Source: Alphaproteobacteria bacterium
GTDB taxonomy: Bacteria > Pseudomonadota > Alphaproteobacteria > Micavibrionales > Micavibrionaceae
Length of the DNA: 55,759 bases
Assembly (NCBI GenBank): GCA_024275825.1
Contig: JAJRYK010000021.1
Coordinates: 1-55,759 of the forward strand
Direction of reading: 5' to 3'
Below are positions 1 through 55,759 of the stretch, piece after piece. The notes under the pieces were generated by a model. It searched no databases. It saw only the letters and a program-made list of their open reading frames with translations, and was not told the origin of the DNA. The translations under genes were made by a program, and so were the position numbers. Numbering within the stretch: position 1 is the stretch's first letter; each line of letters starts with the position of its first letter.

Positions 1-136
1 ATACAACGGCATTCCTGAAAAGCAATTTTATTGGTTCTTAAAAGAAACGGAATTTAGGTTTAATTATGGGTCGCATAAAGAGCAGTTAAAAACGCTCAAA
101 AAATGGACAAATTTATAACTTATCTACGACAGCCCC
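1..136 (+). mobile_element. Right end of an IS1595-type insertion sequence, cut by the window start
   Basis: The first 118 bases encode the end of a transposase, and directly after it lies AACTTATCTACGACAGCCCC (117-136). Read on the other strand this begins GGGGCTGTCG, which looks like an insertion-sequence terminal inverted repeat. The rest of the element lies outside the window, so the matching left repeat and the target duplication cannot be seen. Family assignment rests on the transposase C-terminus. The exact outer boundary is inferred. Confidence 0.6.
2..118 (+). CDS. IS1595-family transposase, C-terminal fragment (5' end outside window)
   Basis: The open frame from base 2 encodes 38 residues and a TAA. 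It contains YNGIP, a K-x-F-Y-W-F-L-K-E stretch, FRFNYGS and a final LKTLKKW. This is the ending I know from IS1595-type DDE transposases, where the segment follows the last catalytic acidic residue. Only the tail is visible, so whether the full gene is intact is unknown. The bases around it are AT-rich compared with the core genes. Confidence 0.72.
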   Translation, partial: YNGIPEKQFYWFLKETEFRFNYGSHKEQLKTLKKWTNL

Positions 137-161
137 AAAAAATATATAGAAAGATTAAAGA

Positions 162-602
162 ATGAAACGTGAAAAAATACATGCAGAGTACTTGGTTTCT
201 CTCTTTAACAGCGTTGTTAAGCTTATTGATAATTCTAAGAATACAATGAATTATTTAAGTGAGATAAGTGGAGCATTTAATGCCGTTAAGGAAATTGTTG
301 AGATGTCAGAGCGTTGTGAATTTTTCACCCACGGCTGCTGCTTTTCTGTTGGTCCCGATGATGATTACTTCGAGGTTGATTTATCAAATATACTGGCGGG
401 TGTTAGGCGTCTTGGCAGGGCATGTGAGGCCGTTGACTCGGAGGCTTTTAGAAAAAAAGTGAAAGCCGAGAATTCTATACTTAGCGGTTTTTTACCGCCG
501 GAAAATGTTCCTGCTGTGGTCGAGGGGGGCGCCATGCTCACTAATGCTCAGAACGAGGCTATCGAGCTGGAAGCTATATTAGGGCAGCTAACAAGCGGCT
601 AA
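162..602 (+). CDS. Hypothetical protein, 146 aa
   Basis: I do not recognise this protein. It is soluble-looking, with no signal peptide or membrane segment. It has a helical N-terminal half, a middle part with cysteines (RCEFF and HGCCF near residues 51-60), and an alanine-rich C-terminus. The ATG follows a weak AGAAAG purine stretch. The gene is AT-rich and lies between an insertion-sequence end and the convergent DHH phosphoesterase gene, whose stop is two bases away. That setting suggests recently acquired accessory DNA, which is inference only. Coding status is likely because the frame is long and ends neatly at the neighbour. Confidence 0.6.
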   Translation: MKREKIHAEYLVSLFNSVVKLIDNSKNTMNYLSEISGAFNAVKEIVEMSERCEFFTHGCCFSVGPDDDYFEVDLSNILAGVRRLGRACEAVDSEAFRKKVKAENSILSGFLPPENVPAVVEGGAMLTNAQNEAIELEAILGQLTSG

Positions 603-603
603 A

Positions 604-1569
604 TCACCCATCAGCCGTGATTTTTTCTACGATTTCGTTGAGGGCGTCTTCGGCTTTTAGGTTCTCAATCTGGCATGTGCCTGCCGCCTTGTGTCCGCCG
701 CCGCCGTAGCTGAGGCAGAGCGTGCCGATATCGGTCTTGCTGGTGCGGTTTAAGATAGATTTACCGATGGCCAGCACTGTGTTTTGCTTGTTCTTGCCCC
801 AAAGGATATGCATAGAGATATTACATTGCGGGAACAGCGCGTAAATCATGAAGCGGTTTCCGGCCCAGATGGTTTCTTCCTGACGCAGATCTAGAATGAT
901 CAGGTTATCATTGATGGTGGCGCAGCGCTGGATTTGTTCCTTGAATTTGGCTTGATGATCAAAATACAGATCGGTGCGCTCTTTCACATCCTGCAGCTCC
1001 AGAATATCGGCGATATCCTTATGGTCGCGGCAAAAATCGATCAGCTTCATCATGAGCTGATAGTTGGAGATGTTAAAGTCGCGAAAACGGCCAAGGCCAG
1101 AGCGCGAATCCATGATAAAGCTGAGCAAGACCCAGCCCTGTGGATTAAGGATTTCATCCTTGCTGAAATCAGCGGAATCGGCCTTGTCTACCGCGGCCAT
1201 CATGTCATCGGTGACATTCGTGAATGTCTCGGCGCCGCCGAAATAATCATAAACCACGCGCGCCGCCGATGGCGCGCCCGGGTCGATGATGCGGTTGTTG
1301 AGGTCTTCAGAAAGGCGCTCCGTCTCGCTGGCATGATGATCAAACGCCATGAACACACCGGGGACATAGGGCAAATTGGTGGTGATATCATCCGGGCCGA
1401 TATCGATCAAACCGTCCTGCATATCCTTTGGGTGGGCAAAGGTGATGTCGTCGATCAAGTCCAGCTCTTTCAACAAGACACCGCAGACGAGGCCGTCCAT
1501 ATCGCTGCGTGTGATCAGGCGGTATTTTTTGCCCTTTTCAGGCATTAATTTATTGGCGGATTGTGACAT
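604..1569 (-). CDS. DHH family phosphoesterase
   Basis: 321-residue protein of the DHH/DHHA1 superfamily, whose members hydrolyse phosphoester bonds in nucleotides, short oligoribonucleotides or polyphosphate using Mn2+. Seen motifs: SDMDG at residues 22-26 (the D-x-D metal motif), AFDHH with the DHH triad at about 77-79, and a glycine-rich GGGGHKAAG near the C-terminus, which is the DHHA1 substrate-binding loop. No signal peptide or membrane segment, so cytoplasmic. The exact substrate cannot be read from sequence; it could be an exopolyphosphatase-like or oligoribonuclease-like enzyme. It is followed upstream by a palindromic repeat and then clpX on the same strand. Confidence 0.85.
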   Translation of the reverse strand: MSQSANKLMPEKGKKYRLITRSDMDGLVCGVLLKELDLIDDITFAHPKDMQDGLIDIGPDDITTNLPYVPGVFMAFDHHASETERLSEDLNNRIIDPGAPSAARVVYDYFGGAETFTNVTDDMMAAVDKADSADFSKDEILNPQGWVLLSFIMDSRSGLGRFRDFNISNYQLMMKLIDFCRDHKDIADILELQDVKERTDLYFDHQAKFKEQIQRCATINDNLIILDLRQEETIWAGNRFMIYALFPQCNISMHILWGKNKQNTVLAIGKSILNRTSKTDIGTLCLSYGGGGHKAAGTCQIENLKAEDALNEIVEKITADG

Positions 1570-1682
1570 GTTTTGGACTTTCCCACGTTAAATATCAGAG
1601 CATTGTGACTTACGAGTATACACCATACTTCGTTGATGTTTTATTAAAATTTAGCGTTTTCAGGTGGCTTGTGCCACTTATC

Positions 1683-1768
1683 CGTCATTGCGAGCGTAAG
1701 CGAAGCAATCCGGAGCGTTATGCTCTATAGTGTGGATTGCCGCGTCGCTGCGCTCCTCGCAATGACGG
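1683..1768. repeat. Palindromic intergenic repeat, GTCATTGCGAGC type
   Basis: An imperfect 86-base palindrome: CGTCATTGCGAGCG and AAGCAATCC on the left match GGATTGCCGCG and CTCGCAATGACGG on the right. It lies between the stop of clpX and the upstream region of the DHH gene, both on the minus strand. It could fold into a long hairpin in RNA and might end or stabilise the clpX transcript; that role is inferred. Repeats with this core are common in gaps of many bacterial genomes. It differs in sequence from the GTCATCCCG palindromes elsewhere in this window. Confidence 0.85.
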
Positions 1769-1788
1769 CATGGGGCGCAGTAAAAACG

Positions 1789-3075
1789 TTAAGCCTCTTT
1801 TCCCGCCTTCTTACCCTTGCTTGCGGCTTTTTTCTTTTTTTCTGCGAAAACATACACTGGCGTTTTGTCTTTTCTGACGGTGTCTTCGCTGATGATAACC
1901 TCTTCAATACCGTCCATGTCCGGCAGGTCATACATGGTGTCGAGCAGCATATTTTCTAAAATAGAGCGCAGGCCCCGCGCGCCGGTTTTGCGCTCAATGG
2001 CTTGCTCCGCAATGGCTTTCAGGGCCTTGTCCTTAAAGGTTAGCTCCGCGCCCTCCATCTCAAACAGCTTCTTATATTGCTTCACCAGCGCATTTTTCGG
2101 CTCGGTCAAGATGGTGATCAGCGCGTCCACATCAAGATTCTCCAGCGTGGCGATAACAGGCAGGCGGCCAACAAATTCAGGGATCAGGCCATATTTAAGA
2201 AGGTCCTCCGGCTCCAAATCTTGTAAGATTTCGCCGGTATCGCGCTCTTCGCTTTCCTTGATGTCTGCACCAAAGCCGATGGTGGAGCCGCGTCCGCGCG
2301 CTTCGATTACTTTATCCAGCCCGGCAAATGCGCCGCCGCAGATAAACAAAATGTCCTTTGTGTCGACCTGCAGGAATTCCTGCTGCGGATGCTTGCGCCC
2401 GCCCTGCGGCGGCACGCTGGCCACGGTGCCTTCCATCAGTTTCAGAAGTGCTTGCTGCACCCCCTCGCCAGACACATCGCGGGTGATGGACGGATTGTCG
2501 GATTTGCGGGAGATTTTGTCAATCTCATCAATATAGACGATTCCCTTTTGCGCACGCTCCACATTGTAATCAGAGGCTTGCAGTAGTTTCAGGACGATAT
2601 TCTCAACATCCTCACCAACATAACCGGCCTCGGTCAATGTGGTGGCATCGGCCATGGTGAAGGGCACATCAAGAACGCGCGCAATGGTCTGCGCCAGCAG
2701 CGTTTTGCCGCACCCCGTTGGGCCAAGGATCAGGATATTTGATTTGGCCAGTTCAAGTTCCGAGCTGCTCTCGCCATGTTCCAGGCGTTTATAGTGATTA
2801 TGAACGGCCACGGACAGCATACGCTTGGCGCCCTCTTGCCCAATCACATAATCATCAAGGAAGCCCTTAATCTCGCTGGGGGAGGGGATGCCATCTTCGC
2901 CGCGTACAATTTGCGTTTTATCTTCCTCGCGGATGATGTCCATGCATAGCTCAACGCACTCATTACACACAAACACATTCGGTCCGGCAATCAGCTTGCG
3001 GACCTCGTGCTGGCTCTTGCCGCAGAAGGAGCAATAAAGAGTGTTTTTTGAATCGCTTGAGTCTGACTTACTCAT
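1789..3075 (-). CDS. clpX: ATP-dependent Clp protease, ATP-binding subunit ClpX
   Basis: 428 residues, the usual ClpX length. The hexameric AAA+ unfoldase recognises tagged proteins and feeds them into the ClpP chamber. An N-terminal zinc-binding domain has Cys15, Cys18, Cys37 and Cys40. It is followed by Walker A GPTGCGKT near residue 118, Walker [10 protein letters not shown], the sensor and arginine-finger region around [12 protein letters not shown], and the GARGLRS sensor-2 motif. The C-terminus is lysine-rich ([11 protein letters not shown]). clpP, often just upstream, is not beside it here; the upstream neighbour is the divergent sufE. The ATG sits on the conserved start [19 protein letters not shown]. 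Confidence 0.97.
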
Positions 3076-3270
3076 AAAAGGAATCCTATGGTTCTTGTTT
3101 CACCGCAAATCAAAAATGATTTGTTCTTTTCAATCTAGCCAAGGCCCCGGCCTGCGCGCAAGCCCTTAAAGCAGTTAATTTAGAGTTTTTACGGTTTAAT
3201 TCCACATTCTATGTGTTTCACCTTAACTGTAATTGTATTATAAGGACCTTATATAAAGGCTTAAGAGGTT

Positions 3271-3693
3271 ATGGAAGAAGCGATGCAAGATGATGGCTTA
3301 AATGAACTGGTAGAGGATTTTGCCCTGTTTGATGATTGGGAGGATCGTTATCGCTATCTGATTGATCTAGGGCGCAACCTGCCGGTGATGGAGGATGCGC
3401 TGAAGACGGAGCAAACGTTAGTGCGCGGCTGTACCTCACGCGTGTGGATGTATGCAACTATTGAGGATGGCGTGTTTCATTTCGTCGCCGACAGCGATGC
3501 CCATATCGTGCGCGGCCTGATTGCGCTGCTCATGCGCGTGTATGAGGGGCGGGCAGTGAGCGAGATTGCCAGCATTGATATTGATGCCGCGTTTAAAGAG
3601 ATCGGCCTGGACCAACATCTCTCCCCCAACCGCCGCAGCGGGTTCTTCGCGATGGTGGAGCGGGTTAGGGCGTTGTCTGTTATTGAAGGTTAG
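3271..3693 (+). CDS. sufE: SufE-like cysteine desulfurase activator
   Basis: 140-residue SufE-type protein that accepts sulfane sulfur from the cysteine desulfurase SufS and passes it to the Fe-S scaffold. The acceptor cysteine lies in RGCTSRVW (Cys54), matching the family motif G-C-x-S-x-V-W. The C-terminal part (IGLDQHLSPNRRSGFFAM) is the conserved LSPxRxxG segment. No other suf genes are in view, so it stands alone and is divergent from clpX. The start at 3271 is preceded by AAGAGG only two bases away; Met5 at 3283 is an alternative start. Its stop overlaps the convergent orphan gene by four bases. Confidence 0.95.
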   Translation: MEEAMQDDGLNELVEDFALFDDWEDRYRYLIDLGRNLPVMEDALKTEQTLVRGCTSRVWMYATIEDGVFHFVADSDAHIVRGLIALLMRVYEGRAVSEIASIDIDAAFKEIGLDQHLSPNRRSGFFAMVERVRALSVIEG

Positions 3694-4757
3694 GCAATAT
3701 TTGATTCTGGCCGATCTTCTGTTTTAATTATAGTGTTGAGTTCTACATCATCTGCGAGTTCTGGGATGTGATGTTTTAGCGCGCGCCTGCTAAAGTTGTA
3801 CCAGGCTTCAGATGTCATCATTTCTTCTATAAATTGCTTAGCTTCTTCGTGTTGGTTGATGCTGTCCTCTACCTGATCATATGAGTATCCAAAAAGCTTC
3901 CTAACTTCTATTTCACGTTGTCCACCGCCATGGAAATATAGCCTTGAGCCCTCAAGGATTCCCGCGTGTAGTGGTGACTCATCCGTGCTTATTTTATTGT
4001 ACATTTTATAAATTTCGGCTTCGTTATCATTAAGTCTTTCTGAAGAAATAAAGCGGTCAATGACAATCACGAACTCGGGGTTTTCATATGGCAATGCATT
4101 CGCAAGTTTCTGTGTTTTTCCTCCCCCAAGAAAACTCACAGTTAGTTTGTTAGGGGCGAATAAGTCCGGATCAATTTTTTCTGCATACCCCATGTAGAGG
4201 CCCCGCTCTCCAGGCAAGGCAATGGGAAAGACTTCATCTTCGGTAAATGCGTCAGCATTGCTGCTCAAAACATTACTTAACGTTATAGACAATGCCGTCA
4301 TGAAATTAAATGTTTCTCCCCGATAATTAATGCCGAAAGCTGTTCTTGAAATGTGAGAGTCTTCGACATCCCGCAATACGAGTTCCAGGGGGAAGTGACG
4401 TTCCACAAAAAATAAGTTCGTTTCTGACGCAGAAAACTTAAAGCCCATAACCTTGTAGTAGGATGAATCATCTGGATCAGGGTCAAAATAGCTAAGCGTT
4501 CTTCTTGCTTTTTTTCCTTTGTTGTTGATTTCTGGTTTGGGTGTACAAATCTTTAAGCGCGTTGCTGATGTTTGTTCATCAAAAGCTTTTTTCAGCGCCA
4601 TTATGTGGAGTGCACCAAATTTCCCAGTTTCTACAGCGCCGGAGCATTTGCTGAAAGCTTGGTAATGCCTACTGCCCTGGAATTCGTTTAAATCATCAAT
4701 TGTTTGTTGTTGATATTCCAGAGCTTTTTCTTGTGATGGTCGCCTTATTCTATACAT
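3690..4757 (-). CDS. Hypothetical protein, 355 aa, AT-rich orphan
   Basis: Not recognised. A soluble, charged protein without signal peptide or transmembrane segment. Notable parts are a basic N-terminus (MYRIRRPSQ), a KGKKARR stretch near residue 80, an acidic DPDPDDSSYY just after it, and GGGKTQK near residue 215, which resembles a P-loop only superficially (no G-x4-GK[ST]). The DNA is clearly richer in A+T than clpX or hisS around it and has several rarer codons, pointing to horizontal gain. It sits between sufE (convergent, four-base overlap) and a secreted-protein gene on the same strand. No function is proposed. Confidence 0.65.
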   Translation of the reverse strand: MYRIRRPSQEKALEYQQQTIDDLNEFQGSRHYQAFSKCSGAVETGKFGALHIMALKKAFDEQTSATRLKICTPKPEINNKGKKARRTLSYFDPDPDDSSYYKVMGFKFSASETNLFFVERHFPLELVLRDVEDSHISRTAFGINYRGETFNFMTALSITLSNVLSSNADAFTEDEVFPIALPGERGLYMGYAEKIDPDLFAPNKLTVSFLGGGKTQKLANALPYENPEFVIVIDRFISSERLNDNEAEIYKMYNKISTDESPLHAGILEGSRLYFHGGGQREIEVRKLFGYSYDQVEDSINQHEEAKQFIEEMMTSEAWYNFSRRALKHHIPELADDVELNTIIKTEDRPESNIA

Positions 4758-4869
4758 TTTTAATGTGTAACCTCACCTATTTTTTATATGTAATTAATTG
4801 TTTTTATAATACATCCTTTAGGGAAGGTGTCAACAGTTTTTGGAAATGTAAAATCAATATATGCATTAA

Positions 4870-5523
4870 TTATTTTTCTGCCGTAGGGGCGTTGTCTTTT
4901 CTATACCCAACACTGCGCAATATCTCACTAAACAGCGCATCTGCATCATCCGCTGCCTCGCCGATCAGCTCGGCTTCTACAGACAGGGCGGAGCGGTTGC
5001 CGATCCAGAGTTGGGCGATGTAGAGGGTGGGAGTTTTTCCGACCAGGCCGGAGCCGACCAGGCCGGCTTGTTTATAGCGCTCCTCCTCGCGGAAGGATGT
5101 CTCGAAGGTTTGCACGGCACTTCGGCTGGTCATAGCGCGCAGGGTTGATTTCATTACCTCTGCGTTATATTTTTCTTTGACCTCTTCACCGATGGGGTTG
5201 CAAATCACGCGGAAATTGACGGTGGAGGACAGGGCGAAGACTTTGGTGTAGCTGATTTGGTCATAGCATTTAGCCTTAGCCTCATCCTCGCAGCGGCGGG
5301 TTTTGTAGGGCGCTTCCGGGAATGTGACGGAGAATTCGCAAAAGTCAGGCGCGTAGGTGGATTGGGCGGTATCTTGCGCAAAGCTTGATTGCATTGTGCC
5401 TATAAGCCAAAGAAAAACAAACCACCAAGACACCAAGGCACCAAGATTTTTGTAAGAATGTTTAAATACTAATTCTTTTCTTGGTGTCTTGGTGCCTTGG
5501 TGGTTAAAAATCTTTTTATTCAT
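4870..5523 (-). CDS. Secreted hypothetical protein with repeat-derived N-terminus, 217 aa
   Basis: The mature part, from about QDTAQSTYAPDFCEF, is an unrecognised periplasmic-type protein of about 170 residues with four or five cysteines. Ahead of it is a hydrophobic stretch (WWFVFLWLIG) ending in SSFAQ, which looks like a signal peptidase I site. Codons 7-37 are encoded by a long hairpin repeat (5419-5507), giving the peptide NHQGTKTPRK and later LGALVSWWFV. The ATG at 5523 overlaps the hisS stop by eight bases, allowing translational coupling. An internal TTG or GTG inside the right part of the repeat is an alternative start. The original N-terminus was probably replaced by the repeat. Confidence 0.65.
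   Translation of the reverse strand: MNKKIFNHQGTKTPRKELVFKHSYKNLGALVSWWFVFLWLIGTMQSSFAQDTAQSTYAPDFCEFSVTFPEAPYKTRRCEDEAKAKCYDQISYTKVFALSSTVNFRVICNPIGEEVKEKYNAEVMKSTLRAMTSRSAVQTFETSFREEERYKQAGLVGSGLVGKTPTLYIAQLWIGNRSALSVEAELIGEAADDADALFSEILRSVGYRKDNAPTAEK
5419..5507. repeat. Long hairpin repeat, CACCAAG-unit type
   Basis: Two arms of about 26 bases, ACCACCAAGACACCAAGG on the left and CCTTGGTGGT at the far right end, are near-perfect inverted copies around an AT-rich loop of about 33 bases. Each arm is made of short repeated units (ACCAAGRC). It lies at the junction of hisS and the secreted-protein gene, and overlaps the start of the latter. It is one of five complete hairpins in the window with this architecture but different unit sequences. 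Confidence 0.88.
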
Positions 5524-7108
5524 CCGGCGACCATTTTGCAGGATCAGCGCTCACCTGCTTGCCGCTATCCATGTTCTTCACCTCATGATCTGCTCCATCT
5601 TCAAAGGGCGGGAACCAGACGTAAGGAATGCCCTTTTTCTCCGCATAGGCCAGTTGGCGCTTTAGCTTGGCGGTTGTGTTGTGCCAAACTTCGACATTAA
5701 AGCCGCGCTTTCTTAGTATGCGCCCCACTTCTTGCATTTTACATAATGCGATTTGGGTGGGCGAAGAGGGGGAGCTGTCTGTGTTGGGGGCCGCAGGTGT
5801 GCTGGAAGCTGTGTCGGAGGTGTTGGGGGCTGTAGCTGTGTCGAGGGAGGCCGCTGTGCTGGAGGCGATCGCTGTGTTAGAGGCCGCATCTGTGTTAGGC
5901 GCGTGCGCGGCGGGGTCTGTATCGCTAGGGATGTGCGGTGAGGTAATCAATATGTCGGCCGGGGAGTGGCGGCGCGTATCAAGTTTGCCCTTAACTCGCA
6001 GGCGATCAAACAGACGTGAAAACCCGATGGAGATGCCTACACCGGGCAGGGTTTTATTGATATAGCTGCTGGCCAGATCATCATACCGCCCGCCGGAACA
6101 AATCGAGCCATAGCCCGGATCATCAAGGAAAACCGTCTCATACACCGTGCCGGTATAATAATCCAGCCCGCGCACGATCGACAGATCCGCAACGACTGCT
6201 CCTTCTGGCAGGTGGGAGAGTTGTTCCATCACGAATGAGAGTTCCTCCACGCCTTCTTTTAGAGTAGGGTGGCTGGTGTCTATATCTTTGCAACCTACCA
6301 AAGCATCTTCTAATTCATTTCCTGAAGAGTATTTAATTTTACATAATTCTACAAAGGGGACTATAAGATTTTGAACACTGGATCGATAGCCTGCTTGAAT
6401 AAAGGTTTCCTCAATACGTTGGAGAACAATTTTCTGTCCTAACTTATCAAGCTTATCTATGTCTCTTAATATTTTTGGTATCAAATTAGGATCAACCTTA
6501 GATGTGCTTTCATCTTCGTTGGGAATATTTAGGCTGTCCAAAAACCCCATCAATATCTTCCGATTTGAAATACGGATCTGGATTTTCTCGCCGTCCATAC
6601 CGGGCAGGCTCGACAGGATTTCCCAGATGATCGCGGGCATTTCACCGTCAAAATGTAGCGGCAGATTATCGACATTAATCACGTCAATATCGCATTGGTA
6701 AAACTCACGAAAGCGCCCGGCTTGCGGTCGCTCTCCGCGCCAAACACGCTGTATCTGATAGCGCTTGAACGGGAAGATCAGATCATTGAAATGCTGCGCG
6801 ACATAGCGCGCCAGGGGAATCGTCTGGTCGAAATGCAGCGCAAGTCGCGCATCTTTATCGCCCTCTTCCTTATGCAGGCGCTCCAGCACGTAAATCTCTT
6901 TATCCACATCCGCCTCGCCATCGCCGCCTTTGGCATTAATAACGTCCAGCGCCTCCACACTCGGCGTTTCGATGGAGCAATAGCCATAGCGCTCAAACGT
7001 CGCGCGGATATGGTTAAACCATTGCTGCTCCACAATCCGCTCGTTCGGGAGCCATTCGGGAAAGCCGCTAATGGGTTTGGGTTTGTATATTTGTTTTTTG
7101 TTGCTCAT
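5516..7108 (-). CDS. hisS: Histidyl-tRNA synthetase with a low-complexity linker
   Basis: Class II synthetase charging tRNA-His. Motif 2 region is seen as FKRYQIQRVWRGERPQ and the histidine-A signature as VRGLDYYTGTVYE; motif 3 lies at GVGISIGFSRL. The C-terminal anticodon-binding domain follows (ALCKMQEVGRILRKRGFNVEVW). At 530 residues it is longer than the usual 420-500. The excess is a stretch of about 60 residues (roughly 395-457) made of A, S, T, N, D and P only, between the catalytic core and the anticodon domain. The ATG overlaps the stop of the upstream ORF6N gene (ATGA), so the two are probably co-translated. Confidence 0.96.
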   Translation of the reverse strand: MSNKKQIYKPKPISGFPEWLPNERIVEQQWFNHIRATFERYGYCSIETPSVEALDVINAKGGDGEADVDKEIYVLERLHKEEGDKDARLALHFDQTIPLARYVAQHFNDLIFPFKRYQIQRVWRGERPQAGRFREFYQCDIDVINVDNLPLHFDGEMPAIIWEILSSLPGMDGEKIQIRISNRKILMGFLDSLNIPNEDESTSKVDPNLIPKILRDIDKLDKLGQKIVLQRIEETFIQAGYRSSVQNLIVPFVELCKIKYSSGNELEDALVGCKDIDTSHPTLKEGVEELSFVMEQLSHLPEGAVVADLSIVRGLDYYTGTVYETVFLDDPGYGSICSGGRYDDLASSYINKTLPGVGISIGFSRLFDRLRVKGKLDTRRHSPADILITSPHIPSDTDPAAHAPNTDAASNTAIASSTAASLDTATAPNTSDTASSTPAAPNTDSSPSSPTQIALCKMQEVGRILRKRGFNVEVWHNTTAKLKRQLAYAEKKGIPYVWFPPFEDGADHEVKNMDSGKQVSADPAKWSPDE

Positions 7109-7623
7109 TTTTTATCTTTCTTTACAACCTTAAACCCTATGGGGTTTTTCTGCGGTGGATTGGGCGGCATAAGAAGCTTGTCCAGCTCCTCATAAAGCCG
7201 GGAAATATGGTGGTCGTGCTCATGAATTTTGCGCGCCAAATCTTCGTTACTGGCCAGCATTTGGCGGAGTTTCACAAATGTTCGCATGATGCTGATATTG
7301 ATTTGAACGGCGCGATCGCTTCTTAAAACAGAGGATAGCATTGAAACGCCAAGCTCAGTAAAGGCCCGCGGCGCTGTTCGGCGGCCGCCCCAACTTGAGG
7401 TCGCAATTTGCGACCTCAAGTTTTCAAGTTCTTCACTTGATAAACGGAACATAAAATCCTCTGGAAACCTGTCTAGATTTCGCGTGACTTGTTCATTAAG
7501 GCGCTTGGTTTTAACGCCATAAAGATCCGCCAAATCAAAATCCAGCATAACGCTCTGGCCACGTATGAGGTAGATTTGTGATGCGATACGCTCTGCCGGG
7601 ATGATGTTTTTCTTTTTGGCCAT
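7105..7623 (-). CDS. ORF6N domain-containing protein
   Basis: 172 residues from the chosen start MAKKKNIIP. The N-terminal 90 residues match the ORF6N DNA-binding domain found in phage antirepressor-like proteins (IYLIRGQSVMLDFDLADLYG, then NRFPEDFMF-like NLDRFPEDFMFRLS). The tail is helical and basic. Such domains are typical of phage or mobile-element regulators, but here the gene overlaps hisS by an ATGA junction. An upstream in-frame ATG at 7644 lies at the edge of a palindromic repeat and lacks a ribosome site, so I prefer 7623, which also lacks a strong one. Role in the cell is unknown; DNA binding is inferred from the family. Confidence 0.82.
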   Translation of the reverse strand: MAKKKNIIPAERIASQIYLIRGQSVMLDFDLADLYGVKTKRLNEQVTRNLDRFPEDFMFRLSSEELENLRSQIATSSWGGRRTAPRAFTELGVSMLSSVLRSDRAVQINISIMRTFVKLRQMLASNEDLARKIHEHDHHISRLYEELDKLLMPPNPPQKNPIGFKVVKKDKK

Positions 7624-7637
7624 AGAAGATTTTATAG

Positions 7638-7725
7638 CTGTCATCCCGAGCGAAGTCGAGGGATCTAATTAATAAGATAGAGGGTCAGATCTCTCCGCTC
7701 CGCTATAATCCGGTCAAGATGAGAA
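7638..7725. repeat. Palindromic repeat, GTCATCCCGAGC type, degenerate right arm
   Basis: The left arm TGTCATCCCGAGCGAAGTCG continues into AGGGATCT. The right arm is a decayed inverse copy (AGATCTCTCCGCTCC then GGTCAAGATGA). It lies just upstream of the ORF6N gene on the minus strand, so it is part of that gene's leader or promoter region. Same family as the copies in cobT and upstream of accA. Confidence 0.8.
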
Positions 7726-7816
7726 TAATTTCTAAATGTTTTTTTATTGACATAATTTTATGACTAGTGTAGTTTGCAGGAAGATTTTAAAAATTAAGGA
7801 ATTTGGAGAGAAAATT

Positions 7817-8431
7817 ATGAGTATTTTGACCTATAATCGAGTGTTTCAAAGGGCTGCTTATACAGTGGTAACTGTAAGTAGTATCTTGTTGACATCTTGC
7901 GGTTCTGAAAGTGATAAATCCGCGCCTCAAGAGTCCGTGCATGTAGATGTTCCAGAAACGCGAATTTCACTCCTTACATCTATGTCTGAAAGTCCAGAAA
8001 AGCAAATAGAGGGTAATATTAGATTTTGTGCTGTGGCATATCTCGTCGGAGATTATAATGCTGTATTGCAGCGGGGATGTGCTGGGTTGCGGTATGGGCG
8101 AGCCCATAATGTAGAAAAATCACAAGATATAGCGCCTTATGTTTTGGCCGCCTTGGAACTGAGGGTTGAACAGTTAGAAGGGCATGATGATGTTTATGGG
8201 GTTTCTGATTTTATAGTTGATTATGCTCTTGTAAGGCCGTTTATTCTAGCGCGCGCTGTGGAGACAGAATTGAATGACTTGGAAGCACTGAAGTCTCGTT
8301 ATGATGTATTGCATGCGCCAGCTGATTTAGATGCTCAGATTCGGGCATCTTTAGGAAATGAATCAGAGCAGGCAATAGTTTTTTCTTCTACCCCTCAAAC
8401 AAATCCTCCAGCTGACCAACCAGCGCCTTAG
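7817..8431 (+). CDS. Hypothetical lipoprotein, 204 aa
   Basis: The start at 7817 is chosen for its GGAGAG ribosome site seven bases upstream; an in-frame ATG at 7760 would add 19 residues ahead of the signal peptide. A hydrophobic segment ends in the lipobox LTSC, after which lipoprotein signal peptidase would cut, leaving [10 protein letters not shown]. The mature part is mostly helical with no domain I recognise, ending in a proline-rich tail. The last 44 bases overlap the 3' end of cobT on the other strand. The gene is AT-rich against its neighbours. Envelope location is well supported, function unknown. Confidence 0.75.
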
Positions 8432-10325
8432 CCAATTCATCTACATCGGTAATTGTCAGTGCCTTTTGGTAGTATCTTGTGACGTCGTGGCCTATGCCTA
8501 TGGCGGTTAGTTCTATGTTTGAGCGGTCTTCTATCCAGTTTATGACGTTGCGTAAATCTTGCTCTAATACATCGCCGGGGTTTACGGACAGGGTGGAATC
8601 ATCGACCGGCGCGCCGTCGGAGATGACCATTAGGATTTTGCGGGCTTCGGGGCGTTTGGACAGGCGGTTATGGGCCCAGACTAGTGCCTCGCCATCGATA
8701 TTTTCCTTTAAGATACCTTCCTTCAGCATCAGGCCGAGATTTTTGCGGGTGCGGCGCATGGGCGCATCGGCGGCTTTGTAGATTATATGGCGCACGTCAT
8801 TCAGGCGGCCGGGCTTTTCTGGGCGGCCATTTTCCATCCATAGATCGCGAGATTTTCCGCCCTTCCACGCGCGGGTGGTAAAGCCCAAAATCTCTACCTT
8901 CACCGCGCAGCGTTCCAGCGTTCTGGCGATGATGTCGGCCGTCATGGCCGCAATGGCGATGGGTCGCCCGCGCATCGAGCCGGAATTATCGATCAGGATG
9001 GTCACGACCGTATCGCGGAACTCCGTCTCCTTTTCCTGCTTAAAGGTCAGCGGTACATCCGGGTTGGCGATGACGCGGGCAAGGCGGGAGGCATCCAAAA
9101 TTCCCTCATCCAAATCAAATTGCCAGGAGCGCTGCTGCTGCGCCATAAGCTTGCGCTGCAGGCGGTTAGCCAGTTTTGTGATGATCGCTTGATGGCTATA
9201 GAGCTGTTTATCCAGTATCGCACGCAGGCGGTATAGCTCTTCGGTTTCGGCTAAATCTTGTGCTTCGATTTCCTCGTCAAACGCCGTGGTGTAGATGGTG
9301 TAGAGACCTTCCGCGCCGCCGCCCATGCCCGCTGGCCGGTTATGCGCGGGGCCGCCGGCTGCTTCGCCTTCGCCGCCGATGTCGCTTTCTTGCTCTTGCC
9401 ACTGGCCATCATCATCCGCGCCGGTGGGGGATTGGTCTTGATCGGGGCTGTCTTCGCTGCCTTCGCCAGGCTCGCCGGGGGATTGGTCTTCTTGCTGTTC
9501 GATCTGGTCTTGCTGAGCGCTTTGCTCTTGCTCATCTTCGGCGTTTTCGAGGCCTTCATCGTCGGAGCTGTCCCCGCCGATATCCATGTCCAGAGTTTGG
9601 ATGAGGGTTTTTGAGAGTTTGGCGAATTCTTCTTGGTTTCTCAGTATGTCATCCCGACCGAAGCGTAGCGAAGTGGAGGGATCTTCTGATTCAGTTTGAG
9701 GACTAAGATCCCTCGGCTTCGCTCGGGATGACAGTGAGGGGGGTGCTTTAGATGACAGTGAGAAAAACTCTTCCATAGAGCCTTTCAAGCGCTCCTCCAC
9801 CAAAGGCTGCCACAGCTCCACCAGCTTTGTCGCAGAGGGCGGGGCAGGCTCACCGGTCAGGGCTAGGCGGGCCAGAACGTGCAGCGCGTCGCTTATGCTG
9901 CTTTGCTCGCGGTTTGTGATGTTGGCATATCCTGCGCGCTTGCAGCGCTCTTCCAGCACCGCATTTAGATTTGCACCAACGCCGCGCATTTCCTGTGCGC
10001 CGAGGGCTTCAATACGGGCATTTTCCAGCGCGCTAAAAACTTGCGCAGCGTCTCTATCACGTGGAATGAGCTGGCGGTGCAGTTTTTCATCATGATGGGC
10101 GATATACAGCGCATGCGCATCCGCGCAGCCCCGCACCAGCGTCACCGATCCGCCATTCATATCCGCATCGGGGCAGGGCAGGCGCGGGTTGGCCGTGGAG
10201 GTGATTTTACCGGTTGGTGGCTCGCCCGCGGCAAACGTGCAATCAAGCTCTTTCCTCCCCGCAATAGTGCGCATCACCGCGGCGGTGGAGGTTTTGAAGG
10301 TTTCTGATTTGCGTTGGTCTGGCAT
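8388..10325 (-). CDS. cobT: Cobaltochelatase subunit CobT
   Basis: Large subunit with CobS of the ATP-dependent complex that, with CobN, inserts cobalt into hydrogenobyrinic acid diamide in aerobic cobalamin synthesis. 645 residues: a helical N-terminal domain, an acidic Q/E/D/G/S-rich linker (about 245-340), and a C-terminal von Willebrand A domain with the MIDAS motif DNSGSMRG. Residues about 198-227 ([10 protein letters not shown] to FGRDDI) are encoded by a palindromic repeat inserted in frame (9647-9733). Family members made only of CobS/CobT-like chaperones without cobN also exist, and no cobN is visible here, so a non-cobalamin role is possible. It follows cobS after a hairpin repeat. 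Confidence 0.92.
9647..9733. repeat. GTCATCCCG-type palindrome inserted in frame in cobT
   Basis: An 87-base palindrome, TGTCATCCCGACCG on one side and CTCGGGATGACA on the other, with AGGGATCT and AGATCCCT inside. It lies wholly inside cobT, keeps the frame (29 codons), and adds a polar peptide before the acidic linker. A 12-base direct repeat GATGACAGTGAG overlaps its edge (9727-9738) and recurs at 9751-9762, giving a doubled S-L-S-S in the protein; this may mark the insertion or a later slippage. Confidence 0.9.
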
Positions 10326-10354
10326 TATTTTATCACATATGAACTTTTAAAAGA

Positions 10355-10455
10355 GGGTTCATGCAAAGATCGCATAAGATTTTCCGCAAAGGGCGCAAAG
10401 TTTTTTAATTTCTTTGTGGTCTTTGCATCTTCTTTGCGGCCTTTGCGTGAACCCC
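10355..10455. repeat. Long hairpin repeat, GCAAAG-unit type
   Basis: Inverted arms GGGTTCATGCAAAG on the left and CTTTGCGTGAACCCC on the right, each followed inward by further CGCAAAG or CTTTGCGG units, with a short T-rich loop. It fills the gap between cobS and cobT, which are read from the minus strand, so the hairpin would sit in their joint transcript. It may lower or process expression between the two subunits; this is inference. Confidence 0.85.
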
Positions 10456-10460
10456 TTAAC

Positions 10461-11522
10461 TTAACTCACAGCCACATTTCGAATAGCGCTTTGCGGCAAT
10501 TCCACATCAAAGCAGCGCTGATACATCTCGGCGATAATTGGGCGTTCGGTTTCGTCACATTTATTGAGGAAGCTTAGCTGGAATGCTATCTCCCGGTCTT
10601 TGAAAATCAGGAAATTTTCGATCCAGGCTAGAACGGTTCTGGGACTCATGAGCGTAGACAGATCGCCATTGACGAAGCCTTCGCGCGTTAGATCGGCCAT
10701 GCGGACCATGCGGTCGATATTGTCTTTACCCTCCTCGTCGCGCATGTCCGGGAATTTGGCGAGCATGATGTTCATTTCATCATCATGGGGCAGGTAATTG
10801 AGCTGCACCACCACGTTCCAGCGATCCATCTGGCCCTGGTTAATCTGCTGCGTGCCGTGATATAGGCCCGTTGTATCGCCAAGGCCAACCGTATTCGCGG
10901 TGGCAAACAGGCGGAAAGCCGGATGCGGGCGGATGATGCGGTTTTGGTCGAGCAGGGTGAGCTTCCCCTCGGCCTCCAAGATCCGCTGGATCACAAACAT
11001 CACGTCCGGGCGGCCGGCATCATATTCATCAAAGCACAGCGCGACGGGGTTTTGGATGGACCAGGGGAGCAGGCCGTCCTTCCACTGCGTGATCTGCTTG
11101 CCCTCTTGCAGCACAATGGTTTCCTTGCCGATCAGATCAACGCGGCTAACGTGGCTGTCGAGGTTAATGCGCACGCAGGGCCAGTTCAGGCGCGCGGCGA
11201 CTTGTTCAATATGGGTGGATTTACCCGTGCCGTGATAGCCCTGTATCATCACGCGGCGATTATGCGTAAAGCCTGCGAGGATCGCCATTGTGGTGTCGTG
11301 GTCGAACTGATAGGTCGGGTCGATATCGGGGACGTTGGCGCTGTCTTCGGTAAAGCCCGGCACTTCCCAGTCCAGATCCAGTTTGAATGTTTCGCGCACA
11401 TTATATTTAGTGTTGGGAATGGTGGAGTAATGCCCTTCCTTCGCCTTGATATGCGTGATGTCAAACGACATGCCGCCGCTTTCGAGTTCCTTGTCTTTGT
11501 CCAGGTTTTCTGGGGCGCTCAT
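10461..11522 (-). CDS. cobS: Cobaltochelatase subunit CobS (AAA+ ATPase)
   Basis: 353-residue AAA+ ATPase that forms a ring complex with CobT and powers metal insertion by the chelatase. Walker A is GYHGTGKS near residue 97, Walker B CFDEYDAG, sensor 1 LFATANTVG; C-terminal residues match the CobS family ending in PQSAIRNVAVS. Starts two bases after the stop of the J-domain gene, so these form one transcription unit, followed by a hairpin repeat and cobT. Whether it serves cobalamin synthesis or another substrate cannot be decided without cobN and other cob genes. Confidence 0.93.
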   Translation of the reverse strand: MSAPENLDKDKELESGGMSFDITHIKAKEGHYSTIPNTKYNVRETFKLDLDWEVPGFTEDSANVPDIDPTYQFDHDTTMAILAGFTHNRRVMIQGYHGTGKSTHIEQVAARLNWPCVRINLDSHVSRVDLIGKETIVLQEGKQITQWKDGLLPWSIQNPVALCFDEYDAGRPDVMFVIQRILEAEGKLTLLDQNRIIRPHPAFRLFATANTVGLGDTTGLYHGTQQINQGQMDRWNVVVQLNYLPHDDEMNIMLAKFPDMRDEEGKDNIDRMVRMADLTREGFVNGDLSTLMSPRTVLAWIENFLIFKDREIAFQLSFLNKCDETERPIIAEMYQRCFDVELPQSAIRNVAVS

Positions 11523-11524
11523 GA

Positions 11525-12124
11525 TTATCTCTCCGGCAGTTCTTCAAATTGCTGATAGGCCAGTTTTAATATTGTATAGGCCATATTGATGTGTTTGAGA
11601 AGCTCCTCTGATTTATCGCAGCCTCTATTCAGGTCAGGATGGTGCTTTTTTGCCAGCTCCCTATAGCGGATTTTAATCTCACTAAGCCCTATCGGTGGTT
11701 CAACCCCGAGGATGGCCATGGCCTCATATTCTGGCGTATTGCGATCACCGGTAAAACTGCGTTTCTTTTTATCCTTTGGGGACTCTTTTTCTGTAGCGTT
11801 GTAAGTCTGTTGCGCTTTACGTTTCAGATCATCCTCAAGGTTGGAATCCTGATCATAGCGCCAGGTCGGCCGATCGCCGAACATAGAGTTATAGATATGC
11901 TCCTCAACCTCATGATTGGCCATGCCGGAGAAAAAGTTCCAAGCCTTGTTATAGTCGCGCACATGTTCGAAACAGAAGCTGTAATAATCATTAAGGCCGC
12001 GATGTTTCGGCGCCTTATGCTCAGCCCAATCGCTACAGCCTGGCATTTCACAGTGTGCAGTGTGCGGTTTTGCATCAGAATCTGCATATTCTGGTGAATT
12101 TGGCTTTAGCTTAATCTTTGGCAT
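11525..12124 (-). CDS. J domain-containing (DnaJ-like) protein
   Basis: 199 residues. The J domain is at the C-terminus (about 135-195): EAMAILGVEPP, then IRYRELAKKHHPDLNRG carrying the HPD tripeptide that stimulates DnaK. The N-terminal part is charged and has cysteines (HCEMPGCSDWAEHKAP) that may bind metal. This layout, with a C-terminal J domain and location beside bolA, cobS and cobT, is one I know from alphaproteobacteria. It probably directs DnaK to a specific client rather than acting as the general DnaJ. Divergent from bolA across 46 bases. Confidence 0.88.
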   Translation of the reverse strand: MPKIKLKPNSPEYADSDAKPHTAHCEMPGCSDWAEHKAPKHRGLNDYYSFCFEHVRDYNKAWNFFSGMANHEVEEHIYNSMFGDRPTWRYDQDSNLEDDLKRKAQQTYNATEKESPKDKKKRSFTGDRNTPEYEAMAILGVEPPIGLSEIKIRYRELAKKHHPDLNRGCDKSEELLKHINMAYTILKLAYQQFEELPER

Positions 12125-12170
12125 TGGTTAATTTTCTTTATATTTCCAACCTTTTATTATACACCAAAGC

Positions 12171-12449
12171 ATGACTATAGAAGACCTCATCACACAAAAA
12201 ATCGTCGAAACCCTGAATCCTGAGCATTTTGAGTTGGAAAATCAGAGTCATATGCATGCTGGCCATGCCGGTGATGATGGGTCTGGGCAGACGCACTTTA
12301 AACTCTTGGTTGTATCCTCAATATTCGATGGTTGCAATCGTATGCAGCAGCATCGTCTTGTATATTCGGCTGTCGGTCAATTATTTCCTCAGGGATTGCA
12401 TGCGTTTTCCATGAAAACCTTAACCCCCTCCGAATATTCGCAAAAATAA
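12171..12449 (+). CDS. bolA: BolA family protein
   Basis: 92-residue BolA-type protein, partner of monothiol glutaredoxins in iron-sulfur handling and linked to stress and envelope responses. Conserved parts: the N-terminal helix (IEDLITQKIVETLNP), SHMHAGHAG with the ligand histidine region, THFKLLVVS, the helix with RMQQHRLVYSAVGQL, and LHAFSMKTLTP at the end. Length is typical. No clear ribosome site precedes the ATG, which may mean a very short leader, since the divergent J-domain gene starts only 46 bases away. Confidence 0.94.
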   Translation: MTIEDLITQKIVETLNPEHFELENQSHMHAGHAGDDGSGQTHFKLLVVSSIFDGCNRMQQHRLVYSAVGQLFPQGLHAFSMKTLTPSEYSQK

Positions 12450-12553
12450 TCGTTTACACCACATGGTTGTATGCGTATATACTTAAGTGTGTTCTCGCTG
12501 TGAGGGCAACCGTAAGTTTTATTTTGCAATTTGAAGTGGGGGAAATACTGATC

Positions 12554-12973
12554 ATGCAAAGCACACATAACGATGATTATATAACTGAAGACGATAAGGG
12601 ACCAAAGACAACGCTGATAAGCCGCAATATTACCGTAACGGGACGACGTACCTCTGTGCGACTCGAACCGGAAATGTGGCAAGCCCTGCGCGAAATTGCA
12701 AAACGAGAACGCTGCACGATTCATGATATCTGCAGTCTTATTTTTATGCGTAAGAATGAAAAAACATCACTGACGGCGGCTATTCGAGTTTTTCTGATGC
12801 TGTATTTTAGAGCTGCCACGACTGAAGAGGGGCACCGCCGCGTGGGTCATGGTAACTTTGATGTGATGAGACAGCGCGCGCGCGTGGCTGAGGAGGCGCT
12901 GCCGTCTTTTGCAAAGCGTAAGGAGCGGCATAATAGGATCAGCAATGATCAAGAGCATATGGTAAGCGCTTAA
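12554..12973 (+). CDS. Ribbon-helix-helix domain protein
   Basis: 139 residues from ATG 12554, which follows GGGGGAAA. The reading frame is open back to 12332, but that part overlaps bolA in another frame and looks non-coding. The middle (about 24-90) matches the RHH_4 family: RNITVTGRRTSVRLEPEMW, then a helix ALREIAKRERCTIHDIC and a second helix TSLTAAIRVFLMLYFR. Such proteins are alphaproteobacterial arc-type fold proteins, likely DNA-binding dimers. The basic C-terminal tail of about 45 residues is not recognised. No target is evident. Confidence 0.85.
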   Translation: MQSTHNDDYITEDDKGPKTTLISRNITVTGRRTSVRLEPEMWQALREIAKRERCTIHDICSLIFMRKNEKTSLTAAIRVFLMLYFRAATTEEGHRRVGHGNFDVMRQRARVAEEALPSFAKRKERHNRISNDQEHMVSA

Positions 12974-12989
12974 GCTTTTCTGTATTTCT

Positions 12990-13027
12990 TCCTCCTGAGG
13001 GGGCGGAGGATTAAGAGGGGGGGGTGA
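12990..13027. repeat. Solo end of the GC-rich DUF559-type element
   Basis: CTTCCTCCTGAGGGGGCGGAGG, given here only for its order of parts: a small C/G hairpin, then ATTAAG and a run of eight G with GTGAG. This is the same order as the left ends at 27437, 30206 and 35075 (hairpin, TAG, G-run, GTGA). No matching right end follows; accA begins. It may serve as a terminator for accA or the RHH gene. Confidence 0.55.
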
Positions 13028-13030
13028 GCC

Positions 13031-13978
13031 TTAGATATTCCGGCCAAAGGCGAGGAATTTTTCGCGGCGGGACTTTAGAAGCTTTTCTTTGTCCCAGGGC
13101 ATGAGGTCTTTCATCGCTTTTTGAATTGTACGCTCGACGTTATGGATTGTTTCTTCCTGATAACGATGTGCGCCGCCCGTGGGCTCTGGGATAATGCCGT
13201 CAATGAGTTTAAGCTGTTTGAGGTCTTGCGCGGTTAGCTTGAGCGCGGTGGCTGCGTCTTTCGCGTAATCGCCGCTGCGCCAGAGGATAGAGGCACACCC
13301 TTCCGGTGAAATCACGGAATAAATCGAGTGCTCTAGCATATAGATGCGATCCGCTACGGCAATGGCGATGGCCCCACCAGAGCCACCTTCACCAATAATT
13401 ACAGTGATAATTGGCACATCAGTGCGTAGGCAGGTTTCGATGGATTTCGCGATGGCTTCGCTTTGGCCGCGCTCTTCTGCGCCCATGCCGGGATAAGCGC
13501 CTGCGGTATCAACCAATGTGATAATCGGTAGCTGGAACTGGCTGGCCATTTTCATCAGGCGTTGGGCCTTGCGATAGCCCTCTGGCCGGGCCATGCCGAA
13601 ATTATGTTTGATGCGGCTTTGCGTGTCATGGCCTTTTTCTTGGCCCATGATGATGCATGATTGCCCCTGAAAGCGTCCGAGGCCGCCAATAAGGGCATGA
13701 TCTTCGGCAAAGTTACGATCGCCGGCCAGGGGCGTGAAATCTTCGATAAGGGCGCTGATATAGTCGCAAAAGTGCGGGCGCTGCTGATGGCGCGCAATTT
13801 GTACTTTTTGTGCGGGGGTGAGCTTGCTGTAGGCTTGCTGGAGCAGGCGAGAGGCTTTGGTTTGCATGCGGGTAATTTCATCCGCGATATTCACAGCGCT
13901 ATCGCCGCTGACATGGTGCAGCTCTGCGATTTTCGCTTCTAGCTCGAGGATTGGTTTTTCAAAATCTAATTGGCTCAT
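13031..13978 (-). CDS. accA: Acetyl-CoA carboxylase carboxyltransferase, alpha subunit
   Basis: 315 residues, normal for AccA. With AccD it transfers the carboxyl group from carboxybiotin to acetyl-CoA to make malonyl-CoA, the first step of fatty acid synthesis. Seen: the N-terminal helical region, RPHFCDYISALIEDF, GMARPEGYRKAQRLM, LVDTAGAYPGMGAEERGQ and the glycine-rich GEGGSGGAIAIAVADR of the crotonase-like fold. The ATG agrees with the family start SQLDFEKPILELEAKIAEL. Upstream, on the minus strand, lies a palindromic repeat rather than an obvious promoter. Cytoplasmic enzyme complex; accD is not in the window. Confidence 0.97.
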   Translation of the reverse strand: MSQLDFEKPILELEAKIAELHHVSGDSAVNIADEITRMQTKASRLLQQAYSKLTPAQKVQIARHQQRPHFCDYISALIEDFTPLAGDRNFAEDHALIGGLGRFQGQSCIIMGQEKGHDTQSRIKHNFGMARPEGYRKAQRLMKMASQFQLPIITLVDTAGAYPGMGAEERGQSEAIAKSIETCLRTDVPIITVIIGEGGSGGAIAIAVADRIYMLEHSIYSVISPEGCASILWRSGDYAKDAATALKLTAQDLKQLKLIDGIIPEPTGGAHRYQEETIHNVERTIQKAMKDLMPWDKEKLLKSRREKFLAFGRNI

Positions 13979-13998
13979 TCACTATGTCTTTCAAAATA

Positions 13999-14088
13999 GG
14001 TCACCTCGACCGTAGGGCCTTAGCCCGTAGTGGAGAGGTCTGATCGTTTGCGCTCCCGGGTCAGATCCCTCGATTTCGCTCAGGATGA
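13999..14088. repeat. Palindromic repeat, GTCATCCCG-related, diverged
   Basis: GTCACCTCGACCGTAGGG on the left and CCCTCGATTTCGC plus TCAGGATGA on the right are decayed inverse copies, with GAGGTCTGA and TCAGATCC inside. It sits in the accA leader region on the minus strand. Same general family as 7638-7725 and the cobT copy but more degraded. Confidence 0.65.
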
Positions 14089-14130
14089 AAATTAAAACGC
14101 GGCACAACAATTCAGAGTAGTCTTAATAGC

Positions 14131-14183
14131 AAAACGGGCGGCTCTATTCAAACAATAGATCCGCCCGTTTTATAATTTTTTTT
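14131..14183. terminator. Strong bidirectional hairpin terminator
   Basis: AAAACGGGCGGCTCTATT (14131-14148) pairs with AATAGATCCGCCCGTTTT (about 14154-14171) around a short loop. The plus strand then runs into ATAATTTTTTTT. On the minus strand the arm ends in TTTT. It lies just past the stop of the recombinase gene (minus strand), so it most likely ends that transcript before accA. Stem of about 18 pairs, the clearest intrinsic terminator in the window. Confidence 0.82.
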
Positions 14184-14194
14184 AAGTGCTTAAA

Positions 14195-15187
14195 TTAGCT
14201 GCCAGTTCTCGTTTTTGAAAGCGGGTGCTTTTCTTCAACAGTTGCCTTCGCATCATCACCCAAGATGTGAGTGTAGATTTGCGTTGTCGCAATGTCAGCG
14301 TGACCAAGCATTTTCTGAACAGAGCGCAAATCAGCGCCGTTTCTCAAAAGATGCGTTGCAAAAGCGTGACGCAGAACATGCGGGCTAACGCGGTCTTCAT
14401 CAACTTCAGCGGCGCGGGCCAAGTCTTTCAGAAGCTGGGCAAAACGCTGACGGGTCAGGTGGCCGCTATCTGATGTACGCGATGGGAATACCCACTGCTC
14501 TTGGTTTGTGCGGTTCTCAACGCCGATGAATTGCTTGCGAACATTGAAGTAAGTTTCCATTGCCTTTTGTGCTGGATCAGAAATGGGAACCATACGCTCA
14601 CGACCGGCTTTACCGCTGATCATCACGAATTGGTTGTTCTCACCGATGGCTGCCATTGGCAGGCCAACAAGCTCTGATACACGAAGGCCGGTGGCGTAGA
14701 GCATCTCGATCAAACAAACGAGACGAACGCTTTCCGGCTTGCCTGGTATGCCAGCTGTTTTGATCAGCTGTGTTACTTCGGCTTCGCTCAAAACTTTTGG
14801 CAATGTACGGCCTTGCTTCGGGCTTTCGATCGTGCTGGTTGGATCATCCTGACGGACATCCTCTGAGATCACGAAGCGAAAGAACTGACGCATGGCTGAA
14901 AGGCGACGTGCAACAGTGCGCACGGCGATCTTGCCTGTTTTGTTCCCCTTGGTGTGTGTCTTTTCACTGAGGTCTTTTAGGTAGGCCTGAATGTCTTCAG
15001 TGGTTGCAACATTAACGTCAGTGCTTCTGTTTTTCCGTAGATACAGGCTGACATCTGCAAGATCACGCCAATAGGCTTGAATAGTGTTTTCTGCTGCGCC
15101 GCGTTCTCCGCGGAGCATTTCTAGAAACGAATCCACCAATGGGTGAAGATCCGGTTTGGGTAGTGCTGGACGACCTGGACGAGCCAT
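14195..15187 (-). CDS. xerD: Tyrosine recombinase, XerC/XerD type
   Basis: 330 residues. The N-terminal SAM-like core-binding domain (LVDSFLEMLRGERGAAENTI) is followed by a catalytic domain with the full set: ATGLRVSEL (Arg), HVLRHAFATHLL (H-x-x-R), LGHADIATTQIYTH (His and nucleophile Tyr). Such enzymes resolve chromosome dimers at dif. The position before aroK and aroB is the classical alphaproteobacterial xerD place, so I take it as housekeeping rather than phage-derived; xerC versus xerD cannot be settled from one copy. It ends at a strong terminator and follows a secreted-protein gene by 16 bases. Confidence 0.9.
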   Translation of the reverse strand: MARPGRPALPKPDLHPLVDSFLEMLRGERGAAENTIQAYWRDLADVSLYLRKNRSTDVNVATTEDIQAYLKDLSEKTHTKGNKTGKIAVRTVARRLSAMRQFFRFVISEDVRQDDPTSTIESPKQGRTLPKVLSEAEVTQLIKTAGIPGKPESVRLVCLIEMLYATGLRVSELVGLPMAAIGENNQFVMISGKAGRERMVPISDPAQKAMETYFNVRKQFIGVENRTNQEQWVFPSRTSDSGHLTRQRFAQLLKDLARAAEVDEDRVSPHVLRHAFATHLLRNGADLRSVQKMLGHADIATTQIYTHILGDDAKATVEEKHPLSKTRTGS

Positions 15188-15203
15188 GTGCTTTCTCCTT
15201 AGT

Positions 15204-16934
15204 TTAGTTTGTGCTCTCTAAAATAGCCACTATGGCTAGGTTTTTCGACAGCGTGGTTAAATTCACATTTTGAGTACTCAGTACTATATCCCTCAATAAT
15301 CCGGGGTATAGCTGGTGCATGGACTGTCCATGCAGTGACAAAGTACTTAGCAAGATCGTCTCTCCAATTACCTTGGAGTTATTGAGTTTCGTTAAACGAT
15401 CCCACACAACAACTGTAGGCATTACATAACCTGAAGGCGTTGTCAAGTAAAAATCTTTTTCATAAGCTGAATTAGTTTTAGCAGAATCCTCAGCTTTGTC
15501 AACACTTTTCATAAATATAATTAAATTTTGTCCCAAGGGTGTGTCGACAAAAGGGGAGATATCAGTGCTGGTAAGGGGAAAATCTTTGAACACAGAGCTG
15601 TTTGATTTCGCAAAATGAGCCGCCGCGCGTAGGGCTATATGCTCTGCGCTGTCTTTTTTGTCACCATCATATTTTTCAGCAATATCAATCCAGTAGTCAG
15701 GAATTGGTGCGCCATTATGTATGAGGGCGGTGTAGATCTGGGTGATTTCAAATAGGCTTGGCTCTTGCGCGCTTATGTTTGCGATAAGGGGCGCGTAGGG
15801 GCGAAAGATTGCTGGGCCATATTTTTTTGTGAAGGGCATGATTTTTTGCAAAAGCGCCCATTGTTCTTTTTTTTCTGCTTTTTTTATTTTTTCTAAATAA
15901 TAAGGTAATTTTTCAAAATCCTCTGTCGGCGCAGGGGTTTTGCTATCGGGATTTTTGTCATTTTGGGCTTTTGCAATGGCGGCATAGAGCTTTTCAAAGG
16001 TCTTTGCCGGGATTAGGCCGAGCGCAACGGCGTTTGCGGTGAGGGTGAAGTGTAGCTCTGGGGGCAGGCTTCCCTGATGCAAGAGCAGCTGAATATGGGC
16101 GTTGGGGATGTCTTGCGGTGTAAGATCGGTCGTGCCAGAGACATCAAGGCGCTCTTCGGCCGCGATCAGGGCTTGCTCAATGGTGCTGAGCGCGCTGAAG
16201 GCATCGGGGCTGTAGGGGAAGAGGAAGTCTTTGTCTGTGGCCAGGGTAGAGAGCACTTTATAGCCAGACTCTGCCAGTATAGAGAGGTCGGCGTCATCGG
16301 GCGTTTCAGACAGGCTGATATTACAATAGGCGATGATGTGTTTCCAAAAATCATCGTTTTGGATGAAGTCATAGGTTTTGATTTCTAAACAGGCATTAGA
16401 TTTCTCGCCGTTATAGAGGAAGGCGAGAATGCCCGTACGGGCGAGGCGCTCGTGATAGGGCTGTTCTTCGCGCTGAATGAAGAGCTCATACGCTTGTGTA
16501 TATGCACCGGCTTCGAGCAATTTTTCGATGCGCAGGGTGAGTAAATCTTCGCCGGGGGCGGGCAGGACGTCGTTTTCGATCGCACTTGCCTTGGCTTTGG
16601 TCAGTAGCGTGCTCAAGATCATATTATTGACGAGCGGTATTTTGGATGCACTTGGCGCGGCCTGTAATAAGGCTGTGATGTCAGAGCGCGCGCTGCCGGC
16701 CCAAAGGTCTTTGCCGTATCCGCCTTCTGATTGTTTGCTGTAAAGGCCGAGGCTTTCCAGCTTTATGAGGTCGTTGGCGGAAAGCGGTTTTGGCTCTTCT
16801 ATTTGCGCGAGGGGCTGAGGGTTCGTCTTCTCGGCGCCTGCCTGATCCTGAGCATGGGCGTTTGTGCTCAGGATCGCTAAGCTGCTTAAAAGGACGAGCG
16901 TGATGTATTTAGTCATTCTTGAAAAGCTTTTCAT
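15204..16934 (-). CDS. Hypothetical secreted helical protein, 576 aa
   Basis: A signal peptide is clear: KSFSRMTKY, a hydrophobic core, then AHAQD for cleavage. The mature 545 residues are helical and alanine/leucine-rich, with repeated helix pairs resembling tetratricopeptide-like folds (for example YTQAYELFIQREEQPYHERL). No catalytic motif seen. Start at 16934 or at Met7 (16916); the latter overlaps the stop of the small upstream membrane gene in an ATGACTAA arrangement, so coupling is likely. It sits between the xer gene and the divergent aroK. Function unknown; periplasmic location is inferred from the signal peptide. Confidence 0.8.
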   Translation of the reverse strand: MKSFSRMTKYITLVLLSSLAILSTNAHAQDQAGAEKTNPQPLAQIEEPKPLSANDLIKLESLGLYSKQSEGGYGKDLWAGSARSDITALLQAAPSASKIPLVNNMILSTLLTKAKASAIENDVLPAPGEDLLTLRIEKLLEAGAYTQAYELFIQREEQPYHERLARTGILAFLYNGEKSNACLEIKTYDFIQNDDFWKHIIAYCNISLSETPDDADLSILAESGYKVLSTLATDKDFLFPYSPDAFSALSTIEQALIAAEERLDVSGTTDLTPQDIPNAHIQLLLHQGSLPPELHFTLTANAVALGLIPAKTFEKLYAAIAKAQNDKNPDSKTPAPTEDFEKLPYYLEKIKKAEKKEQWALLQKIMPFTKKYGPAIFRPYAPLIANISAQEPSLFEITQIYTALIHNGAPIPDYWIDIAEKYDGDKKDSAEHIALRAAAHFAKSNSSVFKDFPLTSTDISPFVDTPLGQNLIIFMKSVDKAEDSAKTNSAYEKDFYLTTPSGYVMPTVVVWDRLTKLNNSKVIGETILLSTLSLHGQSMHQLYPGLLRDIVLSTQNVNLTTLSKNLAIVAILESTN

Positions 16935-17052
16935 GCGGGATTTCTTTCACAACATCCTGTTGCTGGACCGGAACATCAATAAAGCCCAGGGCGATAAAAC
17001 CGCCAATCAGGGCAATAAAAATGATTCCGGTTAATAGTTTTATAAATTTCAT
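16909..17052 (-). CDS. Small single-pass membrane protein, 47 aa
   Basis: A short frame from ATG 17052 encodes MKFIKLLTG, a hydrophobic run IIFIALIGGFIALGFI, then a polar tail DVPVQQQDVVKEIPHEKLF. AGGA lies about 12 bases upstream. Its stop overlaps the following secreted-protein gene, which argues for a real coupled gene. The layout of one N-terminal membrane helix plus a short tail, in front of a large periplasmic protein, suggests a partner or anchor, but that is inference. I do not recognise the family. Confidence 0.55.
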   Translation of the reverse strand: MKFIKLLTGIIFIALIGGFIALGFIDVPVQQQDVVKEIPHEKLFKND

Positions 17053-17113
17053 GCGCTGAGTTTTTCCTAAAGTCAGATTTTGCAAAGGTGATGGGCAGAC
17101 TATAGAAAGGCTG

Positions 17114-17143
17114 TTGAGATTTCAATCGTTATTCATATATAAA
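17114..17143 (+). promoter_or_regulatory. Candidate sigma-70-type promoter of aroK
   Basis: TTGAGA at 17114-17119 and TATATA at 17136-17141 are 16 bases apart; TATAAA at 17138-17143 gives 18. A transcript would begin near 17148-17150, almost at the aroK ATG (17149). No ribosome site is seen before that ATG, so the message may be leaderless. Based on motif match only. Confidence 0.4.
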
Positions 17144-17148
17144 GACCT

Positions 17149-17709
17149 ATGGATGATGTAGAAAAACTAAAAGTCGCCCTTGATCAGCCCATCGTCATGG
17201 TTGGGATGATGGGCGTGGGGAAGAGCCGGATTGGACAGGCGCTGGCCAGTGCGCTGGATCTGCCATTTTATGATAGTGATAAAATTATTGAAGAAAAAGC
17301 GGGGCGGCCCATTCCTGATGTCTTTATCGCGTTTGGAGAAGAAAAATTCAGGCGCGCGGAGCAAAACACGATTATTGAGCTCTTGGAGCAAAAGAGTCCT
17401 TGCGTGATTGCGACGGGCGGCGGGGCATTAACCTCTCCAGTAACGTTGGAGGCGATTAAAGAGCAAGGGATTTCTGTGTGGCTGCAGGCTGATCTGGACA
17501 CGACGATGAAGCGGCTGGCAGGCAATGCCAATCGCCCATTATTGCAAACCGAGGATCCGCGCGCGACAGTAAAGGCGTTGATGGAAGCGCGGCAAGCCCT
17601 TTATGCGCAGGCGACGCTGCATGTGCAAACTGATGAGCATTCCACGCAAGTCACTATCGATAACCTTATAAAAACCTTGTGTTTCCGGGTGATTCCGGGT
17701 AGCGTCTGA
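17149..17709 (+). CDS. aroK: Shikimate kinase
   Basis: 186 residues. Phosphorylates shikimate at the 3-hydroxyl with ATP, fifth step of the shikimate pathway. Motifs: P-loop GMMGVGKS (residues 19-26), the shikimate-binding DSD in LPFYDSDKII, FRRAE, ATGGGAL, and the lid region AGNANRPLL. Followed after 31 bases by aroB on the same strand, the usual operon pair. The start has no Shine-Dalgarno match and lies right after a promoter-like pair of boxes. Confidence 0.96.
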   Translation: MDDVEKLKVALDQPIVMVGMMGVGKSRIGQALASALDLPFYDSDKIIEEKAGRPIPDVFIAFGEEKFRRAEQNTIIELLEQKSPCVIATGGGALTSPVTLEAIKEQGISVWLQADLDTTMKRLAGNANRPLLQTEDPRATVKALMEARQALYAQATLHVQTDEHSTQVTIDNLIKTLCFRVIPGSV

Positions 17710-17740
17710 GGCTGTTAAAGTGGGGATTTAGAATAAGGCT

Positions 17741-18964
17741 ATGGACACACGTATTGTCACAATTGATTTGGGGCTGCGCTCATACGATATTTATATCGGA
17801 TCGGGGCTGCTCTACCGTATTGCCGATTATGTGCCCTATGAGCTTGCGGGGCGCTCTGTCTTCTTGGTGGCTGATGAGAATACGGCTCCGTATATGCAGA
17901 CCTTGCAAGTCGCGCTGAAAGAGGCTGGCGCGGCGCGGACAGAGTGCTTTGTCGTTACGCCGGGTGAGCAAACCAAATCCTTTACATCATTGGAGCGTTT
18001 GACCAATTGGTTGTTGGAAAGCGGTATTCGTCGTGATTCAATCGTGTTTGCGGTTGGTGGCGGCGTTGTCGGTGATTTGACCGGGTTTGCGGCTTCCGTC
18101 GCGATGCGCGGCGTGCCCTATATTCAAATTCCAACCAGCTTGCTGGCGCAGGTTGATAGCTCGGTGGGCGGCAAGACGGGCATTAACACCGCGCAGGGCA
18201 AAAATCTGGTGGGTAGCTTTTATCAACCCAAGGCGGTCGTCATCGATATTGATACGCTGGGAACACTGCCAAAGCGTGAGCTACTGGCGGGATATGCAGA
18301 GATTGCGAAATACGGCCTGATCAATGATAGCGGCTTTTTTAGTTGGCTGGATGATCATGGCGAGAATGTGTGTCGCCTTGATGAGGAAGAGCTTGTGCAC
18401 GCTATTGAAAGCAGTGTGAAGGCTAAGGCGTTGGTCGTGCAGGCTGATGAGAAAGAGCAGGGCCAGCGCGCGTTGCTCAATCTCGGCCACACATTTGGCC
18501 ATGCATTGGAAGCGGCTGCGGGTTATGACGGGCGCTTGCTGCATGGTGAGGCTGTGTCGATCGGCGCGGTACTGGCCTATGATTTATCGCACCGGATGGG
18601 GCTGTGCACGGCAGAGGATTTGGAGCGTGTGCGGACGCATTTTTCAGAGCTTGGCTTACCAACGCAAATATCATTCATTGACCCGGCGCTTGACACCACG
18701 CCAGAGGCGTTGATTGAAGCGATGGGGCATGACAAAAAAGTTTCCGGTGGCAAGATTAACTTTATTTTGGTCAATGGTATTGGAGAGGCCTTTATGAGTG
18801 ATGAGGTTGATTTGGCGTTGGTGAAGGCGGTGCTAAAAGACTCGCTTGGCGAGCAACAGGGCAAGGCGTCTAGCGATAGCGAAAATGGATTATCGATGAG
18901 TGGGAAGTTTAAAAATAAGGGAGTTAAAGGATTATGGCGATCAGCCTTTTCTTCGCGGGCTTAG
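17741..18964 (+). CDS. aroB: 3-dehydroquinate synthase, with C-terminal tail
   Basis: Converts 3-deoxy-D-arabino-heptulosonate 7-phosphate to 3-dehydroquinate with NAD+ and a divalent metal. Seen: AVGGGVVGDLTGFAAS (NAD site), IPTSLLAQVDSSVGGKTG, and the metal ligands in AGYAEIAKYG and LNLGHTFGHALE. The enzyme fold ends near residue 370 (LVKAVLKDSL); a polar tail of about 35 residues follows (GEQQGKASSD, ending WRSAFSSRA). The last 31 bases overlap the next gene in another frame, so the tail may be a by-product of lost stop codons. Operon with aroK and the CNNM gene. Confidence 0.96.
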   Translation: MDTRIVTIDLGLRSYDIYIGSGLLYRIADYVPYELAGRSVFLVADENTAPYMQTLQVALKEAGAARTECFVVTPGEQTKSFTSLERLTNWLLESGIRRDSIVFAVGGGVVGDLTGFAASVAMRGVPYIQIPTSLLAQVDSSVGGKTGINTAQGKNLVGSFYQPKAVVIDIDTLGTLPKRELLAGYAEIAKYGLINDSGFFSWLDDHGENVCRLDEEELVHAIESSVKAKALVVQADEKEQGQRALLNLGHTFGHALEAAAGYDGRLLHGEAVSIGAVLAYDLSHRMGLCTAEDLERVRTHFSELGLPTQISFIDPALDTTPEALIEAMGHDKKVSGGKINFILVNGIGEAFMSDEVDLALVKAVLKDSLGEQQGKASSDSENGLSMSGKFKNKGVKGLWRSAFSSRA

Positions 18965-20199
18965 CGATTATTTGTCTTTTGCTGCTATCGGCATTTTTCT
19001 CTGGTGCAGAGACAGCGCTGACGGCGGCCTCTGCTGTGCGGCTTCATAATAAAGAGAAACAGGGCGATCGCCGCGCGGCGATCATCAACAAGGTTCGCCG
19101 CAAGAAGGACCGGATGATCGGCGCGCTGCTGCTTGGGAATAATCTGGTGAATATTCTGGCCTCTGCGCTGGCGACCAGCGTGCTGATTAAAATCTTTGGT
19201 GATGCGGGCGTTGTGTATGCGACGCTGATGATGACCTTGCTGGTGCTGATCTTTGCCGAAGTGCTGCCCAAGACCTACGCCTTGCATCATGCAGAGGGGA
19301 TGAGCCTGCGCATTGCGCCGATCATCGCGCTGGTGGTGTTTATCCTTGCGCCCATTACCGAAACGATTACGTACATTGTGCGCTTTGTGCTCAAATTATT
19401 CGGCGTGGATATCTCAAAGGTCGCTAAGGGCTCACATCTGGAGCTGCTGCGCGGCGTGATTGATATGCATGATGGCCCGGCGCAGGAAACGCAGGAACAG
19501 CGCGCAATGCTGCGCTCTATCCTCGATCTGGGCGATGTGGATATTGAGGAGATCATGATCCACCGCAAAAATATGACGATGATTAATGCGAATCTGAATG
19601 TACGCGATATCGTTCAACAAGTCCTCGACAGTCCCTATACGCGCCTGCCGCTGTGGAAGAATGATCAGGATAATATTGTGGGTATTTTGCATGCAAAATT
19701 ATTGCTGCGCGAGCTGAATAAGTGCGATGGGAAGATGGAGGATATTGATCTGCAAGAGGCGGTTTTAAATCCATGGTTCGTGCCGGAGACCACCAATCTC
19801 TATGAACAGCTGCAAGCCTTTCGCGAGCGTAAAGAGCATTTCGCGATTGTCGTTGATGAATATGGCGCGCTGATGGGGATTGTGACACTGGAGGATATTT
19901 TGGAGGAAATTGTTGGCCAGATTGATGATTAACACGATCTGGATATCCCCGGCGTGCGCAAGCTGCAAGACGGTTCTTTGTTGGTAGACGGTACCGTGAC
20001 GATCCGTGACCTGAACCGTGAATTTGATTGGGAGCTGCCGGACGAGGAATATGCAACGGTCGCTGGGCTGATCCTTCACGAATCCCGGATGATCCCTAAG
20101 GTCGGTCAGTGCTTCGCTTTCCACGGCTTTCGCTTCGATATCAATAAACGCCAGCGTAATCAGATCACGAAGATTAAGGTGAAACGGATTGCGGCTTAG
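18934..20199 (+). pseudogene. CNNM/CorC-type transporter (HlyC/CorC family), interrupted by one in-frame TAA
   Basis: Integral membrane protein of the DUF21-CBS-CorC_HlyC family, linked to Mg2+ or Co2+ transport. The DUF21 domain with three or four membrane helices (from LFFAGLAIICLLLLSAFFSG) spans about 1-165, two CBS domains about 190-330 end at EEIVGQIDD, and then comes TAA (19930-19932). The same frame continues with HDLDIPGVRKLQ to VKRIAA, the complete CorC_HlyC domain, stopping at 20199. Family members read I-x-DEHDLD here, so GAA has become TAA. As written, a 332-residue product lacks its C-terminal domain. Good ribosome site AAAGGA; start overlaps aroB. Confidence 0.88.
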
Positions 20200-20271
20200 G
20201 GTGTTGTCATAGTTTTTGACAAACATGTGCGGTTGCGGTAAAGATGGACCGTAAATTTCAGGAGCTTTGAT

Positions 20272-20631
20272 ATGAATATAGATGATGATGACCCCTGTGA
20301 TGAGTCAGCGCTTTCTTTAGACGCTGATGATACAGTTATTGGGATAGAACTGCCATGGGATGAATCAGAAGTGGGTTTTGTCTTAGGGGCTGATGATACA
20401 TGTGATGGAACAATATCATTATCAGACGATGATATTGATGGTACGGCTTTTGGAGGGTTTGTTGAAGAGATTGATCCAGATCACCCCGGAGGCCCGCCCT
20501 TTGACGGGCCAGATAATGATGGCGGCGCTTTGGTTGAAATACATGACCCCGATCGTCCTAAGGGGCCTCGTGGTGGTGGCCCAATACAGTCAGGTTTAGC
20601 TGCTGAGCTACCATTGCCGGAGTGCGGCTAA
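20272..20631 (+). CDS. Small acidic hypothetical protein, 119 aa
   Basis: Not recognised. Preceded by AGGAG at good spacing from ATG 20272. Extremely acidic: D and E make up roughly a quarter of residues, with DDDD near the N-terminus and many D-x-D pairs, which could bind cations. The C-terminal half is rich in P, G and D (DPDHPGGPPFDGPDN) and low in order. Its final bases overlap the aldo/keto reductase stop on the other strand. Composition suggests a disordered protein; no signal peptide seen. Confidence 0.55.
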   Translation: MNIDDDDPCDESALSLDADDTVIGIELPWDESEVGFVLGADDTCDGTISLSDDDIDGTAFGGFVEEIDPDHPGGPPFDGPDNDGGALVEIHDPDRPKGPRGGGPIQSGLAAELPLPECG

Positions 20632-21383
20632 AAACTTGCTTCAACATTTGCCCTCAAATGCTCTTCATTAATTGTGCCTACAATCACGCTGCTGACAGCT
20701 TTATGGGAGAGCGCGAAGTTTAGGGCGTCTGCTGGTGAGGTTGCATGGCCGCTGGCTATAGCCTTTTTGATCAGCGCGCCTTTGTTTTTTTCTAGCGCAT
20801 AATCGAGCACAGCTTTTTCATCCGTATAGGCCGAGTTATAGCTTGCCATGACGACATCGAGCAGGTCGCAAGCCAGTTTGCCGCCGGAAACGGTTTTGGT
20901 GGACGCGCCGATGGCGCGCACGCGGCCATCTTCTTTGAAGCTGTGAAGGCGCTTTATAAGGGCGCTATCATTTAAGATCTCTTCATCCCGCCCATCGGAA
21001 TGAATGAGAAATATATCGATATAGTCTGTTTGCAAGCGTCTCAGAGAGCGCTCAAGGCTGCGCTCAAAATGATCGGGGGTGAAGTTGTAGGTGGATTGAT
21101 TGTTTTCGAAATCCTCGCCGGCTTTGCCGATGATCACCCAATCGGCTCGCTGGTCAGCCAGCAGGCGGCCCAAACGCTCTTCGCTTGTGCCATAGGCGGG
21201 GGCGGTGTCGAGGGTGTTTAGCCCCAAGCTTTTGGCGGCGGCGAGGAGGCTGGACAGAGCGCTCTCATCAGGGATTTCAAATTCTTTTGGGTATTTCACG
21301 CCCTCGTTACGGCCAAACTTCACAGTGCCTAATCCGAGGGGGGAGATTTGTATTCCGGTTTCCCCGAGTTGTCTTTTGTTCAT
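20628..21383 (-). CDS. Aldo/keto reductase
   Basis: 251 residues from ATG 21383; the open frame extends 27 bases further, but 21383 overlaps the stop of the preceding oxidoreductase gene (ATGA) and matches the family start MNKRQLGETGIQISPLGLG. An NAD(P)H-dependent reductase with a TIM-barrel fold. Tetrad elements: Asp and Tyr in LDTAPAYGTSEERLG, Lys in VIIGKAGED, His in IFLIHSDGR. It is shorter than common members (about 280-330), losing C-terminal loops that shape specificity. Third gene in a minus-strand set with an alpha/beta hydrolase and an FAD enzyme. Substrate unknown. Confidence 0.9.
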   Translation of the reverse strand: MNKRQLGETGIQISPLGLGTVKFGRNEGVKYPKEFEIPDESALSSLLAAAKSLGLNTLDTAPAYGTSEERLGRLLADQRADWVIIGKAGEDFENNQSTYNFTPDHFERSLERSLRRLQTDYIDIFLIHSDGRDEEILNDSALIKRLHSFKEDGRVRAIGASTKTVSGGKLACDLLDVVMASYNSAYTDEKAVLDYALEKNKGALIKKAIASGHATSPADALNFALSHKAVSSVIVGTINEEHLRANVEASF

Positions 21384-22540
21384 AGGCGTGTCCAGTCTGC
21401 TGTGTCCCATGGCGCGGTAGCGTATTCAGCATTTTCCCAGTTGTTAGTATCTGCTGCATCGTGCGAGGGCGTTATATTTTTTGCACCAATCTTCTCGATG
21501 ACCATATCGCATAGCATCGGCGCGAAGGTCAATTTTGTGGGCCAGCAATAGAGCGTGTTATCGACCTCGTGAATGGTCGGTGCGTTGGGCATCCAGCCAT
21601 CCGTTTTTGATTTACCTTCCACCCGGTCAATCGGAAGAGTTGTCCATTCGATGCCGGAGAGATCAAGGTGCGGCAGATATTTGGCTAGCGCTTTTTTGAT
21701 AGCGGTATAAACCTGTGCGGGGTCAGAGTCTTTTGCGCGCTCCGTAACGCCTGCGCCGATATACCAGATCAGCGCGCCGTCTTGCGCTTTATGTGTGGTG
21801 ATCGTCGCGACGGGCTTGTCACTTTTGCCTACCAGATGCGCAAATAGCGGGAAGGGCACATTTTTCATTATGCCCATGAGGAGAGGCCGGCGCTGGGTTT
21901 CCAGGCCTTGATTGTGACCTGTAGCTTCAGCAATTTCGGCGTTCGATTCGGCGGCGGTGAAGATATGGAGTTTCGCGTTGATATGTGCAAGCGCGTCTTC
22001 GGCGTTGTCAATTTTCAAAATGTGATCGCGGTGGGGTTCGGCCAGAGCTTTGATCACGCTGGGAATATCGAGCACCAGTTCGTTCATATTGATCAGGGAG
22101 CCTTTGAACCCGGCCTGTGTGATTTCAATAGGCCAGTCGGCGGGCAAAATTTCGCTGACACTATCGCCGAGGAGTTTTTGCGAGATTGTTTTTGTGATCC
22201 CGCCGATGACCCCCTTGGGGATGAGGAGCTGTTGCGAGGGGGCGGCGATGTTTGCAGCAGAGAGATCAACCGGCCCTTCGCCGCCCAACGCGGCGCGCCA
22301 GACATCCGGCATAAGGCTGAGGGATTTGGCCAGCGCATTTACTTTACCGCCCAATGTGAATTTCAGGCCGGAATGGATGATGCCTTGGGAGGCGATGCTT
22401 TGCCCGCCGCCAATCGCGCTGTTTTCCAGCAATATCGCATTGTAACCCAGCCCGCGCAGGTGGCTCAGCAACCACAGCCCCGCGATTCCTGCGCCGAAAA
22501 TGGCGATGTCGGCGTTTAAAATTTTGTCTGTTCCAGCCAT
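21380..22540 (-). CDS. FAD-dependent oxidoreductase (DAO family)
   Basis: 386 residues. The N-terminus has a dinucleotide-binding fold, DIAIFGAGIAGLWLLSHL with G-x-G-x-x-G, then ENSAIGGGQSIASQGIIHSG typical of D-amino-acid/glycerol-3-phosphate dehydrogenase-like FAD enzymes. C-terminal substrate domain ends with APWDTADWTRL. Cytoplasmic, no signal peptide. Overlaps the upstream hydrolase gene by 25 bases and the downstream aldo/keto reductase by 4, so the three genes are almost surely one operon and may act on related carbonyl or amine metabolites. The exact substrate is not readable. Confidence 0.85.
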   Translation of the reverse strand: MAGTDKILNADIAIFGAGIAGLWLLSHLRGLGYNAILLENSAIGGGQSIASQGIIHSGLKFTLGGKVNALAKSLSLMPDVWRAALGGEGPVDLSAANIAAPSQQLLIPKGVIGGITKTISQKLLGDSVSEILPADWPIEITQAGFKGSLINMNELVLDIPSVIKALAEPHRDHILKIDNAEDALAHINAKLHIFTAAESNAEIAEATGHNQGLETQRRPLLMGIMKNVPFPLFAHLVGKSDKPVATITTHKAQDGALIWYIGAGVTERAKDSDPAQVYTAIKKALAKYLPHLDLSGIEWTTLPIDRVEGKSKTDGWMPNAPTIHEVDNTLYCWPTKLTFAPMLCDMVIEKIGAKNITPSHDAADTNNWENAEYATAPWDTADWTRL

Positions 22541-23391
22541 TGCTCAATTGCGCTTATATGTTCGGGGGCTGTGAGGGAGGGCACATGGCCGCAATCGTCG
22601 AAGGTGGCGAGGGTCATAGACGGGCCGGGGCCGCAAGTGCTCATCTGGTCGAGCAAATCTTGCGGTAATATGATTGATTTCGCGCCGCGGATCATCAGGG
22701 TAGGGCAGGCGACAGCGTTCCAGAATGGCCAAAGGCCAATGTCGTTTGGCTCTGCTGCGTTGAAAGCGACGGCAATACTGGCATCATGATTATAGGTCAG
22801 CCTGCCGTCATCCAGCGCGCGGGCATTATGCTTCGCCATATGATGCCAATGTTCGTCGGTGATTGGTCCCCAACCGATACGCTGGGTTTGTTTGAAGTCT
22901 GTTTCCAGCTCTTCGATTGAATCAAAGATGCGCGGTTGGAGCACGACATCGCGAATAAGGTCGAGCGCATTTTGTGGGATGATTGGCCCAACATCATTGA
23001 TGATCAGACGGCGAATGGGTGAATTTTGCACGCCCGCCAAGCACATGCCGATCATGCCGCCGAGCGAGACGCCGAGGAAATCGACACTATTGGCTTCCGT
23101 GATATCCAGATGAGAGAGCAGGCCGGCGATATCTTGGTTATATTGCACCAGATTATAATCCATCGGGTTCGGTAGATTATCGCTGCGGCCGCGGCCGGGC
23201 AGATCGATGGTGATTAGGCGATGCCCTTGCGCGCTTAAATGTTCCGCCAGCGGATCGAAATCATGACCGTTACAGGTCAGGCCGTGGACACAAATGATCG
23301 GCGCGCCGTCGCTCGGCCCCCAATCGTTATAAACAATATTGTGGAACCCCATAGAGTTCAGGCCAAGATATGATTTTTCGTTAAAAGACAT
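22516..23391 (-). CDS. Alpha/beta hydrolase
   Basis: 291 residues with the alpha/beta-hydrolase fold. The oxyanion segment is ICVHGLTCNGHDFDPL, the nucleophile elbow GVSLGGMIG (Ser at about residue 110), the acid probably Asp in the SIILPQDLLDQM region, and the histidine in FDDCGHVPSL. Typical for esterases or C-C bond hydrolases acting on small molecules; no lid or secretion signal. Start SFNEKSYLGLNSMGFHNIVY fits homologues I recall. First gene of the three-gene operon with the FAD enzyme and aldo/keto reductase. Confidence 0.9.
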   Translation of the reverse strand: MSFNEKSYLGLNSMGFHNIVYNDWGPSDGAPIICVHGLTCNGHDFDPLAEHLSAQGHRLITIDLPGRGRSDNLPNPMDYNLVQYNQDIAGLLSHLDITEANSVDFLGVSLGGMIGMCLAGVQNSPIRRLIINDVGPIIPQNALDLIRDVVLQPRIFDSIEELETDFKQTQRIGWGPITDEHWHHMAKHNARALDDGRLTYNHDASIAVAFNAAEPNDIGLWPFWNAVACPTLMIRGAKSIILPQDLLDQMSTCGPGPSMTLATFDDCGHVPSLTAPEHISAIEQWLEQTKF

Positions 23392-23455
23392 GAGACAAAG
23401 TCTATGGCTTTGCGGCGTGCAAGGCTAGCGTAAATATTTCGTATGCTGATCTTGG

Positions 23456-26251
23456 TTAAGATGCTGCTTGATTTTGAATTTGACCGTGGCAATGCTTGAA
23501 TTTTTTGCCTGAACCACAGGGGCAAGGGCTGTTGCGCGGCACTTTGGCCCAGCTTTCCGGGTCATTTTTGTTGAAAGTTTTGTTGCGCATGGGGGCTTGT
23601 TTGGGGGCGGCGGCTTGCTGTGGTTGTGGCTGGCCTTGTGGGGCATTTTGTCCTGCTTGCGCACCTAGTCCCATGAGAGCGGGATCTTCGCGCGTTGTTT
23701 CGAGATTTTCGGGCTCGGCAATCTTTGGCATGAACATGTCGACCTTACGATCGCCAGGGGTGACTTCGTTCACATCGACAATCACGTAGCTGAGGATCTG
23801 CGTCGCGCTTTCACGAATTTGATTCATCATGGATTCAAAGAGTGTAAAGGCTTCAGTTTTATATTCGTTAAGCGGATCGCGCTGGCCAAAGGCGCGTAGA
23901 TTAATGCCCTGACGCAGATGATCGAGATTGAGTAAATGCTCTTTCCAGTGCTGATCAATGGTATTGATCAAGATGGTTTTTTGCACGCCGTACCAGATAT
24001 ATTCTCCGTTATTCGCGAGTTTAGAGGCCATGGCTTTGTCAGATTCGTCGATTAAGCGCTCCAGGATTTCTTCGTCCGCAATGCCTTCTTCGGCGGTCCA
24101 CTCAGTAAATGGCAGGTTGAGGTTTAGGGTGCTCTGTACCTGTGTATGCAGCGTATTGATATCCCATTGTTCAGCGTAGGCGCCGCGGGGAATGGCGGCG
24201 GCGACCATGTCTTCGATCACATCATGGCGCATATCGGTGGTCAAATCATTGACGTCTTCCTGTGCGCCTAAGATTTCGCGGCGTTGCTCATAGATGATTT
24301 TGCGCTGGTCATTCATCACATCATCGAATTGCAGCAGGTTTTTCCGTACGTCGAAATGCATACCCTCGACTTTGGTCTGGGCTTTTTCGAGCATTTTGGA
24401 AATCAGCGGGTGTTCGAGCGCTTCACCGTCTTTTAGGCCGATCTTGTTGTGCGAGAGAAGCCCTTCAAGCTTATCTCCGGCAAAGATGCGCATCAAATCA
24501 TCTTCGACCGAGAGGAAGAACATGGAGGCGCCGGGGTCGCCCTGCCGCCCTGAACGACCGCGCAGCTGGTTATCAATGCGGCGTGATTCATGGCGCTCTG
24601 TCCCGATGACGAAGAGGCCGCCGGCCTCGATTACGGTTTCTTTGTCTTTAGCGATTTCGGCTGTGATTTTGTCGGTCGCTTTTTGTTTTCTCGCGTCGGT
24701 CCAGCTTTCGTCGATATCTTCGGCGAGGCGCATATCGAGATTGCCGCCCAGCTGAATGTCTGTGCCGCGACCGGCCATGTTGGTGGCGATGGTCACTGCG
24801 CCGGGGCGACCGGCCTGTGTAATGATATGGGCCTCTTGTTCATGATAGCGTGCGTTGAGAACTTTGTGTTTGATCTTGGCCTTTGTTAGAGAGGCAGAAA
24901 GCGATTCTGATTTTTCGATGGACACGGTTCCGACCAAAACAGGCTGTTTATGCTCCTGGCACTCACGGACGAGCTCAACGATGGCACCGTCTTTTTCGGC
25001 CAAAGATTTGTAGATTTTGTCTTCATGGTCAATCCGTGCAACGGGCAGGTTGGTGGGCATAGACACCACGCCGAGTTTATAAATCTCCATAAACTCGCCA
25101 GCCTCGGTCATCGCCGTGCCGGTCATGCCGGAAAGCTTTGGATAGAGGCGGAAGAAATTTTGGAAGGTGATGGAGGCCAGAGTTTGATTCTCGCTTTGAA
25201 TCTCTGCGCCTTCCTTGGCTTCGATGGCCTGGTGGAGGCCTTCGGACAGGCGGCGGCCTTCCATCATACGGCCGGTGAATTCGTCAATCAGAATAACCTT
25301 GCTGTCTTTTACGATGTAATCGGTATCGCGGTGGAACAGCTTGTGCGCACGAAGGGCTTGGTTGGTGTGGTGAATTAGGCTGATATTGTCGAGGTCATAA
25401 AGTTCACCCTCTGTCAGTAGGCCGTGTTCGCGCAGCAGGGATTCAACCTTTTCTGTGCCATCTTCGGTCAGGATCACAGTTTTGTGCTTTTCATCCATGT
25501 CGTAATGGTCAGGCTCTAGCGATGGAATGATTTTATCAACGGCGGTGTAAAGCTCAGCGGAAGATTCAGACGGGCCAGAGATGATCAGCGGCGTTCTGGC
25601 TTCGTCAATCAGGATAGAATCAATCTCATCAATGATGGCGTAGTTAAAGGGGCGCTGGACCATGCGATCAAGGCGCATGCGCATATTGTCGCGCAGATAA
25701 TCAAAGCCAAACTCGTTGTTTGTGCCGTAGGTAATGTCTGCGGCGTAGGCTTCTTTACGCTCTAGATAGGGTATGTCATTGGTGACGCAGTCTACGGTTA
25801 GTCCGAGAAAGCCGTGGATTTGCCCCATCCATTCGGAGTCACGTTGCGCCAGATAGTCGTTCACAGTCACAATATGTACGCCCTTGCCGCTGAGCGCATT
25901 CAAATAGGTCGGCAGGGTGGAGACAAGGGTTTTACCTTCACCCGTACGCATTTCAGAAATCAGTCCCTGATGCAGGGCTACGCCGCCTATGAGTTGTACA
26001 TCATAATGGCGTTGGCCCAGCGTACGTTTTGCGGCTTCGCGGACAACGGCGAAGGCTTCGTACATGATGTCATCGAGTGATTCGCCGGCTTCTATACGGT
26101 CGCGGAAGATTTGTGTTTGCCCCTGAAGTTCTTCATCGCTCATCGCTTCATAGGTTGGCTCAAGCGCATTGATGGGTGCAACATGCTTTTCAAGCTGTTT
26201 TAAGGTGCGCTCATTTGATGAGCCAAAAACTTTTGCGATGAGGTTGAGCAC
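23456..26251 (-). CDS. secA: Preprotein translocase ATPase SecA
   Basis: 931 residues, full length. SecA drives unfolded preproteins through SecYEG. Seen: DEAD-motor Walker A region [12 protein letters not shown], Walker [18 protein letters not shown], the [14 protein letters not shown] motif in the second motor domain, and the C-terminal zinc motif [14 protein letters not shown] that binds SecB and phospholipid. A glutamine/proline-rich linker ([13 protein letters not shown]) separates it. The start codon is GTG with GGAGA about 12 bases upstream. The gene is divergent from a parvulin-type chaperone gene, a common pairing in alphaproteobacteria. Confidence 0.98.
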
Positions 26252-26427
26252 TTAAATAATTTCTCCAAAGTAAAATCAGGCAACGATATAGCTCGTCATG
26301 ATATAGGCTTTCGGACGCGCAGCGTCAATCGTTACCAGTAATATATCCTGTTTCACCCTATTGAAAAGGGCGCCGCAATCCGGTACGGTTCTTCATCATT
26401 TTTACAAATTAAAAAATAGGAAAGCAA

Positions 26428-27414
26428 ATGACCATGTCAAATTTTCGTGCGTTTACTACTCAAAAATCTCAATCTGGAAATGCAGCGATTATCGCGCTGG
26501 TGGCGCTGGTTGTTGTTGCTGTTGGGGCGCTGGCGTTTTTGTCCGGCAAAATGACCAAGGATGATGGTGCCAGCGTGGTGCCAGCAGCAAATGTTGCGGC
26601 GGCCGCTGGTGATCAGACAGCAGATGTTGCTCAAACGGTTATCGAGCCTGGAAATCCGGTTGTGGCCAAGGTTGATGGCCAGGATATTACGCGTTTGGAT
26701 GTGTTTAGCTTTATTCAAACTCTGCCGCCCAATACGCGCCAAATGCCGGTGGAGCAGCTATTCCCGCTCGCCGTTGATCAGGTTGTGAATGCGCAGATTA
26801 TTAATGAAAAGGTTAAAGGCGTTAATCTGGATAGTGATCCGTTGGTGAAAGAGCAATTGGCCGCGGCTAAGGCCAACATCGTTCGTAACGTTTTCATGCA
26901 AAAAGAAGTGGAAAAGAAAGTCACGGATGAGCGTTTGCAGCAGGTTTATGAGACCTATAAGGATAATTTCCCAGAGCTTGAAGAAGCCAAGGCAAGCCAT
27001 ATTTTGGTTGCCGATGAAGCGCTGGCTACGGATTTGATTGCTAAGCTTGAGGGCGGTGCAGACTTTGCAGCGCTTGCGAAAGAAAACTCAACAGATGGTA
27101 CAGCCGAAAATGGCGGCGATCTTGGGTATTTTGCGGCGAATGAAGTTGTTCCAGAATTTGCTGCGGCTGCATTTGCTTTGAATGCTGGTGAGTTTACAAA
27201 AACGCCAGTGAAGTCTGAATTTGGCTATCACATTATTAAGCTTGAGGAAAAGCGCCAGCGTCCACCAGCGACATTTGAACAAGCCAAAGCCTTCCTTGAA
27301 GGCCAGCTCCGCCGCGCGGTGCTTGATGAGGTCGTGTTTGAATGGCGCAGAGACTCTGATGTTGAACGTTTTGATATCAACGGCAAAGACATCGAGCCCG
27401 CCGCCGGTGAGTAA
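26428..27414 (+). CDS. Membrane-anchored parvulin-type peptidyl-prolyl isomerase
   Basis: 328 residues. One N-terminal membrane helix (NAAIIALVALVVVAVGALAF) anchors the protein with the rest in the periplasm. Chaperone-like helical region about 65-170, then a PpiC/rotamase domain about 185-280 starting ASHILVADE and containing NGGDLGYF and SEFGYHIIKLEE. These are hallmarks of SurA/PrsA-like foldases that isomerise X-Pro bonds in exported proteins, in keeping with the divergent secA next door. AGGAAAG precedes the ATG. It is followed directly by the DUF559 element, 22 bases after its stop. Confidence 0.93.
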   Translation: MTMSNFRAFTTQKSQSGNAAIIALVALVVVAVGALAFLSGKMTKDDGASVVPAANVAAAAGDQTADVAQTVIEPGNPVVAKVDGQDITRLDVFSFIQTLPPNTRQMPVEQLFPLAVDQVVNAQIINEKVKGVNLDSDPLVKEQLAAAKANIVRNVFMQKEVEKKVTDERLQQVYETYKDNFPELEEAKASHILVADEALATDLIAKLEGGADFAALAKENSTDGTAENGGDLGYFAANEVVPEFAAAAFALNAGEFTKTPVKSEFGYHIIKLEEKRQRPPATFEQAKAFLEGQLRRAVLDEVVFEWRRDSDVERFDINGKDIEPAAGE

Positions 27415-27436
27415 AACTCATGAATAACGACAAAGC

Positions 27437-27850
27437 GTCCCCCCTCCCAGAGGGAGGGGGCTAGGGGGAGGGTTTACAATGGCAAATCTAAAGCACCTCG
27501 CTTGCGTCTTAAGATCCACCCCTACAGATGCCGAAACAAAATTGTGGGCGCATATACGTAGAAGACAGCTGTGCGGCCTCAAATTCAGGCGGCAATATGC
27601 CATAGATAAATATATCGTTGATTTCATTTGCCTTGATAAGGCTCTGATCATTGAAGTTGATGGCGGTCAACATAGTGAAAACCCAAAAGATACTGAGCGT
27701 ACGAGAGTGCTGGAGTCTAATGGCTTTGTGGTGCTACGGTTTTGGAATAATGATGTCTTAAGCAATATTGATGGTGTGTTGTTGGAGATTGAGCGTTTTT
27801 TAAACATCGTCATCCCCCATCCTAACCTTCCCCCTCAGGGGGAAGGGACT
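27437..27850 (+). mobile_element. GC-rich inverted-repeat element carrying a DUF559 nuclease gene
   Basis: The left end has CCCTCCCAGAGGGAGGGGG (an inner hairpin), then CTAGGGGGAGGG. The right end is CATCCCCCATCCTAACC followed by its own hairpin CCTTCCCCCTCAGGGGG. Read inverted, the right end gives the same order of parts as the left over about 40 bases, so these are imperfect terminal inverted repeats. The nuclease gene starts 2 bases inside the left end, and its last 12 codons are the right end itself. No transposase is present. Two compact copies without the gene body lie at 30206 and 35075. Confidence 0.75.
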
Positions 27851-27853
27851 TAA
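27479..27853 (+). CDS. DUF559 domain (VSR-like PD-(D/E)XK) endonuclease
   Basis: 124 residues. Matches DUF559, related to very-short-patch repair nucleases: KLWAHIRRRQLCGLKFRRQ, then the catalytic core VDFICLDKALIIEVDGGQH with Asp, the E-x-D and Q-H residues, and NGFVVLRFWNNDVL. Residues from about 112 (HPNLPPQGEGT) are encoded by the element's right inverted repeat and are unlikely to be part of the fold. The ATG follows the left repeat with no clear ribosome site. Biological role of DUF559 proteins is poorly known; a DNA-cutting role is inferred from the fold. It lies between the parvulin gene and mutT. Confidence 0.88.
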   Translation: MANLKHLACVLRSTPTDAETKLWAHIRRRQLCGLKFRRQYAIDKYIVDFICLDKALIIEVDGGQHSENPKDTERTRVLESNGFVVLRFWNNDVLSNIDGVLLEIERFLNIVIPHPNLPPQGEGT

Positions 27854-27870
27854 GAAGAAAGTAGTTTTTC

Positions 27871-28317
27871 ATGAATTGTGCAGAAGCCCTATCTAAACCA
27901 AAACCTGCCGCGCCGGATTTGCCGATTGTGTTGGTGAGTGCAGTGGCGCTTGTGGACTCTGACGGGCGTGTATTACTGGCGCAGCGGCCAGAGGGGAAAT
28001 CTATGGCCGGGCTGTGGGAATTTCCGGGCGGCAAGGTTGATGCGGGAGAGACCCCGGAATTTGCCTTGATGCGCGAGCTGGAGGAAGAGTTGGGGATTGA
28101 AACGCGCCCAACATGCTATAGTCCGATTGCGTTTGCATCACATAGCTATGACGATTTTCATCTCTTGATGCCGCTCTTTGTCTGCCGCACGTGGCGGGGC
28201 GAGGTTGAGGCGAAGGAGCATCAGGCGCTGAAATGGGTGAAGCCGACGGATATGTATGAGTATTCGATGCCGGAGGCGGATATTCCTCTTATTGCTGCCT
28301 TGAGAGACATGCTCTAG
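27871..28317 (+). CDS. mutT: 8-oxo-dGTP diphosphatase, MutT type (Nudix)
   Basis: 148 residues. The Nudix box is visible from GGKVDAGETPEF to RELEEELGI, with the metal-binding R-E-x-x-E-E core, preceded by AGLWEFPGG. Such enzymes hydrolyse oxidised nucleotides (8-oxo-dGTP) to stop A:T to C:G mutations. N-terminal 18 residues (MNCAEALSKPKPAAPDLP) are not conserved; a later start is possible. Ten bases before the methyltransferase gene, so probably one transcript. In related genomes I recall argJ between the parvulin gene and mutT; here the DUF559 element is in that place. Confidence 0.92.
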   Translation: MNCAEALSKPKPAAPDLPIVLVSAVALVDSDGRVLLAQRPEGKSMAGLWEFPGGKVDAGETPEFALMRELEEELGIETRPTCYSPIAFASHSYDDFHLLMPLFVCRTWRGEVEAKEHQALKWVKPTDMYEYSMPEADIPLIAALRDML

Positions 28318-28327
28318 AGTAGCATTT

Positions 28328-29083
28328 ATGTATCGTTCCGTTTACGACCTTAAATCTTTTTATAATGGTAAAATCGGCCGTGTTGTGCGGCGGGTGTTGC
28401 AGGAACGCATTCGCGATATCTGGCCCGATGTGCACGGATTGCGGGTGCTGGGCGGCGGTTATGCCTCGCCCTATTTGCGCAGCTTTATGGCGGAGGCAGA
28501 GCGGGTGATTGGGGTGATGCCGGCGGGGCAGGGGGCCCATGATTGGCCGCAGGATGGTAAGAACTTGGTCTGTCTAGCGGAAGAGGGCGAGCTGCCAATT
28601 GAGAGCAATTCAATTGATCGTGTGGTGCTGATCCATAGTTTGGAATTTGCGGAACTGTTGCAGCCTGCGTTGCAAGAGGTTTGGCGGGTGCTGAAATCTA
28701 GCGGGCGGGTGCTGGTGGTGGTGCCTAATCGCGGCGGGTTATGGTCACGGGCGGATTGGTCACCCTTTGGACAGGGCACGCCCTATAGCGCCTCACAAAT
28801 TCACTATTTCCTTCATGATAATTTATTTGTGCATGAGCGTACGGAAGAGGCATTGTTTATGCCGCCATTGCGTTTCGGTGGCGTGCTCAAATTTGCAAGC
28901 GTGTTTGAGCGTCTCGGGCGTTACGTCCCATTTATGGCGGGGGTGCATATCGTGGAGGCGAGTAAGCAGCTTTATGCGCGAGCGGATAAGGGCTCGGGCT
29001 CTAAACTACGTGTGCGTGGCCGCGGCTTCATGCCCCGTCCGGCGCCGCAGAATTTTTATACCGATCAGCCGCCCCCCCAATAG
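28328..29083 (+). CDS. SAM-dependent methyltransferase (type 11)
   Basis: 251 residues, class I methyltransferase fold. The nucleotide-binding loop is LRVLGGGYASPYL, followed by VIGVMPAGQGAHDWP, an acidic strand end before the SIDRVVLIHSLEFAE motif, and EVWRVLKSSGRVLVVVPNR. This variant, with Y-D-L-x-x-F-Y at the N-terminus, is a recurrent alphaproteobacterial family found near gloB or mutT; its substrate is unknown. The C-terminal tail (FMPRPAPQNFYTDQPPPQ) is proline-rich and ends inside the edge of a GC-rich repeat. Cytoplasmic. Confidence 0.85.
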   Translation: MYRSVYDLKSFYNGKIGRVVRRVLQERIRDIWPDVHGLRVLGGGYASPYLRSFMAEAERVIGVMPAGQGAHDWPQDGKNLVCLAEEGELPIESNSIDRVVLIHSLEFAELLQPALQEVWRVLKSSGRVLVVVPNRGGLWSRADWSPFGQGTPYSASQIHYFLHDNLFVHERTEEALFMPPLRFGGVLKFASVFERLGRYVPFMAGVHIVEASKQLYARADKGSGSKLRVRGRGFMPRPAPQNFYTDQPPPQ

Positions 29084-29086
29084 ACC

Positions 29087-29226
29087 CCTCTCCCTGAAGG
29101 GAGAGGGCAACGAGGCTTGAGGCCGCAGGGCTCTAGCCGCAGTGGGTGAGGGTTTAGGATGTTTCCAGTAAACAAATATTGTCACCCTTCCCCCTAGCCC
29201 CCTCCCTCAGGGAGGGGGAGTTTTTG
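29087..29226. repeat. Chimeric GC-rich inverted-repeat element without gene
   Basis: Left part: CCCCTCTCCCTGAAGGGAG, then about 60 bases with GAGGCTTGAGGCCGCAGGG and GGTGAGGGTTTAGGATG. Right part: CACCCTTCCCCCTAGCCCC and the hairpin CCCTCCCTCAGGGAGGG. The two outer ends are inverse copies of each other, but the left side has a longer insert than the copies at 30206 and 35075, and no micro-ORF like theirs. It lies between the methyltransferase and chorismate mutase genes. Confidence 0.75.
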
Positions 29227-29281
29227 GTTGTGAAGGCTATAAGCGTTTGCTTTGCGGTAATCTTCCTTGTACAAAAATGAG

Positions 29282-30202
29282 ATGTCTAAAAAACTCGATC
29301 AAATCCGTAAGAAAATCGATGCGCTGGATCACAGAATTCACGACACGCTGATGGAGCGTGCGGCCTTGATTATGGAGGTGGCGGCGGAGAAAAAGAAAAG
29401 CAATCTACCCTTTGTGCAGCCCGCGCGAGAGGCGCAGATGATTCGGCGTTTACTGGCACGTCATACGGGCAACTTGCCCGCCGCAGCCGTGGTACGAATT
29501 TGGCGCGAGCTGGTGGGGGCCGTGTCGCTGATGCAAACGGGCCTAAAGGTCGCAGTAACGATGGATGAGGGTGATAATTTGCTCTGGGATCTGGCGAAAA
29601 GCTATTTCGGATCGGTTGTGCCGATGCAGCGTTCCTCTAGCCCGCTGGCGGCGATTGCGTTGGTGCGGGAGAATGAAGCATCATTTTCCGTTCTGCCCTG
29701 GCCGCGCGATGAAGAGGGTGATATCTGGTGGCCGACTTTATTTAATCAGGAAAATAGCGAAATTAAAATTGTTGGTGCGCTGCCCTATGGTTGGGGGAAG
29801 GATCAGGCACTGAGCTGGGAGGATAAGGGGTTGATCATTTCCAAGATTGGTTTTCAGGAATCTGGTGAAGATCATAGTTTTATCGTTGTTCAAATTGATC
29901 AAGAGGTCAGCCGTGGGCGCATTGTTGATGCCTTGCGTGATCTGTCTTTTGATCCGCTGAGTGTATTTACCAAGTCAGGGTATCAGGGGACATCAAGCAG
30001 TTTACATTTGATTGAGCTGAATGACTTTGTTGCCGATGGCGATGAGCGCCTTGCCAAGATAACGCGCAAGTTTGAAGAGTATGCGGCGATTTGTATGGTG
30101 CTGGGTGGTTATCCTGTGCCGCCGGTTTACGAGATATCTGATGCGGAAAAGCAGGGTTTTGTCGCGCCGCCTGCGCCGGGCCCAAAAGCGCCGGATAAAT
30201 AA
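29282..30202 (+). CDS. Chorismate mutase with long C-terminal domain
   Basis: 306 residues from ATG 29282; a TTG start at 29267 would add five. Residues 1-90 form an AroQ-type helical chorismate mutase: LDQIRKKIDALDHRIHDTL, MERAALI, KKKSNLPF and ending LVGAVSLMQ. It converts chorismate to prephenate. The remaining 210 residues look like a degenerate prephenate dehydratase-like part with an ACT-like segment (HSFIVVQIDQEVSRGRIVDAL), but the catalytic T-R-F motif is not seen, so dehydratase activity is doubtful. tyrC follows, so both act at the tyrosine/phenylalanine branch. Confidence 0.82.
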   Translation: MSKKLDQIRKKIDALDHRIHDTLMERAALIMEVAAEKKKSNLPFVQPAREAQMIRRLLARHTGNLPAAAVVRIWRELVGAVSLMQTGLKVAVTMDEGDNLLWDLAKSYFGSVVPMQRSSSPLAAIALVRENEASFSVLPWPRDEEGDIWWPTLFNQENSEIKIVGALPYGWGKDQALSWEDKGLIISKIGFQESGEDHSFIVVQIDQEVSRGRIVDALRDLSFDPLSVFTKSGYQGTSSSLHLIELNDFVADGDERLAKITRKFEEYAAICMVLGGYPVPPVYEISDAEKQGFVAPPAPGPKAPDK

Positions 30203-30205
30203 AGA

Positions 30206-30307
30206 GTTCCCCTCCCTGAGGGAGGGGCTAGGGGAGGGGTGATAATGGTGCGTTTATCAAACATCATTACCCCCCATCCTAACCTTCCCCCTCAGGGGGA
30301 AGGGACT
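30206..30307 (+). repeat. Compact (MITE-like) copy of the DUF559 element, with micro-ORF
   Basis: About 100 bases: left end CCCCTCCCTGAGGGAGGGGC with TAGGGGAGGGG, right end CCCCCCATCCTAACC and CCTTCCCCCTCAGGGGG. Between them the frame from ATG 30245 to TAA 30310 reads MVRLSNIITPHPNLPPQGEG and a final T. Residues 4-21 resemble the end of the DUF559 protein (RFLNIVIPHPNLPPQGEGT), so the copy looks like that gene joined from its ATG to its last codons. Lies between chorismate mutase and tyrC. Confidence 0.82.
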
Positions 30308-30332
30308 TAAGAAAGATTACATTGGGGGATTG

Positions 30333-31217
30333 ATGAGCGCATTATTCGAAAAAATAACCATTATTGGTATGGGGCTTATTGGCTCCTCTTTGGCGCGCGC
30401 TGTACAGGCAAGGGGGCTGGCAGAGGAAATTGTCGCTGCTGATATTGATGAAGAGGTTTGCGCGCAAGTCAAAAGCTTAGGGCTCGCCGATACGGTGACC
30501 AGCGATATTCGCCAGAGCGTGGTGGGCAGTGATTTTGTGATGATCTGCACGCCGCTTGGCGCATATGCCGCTGTGGGCGAAGCGATTGGCCCGGGCCTGA
30601 AAGCCGGCGCGGTGGTCAGTGATGTGGGTTCGGTCAAGCAAGCTGCGATTGATGCGCTGATGCCCTATATGCCTGAGAGCGTGCAGTTCGTGCCTGGTCA
30701 CCCGATTGCGGGGACGGAGCATTCCGGGCCGGAAGCTGGCTTTGCTGCGCTGTTTGCCGATCGTTGGTGCATTTTAACGCCGCTGCCAGATACGGATATT
30801 CGTGCGGTGGAAAAGGTGACAAAATTGTGGGAGGGCTGCGGCGCGACGATTGATATATTGGAGCCGAAACATCATGACCTTGTGCTAGGCATTACCTCGC
30901 ATTTACCGCACTTGATTGCTTATACGATTGTGGGCACGGCGAGTGATCTTGAGGATGATATGGCGTCCGAAGTGATTAAATACTCGGCCAGTGGCTTTCG
31001 CGATTTTACGCGTATTGCGGCCTCTGATCCGGTGATGTGGCGCGATGTATTTCTGAATAATAAAGAGGCGGTGCTGGAAATTCTGCAGCGCTTTAATGAA
31101 GATCTAAGTGCGCTGCAAAAAGCGATCCGCCGCGGTGATGGTACATACTTGCATGATACATTCGCGCGCACGCGAGATATTCGTAAGGCCGTTATTGATG
31201 CTGGTCAGGTGGATTAA
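30333..31217 (+). CDS. tyrC: Prephenate/arogenate dehydrogenase
   Basis: 294 residues from ATG 30333, which has GGGGGA five bases upstream; a TTG one codon earlier is less likely. It oxidatively decarboxylates prephenate (or arogenate) with NAD(P)+ in tyrosine synthesis. The N-terminal Rossmann motif is ITIIGMGLIGSSLARAV, then CTPLGAYAAV, and the active-site region HPIAGTEHSGPEAGF; a helical C-terminal domain follows with LGITSHLPHLIAYT. No ACT domain. The chorismate mutase gene lies upstream, separated by a compact repeat element; its 3' end overlaps the convergent acyltransferase fusion by 4 bases. Confidence 0.93.
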   Translation: MSALFEKITIIGMGLIGSSLARAVQARGLAEEIVAADIDEEVCAQVKSLGLADTVTSDIRQSVVGSDFVMICTPLGAYAAVGEAIGPGLKAGAVVSDVGSVKQAAIDALMPYMPESVQFVPGHPIAGTEHSGPEAGFAALFADRWCILTPLPDTDIRAVEKVTKLWEGCGATIDILEPKHHDLVLGITSHLPHLIAYTIVGTASDLEDDMASEVIKYSASGFRDFTRIAASDPVMWRDVFLNNKEAVLEILQRFNEDLSALQKAIRRGDGTYLHDTFARTRDIRKAVIDAGQVD

Positions 31218-32740
31218 TTTATAGGCTGCACCGGTATTTCATAAACTGCGATTGGGCCGACATAGAGCCATTGTCCACGTTGATAGAATGGCACGCGGAC
31301 GATGCCGTCTGGGTCGGCGAGCGAACTAAACCCTGCGCCCATAAATAAAGCAACGCGCTGTTTGAGCAGGCCGCTATTGGCCAGGCGAGAGAGCAAGGCG
31401 TCGTGATTTTCGAGAGCGACTTTTAAATCAAGAGCGGGAATGGGCTCTTGCGCGGTGTCAATACGGCCCGTTATGGCGGCGGTGAATGTGCTTTGTTTAA
31501 GAGCGCTATCGGTGATGGTGACGATGTTATCATCGACATAGAGCGTCGCGTTAAAGCTGTCGAGCACAACCGGGCTTGCCCATTCATCAGATTCCAACGT
31601 GATCATATCGCTGCTTAATTTCAGGGGAGAGGCCGGAATGGGCAAAAAGCGAGCGCGGAGGTTTTTGATGCGCATTGTGCCAAGATTTGTAGTGATGATT
31701 TCCTCTGGCACATCAAGCTGTACGGGGCCAGGGAACCCGGAAATGCGCATGGTTTCAGGGCGCGTGTCATTCTTTGTCATACGGTAGAGCATGTTGTAAT
31801 AGCTCCGCTTGCTGCCTTCCGCGACTTGCTGCCAGCTATAGCTATAGGCTGCACCGAGCAAGATCAGCAGCAGGAAGATCAGGAAGGGTATCTTGAAGAA
31901 AAAGGGCAGAGATGTGATCTCGGCTTTTTCTGTTTTTGGAGCCTTCTCCGTTTTTGCCGCCTTGGGGCTGCTCTTTTTGCGGTCTTTTAGCGCGTCATCG
32001 CTTTTGGCAAGCTGGGCCTCGCTCATGAGTTTGGCAGAGGTGTTTTCGATGTTTTTTTCAATCATGGCCATAAGCTCCTTTTTGTTTTTGCCGGGCGCAA
32101 TGGGGGGCAGGAATTCGAATATAACCGTTCCGCCGCTTTTTAAAAACCCGCCGCGTGGCCAGAACAGGCCGGTATTGAGCGCGAGGGGGATGATCGGCAG
32201 GGCGGTGACTTTTTGAATGCTGGCAATGCCGGATTTATAGGGCTTGTCTTGTGTGGTGGCATCGGGCGCAACGCGGGTGCCTTGCGGGAAAATGACGATT
32301 GGGCGGCCTTGGTCTTTCATCCGCAGCGCGCCTTGATGCAGTGATTGCTGCGCGGTTTTGGGGGAGGTGCGATCAATCGCGATGACATCGCTTTTCCACA
32401 AATAGGCACCCCAGAGCGGAATGCGGAGCAGCTCGCGCTTGAGGATAATCGCCGGATCGTTGAACAGCAGGTGGAGCTTGAAAGTCTCGTAGGCGGACTG
32501 GTGCTTTGCGGCGATGATAAAGGGTCCGTTTTGGGGGAGGTGTTCCAAGCCGCGCACTTCGTAGCGCAGGCCGAGCATGACCCGCTCTAGCAGTGCCACA
32601 ATGCGTACCCAGAGTTTCACCGCACCAATGAACCACGAACGTGGCAGGATCAGCAGCGGAATATAGGCAATGCACAGCACAAGCGTGATCAGCCAAAAGA
32701 GCAGGTTAAAGATGATGGAGGTGAGGGTGCGTCTTTTCAT
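31214..32740 (-). CDS. PlsC-type acyltransferase fused to a DUF2125-like domain
   Basis: 508 residues. Residues 1-245 are a lysophosphatidic acid acyltransferase: membrane helix at 10-32, motif I KHQSAYET (H-x4-E variant seen in alphaproteobacteria), motif III FPQGTRVAP and motif IV region LPIIPLALNTG. A lysine-rich linker (KDRKKSSPKAAKTEKAPKTE) leads to a second membrane helix (about 287-305) and a C-terminal beta-rich domain that resembles DUF2125, ending ADPDGIVRVPFYQRGQWLYVG. DUF2125 genes usually stand alone next to tyrC; here one is joined to plsC. Likely acylates lyso-PA in the inner membrane; the added domain would be periplasmic. Confidence 0.82.
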   Translation of the reverse strand: MKRRTLTSIIFNLLFWLITLVLCIAYIPLLILPRSWFIGAVKLWVRIVALLERVMLGLRYEVRGLEHLPQNGPFIIAAKHQSAYETFKLHLLFNDPAIILKRELLRIPLWGAYLWKSDVIAIDRTSPKTAQQSLHQGALRMKDQGRPIVIFPQGTRVAPDATTQDKPYKSGIASIQKVTALPIIPLALNTGLFWPRGGFLKSGGTVIFEFLPPIAPGKNKKELMAMIEKNIENTSAKLMSEAQLAKSDDALKDRKKSSPKAAKTEKAPKTEKAEITSLPFFFKIPFLIFLLLILLGAAYSYSWQQVAEGSKRSYYNMLYRMTKNDTRPETMRISGFPGPVQLDVPEEIITTNLGTMRIKNLRARFLPIPASPLKLSSDMITLESDEWASPVVLDSFNATLYVDDNIVTITDSALKQSTFTAAITGRIDTAQEPIPALDLKVALENHDALLSRLANSGLLKQRVALFMGAGFSSLADPDGIVRVPFYQRGQWLYVGPIAVYEIPVQPIN

Positions 32741-32749
32741 GAATGCCCT

Positions 32750-33397
32750 CTAAAACGGGCCGGGCGTGTATTTGGATGGGTCTTGTGGATTGAGCTGTAA
32801 GTTGGTCACGCTGCTGGGCAGGAATTGTTCAAAGCTTAGGGAGAACCAACGATAAAGCGCTTTATTATATTCGCTAAAGCTCATCGTCCAATAGCGGCCT
32901 TGATTGGCCTGAAAATCTGTCTGCTCTATTGGGTGAGCGTAGATTTTCACATCCGGCATGGCGTGTTTAAACTCCTGCAAGGCACGCTTCATGTGGAAAT
33001 TGCCGGTGACCAGGCGGATGGAGTTGTAGTCCTGTTTCGCCAGCCATGCCTTTGTCTCTGTCGCATTTTGCTGTGTTGTGCGGGCTTCGTATCCCAGGAT
33101 GATGCAGCAATTGGGGAGCAGCCTGTCGCCGTCCCACATCTCTCTGATCTCGCTGCGTTTCACATCGGGGTGCACGCCGGTGATATACAGCGTTTGGGCT
33201 TTGTCGTAGGCGAACAGCTCTAGCCCTTCGTGAACGCGGCCTTTCCCTCCGGTTAACACCACAATTGCGTCTGTTTTCTGGTTTGGTCTTTGGGGCTGAA
33301 TAAACAGGCCTGCCAGCGCGTAATATAAATATCCTGCGACCCACAGCCAAAAAAGGAGTTTAAAAAGTCCGCCAAATGATTTTATACGCGCCATCAT
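32750..33397 (-). CDS. YdcF-like DUF218 membrane protein
   Basis: 215 residues. One N-terminal membrane helix (LFKLLFWLWVAGYLYYALAG), then a DUF218 domain beginning DAIVVLTGGKGRVHEGLELF and including YITGVHP and the conserved ETKAWLAKQ and RLVTGNFHM segments. The family (YdcF, SanA, ElyC) is tied to envelope integrity and peptidoglycan or lipid-carrier metabolism; the enzymatic reaction is not known. Place in the order ftsE-ftsX-ydcF-plsC, all minus strand with short gaps, supports an envelope or division role. Start is ATG-ATG; either Met could be used. Confidence 0.88.
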   Translation of the reverse strand: MMARIKSFGGLFKLLFWLWVAGYLYYALAGLFIQPQRPNQKTDAIVVLTGGKGRVHEGLELFAYDKAQTLYITGVHPDVKRSEIREMWDGDRLLPNCCIILGYEARTTQQNATETKAWLAKQDYNSIRLVTGNFHMKRALQEFKHAMPDVKIYAHPIEQTDFQANQGRYWTMSFSEYNKALYRWFSLSFEQFLPSSVTNLQLNPQDPSKYTPGPF

Positions 33398-33406
33398 ATG
33401 TTTATT

Positions 33407-34351
33407 TTACGGCATTTGGGCCAGCACGCGCAAGACCGTAAAGCGCGCCGCCATCGATGCGATGATGCAAATTAGTGTGGGGACGATGATCATGCCGATG
33501 ATGTGGCCCAGCTGAATGTGAAAATCGGGGAGGAGCGCCGCGCCGGTGTCGCCCGCGATCAGCGCGATGAGGCCCAGAACGATGAGGCCTGCGATGAGGC
33601 CGACCAGACTGCCTTTTAGCCCGATCATGAGCGCATGGCGCTGAAGCTGCCGCGTGATGTAACCATCGCCTGCGCCCATCAGATGCAGCAGCTCGACCTC
33701 TTCATTATGCACAGCCATGCGCGTGCGGATCGCGCCCGCGACGGCGGCTACAGTGGTGAAGCCGATGATCAGCAGCACAAACCCGGCCGCGAATTGCAGC
33801 GCGCCGGTGAGGCGGAGCAGATCGCCCAGCCAGCTTTCATGCGTATCGAGCCGGATTGTCTCATCTATCTCTGCGAGCGTTTTGGTGAGTTTGGCAAGAC
33901 TGCTCTCGTTAGAGATTTGCAGCTCTACCGAAAGCAAGCCGGGCAGGGGAATGTTATCGAGAATTTCACCCTGGCCCAGCCAAGGCTCGATGAGGGCTTG
34001 AATATCGCCTTGATCAAGCGCGGTGACGGATTTGATGTAGGGCTGATCACTGAGTTTTTGTTCTACGCGTTCAACTAGAGCGTTAACCTCGTTTTTTGTG
34101 CGCAAATCTGAATCATTTTTCTCGGCAGGGACTTCGATGGTGGCTTTGTTTTCCAGGCCCGATGACCAGCGCTGCGTCATGGACCCCAGCGCGAAAGATG
34201 TGCCGAGTGCCATGATGGCGAGAAAGGTCATGAGTGCGATCAGCACGACCAAAAATCCCGTGCCGATGCTTTTATTCAGCGGTAAATCATATTGGCGTTT
34301 ACCCTCGGCGACTCCTAAACGGCGGTCTTTTTTGGGTTTAAAGGGATTCAT
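33407..34351 (-). CDS. ftsX: Cell division protein FtsX
   Basis: 314 residues from ATG 34351, which shares one base with the ftsE stop (TGATG), a translational-coupling junction. Membrane partner of the FtsE ATPase; together they regulate septal peptidoglycan hydrolases. Cytoplasmic basic N-terminus (FKPKKDRRLG), helix 1 about 35-60, a periplasmic domain of about 110 residues (KATIEVPAEKND onward), then three helices in the C-terminal FtsX domain (FAAGFVLLIIGFTTVAAVAG and following). Topology and length fit the family. Sequence conservation of FtsX is low, so the ftsE link is the main support. Confidence 0.92.
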   Translation of the reverse strand: MNPFKPKKDRRLGVAEGKRQYDLPLNKSIGTGFLVVLIALMTFLAIMALGTSFALGSMTQRWSSGLENKATIEVPAEKNDSDLRTKNEVNALVERVEQKLSDQPYIKSVTALDQGDIQALIEPWLGQGEILDNIPLPGLLSVELQISNESSLAKLTKTLAEIDETIRLDTHESWLGDLLRLTGALQFAAGFVLLIIGFTTVAAVAGAIRTRMAVHNEEVELLHLMGAGDGYITRQLQRHALMIGLKGSLVGLIAGLIVLGLIALIAGDTGAALLPDFHIQLGHIIGMIIVPTLICIIASMAARFTVLRVLAQMP

Positions 34352-35049
34352 CAAAACACCCCCTCAATTTTCTTTTGGATCCAGTTTTTGGGGGCTTCGA
34401 TTTTTAACGTGCCGCTATCGAGCACGAGGCGGGAATGGCCGAACTCATCCATGATTTTCTGATTGTGGGTGGCGATCACGATGGTCGTGCCCATGCGGTT
34501 AAGCTGGTCGAACAAATTCATCAGGCGGAAACCGATTTCATCATCAAGGTTCCCGGTAGGCTCATCCGCGAGCAACAATTTCGGGCGTGCAATGACGGCG
34601 CGGGCGATCGCGACGCGCTGTTGCTGTCCGCCGGACATGGTCAGGGGCAGGACGTTTTTATGTTCGCCAAGCCCAACCCATTCGAGAAGCTCATCAACAT
34701 TATCCTTAATTTCCTTCTCAGGTCGTCCGGCGATGCGCAGAGGCAGAGCAACATTATCAAAGGCCGAAAGATGGTTAAGCAGGCGAAAATCTTGAAACAC
34801 CACGCCGATGCGCTGGCGGAGCGTGGCAAGCTTATCGCGCTCCATCTGGTTAATGTTTTGCCCGAACATGGTGACAAGTCCGCGTGTGGGCTTGCGGCCC
34901 AGATACATCAGGGTCATCAGCGAGGTTTTACCGGAGCCTGATGGCCCGGTTAGAAAATGGAACGAGCCGGGCTCTAAGGTGAAATCAATATCGGTAAGGA
35001 CCTCCGGCCCAACGCCGTAGCGCAGACCCACATGTTCGAACTTAATCAA
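34351..35049 (-). CDS. ftsE: Cell division ATP-binding protein FtsE
   Basis: 232-residue ABC-type ATPase that powers FtsX at the septum. Walker [17 protein letters not shown] (residues about 36-50), Q-loop VFQDFRLL, signature [15 protein letters not shown], Walker [15 protein letters not shown], and the switch histidine in VIATHNQ. The start is an unusual TTG (35049-35047) with AAAGGA eight bases upstream; the following [12 protein letters not shown] is the family start, so the TTG is well supported. Followed by ftsX with a one-base overlap. A compact inverted-repeat element lies just upstream. Confidence 0.97.
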
Positions 35050-35074
35050 AATGTTTTATCCTTTCACCACAAGA

Positions 35075-35177
35075 ATCCCCCTCCCTGAGGGAGGGGTTAG
35101 GGGAGGGGTGACGAACGATGGATTTATCAAACACCGTAAACCCCCACCTTAATCCTCCCCCTCAGGGGGAGGAGGTT
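35075..35177 (+). repeat. Second compact (MITE-like) copy of the DUF559 element, with micro-ORF
   Basis: Left end CCCCCTCCCTGAGGGAGGGG, then TTAGGGGAGGGGTGACG; right end ACCCCCACCTTAATCC with hairpin CCTCCCCCTCAGGGGG. ATG 35118 to TGA 35180 encodes MDLSNTVNPHLNPPPQGEEV, in register with the micro-ORF at 30245 and with the DUF559 C-terminus. Inner bases TTTATCAAACA are shared with the copy at 30206. It lies between ftsE and a secreted-protein gene, upstream of the ftsE start. Confidence 0.82.
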
Positions 35178-35191
35178 TGAAAGAGACATCA

Positions 35192-35974
35192 TCATTTCCG
35201 CTCGCTCTCACGCGGTTTTTGTACATCGAGTATATACTGCAGGCTCTGCGCTTTTTTATAGGCGTTGGTGATGTTCAGGGTCGCGGCGTGCGCGTCTTCT
35301 AGCTTTCCATGATCTGCGAGAATTTTTGAGACGATCGTGTAGGCTTTGTTGCGATAGGCGGTGCTGTTAATCGTTTCTATACTTTTCATCGCCTCTGCGA
35401 ATTTGCCTTTTTCGGCCTGGATCTCTGCGGTTTCGCCGTAGGCCTTGTGGCGCAGCGCATCATTCTCCATGTCGCTGGCGGTTTTCCGCGCGCCATCATC
35501 ATCACCGGCGAAGGCTTGCGCCATGGCGATATAGGTGAGCGCAATCGCGTAGGAGGGCTTGTGCGTGATCTTTTCGGCCTCAAAGCGCAGCGCTGTGAAA
35601 ATCGCGTTATAATCTTCTGTGCTCAATGCATTATCAGCCGCGGCCATGCCAATGCCGCGAATGGTCAGGGCCTTGGTGTCCGGGCTTTTGATTTTATTGA
35701 GGATGATAATCGCATCATCGATGCGTTTGTCGAAGGCAAGCGTTTTAGCCAGCTCGCGATAGATCTGATCGCGCCAGTTTTCATTGTCGATAGATTGCGC
35801 TGCGGCCTTTAGCTCCTCAATAACGCAGGCACGATCGCTCACGGTGCAAATCACGGGTGGAGATGTCGCAAACGCATTTTGGGCGTTTATGGTGACAAGC
35901 ACCGCTGCGGTGATAAAGAGAATTACATTTGGCATTTCAAGGAGGCCCAAAAATTTGTTACTATAGTAAGACAC
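35192..35974 (-). CDS. Secreted tetratricopeptide-like protein, 260 aa
   Basis: A signal peptide is likely: ILFITAAVLVTINAQNAFA then TSPPVICT. Met14 would be an alternative start giving a shorter leader. The mature part is made of helix pairs with A-x-A and small-residue spacing (for example YAIALTYIAMAQAFAGDDDGA, quoted only in part as AMAQAFAGDDDGA), typical of TPR or Sel1-like solenoids that bind proteins. No enzyme motif. It stands alone between ftsE and the divergent zinc-ribbon gene. Role unknown; a periplasmic protein-protein adaptor is a reasonable guess. Confidence 0.75.
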   Translation of the reverse strand: MSYYSNKFLGLLEMPNVILFITAAVLVTINAQNAFATSPPVICTVSDRACVIEELKAAAQSIDNENWRDQIYRELAKTLAFDKRIDDAIIILNKIKSPDTKALTIRGIGMAAADNALSTEDYNAIFTALRFEAEKITHKPSYAIALTYIAMAQAFAGDDDGARKTASDMENDALRHKAYGETAEIQAEKGKFAEAMKSIETINSTAYRNKAYTIVSKILADHGKLEDAHAATLNITNAYKKAQSLQYILDVQKPRESERK

Positions 35975-36036
35975 GTCGTTTATGCGTACTCTCCTAGATA
36001 CTAGAAAAAACCGCTTAAGAGAAGAACTGCGCCTTT

Positions 36037-36864
36037 ATGATTCTAACCTGCCCACAATGTTCGTCACAATTTAAGTTCCCGGCCGATCAGCTGGGCGACG
36101 AAGGCCGCCATGTGAAATGTTCGGATTGCGGCGAAGTGTGGCATCAATTGCCGGACCCGGAGGAGCTTTCTGAGGCTGCGCCTGTTGAAGAGGATGTGGT
36201 TGAGGAGGCCGCCTCTGAAGAAGGCGAGCAAGGGGCGGATGATTTTGAAGACATCCCGGAAGGGGTAAAGCCTGCGCCGGATGATGATGCGCCTGAGGGT
36301 GAGAATGCCGAAACGGATGAAGGCAGCGGCGGGTTTTCTGTTGCCGGTGTGAAGGCGATGATTTTAGCCTCCTTCCCGCATTCTCTGATCGCGGCGGCGG
36401 CGATTTTTGTTGTGATTTTGATTGTATTGTTGGCGCTCAGCAGCCCGATGAAAAAAATATTTCCGTCTATGCGCGCCTTTTACGGTACGTTCGGTATGGT
36501 GGGCGCTGTGCCGGGAGAGGGGCTGGTGTTTGATCGGCTTGAAGCCAAAATCGAGGCCCATGATGGTTATGATACGCTAAGCCTGCAGGGTAAAATTGTG
36601 AATTTAACGGCTAAAGATACGGCTGTGCCCTATATTGAGGCCGTGATTAAGGATGAACATGGGGAGGCGATTGATCATCTGGTGGTCGACCCATCGGCCA
36701 AGATGGTTGAGAAAGAGGGCGTTTTGGATTTTGAGGCTCAGCATGAACTCTCACATGACGGCGGCGTGGATGTGACATTGCGCTTTGTGCTGAGCGCGGA
36801 GAGGCCCGCTAAAACTGCTTTAGAAGACGACGGAAATACTCCCGCTCCGCCCGCGGACGATTGA
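36037..36864 (+). CDS. MJ0042-type zinc-ribbon membrane protein (DUF3426-like)
   Basis: 275 residues. N-terminal zinc ribbon MILTCPQCSSQFKFPAD with C-x2-C at 5-8 and a second pair KCSDCGEVW. An acidic linker (about 50-105: EEDVVEEAASEEGEQGADD) follows, then one membrane helix (IAAAAIFVVILIVLLAL, about 118-136) and a beta-rich C-terminal domain of about 120 residues resembling DUF3426. Found beside ftsEX in alphaproteobacteria. A sensor or scaffold at the membrane is possible; no activity is known to me. The 3' end overlaps the convergent DUF4175 gene by 56 bases. Confidence 0.85.
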   Translation: MILTCPQCSSQFKFPADQLGDEGRHVKCSDCGEVWHQLPDPEELSEAAPVEEDVVEEAASEEGEQGADDFEDIPEGVKPAPDDDAPEGENAETDEGSGGFSVAGVKAMILASFPHSLIAAAAIFVVILIVLLALSSPMKKIFPSMRAFYGTFGMVGAVPGEGLVFDRLEAKIEAHDGYDTLSLQGKIVNLTAKDTAVPYIEAVIKDEHGEAIDHLVVDPSAKMVEKEGVLDFEAQHELSHDGGVDVTLRFVLSAERPAKTALEDDGNTPAPPADD

Positions 36865-39262
36865 GCTCACCAGAGCGGCGGCGCAGCTCACGAAGAATCT
36901 CCTGCGCCCGGTTCCGCTCCGCCGCATCCGGAATCTCAATCGGCTCCCCCGGCAGGCCACTCTGACGACCACTCTGGCCAAAAGCCCGCCCCAGCGGATC
37001 ACGGCGCATCTGCCCGCCATTAAAGGCGAACCCTGTCATTTGCTGCATACGCTGGGCGAATTGCTGGCTCAGCTGTTTCTGCGCGTCCTTTAGATATTTA
37101 AGCGCCAGCTCTTGATGCGGGATCGATAGCTTGGGCTGATTTTCGCCGAGCAGGGTTGCGGCGCTAAACATTTCACGCTCAGCCTTGCCCATCCCTTCCG
37201 GGATCTCATCGAGCACATCGGCGGCTTCGAGCATGAGCTGGCCGAGAATATAGCGCAGTGATTCTTGCTCGGTTTTATGGGATTGCGTGCTCAGCGGTGG
37301 CAGACTGTCGAGCAAATCGCTTTGCAAGCTTATCAGCATATCCCAGGCTTTGGTTTTTTGCGTGATGGTTTTGAGTAGCTTCCCCTGATTCTCGATTAGC
37401 GCCTGCAGCTCATTTACCCCATCGGCCATCATCTGCATATCGGGCGGCATTGGCGCGGCCATAGAGGGGCTGAACATATCCATCATGCGTTGGAGCTGCG
37501 AGAGCATTTCGCGGGCCTTGGCCGGATCGCCATTCATCATCTCAGCTTGCATTTGATCGAGGAAATTGGCGAGCGCGTCCGGGTCGATGATTTGGCTGAG
37601 CATATCGGGGGAGAAGATCATGTTATCGCCCTCCGCCTCGCGCTTTTGCATTTCCTTTTGCAGCTCAGTGAAATATTGCGCCATAGCGTTGCGCAGGTCG
37701 GTCATCAGTTTCGCTATCTCTTCGGGCGTGGCCTCTGGGTTACTCAGCGCTTGCTCCAGATCATTCTGTGTATCGCGCACATTGCGTGCGGCGAGCGTTA
37801 GGTTGCCGTCTTCGATGCGCAGCGCAGTGTCCCAGAGTAGGCGCGCTACAGCGCTGGCGGTTTCTATTGTTGGCTTTTTCTCGTAGAACAGGCGCGAGGA
37901 GGCGCTGCGCAGGGCCAGAAATGCAATCTGATCATGTTGATAGAGATCAGGACGGAAGAGTGTCCTCTCCAGCGCGCGGGCGATGTCTGTATGGTCGCCT
38001 TCCGGACCCCAGATCAGCTCTTTGCGCAGCGCGATTAGCTTTTGTGCAATGGGATGGCGGAAAATGCGCTCGGGGATCACTATTTCGATGGGCGTTGTCG
38101 TGGCGCTATGGCCGACATGATCTGTGGCAGTGAAGGTGAGGCGCGCGGGCAGCCCGGCCCAGGGATGGCTGGTTAAATCATAGAGCGGCGCGATTTGGAA
38201 ATTTTTTCCGGCGGGGGAGATGATGGATCGGGTTTCCATGATGGCACCGCCGATGGGCGGGCCGATAATGGTGGGGCCCAGCGTGGCATTTATGTTGAGG
38301 GTTTTGACCCCGTAATCATCATGAAGCGTCATGGGAAAACGCAGCGCGCCATCGGGCTGGCGCTGCGGCGCATCGCTGCCGAGCGTGATGATTGGGGCTG
38401 TGTCGGGGATATGCTCATAACGCCACGCGGCGCGAGTCATCAGGAATTGCTTAACGCTGATCTGCTGACCAGGCGGAATTTCGCGTTCGATGATGTAGCT
38501 ATCTTTGCCTGCGCGTTCCAGCGGCCATTTTTGCTCGTCGATATGTAGCGTGGGTGCGCCCAGCCCGCCAGTGATGCGAAGCTTTAGGATGCTGCCTGCC
38601 GGGATTTTTATCGGCTCTTCGCTTTCGTCCGTTGCGCTCAGAATGATTTGTTCGGCCTTTGTATAGGCGGGCGGGGTGATCCATAATTGCACACCGCGCT
38701 GCATCGCGGCTGCGTTATTAAAGCTAAATGGCGCAGCGCCATAGCGCATGCGCGCGTCCCAGCCATGCCCCGAAACCAATAGACCGCAGAGGAAGAAGAG
38801 GAGAACGCCAAAGCGCAGGGCGTAAGGGTCGCTCGCGGCCAGAAAGGCTTTTGGTGCGATGAATTTCAGCCGCGGCAGGGCAGCGCGCAGGCGGTCTTTG
38901 TTTGTATCCCACAGCGCCCATGTTTGCGTCTTTTCTGGATTGGCGAGCTGGTCATCGAGGCTGGAGAGCGGGCGGTGCGCTACGCCGCTATCACGCTCCA
39001 GACGGCGATCAATAGATGTCCCGTGTTTGAGGTGGGGCAAATCTTTGTAAAGGAGTGTGAGCAGGCCGGCGATATAGAGTAGGGCGGTGATGATTGAGGC
39101 GACATGTCCCAGCATCACCGGAATCTGAAACATCCATAAAGCGCAGAAAAACAACGTCCAGATTGACGGACGCCACAGCGCCAGCGTCACATGCTCCAGC
39201 CCGATCATCAGGCGAGCAAAGCGGCGTTTGAGGGTGAGAATGGTGGTGCGGGAGACGCTCAT
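36809..39262 (-). CDS. DUF4175 (TIGR02302-type) membrane protein
   Basis: 817 residues. N-terminal membrane helices (WTLFFCALWMFQIPVML and ASIITALLYIAGLLTLLY, then FGVLLFFLCGLLVSGHGW), a long periplasmic or cytoplasmic stretch, and a helical, glutamine/methionine-rich C-terminal part (QMQAEMMNGDPAKAREML, FSPSMAAPMPPDMQMM). This is the alphaproteobacterial TIGR02302/DUF4175 family, commonly next to lysA. Function unknown. The C-terminal GQMRRDPLGRAFGQSGRQSG is the most conserved part. Starts 20 bases upstream-to-downstream of lysA's stop, same strand, so likely co-transcribed. Confidence 0.9.
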   Translation of the reverse strand: MSVSRTTILTLKRRFARLMIGLEHVTLALWRPSIWTLFFCALWMFQIPVMLGHVASIITALLYIAGLLTLLYKDLPHLKHGTSIDRRLERDSGVAHRPLSSLDDQLANPEKTQTWALWDTNKDRLRAALPRLKFIAPKAFLAASDPYALRFGVLLFFLCGLLVSGHGWDARMRYGAAPFSFNNAAAMQRGVQLWITPPAYTKAEQIILSATDESEEPIKIPAGSILKLRITGGLGAPTLHIDEQKWPLERAGKDSYIIEREIPPGQQISVKQFLMTRAAWRYEHIPDTAPIITLGSDAPQRQPDGALRFPMTLHDDYGVKTLNINATLGPTIIGPPIGGAIMETRSIISPAGKNFQIAPLYDLTSHPWAGLPARLTFTATDHVGHSATTTPIEIVIPERIFRHPIAQKLIALRKELIWGPEGDHTDIARALERTLFRPDLYQHDQIAFLALRSASSRLFYEKKPTIETASAVARLLWDTALRIEDGNLTLAARNVRDTQNDLEQALSNPEATPEEIAKLMTDLRNAMAQYFTELQKEMQKREAEGDNMIFSPDMLSQIIDPDALANFLDQMQAEMMNGDPAKAREMLSQLQRMMDMFSPSMAAPMPPDMQMMADGVNELQALIENQGKLLKTITQKTKAWDMLISLQSDLLDSLPPLSTQSHKTEQESLRYILGQLMLEAADVLDEIPEGMGKAEREMFSAATLLGENQPKLSIPHQELALKYLKDAQKQLSQQFAQRMQQMTGFAFNGGQMRRDPLGRAFGQSGRQSGLPGEPIEIPDAAERNRAQEILRELRRRSGELNRPRAEREYFRRLLKQF

Positions 39263-39281
39263 ATACTTATTATAGAGTTTT

Positions 39282-40529
39282 TTAGTCGTGCAGCCAGTCC
39301 GGAATCACGTCGCGTGCGATTAACTCTTCAATATCTTGGCGCGGCGTGATGACGGTGTAGTTGTCACCATCGACGAGCACTTCGGCGGGCAGGCTGTGCG
39401 TGTTGTAATTCGAGCTCATCACATAGCCATAGGCTCCGGCGCTTTTGAAGACGAGCAGGTCGCCGGCGCTCATCGTGGGGAGGCTGCGATCAGTGGCGAA
39501 CATATCACTAGTCTCACAAATCGGTCCGGCAACATCGTAAGTTTTCTCCGGTGTGCTGCGGTTGGCGATCGGTTCAATGCCGTGATAGGCCTCATACAAA
39601 GCAGGGCGGATCAGGTCGTTCATGCCGGCATCGAGAATGAGAAAATTACGGCCATGACTCTCTTTTTCGTACAAAACTTCACTAAGCAGCACGCCCGCAT
39701 TCCCGACCAGATAGCGGCCAGGCTCCAGCACGATTTCTACATCCAGCGGCAGGATAATATCGCGCACCCATCTTGCATAGGCATTAAGGTCCAGCAGCTT
39801 TTCATCCTTATATTGAATCGGAAACCCGCCGCCAATATCAATGCGAGAGACAGTGTGACCCGCCGCGCGGAGCTGCGTTGTCGCTTCGGCAAGCCTTTTG
39901 AACAGAATTTCAAACGTTTCTGTTTGCCAGACTTGTGAACCAACATGGGTGAAGATGCCGACGGCTTCGACGTGGTTCATGGTCTTGGCTTGCTCGTACC
40001 CCGCCATGACGAGATCGAAGGACAGGCCGAATTTATTGTGCTTTTGTCCGGTGGAAATTTTCTCAACGCCGCCGCCCGCAACATCGGGGTTGAGGCGGAA
40101 GACGACCGTGGCGGTTTTGCCCAGGCTTTGCGCAATCTGGTTGATCAGCGCAAGTTCGCCTAGAGATTCGATGTTGAATTGGTGAATGCCGGCCTCCAGG
40201 CCCAGCTTGATCTCGGCCGCAGATTTCCCCACGCCTTCGCAGACGATATTGTCAGGAGAAAATCCAGCCTTGAGCGCGCGGCGCAGCTCGCCTTCGGACA
40301 CGGTTTCGATCGCGCTGCCGAGATTTTTGAGCAGCGTGAGAACAGCCAGAGCGCTATTGGCTTTACACGCATAGCAAATCAGTGGCTGGCGATCAGCGGG
40401 CAGGGCGGCGGCCATTGCGCCGGACAGCGCCTCATATTGAGACCGGATAGAGGCCGCCGAATACACATAGGTCGGCGTGCCAACCTCGCGCGCGATGGTC
40501 TCTAGTGATACATTTTCAGCGTGGAGCAC
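39282..40529 (-). CDS. lysA: Diaminopimelate decarboxylase, start region frameshifted
   Basis: PLP enzyme that decarboxylates meso-diaminopimelate to L-lysine. PLP lysine in CYACKANS, GGGFPIQYKD (phosphate loop), EPGRYLVGNAG, and the C-terminal active-site CETSDMFA. As written the frame opens at GTG 40529 (MLHAENVSLETIAREVG, 415 aa). In homologues a further ten residues precede it, MSEFFYRKNG. The bases from ATG 40558 spell exactly that if one T is added to the run of six at 40544-40549. That ATG also overlaps the lipoprotein stop (ATGA). So the gene probably lost one base, or the sequence has a homopolymer error. The GTG could still serve as a start. Confidence 0.94.
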   Translation of the reverse strand: MLHAENVSLETIAREVGTPTYVYSAASIRSQYEALSGAMAAALPADRQPLICYACKANSALAVLTLLKNLGSAIETVSEGELRRALKAGFSPDNIVCEGVGKSAAEIKLGLEAGIHQFNIESLGELALINQIAQSLGKTATVVFRLNPDVAGGGVEKISTGQKHNKFGLSFDLVMAGYEQAKTMNHVEAVGIFTHVGSQVWQTETFEILFKRLAEATTQLRAAGHTVSRIDIGGGFPIQYKDEKLLDLNAYARWVRDIILPLDVEIVLEPGRYLVGNAGVLLSEVLYEKESHGRNFLILDAGMNDLIRPALYEAYHGIEPIANRSTPEKTYDVAGPICETSDMFATDRSLPTMSAGDLLVFKSAGAYGYVMSSNYNTHSLPAEVLVDGDNYTVITPRQDIEELIARDVIPDWLHD

Positions 40530-40554
40530 GCCGTTTTTTCGGTAAAAAACTCGC

Positions 40555-40701
40555 TCATCGTGGGTCTGTCTCTATATTAGGATAGGTGCGCGGAAATGTA
40601 TCAGGCTCGCCCGCAGGTGAGCCTACGCCGCCGGGCTTAATCCCGCAGGCGCTTAAGGAGAGGGTCAATAAAGCTGCAATTGTGAGTGTTCGTATATTCA
40701 T
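40555..40701 (-). CDS. lptM: Small LptM-like lipoprotein, 48 aa
   Basis: Too short to be picked easily, but clear: MNIRTLTIAALLTLSLSAC with lipobox LSAC, then CGIKPGGVGSPAGEPDTFP and RTYPNIETDP. The C-G-x-K start of the mature lipoprotein and position immediately before lysA fit the YifL/LptM group, whose members help mature the LptD-LptE lipopolysaccharide translocon at the outer membrane. Its TGA overlaps an ATG (40558) that is the expected lysA start. The proline-rich F-P-R-x-Y-P tail is common in alphaproteobacterial members. Symbol given on family resemblance. Confidence 0.82.
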   Translation of the reverse strand: MNIRTLTIAALLTLSLSACGIKPGGVGSPAGEPDTFPRTYPNIETDPR

Positions 40702-40805
40702 AAGTTAATTACCTATCGCTCTGGCGGCGAAAAAGAAAGGATTATTGTACGATTACATGTTTCTCTCTCTATGTTTTTACCTGAAATCTTGCTAAATTTA
40801 CAGCC

Positions 40806-42113
40806 ATGTCTGATCAATCCTCATCACCTTCGGAATCCTTGGAGAAAATGACGCAGGACCAGCTCGATGCGCTGGTGCGTCTGCATGAACGATTTTTGAG
40901 TGGGCGTATCGGTGGGCGGCGGGCGATGCTACGCCAGACTGATATTTCTGGCTTGTCGCTGAAGGGACAAAACTTACAGCAAGTGGATTTTGTTGGCTGC
41001 TTGATGATGGGCATGGATTTATCCGAGGCTGATTTTCAGGAAGCGGTGCTCTATGCCTGTGACTTGAGCGATGCAAATTTGCACATGGCCAGCTTTGTGC
41101 GCACTGACTTGCGTGGTGCGCGGATTGAGAACGCCAATTTGCAGGGCGCGAACTTGGAGCGTGCAGATTTGCGCGCCGGCGGGATCGCGACTGATAATAA
41201 TTATGCCCCGGCGCAAGCGGTGAATTTCCGTGCGGCGAATTTAAGCGGCGCGCGGCTTGTGGGCTCTATCGCTAGCCATGCTGATTTTTCCGATGCGATC
41301 ATGGTTGGCGCAAACATGAAAGAGGCGGACTTTTCTGGCGCAAAGCTGGAGGGGGCGGATCTTTCTAATTGTGATGTTGAGGGCGCACAGTTCGCGGGCG
41401 CGGATATGAGCTTAACTATTCTCACGGGCGTGAATGTGAGCAGCATGAGTGGTAATATAGATCTTAGCAACGCGATTACTGATGAGAATATCGGGATGTC
41501 TGTTTCCGATATGGATGTTCCGCTACCGACCATGATTGAGGAGCACCGTGCCTGGGTTGATAGCGCGGGCGCAAAGGGCGCGCAGCTGGATTTGAGCAGC
41601 ATTAATATGCGCTTTTTGAAAACACTGAAGATGGAAAAGCTGACAGCGATCAAGGCGGTGGGCACGAAATTCTTTGGCATGAATCTCTATAAGGTTGAGC
41701 TGCAAAGCGCTGTGCTGGATGGTTCAGACTTTCGCAATTGCGATATGGAGGATGCGGATCTGCGCGGTTCCAGCTTTAAGGGCGCGCAGTTCAGTCATGC
41801 GGTGATGAGAGGGATTAACGGTAATGCTCTGATGTTCGGCGGTGGCAGTTCGACCACGCGCTTCAGCCCGTGCAATTTTGAAGGCGCGAAATTGCGTTAC
41901 GTTGACCTCTCTGGCGCGCAGCTTAAGCATGCGAGTTTTAAGGATGCAGATTTATCCCACGCCAATTTAACCGGCGCAGATCTGCGTGATGCAGACTTTA
42001 CAGGCGCAAAGCTGGGGCACGCTATTTTGGATGATGTGCAGTCTGAGGGCGCAAAATTTGACCAAGATGATTTGCGGCCTGTCTTTAAGATGAAGACGGA
42101 TGACAGCGAATGA
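40806..42113 (+). CDS. Pentapeptide repeat protein, 435 aa
   Basis: Two blocks of pentapeptide repeats with the A(D/N)LxX pattern: about residues 45-205 (for example FVGCLMMGMDLSEADFQEA, NLQGANLERADLRAG) and 285-425 (SSFKGAQFSHAVMRG, ADLSHANLTGADLRDADFTG). Each would form a right-handed quadrilateral beta-helix. An N-terminal helix (LEKMTQDQLDALVRLHERFL) and a non-repeat middle (about 205-285, DVPLPTMIEEHRAWVDS) interrupt them. No signal peptide or membrane helix. Some such proteins mimic DNA, others scaffold; this one's role is unknown. Divergent from the lptM-lysA genes. Confidence 0.93.
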   Translation: MSDQSSSPSESLEKMTQDQLDALVRLHERFLSGRIGGRRAMLRQTDISGLSLKGQNLQQVDFVGCLMMGMDLSEADFQEAVLYACDLSDANLHMASFVRTDLRGARIENANLQGANLERADLRAGGIATDNNYAPAQAVNFRAANLSGARLVGSIASHADFSDAIMVGANMKEADFSGAKLEGADLSNCDVEGAQFAGADMSLTILTGVNVSSMSGNIDLSNAITDENIGMSVSDMDVPLPTMIEEHRAWVDSAGAKGAQLDLSSINMRFLKTLKMEKLTAIKAVGTKFFGMNLYKVELQSAVLDGSDFRNCDMEDADLRGSSFKGAQFSHAVMRGINGNALMFGGGSSTTRFSPCNFEGAKLRYVDLSGAQLKHASFKDADLSHANLTGADLRDADFTGAKLGHAILDDVQSEGAKFDQDDLRPVFKMKTDDSE

Positions 42114-42121
42114 AAATATTT

Positions 42122-42223
42122 AAACGCAAAGTAAAACAAAGTTAGACAAAGTTTATGTTTGGCCTGTGGTGTTTTTTTGAAGCTAAAAAGTACTTTGTTT
42201 TACTTTATTTTACTTTGCGGTTC
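42122..42223. repeat. Long hairpin repeat, ACAAAGT-unit type
   Basis: Left arm ACGCAAAGTAAAACAAAGTT with AGACAAAGT after it; right arm AAAGTACTTTGTTTTACTTT then ATTTTACTTTGCGG, an inverse copy built of the same units. Loop of about 35 bases (TTATGTTTGGCCTGTGG). Lies between the pentapeptide gene and the end of etfA, which are convergent, so it can act as a shared terminator-like structure. Confidence 0.85.
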
Positions 42224-42235
42224 AAAAATAATTTT

Positions 42236-43165
42236 TTAAACCTTACTCTCAAGCTCCGGCACAGCGTCGAATAAATCCGTGACCAACCCGTAATCAGCGA
42301 TAGAAAAGATCGGCGCATCTTCGTCTTTATTGATGGCGACGATGACTTTGGAATCTTTCATACCCGCCAGATGTTGAATAGCGCCGGAGATTCCGATGGC
42401 TATATATAGATCCGGCGCGACGACCTTGCCGGTTTGGCCGACTTGGTAATCATTGGGTACGTATCCCGCATCCACAGCGGCGCGCGAGGCCCCAACGGCT
42501 GCGCCGAGTTTATCGGCTAGCTTCTCGATAATCGCAAAGTTCTCCGCCGATCCCACGCCGCGCCCGCCGGATACAACGATCTTGGCAGACGTTAGCTCCG
42601 GGCGGTCGGATTTGGATTCTTCGATGCTAACAAAGCTGGACAGGCCCGCATCGCCAGCCGCGCTAATATCTTCAACGCTCGCGCTGCCGCCTTCGGTGGC
42701 AACGGCATCAAAGGTTGTGCCGCGCACCGTGATCAGCTTGATCGAATCGCTGGACTTTACAGTCGCAATCGCGTTGCCCGCATAGACCGGGCGCTCGAAT
42801 GTGTCGGAATCAATCACGGCAGAAATTTCAGAGATTTGCTGCACATCCAGCAACGCCGCCACGCGCGGCAGAATGTTTTTCCCAAAGGTCGTCGCCGGGG
42901 CGAGGATGTGGCTATAATTTCCGGCCAGCTCCACCAAAATTGGCGCGATATTCTCGGCGATGGGGTGCTCCAGCGCGGCATTATCGGCCTTGAGCACTTT
43001 CGACACGCTTTCAATTTTGCCGGCAGCCTCGGCCACAGCGCCACAATTCGACCCGATGACAAGGATGTGAATGTCGTCCCCAATTTGTTTAGCCGCTCCA
43101 ATGGTGCTTAGCGTTGCTGTTTTCAGGCGCTCATTATTATGTTCGGCTAGGACTAGAATGGTCAT
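42236..43165 (-). CDS. etfA: Electron transfer flavoprotein, alpha subunit
   Basis: 309 residues. With EtfB it binds FAD and carries electrons from acyl-CoA and other dehydrogenases to ETF-ubiquinone oxidoreductase. The C-terminal FAD domain is clear: [59 protein letters not shown] and [13 protein letters not shown]-terminal domain [13 protein letters not shown]. It follows etfB with a hairpin repeat of about 105 bases in the gap, which would lie in the shared transcript. Confidence 0.97.
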
Positions 43166-43187
43166 GCTTTTATTTCCTTTTTATTTT

Positions 43188-43291
43188 TCACCACGAAGTC
43201 TCGAAGGACACAAAGAATCACGAAGTTTTCTTATTTTTAAAATTATATTTTTCTTTGTGATTCTTTGTGTCCTTCGAGACTTCGTGGTGAA
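43188..43291. repeat. Long hairpin repeat, CACGAAG-unit type
   Basis: The two arms of 39 bases (TTCACCACGAAGTCTCGAAG onward, and its inverse ending CTTCGTGGTGAA) differ at one position only, the best-preserved of these hairpins. Loop of about 26 AT-rich bases. It fills the gap between etfB and etfA. The near-perfect arms point to recent arrival or selection on the stem. Confidence 0.92.
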
Positions 43292-43293
43292 TC

Positions 43294-44058
43294 TTATAAA
43301 ACTTTCGCTTCGTTCTTCAACTTATCAATCAGCTCATTCACATCGGCAACCTTGCCGCCGCCTTGGCGCACGGGCGGTTCAACGACTTTGATGACTGACA
43401 GGCGCGGGGTGAAATTAACGTCTAGATCGGCGGGGGTTAAGACCTTCAGCTCTTTTTTCTTCGCCTTCATAATATCCGGCAGCTTGGCATAGCGCGGTTC
43501 GTTTAGGCGTAAATCGGTGGTGATGATGGCTGGCATTTTCAGCGCCAGCGTTTCCAGCCCGCCATCAATTTCGCGGGTGATGTTTAACGTGCCATCGCCA
43601 AGCTCCAGTTTCGAGGCGAACGTCCCTTGCGCCCAGCCCAGCAGAGCGGCGAGCATTTGGCCGGTTTGGTTGCTATCATCATCGATGGACTGCTTGCCCA
43701 TGATCACGAGGTCCGGGCTTTCCTTATCCACCAGCGCTTTGAGCGCTTTAGCAACCGCCAGCGGTTCTACGCCGCCCAGATCAATGGCCGTCTCAGTTTG
43801 CACCAAAATCCCGCGATCAGCGCCAATGGCCATGGCGGTGCGGATTTGCTCCTGCGCCTTTTCCGGGCCGATGGACACCACGATGATCTCTGTGGCTTTG
43901 CCGGATTCTTTTAAGCGCACGGCTTCTTCAACCGCGATTTCATCAAACGGGTTGATCGACATTTTGACATTGGCCAGCTCAACGCCGCTTTCATCAGCCT
44001 TTACACGGATTTTAACGTTGTAATCAACGACCCGCTTAATGGGGACAAGAATCTTCAT
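43294..44058 (-). CDS. etfB: Electron transfer flavoprotein, beta subunit
   Basis: 254 residues from ATG 44058, with GGAG nine bases upstream; an ATG at 44073 is in frame but would add five non-conserved residues. Beta subunit of the FAD heterodimer, also holding a structural AMP. Family segments: [59 protein letters not shown], and [20 protein letters not shown]. First gene of the etfB-etfA pair. Upstream lies a small HIG1-type membrane protein on the same strand. Confidence 0.97.
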
Positions 44059-44107
44059 TGTATAATACTCCACGATTAGTGATGTGGTTTAGGGAGCGCT
44101 ATGCGAG

Positions 44108-44305
44108 TCACGCCTGAGAGGTAAAGTATGCCAGCGCAAGCAGGGCCAAGGCAAGCCCCTGTAGCATGATGCGGGCCTGCATCAGTCTGTTGCCGTATTT
44201 CTCATTGAATGCTCCGCCTTTGGCCATAGAGATCACGCCTGTAATGACGACGCCAAGCGCGGCGAACATGACGATGAGGGCGGCGATGAAGAAAATGTTG
44301 ATCAT
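44108..44305 (-). CDS. HIG1-type twin transmembrane protein, 65 aa
   Basis: Two membrane helices: FFIAALIVMFAALGVVITG (about 4-24) and LQGLALALLALAYFTS (about 48-63), joined by a polar loop SMAKGGAFNEKYGNRLMQAR. The K-Y-x-N-x-L-M-x-A-R loop and the two-helix hairpin match the bacterial HIG_1_N family, related to mitochondrial hypoxia-induced proteins that associate with respiratory complexes. A role near cytochrome oxidase is inferred from the eukaryotic members. The gene begins two to four bases after ubiG and precedes etfB, a respiratory setting. Confidence 0.88.
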   Translation of the reverse strand: MINIFFIAALIVMFAALGVVITGVISMAKGGAFNEKYGNRLMQARIMLQGLALALLALAYFTSQA

Positions 44306-44309
44306 AGTG

Positions 44310-45176
44310 TTATCCTTGTTTCGTGGTCGTCATAAAATAATTCACATCAAGATCTGATTTAGACAGCTTGAAGTTTTGCTCCAGCGGATGAAACATCAGG
44401 CCGGTGATGTCGTGGGGCTTTAGGGCGGCCGCGCGGCAGAATCTGGCGAGTTCTGAGGGTTTGATGAACTTTTTCCATTCATGTGTGCCTTGGGGCACCC
44501 AGCGCAGGAGGTATTCTGCGGCGATAATGCCGAGCAGATAGGATTTTGGATTACGGTTGAGGGTGGAGAAAATCACCAGCCCGCCGGGTTTGACCAGGTT
44601 TGCGCAGTTTTGCACGAAAATGGCGGGGTCGGAGACGTGTTCGAGAATTTCTAAGGCGAGGACGACGTCGAATAATCCACCGTCATTATGATTCCCTCCC
44701 CCGTCATCCCGGACTTGATCCGGGATCTTTTGTACTTTTGTGTTGTCTTTCAAAGATCCCGGCCTGCGCCGGGATGACGGGGAGAGGGGTGACGAAGAGG
44801 TGGATTGGGATGACGGTATAAGGGATTCGGCTGGGCCATTAAAATAGGTGATATCTAGCCCGGATTGTACGGCGTGCGCTTGCGCTGCTTTTATCGCCAC
44901 AGCATCGGCATCCGCGCCGGTGACATTCGCGCCCAGCCTCGCCATAGGCTCACACACCAGCCCGCCGCCGCAGCCGATATCGAGGATAGAGAGGTCTTTG
45001 AAAGGGGTGAGGGGCTTCGCGTCCAGGCCATAATGGCCGCAGATTTGATCCTTAAGATAGCTCAGCCGCGCGGGGTTTAGGCGGTGGAGCGGCGCAAAGG
45101 GGCCGTCCTCATCCCACCAGTTGGCAGCGTCTTTTGCAAAATGCGCAATCTCTTTTTGGTCAATAGTGCTGGACAT
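44310..45176 (-). CDS. ubiG: Ubiquinone biosynthesis O-methyltransferase UbiG, with palindrome-encoded insert
   Basis: 288 residues; typical UbiG has about 240-250. Catalyses both O-methylations in ubiquinone synthesis. Motif I is SILDIGCGGGLVCEPMARLG, then VTGADA, FDVVLALEILEHV and the C-terminal membrane-binding and catalytic part KPGGLVIFSTLNRN, YLLRWVPQGTHEWKKF. Residues about 125-170 are extra: SSQSTSSSPLSPSSRRRPGS through IPDQVRDDGGGNHNDGG, most of it encoded by a palindromic repeat (44698-44782) inserted in frame between motif I's substrate loop and FDVV. The start SSTIDQKEIAHFAKDAANWWD fits. Confidence 0.95.
   Translation of the reverse strand: MSSTIDQKEIAHFAKDAANWWDEDGPFAPLHRLNPARLSYLKDQICGHYGLDAKPLTPFKDLSILDIGCGGGLVCEPMARLGANVTGADADAVAIKAAQAHAVQSGLDITYFNGPAESLIPSSQSTSSSPLSPSSRRRPGSLKDNTKVQKIPDQVRDDGGGNHNDGGLFDVVLALEILEHVSDPAIFVQNCANLVKPGGLVIFSTLNRNPKSYLLGIIAAEYLLRWVPQGTHEWKKFIKPSELARFCRAAALKPHDITGLMFHPLEQNFKLSKSDLDVNYFMTTTKQG
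44698..44782. repeat. GTCATCCCGG-type palindrome inserted in frame in ubiG
   Basis: 85 bases: CCCCGTCATCCCGGACTTGA on one side, CCGGGATGACGGGG on the other, with CCGGGATCTTT and AAAGATCCCGG inside. Reading frame is kept. The encoded peptide SRRRPGS to IPDQVRDDG is a well-known translation of this repeat, which usually sits between genes. Confidence 0.92.
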
Positions 45177-45209
45177 AAACTGTACTTTTCTTGTAGAAGG
45201 TATAGGCTT

Positions 45210-45368
45210 TTAAACCACAGATGAACACAGATGAACATGGATTTTTTTGGTTCACGCAAAGCGCGCAAAAGGTTTAATAAAAATTCTTTGTGATCTTTGC
45301 GTTTTTTAATCTTTGCGACCTTTGCGTGAACTTTTTTATCTGTATTCATCCGTCTCCATCTGTGGTTA
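45210..45368. repeat. Nested double hairpin repeat
   Basis: Outer arms: TAAACCACAGATGAACACAG on the left and CCATCTGTGGTTA on the right. Nested inside is a second hairpin with GGTTCACGCAAAGCGCGC on the left and CGACCTTTGCGTGAAC on the right, the GCAAAG type also seen at 10355. So one repeat family appears to sit inside another. The site is the gap between ubiG (minus) and lysC (plus), which are divergent, so it also overlies their promoter region. Confidence 0.88.
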
Positions 45369-45404
45369 ATAAAATACTTAAAGCGTTAATAGAGACAAGA
45401 AGAT

Positions 45405-46640
45405 ATGGCCCTAATCGTTGCAAAATTTGGTGGAACGTCCGTAGCGGATGTGGAGCGCATTGGGATTGTTGCGGATAAAATCGCGCGTGAGATCGCGCTT
45501 GGGCATTCTTTGGTGGTGGTGGTTTCGGCGATGTCTGGTGTGACGAACCAGCTTATCCAATATTGCGCAGACACCAGCCCGCTTTATGATGCGCGGGAAT
45601 ATGATGTGGTTGTGTCGAGTGGGGAGCAGGTGGTTGCCGGTCTGCTGGCGCTGGCGCTGCAAAAGCGCGGTGTGAATGCGCGCAGCTGGATGGGGTGGCA
45701 AATCCCGATCCGCACCAACGATATGCACGGCAAGGCGCGGATTGAGGGGATTGAAACGGATGAGCTGCATACGCGCCTTGGTACGGGTGAGGTTGTTGTT
45801 GTGCCGGGCTTTCAGGGTGTGACGGATGCAGGGCGCATTTCGACGTTGGGGCGCGGGGGCTCTGATACGACGGCGGTTGCGCTGGCCGTGGCGCTGGGGG
45901 CTGATCGTTGTGATATTTATACCGATGTGGACGGGGTCTATACGACCGATCCGCGTATAGTGTCCAAGGCGAGAAAGCTTAAAACAATTTCGTTTGAGGA
46001 AATGATTGAAATGGCCTCGGCTGGTGCGCGGGTGCTGCAAACGCGCTCGGTTGAAATTGCCATGAAAAGGGGCGTAAAGCTGCAGGTGCTCTCAAGTTTT
46101 GAGGATCATATCGGCAGTGATTTACCAGGAACATTAGTAACCAGTGAGGAAAGTATCGTGGAAGAGGAACTTGTTAGCGGCATCGCCTATGACCGTAATG
46201 AAGCGAAAGTCACATTATTGAATGTGCCGGATGTGCCCGGCGTGGCGGCGATGGTGTTTCAATCGCTTGCGGGTGCGGCGGTAAATGTAGATATGATTGT
46301 TCAAAACATCTCATCCGATGGGAAGGCCACAGATTTGACCTTTACCATTGGCCGAGCTGATCTGGGGAAGGCGATGGAGACCTTGGGCAGCGTGGAAACG
46401 CTTAAGGGTGTTGATGTTCAGAGCAAAGAAAATCTTTCTAAAGTCTCTGTCGTTGGTGTGGGCATGATTTCACATCACGGCGTGGCGAGCAAAATGTTTG
46501 AAACGCTGGCGGAAAAGAACATCAACATTCATGTGATTTCTACATCTGAGATCAAAATCAGCGTTTTGATTGATGAGGAATATACGGAGCTTGCTGTGCG
46601 CTCACTCCATGCTGCCTATGGGCTCGAGCAAGACGCTTAA
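45405..46640 (+). CDS. lysC: Aspartate kinase
   Basis: 411 residues. Phosphorylates aspartate, first step to lysine, methionine and threonine. Kinase domain: MALIVAKFGGTSVADVERIG, VSAMSGVTNQLI, VSSGEQVV, FQGVTDAGRISTLGRGGSDT and YTDVDGVYTTDPR. Two ACT domains at the C-terminus (about 265-400) with LNVPDVPGVAAMVFQSLAG give feedback control by lysine and threonine. lysA, later in this pathway, is also in the window. The start codon lies past a nested hairpin repeat; ends at a clear terminator. Confidence 0.97.
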   Translation: MALIVAKFGGTSVADVERIGIVADKIAREIALGHSLVVVVSAMSGVTNQLIQYCADTSPLYDAREYDVVVSSGEQVVAGLLALALQKRGVNARSWMGWQIPIRTNDMHGKARIEGIETDELHTRLGTGEVVVVPGFQGVTDAGRISTLGRGGSDTTAVALAVALGADRCDIYTDVDGVYTTDPRIVSKARKLKTISFEEMIEMASAGARVLQTRSVEIAMKRGVKLQVLSSFEDHIGSDLPGTLVTSEESIVEEELVSGIAYDRNEAKVTLLNVPDVPGVAAMVFQSLAGAAVNVDMIVQNISSDGKATDLTFTIGRADLGKAMETLGSVETLKGVDVQSKENLSKVSVVGVGMISHHGVASKMFETLAEKNINIHVISTSEIKISVLIDEEYTELAVRSLHAAYGLEQDA

Positions 46641-46661
46641 GATTTTCCCGGCCTCGATCCT

Positions 46662-46688
46662 CCCCCTCAGGAGGAGGGGGTCTTTTTT
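46662..46688 (+). terminator. Intrinsic terminator of lysC
   Basis: CCCCCTC (46662-46668) pairs with GAGGGGG (46674-46680) around a five-base loop, followed by TCTTTTTT. It lies 22 bases after the lysC stop. The sequence CCTCCCCCTCAGG resembles one end of the GC-rich repeat elements in this window, so a repeat end may have been recruited as terminator. Confidence 0.78.
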
Positions 46689-46743
46689 AGCCTTCAATAA
46701 ATCCCTAGCGAACACCCGGATAATCGTATAGTCTGGCGACATC

Positions 46744-47601
46744 ATGACACAGATGCAGCAGCAGAGCGTCCCTCTTCCTGAGGAGGATCTATACCACGCC
46801 GATATGCCGGTGGGTGATGTGCTGCGCCGTGCGCGTGAGCATTACGGTCAAACCTGTCAGGATATTCAGCGCGCCTTGCGCATTGGATCTGCCCAAATCA
46901 GAGCAATTGAGAGCGGTGATATGGACCAGCTGCCGGGGCGGGTTTACGCGATTGGTTTTGTGCGCTCTTACGCCGAATATCTGGGCATGGATGGCGATAA
47001 GATGGTGGCGCTGTTTAAAGCGCAATATGGCCGAAAAGCGACCGATCCCGGTCTTGATTTCCCGGTTGCAGCGTCGGAGACAAAAATGCCGCCCTTGTGG
47101 CTGGTTGGTGCGTCTTTGGCGGTGGTGATTCTTGTAACAGTCGTTTTGGTCTCGTTTCTGAATGCTGATCGTGCTGATGTTACGCGCGTGCCGGATGTCA
47201 AGGATGTCATAAGCCTGGGTAATGCTGAAGTCTCCGGTGATGTCTTCGGTCCGTTTATCCCGCTGGGCTTTGATCCCAACGCCGAGATTACAGCCGTTGA
47301 GCAGCACATAAAGCCCGAAGGTATTATCCTGACCATGACAGAAAATAGCTGGGTGGAGATTAAGGATAAAGGCGGCAAGGTTTTGGTCTCGCAAGTGTTG
47401 CAGGCCGGTGATCAATATGTGATGCCGCCGCGCTCTGACCTAACCATGTCGCTGGGCAATGCTGGCGGTGTGCGTTTGGAGATTGATGGGCAAGCGCTCA
47501 AGCCTCTCGGCAAGCTCGGAACTGTGATGCGCAACATTCCGCTAGATCTTGAATATCTCCAAAAAACCTATACAACCAGTTCGTCTGAAACTACGGAATA
47601 G
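46744..47601 (+). CDS. RodZ-like helix-turn-helix membrane protein
   Basis: 285 residues. N-terminal HTH_25 domain (about 22-90: [21 protein letters not shown], ending with [20 protein letters not shown] region), then a membrane helix ([20 protein letters not shown], about 118-138), and a C-terminal DUF4115 beta domain (about 200-275: [20 protein letters not shown]). RodZ links the MreB cytoskeleton to the elongation machinery and keeps rod shape. This one matches in domain order; the cytoplasmic part is a little short. Six bases before prfA, so probably same transcript. Confidence 0.88.
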
Positions 47602-47606
47602 CCATC

Positions 47607-48671
47607 ATGTCTATGAAAGAGAAATTGAGCTCCATTAAGGCGCGTCATGAGGAATTGGCTGCGCTGATGTCTGCGGGCGGGCTTAATGGTGAGGTGTTTA
47701 CCAAGCTCTCGGTGGAGTATGCGGAGCTCTCCCCTGTGGTCGAAGCGATCGACGAATATACCGGCGGGCTGGAGGAGCAGGAGAGCTTGCAGGAAATGCT
47801 GGCTGATCCAGAGATGAAGGATATGGCAAGCGAAGAGCTTGTCGTGCTCAATAAGCGTATCCCAGAGTTGGAGCACCAAATTCGCCTCGCGCTTATTCCC
47901 AAGGACGAAGCGGATAGCCGCAATGCGATTTTAGAGATTCGCGCTGGTACGGGCGGCGATGAGGCCGCTTTGTTCGCTTCTGATTTGTTCACCATGTATA
48001 AGGGCTACGCCGCGCAGCAGGGCTGGACATTGGAGGTCATGGAGGCCTCGGAAAGCGATATTGGCGGCTATAAGCAAATTATCGCGCAAGTGACCGGCCG
48101 CAATGTGTTTGCGCGCCTCAAATACGAATCCGGCGCGCACCGTGTGCAGCGCGTGCCAAAGACCGAGAGCGGGGGGCGCATTCATACCTCTGCTGCGACT
48201 GTGGCTGTCTTGCCTGAAGCTGAAGACGTTGATGTCGAGATTAACCCAGCTGATTTGAAAATTGATACATTCAAGTCGCAAGGCGCGGGCGGACAGCACG
48301 TGAACACGACCGACAGTGCCGTACGCATGACCCACATTCCTACCGGCGTGGTGGTGGAGATGCAGGAAGAGCGCTCCCAACACAAGAACCGGGCCAAGGC
48401 TCTGACGGTGCTGCGCACGCGCATATATGATCTGCAGCGCCAAAAGCTGGCTGATGAACGCGCGGCCGATCGTAAAGAGCAGGTCGGCACAGGCGATCGC
48501 TCTGACCGCATCCGCACCTATAATTTCCCCCAAGGCCGCGTAACAGACCATCGGATCAATCTAACACTCTATAAGCTGGAGGAGGTTTTGAGCGGCGTAG
48601 CCATGGATGAAATAGTGCAGGCGCTTACCGCAGAAGACCATGCAGCGGCGCTATCAGCAATGGGTAGCTAG
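47607..48671 (+). CDS. prfA: Peptide chain release factor 1
   Basis: 354 residues, normal for RF1, which reads UAA and UAG. The stop-codon recognition region is near [13 protein letters not shown] to the P-x-T loop, and the peptidyl-hydrolysis motif is [18 protein letters not shown] (Gly-Gly-Gln, Gln methylated by PrmC). C-terminal [20 protein letters not shown] fits. It overlaps a minus-strand membrane gene by 47 bases at its 3' end. prmC, whose product modifies this protein, follows but is separated from it by that opposite-strand gene. Confidence 0.97.
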
Positions 48672-49134
48672 TGGTTATTAGCAATAGAAGTGCTGGTATG
48701 GAGGCTAGCAACCCAAAAAATAATGTCATGGTGCAGACAAACCCGAGCACTGAAGCTAAAAAATAAAAGAGAATAGGAAACTCATCTTTTTTTGCTTTTT
48801 GTATGGACCCAAGTTTTATATAGCCTGATTGAAACCCCATGCGAACTATAGAAAAACAAAAAAAGCTCATGCCGTACATAAAGAATGCAATTCCAAGGAT
48901 GTTTTGTTCAAAAATGATGGCTACAGGTGAGAGCGCAGAGATGGCTATAAGGATTTTTAGTGTTGATATGTGGTCTCTTATACTTTCATCAAAGGTGATT
49001 GGATCACTTTCTCTCGTTATTTCATCATTATTCCATGGAATAAAGACTCCTTTTTTATTTTGCCGCAAAAGGTAAAGAAGCAAAAAAGTAAAAATAATGG
49101 GAAAAACAAATGATTGCCCTAGTGAAATATTCAT
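48625..49134 (-). CDS. Hypothetical multi-pass membrane protein, 169 aa
   Basis: Not recognised. Four hydrophobic stretches: [15 protein letters not shown] (about 9-23), [15 protein letters not shown] (about 62-80), [18 protein letters not shown] (about 85-103) and [20 protein letters not shown] followed by [12 protein letters not shown] at the C-terminus. The DNA is markedly AT-rich and sits on the opposite strand between prfA and prmC, normally close neighbours, so it looks like an insertion. The 3' end overlaps the prfA end. Start [11 protein letters not shown] is without a strong ribosome site. Function unknown. Confidence 0.6.
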
Positions 49135-49150
49135 GTGGACCTAAATAGTG

Positions 49151-50002
49151 ATGAAACTTTCTAATCTTTATAAAACCATAAAAGCGCAACTCGAAAAAGC
49201 ACAAATAGGTACTGCTGACCTTGATGCGCGCTGGATGATTGAGCGGCGCACGGGCTATCGCTGGGCGGATATCGTGGCAGATGGAGCGCAAATGACGGCC
49301 CCCACGGCTCTGGAGGCCATTGAGGCTGATCTGCAGCGCCGCATCGCGGGCGAGCCTTTATCACGCATTTATGGTGAGCGGGAGTTTTGGGGGCGGGCGT
49401 TTAAACTCTCGCCAGAGACGCTCGATCCGCGGCCTGATACCGAAACACTGATTGAGGCTGTGCTGGCGCGCTATAAAGACGCGCCGCCGAAGACGGTTTT
49501 GGATCTGGGTACGGGTACGGGCTGTATTTTGGTGACGCTTTTGTGTGAATTCCCCGAGGCCACTGGTATCGGCGTTGATTTATCGCTCGGCGCGCTCAAA
49601 ACGGCGCAGGAGAATGCGCAGGCGCATGGCGCGGCGGATCGCACGCGCTTTAACGAAGGGTCCTGGTTCGCGCCGCTGGAGGGCGAGCACTTTGATCTGA
49701 TTGTCTCGAATCCCCCCTATATTGCCGAATCTGTGATCCCCACCCTGTCCAAAGCGGTGCAGAATCATGACCCGATTCTGGCTTTATCAGGAGGCGAGGA
49801 TGGTTTGGCGGCCTATAAAAGCATTTTTTCACAGCTATCGGCGCATTTAAATCCACATGGCCGGGCGTTTTTTGAGATTGGTTTTGATCAGGAGGACGCG
49901 GTTACGCGACTCGGCAAGGAATATCGGATTCGCATTGAAGTGTGCCATCGTGATTTAGCAGGCCAGCCGCGGGTTTTAGAAATGAGTTGTGGGGATAAAT
50001 GA
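49151..50002 (+). CDS. prmC: Release factor glutamine methyltransferase PrmC
   Basis: 283 residues from ATG 49151; a GTG one codon earlier is unlikely. Methylates the glutamine of the GGQ motif of RF1 and RF2 using SAM. N-terminal helical recognition domain (about 1-90, with RRIAGEPLSRIYGEREFWG), SAM loop LDLGTGTGCILVTLL, and the catalytic IVSNPPYIAE (N-P-P-Y). The partner prfA is upstream, but separated by an antisense membrane-protein gene. No obvious ribosome site before the start. The next gene, DUF4167, begins after 222 bases with a motif array in the gap. Confidence 0.95.
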   Translation: MKLSNLYKTIKAQLEKAQIGTADLDARWMIERRTGYRWADIVADGAQMTAPTALEAIEADLQRRIAGEPLSRIYGEREFWGRAFKLSPETLDPRPDTETLIEAVLARYKDAPPKTVLDLGTGTGCILVTLLCEFPEATGIGVDLSLGALKTAQENAQAHGAADRTRFNEGSWFAPLEGEHFDLIVSNPPYIAESVIPTLSKAVQNHDPILALSGGEDGLAAYKSIFSQLSAHLNPHGRAFFEIGFDQEDAVTRLGKEYRIRIEVCHRDLAGQPRVLEMSCGDK

Positions 50003-50137
50003 TTTTTTTTTGCCCGCGGCGCTTGTAAACCCAAAGCCCCCCGATGTAGATTTTATGCAGCTCAACACACAACGCACGAACACAGCTAGATAAGGAATTC
50101 AACACACCTTGATGGCTGCGTTTTAAAATTCCGGGCT

Positions 50138-50186
50138 GTACGCTTGGGACTAGCCATATGTACGTGAATCATGTATGGTGTACGTG
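50138..50186 (+). promoter_or_regulatory. Array of three TGTACG boxes upstream of the DUF4167 gene
   Basis: TGTACG begins at 50138, 50159 and 50179, spacings of 21 and 20 bases, two helical turns each; the last two extend to TGTACGTG. ATG 50225 follows 39 bases after the last box. Regular spacing on one face of the helix suggests binding of a protein dimer series. No known regulator is assigned. The site could alternatively be a chance cluster. Confidence 0.4.
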
Positions 50187-50224
50187 TATGTGTTTTAACA
50201 GAATCAAAATGGATATTAAAAATT

Positions 50225-50674
50225 ATGAGACACGGATCATCATCAAATAGACGTCAGCGCAGCAGGGGCGGTAGCAACAGAGGCAATGGCGGACGTCGCA
50301 GCGGCGGTCAGCAAAAGACGCAGGTCTATGACAGCAACGGCCCAGATGTGCGTATTCGCGGCACGGCTTATCAAGTTACTGAAAAGTATGCAGCTTTAGC
50401 GAGGGACGCAAATGCGGCTGGCGATATTGTGTTGGCGCAGAGCTATCTACAGTACGCAGAGCACTATCAGCGCATCATCAGCTCGTGGAACTTGGAAGAA
50501 AAAGCACAAGCTGATGACCGTAGCGAAGGCAGGGCGAAAGATGAGAGTGCCGTTAAAGAGAAGACTCAGCAGAAAGAGGATTTATCTTTGCCAGCCAGCA
50601 TCTTAGGTGAAGAGGCTAAGGCATCATCTGAGGCAAAATCTGACGCACGTACGGCTGAGTTGAGCAACGCTTAG
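50225..50674 (+). CDS. DUF4167 domain protein, arginine-rich
   Basis: 149 residues from ATG 50225 (MRHGSSSNRRQRSRGG); the open frame back to 50171 overlaps the motif array and is not conserved. An R/G/S/N-rich basic N-terminus (about 1-35) suits RNA binding, then the DUF4167 core (about 36-85: TQVYDSNGPDVRIRGTAYQV, KYAALARDANAAGD, YLQYAEHYQRII). The C-terminal part is charged and disordered. The family is restricted to alphaproteobacteria and lies between prmC and clpB there. RNA or ribosome association is inferred from the composition. A TTCG-loop terminator follows. Confidence 0.88.
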   Translation: MRHGSSSNRRQRSRGGSNRGNGGRRSGGQQKTQVYDSNGPDVRIRGTAYQVTEKYAALARDANAAGDIVLAQSYLQYAEHYQRIISSWNLEEKAQADDRSEGRAKDESAVKEKTQQKEDLSLPASILGEEAKASSEAKSDARTAELSNA

Positions 50675-50698
50675 TCATCGTTATCATGGAATTTTAAG

Positions 50699-50721
50699 AG
50701 GCGGCTTCGGTCGCCTTTTTT
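50699..50721 (+). terminator. Intrinsic terminator with TTCG loop
   Basis: AGGCGGC (50699-50705), loop TTCG, then GTCGCCT (50710-50716) and TTTTT. One G-T pair. It lies 25 bases after the DUF4167 stop and isolates it from clpB. Confidence 0.88.
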
Positions 50722-50813
50722 CGTAAAAAAATTATCCTCAAGTGATCTGTTTTTCAATCTCTTTCGTATATGATATAAGAGTTGAATATCAGCATGAGTG
50801 AGGATCGCTAAAT

Positions 50814-53453
50814 ATGGATTTTGATAAATTTACCGAGAAAACCCGGGGGTTTCTACAACAGGCGCAAACGCTTGCGATGCGTTCTGATCACCAGTCTTTG
50901 GAGCCCGAGCATTTGCTTAAGGTTATGTTGGATGATTCTGGTGCGGTTGTGTCAAAGATCATTCAGATCGCGGATGGTGATGCGGGGCGGCTGCGCTCTG
51001 CTGTTGAGGGTGCGCTGGCGAAGTTGCCGGCAGTGACGGGCGCCGGTGCGGGGCAGTTACGCCTTTCAGGTGATATCGTAAAAATACTCGATAACGCCTT
51101 GAATTTAGCCGAAAAAGCGGGTGATAAGTTTGTCACTGGAGAGCGCGTTTTACAGGCCATGATCATGGCCAAAAAATCTGATATTGCCGGGTTTATTGAG
51201 GATGCTGGCCTTACGGATGCGGCCCTTAATCAGGCGATCAATGACATGCGCAAGGGACGTACGGCTGATACAGCCAGCGCGGAGGATCAGTTTGATGCGC
51301 TGAATAAATACGCGCATGATTTGACGCAGGCGGCGCGTGACGGCAAACTCGATCCGATCATTGGCCGAGATGAGGAGATCCGCCGCACGGTGCAGGTGCT
51401 TTCACGCCGGACAAAGAATAACCCCGTGCTGATTGGTGAGCCGGGTGTAGGAAAAACCGCGATTATCGAAGGGCTGGCGCAGCGCATTATTAATGGCGAT
51501 GTGCCGGAAAGCCTGAAGCATAAGCGTTTGATGTCATTGGATTTAGGCGCGCTGCTGGCGGGCGCGAAGTTCCGCGGGGAGTTTGAGGAACGCTTAAAAG
51601 CTGTTCTGGATGAGGTAAAAGCCGCGTCTGGTGAGGTTGTCTTGTTTCTGGATGAGCTGCATATGATTGTTGGTGCGGGCGCCACCGGTGATGGTTCTAT
51701 GGACGCTGGGAATATGCTCAAACCCGCTCTGGCGCGCGGCGAGCTGCATATGGTGGGCGCGACGACGCTGGATGAATACCGGAAACATATTGAGAAAGAT
51801 GCGGCGCTGGCGCGGCGGTTTCAGCCTGTTTTTGTGTCTGAGCCAACAGTTGAGGATACGATCTCTATCCTGCGGGGGTTAAAGGAAAAGTACGAGTTGC
51901 ATCATGGTGTACGTATCACCGATAACGCGATTGTTAGCGCGGCAACGCTGTCGAACCGTTACATCACCGATCGCTTTTTGCCGGATAAGGCGATTGATCT
52001 GGTTGACGAGGCTGCGGCGCGCATTCGTATGCAGGTTGATAGCAAGCCCGAAGAAATTGATGAGCTTGATCGGCGGATTATTCAGCTGAAGATTGAGCGT
52101 GAAGCGCTGAAAAAAGAATCGGACAAGGCCTCGAAGGACCGTTTGGTTGCTTTGGAAGAGGAACTCAACGGCTTGGAATCAAAGTCAGCTGATTTAACCA
52201 GCCAGTGGGCGGCAGAAAAAGAGAAGCTCAATGCCGGACAGAAACATACGGAAGAGCTGGATCGTGCGCGTAGTGAGCTGGAGCAGGCTGAGCGCGAAGG
52301 TCACTGGGCGGAGGCTAGTGAGCTGAAATACGGCAAGATTCCCGAGCTAGAGGCTAAATTGGCGGCGATGCCGGAGGGGGAGGGCGCGGTGAAATCGACG
52401 TCTCACTTGATCAATGAAGAGGTCACGGAAGATGAAATTGCCCATATTGTCAGCAAATGGACGGGCATTCCGGTGGATAAAATGCTCGAAGGCGAGCGTG
52501 AGAAGCTGCTGCAGATGGAAGACAAGCTGCGCCAGCGCGTTGTCGGGCAGGATGAGGCGGTTGTGGCGGTTTCGAATGCCATTCGCCGCGCGCGCGCAGG
52601 ATTGCAGGATTCGCGCAGGCCGATTGGATCGTTCTTGTTTTTAGGGCCGACGGGCGTAGGAAAGACCGAGCTGACCAAGGCTTTAGCGGAATTTATGTTT
52701 GATGATGAGACGGCTATGATTCGCATGGATATGTCGGAATATATGGAGAAACATGCCGTTGCGCGTATGATCGGCGCCCCACCGGGCTATGTGGGGTATG
52801 AGGAGGGTGGCGCGCTGACCGAAGCCGTGCGGCGCAGGCCCTATCAGGTTGTTTTATTTGATGAAATTGAGAAGGCGCACCCGGATGTGTTTAACGTGTT
52901 GCTCCAGGTTTTGGATGATGGCCGCCTGACGGACGGGCAGGGACGTACGGTTGATTTTTCCAATTGTTTGCTGATCATGACCTCTAATCTGGGGGCGGAG
53001 CATTTGGTGAACCAGCCTGATGGCGCGGATGTGAATGATGTGCGCGAGGATGTGATGAAGGCTGTGCGCGCGGCGTTCAGGCCAGAATTTCTCAACCGCC
53101 TGGATGAAACTCTGCTGTTCAAACGTCTCGATAAATCGCAAATGATGGGCATTATTGATATCCAGCTAGGGTATTTACACGGCTTGCTGGCGGATCGTCA
53201 CGTGCGGCTCGAGGTTGATGCCAAGGCCAAAGAATGGTTGGTTGATCTTGGGTATGAGCCAGCATACGGCGCGCGCCCGCTTAAGCGCGTTATCCAGACG
53301 GAGCTGCAAAATAAACTCGCGGAGATGATCTTGCAGGGCGATGTGGTGGATGGCAGTGTGGTGCAGGTGAGCGTGAAGGGCGATGCGCTTGATTTTAAGA
53401 TCAGAGTAGGGCCCGCGAACAGCGATTCTAAGGATGTAAAATCGGCCGCATAA
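50814..53453 (+). CDS. clpB: ATP-dependent chaperone ClpB
   Basis: 879 residues, full length. The hexameric disaggregase works with DnaK to rescue aggregated proteins. Order: N domain (1-145), AAA1 with Walker [16 protein letters not shown] and Walker [11 protein letters not shown], coiled-coil middle domain (about 405-525: [20 protein letters not shown] onwards), AAA2 with [14 protein letters not shown], Walker [14 protein letters not shown], and the sensor [10 protein letters not shown]. Ribosome site TGAGGA before ATG. Heat-shock control is expected from the family; I see no clear sigma-32 boxes upstream. Confidence 0.98.
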
Positions 53454-53532
53454 AGCCGGCATTGCGTCTTTGTACGAATTCCGGTAAATTGAAGGTGAAA
53501 GTTCTTTCAACCTCTTCTTTTTCTGGCGCCCC

Positions 53533-54216
53533 ATGTTCTCACGTATTCTTCTTTTTAGCAGTGTTATCGCACTTTCCGCATGCGCGTATATCGTGGATGA
53601 GCCGACGCAGGACCTGACGGTTATCACGCCGGGCGCGCATAATGCGGTGTGTGATGCCTATATCAACAATATTCGCTATCGCTTCCGTCCGCCGCAAACT
53701 ATACGTGTGGTGAAGTCCAAGGACGATCTGGTACTGGATTGTCTGGCGCCGGGAAATCGCCGGAAGAAGGTGGTGATCGAGCCGAGCATTGAGCGCAGTT
53801 TCTATGGTAATGTCGTCACGGGCGTTGTGCCGGGTGCGGCCTGGGATTATGCGTCTGAGGCACTCTTTGTTTATCCGAGTGTTATTGAGGTAGACTTTAC
53901 CAATACGCCCATTAGAGAAGAGGCGCTGCCGGCGCAAAATCAGCCAGATATCAAACAGCCAGATGAGTATGATCTGGAAGAGTTCAGGTCGGGCTTGCCG
54001 CAGCTGAATGCAGATAAATATGCGCCGCAGATGGAGGTTAAGCGTCGTGTACGTCCCGCTGGGCGGTATAGTGTTGATAGTGTAACAACATCGGACGCGG
54101 CGGATTCAAAGGTTAACCTTGCGCCGCTTACCCAACAGTTGGGCGAGGATTTAAATCCGGCAGGCGCGCAGACACCGGGCACAGATGCGCCCATTCCGCT
54201 TTTCCCCGGTGAGTAA
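53533..54216 (+). CDS. Hypothetical lipoprotein, 227 aa
   Basis: Signal peptide ends in the lipobox LSAC (MFSRILLFSSVIALSACAY), so the mature protein begins with lipidated Cys. The next segment (AVCDAYINNIRYRFRPPQTI, then DLVLDCLAPGNRRKK) resembles the PEGA-like or surface-exposed lipoprotein repeats; a hydrophobic stretch VVTGVVPGAAWDYASEALF lies mid-protein. The C-terminal half is proline-rich and low in order. No enzyme motif. It overlaps the Mur ligase by at least 8 bases, so the two are probably co-translated. Envelope function inferred. Confidence 0.78.
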   Translation: MFSRILLFSSVIALSACAYIVDEPTQDLTVITPGAHNAVCDAYINNIRYRFRPPQTIRVVKSKDDLVLDCLAPGNRRKKVVIEPSIERSFYGNVVTGVVPGAAWDYASEALFVYPSVIEVDFTNTPIREEALPAQNQPDIKQPDEYDLEEFRSGLPQLNADKYAPQMEVKRRVRPAGRYSVDSVTTSDAADSKVNLAPLTQQLGEDLNPAGAQTPGTDAPIPLFPGE

Positions 54217-55567
54217 GTCTTTCGTGCACTTTTCTCAAAAAACCTATTTATTTTGCGGCGTTGGCGGTAGTGGCATGAGCCCGCTTGCATTAATTTGTGT
54301 GCGGCAAGGGCATCGCGTTTTGGGTTCAGACCGCAGCTATGATCAAGGGAAATCACCGGATAAATTTAAAGCACTGGCGCAGCAGGGCGTTGAACTTGTG
54401 GCGCAAGATGGCTCTGGCATTGATGATCAGCTCGATGCGCTGATTGTCTCTAGCGCGATTGAGGACAGCATACCCGATGTAGCGGCGGCGCAGGCGGCGG
54501 GCATTACCATTATCAAACGCGCTGAGCTGCTGGCGGATATGTTTAACGGTTCTGAAACCGGCATTTCTGTTGCAGGGACAAGCGGAAAATCCACGGTGAC
54601 AGGCATGATTGCGCATGTTTTGAATGTGCTTGGCCAAGACCCAACCGTGATGAATGGTGCGGTGATCAAGACTCTTGGGGCAAATATGCGCGTTGGCGCT
54701 GGTCCATTTGTGACGGAAACGGATGAGAGTGACGGTTCGATCGCGCTGTATAATCCTGCCATTGCGGTGGTGAATAACATCGCGCTGGATCACAAAACGA
54801 TGGCGGAGCTCGATCAGCTCTTCGGTGATTTTATCGGCCGGGCGAGCCGGGTCGTGGTGCTCAATTTCGACGATGAAAAGCTGCGCGTGCTAGCGGAGAA
54901 GGCGGAGGTTCCAGTATTGAGCTACCGCCTCAGTGAGGCTGATAACATTACGCCAACGCCCTATGGCACCAGCTTTCTTTATAGGGGGCATCAAGCGCAT
55001 ATACAGATGATCGGAGAGCATAATATTTCCAACGCGCTGGCGTGTTTATGTGTGTGTCAGGCTTTGGAGGTGCCGCTTGAGAAAGCCATTGATGCGCTCA
55101 GCACGTTCCAGGGCATCAAGCGCCGGATGGATATTGTGGGCACCAAGAACAACATCACGGTGATTGATGATTTCGGGCACAATCCCGATAAAATTGCGGC
55201 TACGCTCAAGGCACTGAAGACCTTTGACGGGCGGTTGATTGTGATGTTTCAAATGCACGGCTTTGGTCCGCTGAAGCTGATGGGGCGGCAGATTGCGCAG
55301 AGCTTTGCGCAGCATTTAGGCGCGGATGATTTATTGTTTGTACCTGAAGCCTATTACGCTGGGGGAACGGTTGACCGTTCTGTGAGCATGAAAGATGTCG
55401 CAGGGTGGGCTGGAGAGCAGGGCGTAGCTGCGCAATGGTTCAAGACACGTGCCGAGATCATGCCGGTTATTCTGGATGCTGCGCAAGAGGGCGACCGCAT
55501 CATCATCATGGGCGCGCGCGATGACACACTCAGCGATTTCGCGGCGGAGATTTTAGAAAAATTATAG
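54185..55567 (+). CDS. Mur ligase family protein (MurC/Mpl-like)
   Basis: 460 residues with the three-domain Mur ligase layout. N-terminal Rossmann-type loop LFCGVGGSGMSPLA, the central ATP-binding AGTSGKSTVTGMIAHVL (MurC has GTHGKT/S here), the catalytic Glu/His region VTETDESDGSIALYNPAIA and VNNIALDHK, and the C-terminal DDFGHNPDKIAATLKAL. Closest to UDP-N-acetylmuramate:L-alanine or peptide ligases, but no other mur genes are near, so it may be a recycling or side enzyme. The start is uncertain: ATG 54185 overlaps the lipoprotein by 32 bases, GTG 54209 by 8. Confidence 0.88.
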   Translation: MRPFRFSPVSKSFVHFSQKTYLFCGVGGSGMSPLALICVRQGHRVLGSDRSYDQGKSPDKFKALAQQGVELVAQDGSGIDDQLDALIVSSAIEDSIPDVAAAQAAGITIIKRAELLADMFNGSETGISVAGTSGKSTVTGMIAHVLNVLGQDPTVMNGAVIKTLGANMRVGAGPFVTETDESDGSIALYNPAIAVVNNIALDHKTMAELDQLFGDFIGRASRVVVLNFDDEKLRVLAEKAEVPVLSYRLSEADNITPTPYGTSFLYRGHQAHIQMIGEHNISNALACLCVCQALEVPLEKAIDALSTFQGIKRRMDIVGTKNNITVIDDFGHNPDKIAATLKALKTFDGRLIVMFQMHGFGPLKLMGRQIAQSFAQHLGADDLLFVPEAYYAGGTVDRSVSMKDVAGWAGEQGVAAQWFKTRAEIMPVILDAAQEGDRIIIMGARDDTLSDFAAEILEKL

Positions 55568-55577
55568 GTTTTTATTT

Positions 55578-55597
55578 TAACCACTAAGAACACTAAG
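55578..55597. repeat. Half of a CACTAAG-type hairpin repeat, interrupted
   Basis: TTAACCACTAAGAACACTAAG, quoted here as its first units AACCACTAAG and AACACTAAG, is a left arm of the same architecture as the long hairpins (compare ACCACCAAG at 5420). No right arm follows; the IS630-type sequence begins instead. The insertion probably split or truncated the hairpin. Confidence 0.6.
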
Positions 55598-55633
55598 CCC
55601 GCTTTGGAAAGTCTAAACATATAGTTATTCCAA

Positions 55634-55759
55634 TTAATAATTGCACATAAATAAATCGTCCAATGGCGTGCCAAGCGGTAAAAATTGCCGTCGCCTTTTT
55701 AGGCTACCAAAGCTTTGTTCTATGGGGTTAAAGTCCGGGCTGTAAGGTGGCAAAGGCAA
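55634..55759 (-). CDS. IS630-family transposase, C-terminal fragment (5' end outside window)
   Basis: The minus strand from the window edge reads LPLPPYSPDFNPIEQSFGSL, then KRRRQFLPLGTPLDDLF and a TAA. P-Y-S-P-x-x-N-P-I-E is the hallmark around the last catalytic glutamate of IS630/Tc1-mariner DDE transposases. The rest lies outside the window. The bases from about 55598 to 55633 would be the outer part of the element, but no terminal repeat can be proved without the other end. Confidence 0.85.
   Translation of the reverse strand: MPLPPYSPDFNPIEQSFGSLKRRRQFLPLGTPLDDLFMCNY

Follow-up and report, generated by a model that had tools for sequence, protein, structure and literature searches.

A nuclease gene between two hairpin arms

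We analyzed a 55,759-nucleotide contig (JAJRYK010000021.1 of assembly GCA_024275825.1; hereafter the window) from an alphaproteobacterium of the order Micavibrionales. On its plus strand lies a gene of 124 codons plus stop (27479-27853) that codes for a PD-(D/E)XK/Vsr-like nuclease, assigned by Pfam profile match to DUF559 (PF04480, E 3.1e-39). The left arm (27437-27475, plus strand) consists of a GC-rich hairpin and a G-rich tail, with the strict arm pattern at 27441-27472, and the ATG follows three bases after it. The right arm (27812-27849, plus strand), a C-rich tail and a hairpin, overlaps the 3' end of the gene. A preliminary description made from the sequence alone had recognized a DUF559 nuclease gene with no transposase, and this holds, with no transposase found within the element (27437-27853). 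The same description had the reading frame run from the left repeat to an end inside the right one. The last 13 codons (112-124) are indeed coded by the right arm, but the stop lies just beyond it; the repeat-coded residues have low confidence in the structure model.

The arms had also been described as imperfect terminal inverted repeats of about 40 bases. Folding gives each arm a hairpin of its own (-19.6 and -18.1 kcal/mol), as proposed, but the arm-to-arm inverted match covers 31 of 45 positions and scores 20, compared to a 95th percentile of 23 at control positions, and a repeat search returned no inverted pair at the window locus. Taken alone, the arm pair of this element is not above chance. 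We take the arms as real because the same arm types recur in gene-free copies.

To the left of the element is a gene (26428-27414, plus strand) that we assume, from reading of the sequence, to be peptidylprolyl-isomerase-like; to its right is a MutT/NUDIX-like gene (27871-28317, plus strand), named by reading. Both serve below as landmarks of an empty site. A known RNA family was ruled out for the element, with an Rfam search of window positions 26400-36000 giving two matches only, both to animal or viral miRNA models and far under their gathering scores. A defence system was likewise rejected (best PADLOC E values of just 0.0017 and 0.005), and PHROGs gave three weak matches (best E 5e-5).

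Gene-free copies and other repeats

Gene-free copies had been reported near the element, and the window holds three, of which two are good and the third is degenerate. Copy B (30205-30313, plus strand) is made of a left arm, about 35 nt and a right arm that equals the right arm of the gene-bearing copy at 43 of 43 bases. Copy C (35074-35172, plus strand) has one L-type and one R-type arm, and B and C each fold as a single long hairpin. In the degenerate copy D (29085-29218, minus strand) the L-type arm is at 29178-29218 on the minus strand and the other arm differs. The 1.92-Mb source genome holds 23 near-full copies of about 100 bp, B and C included, each of which pairs an L-type with an R-type arm, and 22 of them are intergenic by a simple ORF rule. 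The strict arm pattern occurs at 44 sites in this genome and its reversed control at none. No target-site duplications were found in the 21 source-genome copies with settable ends, two of which (L016 and L018) had misplaced ends; the longest shared flank word was 3.67 for a copy's own flanks and 3.41 for mismatched ones.

The window also contains a second repeat family, of ACCACCAAGACACCAAG / ACCACAGAG type and grouped by eye, at 5418-5505, 42119-42225, 43178-43300 and 45208-45372. Within the order, inverted repeats of this type flank genes for GxxExxY nucleases (PF13366; loci L244-L273), of which the source genome has five, and 23 of 28 testable loci out of 30 have inverted repeats above the 99th percentile of controls. 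Another inverted repeat, TGTCATCCCGACCGAAGCG.../...GGGATGACA, is found at window positions 9647-9733.

Arms flank DUF559 genes in the order and in other phyla

Of the 142 genomes of the order, 56 have a PF04480 match, with the strong matches amounting to 58 genes in 43 genomes. We examined 57 of these genes, leaving out a contig-end fragment in G038, which was still scored as a carrier genome; weak matches inside large proteins were left out of the study. Hairpin arms were recognized in 90 of 112 flanks of 56 order loci, some flanks being cut by contig ends. The preliminary description had proposed conserved inverted ends as a check, and the tested DUF559 genes that are near in sequence are mostly flanked in this way: the inverted arm pair exceeded the 99th percentile of same-locus control positions at 39 of 55 order loci (L050 has no left flank, which leaves 56, and one further row had less than 80 bases of flank) and at 61 of 75 loci from other phyla. 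The latter sample is biased, being drawn from the 80 best-scoring DUF559 relatives, from which L164 and L177 (order genomes) and others with short flanks were removed; L231 was excluded from the 75-locus test for a run of N but included among the 76 loci ranked for arm partners. A locus's own right arm was the best partner, among 76 right arms, of its left arm in 39 of these 76 non-order loci. Within the order, whose arms resemble one another, it came first at just 13 of 56 loci.

According to record titles, the loci outside the order belong to Alpha-, Beta-, Gamma- and Deltaproteobacteria, Nitrospirae, Nitrospinota, Dadabacteria, Aminicenantes, Omnitrophota, Phycisphaeraceae, Gastranaerophilales, Helicobacter, Daviesbacteria and Wirthbacteria. 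Not every sampled group has a significant arm pair (the Nitrospinota locus scores 23 and the Dadabacteria locus 21), and Escherichia coli YcjD has none, its gene in K-12 lying armless between fabI and sapF. Six plasmid-borne loci of Azospirillum, Sinorhizobium and Sphingomonas, drawn from 44 plasmid records with a DUF559 match, were all without a significant pair, and some plasmid-borne DUF559 peptides retain one arm-like stretch. For an Azospirillum locus, itself without a significant pair, no empty site was found in conspecific replicons, as each of the seven records that match 80% or more of the query spans 99-100% of its length and is occupied. Arm flanking is not universal among DUF559 genes. 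A tree of the DUF559 proteins (105 columns) was poorly resolved, and the PriA, RimM and SufS labels did not form single clades.

Arms track the nuclease gene

Across the order, the strict arm pattern was found in 59 of 142 genomes, while the reversed control gave three sites, all in one genome. Arms are present in 41 of 43 DUF559 genomes versus 18 of 99 others (Fisher 5e-19), and 31 of 43 versus 18 of 99 have more than two arms for each gene. The association persists when genomes are permuted within genera (p about 1e-4 for the 70 genomes of 12 mixed genera), and of the 23 genomes that have at least ten arms, 20 carry DUF559. There are exceptions on both sides: two of the 43 carrier genomes have no arms, and the arm-bearing genomes without a strong DUF559 match include G045 (12 arms), G130 (15) and G073 (13), the last of which has a fragment of DUF559 where a contig ends. 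The CG arms also correlate with the PF13366 nuclease (41 of 56 versus 18 of 86 genomes), and therefore genomes may differ in general permissiveness, but the effect of DUF559 persists in both carriers and non-carriers of PF13366.

Y1_Tnp showed no association with arms over the 142 genomes (19 of 42 versus 40 of 100, p 0.58), and we rejected a RAYT or Y1 enzyme as the mover on this ground; Y1 matches below E 1e-13, found in 13 genomes, showed a weak trend (arms in 9 of 13 versus 50 of 129, p 0.04). In the source genome, a 3' fragment of a Y1 transposase lies beside a transposase remnant at a contig start (L061, G000:C33:1-400); we take the fragment to be IS200-like and the remnant IS630-like. 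The arms had been suggested to form a nuclease-driven or nuclease-dependent repeat system. The association among genomes supports dependence of the arm copies on DUF559, whereas that the nuclease drives them is a further step, which we infer.

In-frame insertion inside host genes

The DUF559 element sits in frame inside the gene for PriA in nine genomes, at core position 138 in eight and at position 223, just ahead of the Walker A motif, in one; in G009, whose contig starts inside the insert, position 138 was judged from the right side alone. The inserts are one open frame of a nuclease of about 105 aa and repeat-coded linkers, with lengths of 138-149 aa in seven genomes and 200 aa in an eighth, while the end of a contig truncates the ninth. 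No intein domain was found in Pfam scans of 20 host ORFs; given this and the single open frame, the inserts probably carry no self-splicing part of an intein or group I intron.

Other genes with DUF559 in their interior, identified by Pfam, code for TrpF, Mfd (in a Rickettsiales genome), a GHMP kinase, two class-I tRNA synthetases (one of them, L122, lying at the edge of a contig) and an M14 peptidase whose N-terminal part was identified by eye. A second case in Mfd, in G102, is probable, based on a UvrB_inter domain in a protein whose contig ends. PriA and Mfd act in replication or repair. A Helicobacter locus has DUF559 in one frame with a DNA methylase. DUF559 is fused to the N-terminus of RimM in six genomes and of a SufS-like protein in four (three of the ten named by Pfam, the others by eye), and of a SufBD protein, an EPSP-synthase-type enzyme, MeaB, CbiC and a SpoU methylase. 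The suf genes recur beside DUF559 or as its hosts: SufBD and SufS-like N-termini in the order (L043, L047, L049, L109 and L114), and the sufB-sufC gap on a Sphingomonas plasmid (L320).

Gene-free inserts occur in PriA as well, at position 223 in L126 and L149 and, in an arm-like form, at position 138 in G024. The PriA of the source genome (L124, G000:C33) has an in-frame insert of 25 residues at position 626, the DNA of which is an arm-like hairpin.

Evidence for movement

In a PriA tree of 67 rows with the insertion region removed (duplicate L160 and short rows L078 and L148 were left out), occupation of position 138 by its eight carriers requires eight changes, of which no fewer than six are forced by supported branches, and carriers are unclustered relative to shuffles. 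Such scattered occupation suggests repeated gain, or many losses. The congeners G009 and G010 have nucleases that are sisters in the DUF559 tree (100/99) and lie at PriA positions 138 and 223, respectively, and G009 has a gene-free copy at 223.

Co-conversion of flanking sequence is a known mark of homing (PMC3943268). Between the occupied PriA of G046 and the empty one of G045, protein identity is 98.4% outside and 53% over positions 118-180, and DNA identity is 40-64% in windows 135 to 180 versus 78-100% in the other windows shown. A divergent tract of this kind is a prediction of homing with co-conversion. A weaker effect is seen for G106 versus G104 and G105 (0.97 outside and 0.68-0.73 inside); G104 and G105, both empty, have 0.88 inside and 0.99 outside between them. 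However, this region of PriA is variable in general, with mean identities of 0.71 inside and 0.86 outside in 25 pairs without an insert (a set that still contains a duplicate G024 pair), and in one pair of empty alleles (L145/L154) identity is 0.80 outside and falls to 0.39 inside. Because of this variability, the evidence for co-conversion comes mainly from one pair, and horizontal transfer with ordinary recombination could yield the same tract without a nuclease.

Empty sites, another check proposed at the outset, were found both for gene-free copies and for the window locus. We compared ten gene-free or single-arm copies of G046 with G045 (first 400 kb of each, 88% DNA identity), and six have an empty orthologous site; of the remaining four, two have sites with different or partial arms, a third is complex and the fourth lacks a match to its left flank. 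Several of the new sites contain tens of extra bases beside the arms, and five such filler stretches matched only themselves in the 400 kb searched. By reading, the gene-free arms of G046 are not closely like those of its PriA insert. At the window locus, the two neighbors of the element lie directly next to each other in the congener G037, with a short gap and no element, at a protein identity (55%) that leaves the exact joints unreadable.

The enzyme

Foldseek searches with the structure model gave as top match 3hrl, an uncharacterized endonuclease-like protein of Neisseria gonorrhoeae. The nearest characterized fold is that of homing endonuclease I-Bth0305I, whose catalytic domain (3r3p) is matched at E 5e-5 and, by target length, TM 0.76; the DUF559 protein also matches it by profile (E 0.006). 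E. coli Vsr (1vsr) is a weak fold match (E 0.05, TM 0.50-0.54). R12, E19, D48, E59, D61 and H65 are among the residues invariant in 50 DUF559 sequences. By fold and profile, the window protein is predicted to have the EDxHD homing endonuclease catalytic fold. A DUF559 gene has been assigned to the EDxHD family in one paper (PMC9403480). VsrA of Caulobacter contains DUF559, is proposed to act in mismatch repair and leads to an SOS response in cells without cytosine methyltransferase (PMC12907096); therefore, such a DUF559 protein can act on the host genome.

A probable homing-like element without splicing

Our combined findings make it probable that the element is homing-like and nuclease-driven, inserts in frame without being spliced and has non-autonomous derivatives. 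Its mobility is deduced from comparison among genomes, and we infer DNA cutting and a causal role of the nuclease. The unit would consist of a single small nuclease gene of Vsr/EDxHD type with a hairpin arm on either side. With its frame open through the arms, as in the window copy and the in-gene copies, it may be tolerated as an unspliced linker insert, or else it may reside in an intergenic gap. The nuclease would recognize and break unoccupied DNA. Where an occupied allele is available, such as the PriA of another species, repair would copy in the element along with the host sequence beside it; at new sites, illegitimate repair would join a copy without target duplication and with some filler. 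The short gene-free derivatives, two arms in about 100 bp, would spread alongside the gene-bearing element, with the nuclease acting on them in trans. Comparison among genomes bears out the unit structure, the apparent dependence of the arms on DUF559, the in-frame inserts and the scattered occupation of the PriA site. It likewise brings out the co-conversion-like tract, the empty sites, the absence of duplications and the kinship to a homing endonuclease fold.

The arms could instead be REP- or MITE-like repeats moved in trans by a RAYT, an IS200-like or another transposase, with DUF559 a captured passenger. The gene-free copies do resemble REPINs, with two hairpins and an intergenic position in 22 of 23 cases, and DUF559-negative genomes have arms too; but Y1_Tnp, the transposase family searched for, does not track the arms, the source genome yielded just the one 3' Y1 fragment, target duplication is absent, and the pairing of the same nuclease with such arms in many phyla is hard to explain for a passenger. 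We therefore consider such a transposase unlikely. About equally unlikely is passive movement, in which GC-rich palindromes provide homology for recombination, accompanied by horizontal transfer, and the nuclease contributes nothing. Any allele replacement gives co-conversion-like tracts, and the extra non-element bases flanking new insertions would fit as well, yet for six of the ten G046 copies compared, the site in G045 offers no arm for recombination, and arms depend on DUF559 within genera.

Least likely, in our judgment, is that DUF559 is a useful host protein, Vsr-like in repair or defence, that its joinings to PriA and Mfd are functional fusions and that the arms are terminators or linkers. 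The replication and repair roles shared by PriA and Mfd would suit such a protein, as would the armless YcjD of E. coli K-12 and the SOS effect and proposed mismatch repair of VsrA (PMC12907096). Against it are the other hosts, which include TrpF, tRNA synthetases, RimM, SufS-like and EPSP-synthase-type enzymes, the congeners without an insert, the sister copies at different positions of one gene, and the insert itself, which carries matching palindromes and has gene-free counterparts.

If the element is homing-like, it suggests that a homing-type gene can colonize essential genes by tolerated in-frame insertion, without an intron or intein, and it offers a candidate driver for palindromic repeats until now without one. 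It also predicts that many odd fusions of PriA, Mfd and tRNA synthetases in databases are mobile-element insertions and not functional domain fusions. We tentatively put forward, as a possibility, a broader class of selfish elements in which a homing-type nuclease in a palindromic shell spreads unspliced by in-frame insertion into the linkers of essential genes, is translated with them and is accompanied by parasitic gene-free copies, with at least two nuclease families (DUF559 and GxxExxY/PF13366) and different repeats. If true, such a class would explain many orphan palindromic repeats and proline/glycine-rich inserts in bacterial proteins.

Comparison with known systems

No published description of such a DUF559 element was found in the open-access papers searched. 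The element resembles MITEs and insertion sequences in having short inverted-repeat copies and a longer gene-bearing form, but has neither a transposase nor target duplications. It shares its nuclease superfamily with Vsr and with the DUF559-containing VsrA, and the terms 'palindrom' and 'inverted repeat' are absent from the main text of the VsrA paper (PMC12907096). Rickettsia palindromic elements are known in frame in host genes (PMC10969869), and relatives of the window element are, by description, similarly palindromic and in frame in coding genes. No enzyme is named for those elements in the accessible part of that account (PMC10969869), whereas the DUF559 element carries its own nuclease and is found in many phyla.

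The preliminary description had drawn an analogy to REP elements and their RAYT enzymes. Pairs of hairpin repeats, REPINs, have been described as non-autonomous units (PMC3116915), and the analogy fits the gene-free copies, which are likewise paired inverted hairpins of about 100 bp, mostly extragenic and tied to a gene. REP palindromes bear GTAG or CGTC tags (PMC3733652), and we ruled out membership in these superfamilies, each tetramer being present in just 4 of 90 arms. In addition, the DUF559 nuclease is of the PD-(D/E)XK type and not a Y1 (HUH) tyrosine enzyme, and relatives of the element insert inside genes. In-frame gene insertion, reoccupation of one PriA site and the co-conversion-like tract point to homing over REP-type transposition.

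The closest likeness in the enzyme is to homing endonucleases of the I-Bth0305I type, with which the window protein shares its nearest characterized fold, although the DUF559 protein, at about 105-125 aa, lacks the long DNA-binding region that has been described in I-Bth0305I. Unlike homing endonuclease genes in introns or inteins, the insert stays in the host protein, and the DUF559 element has palindromic arms and short non-autonomous copies.
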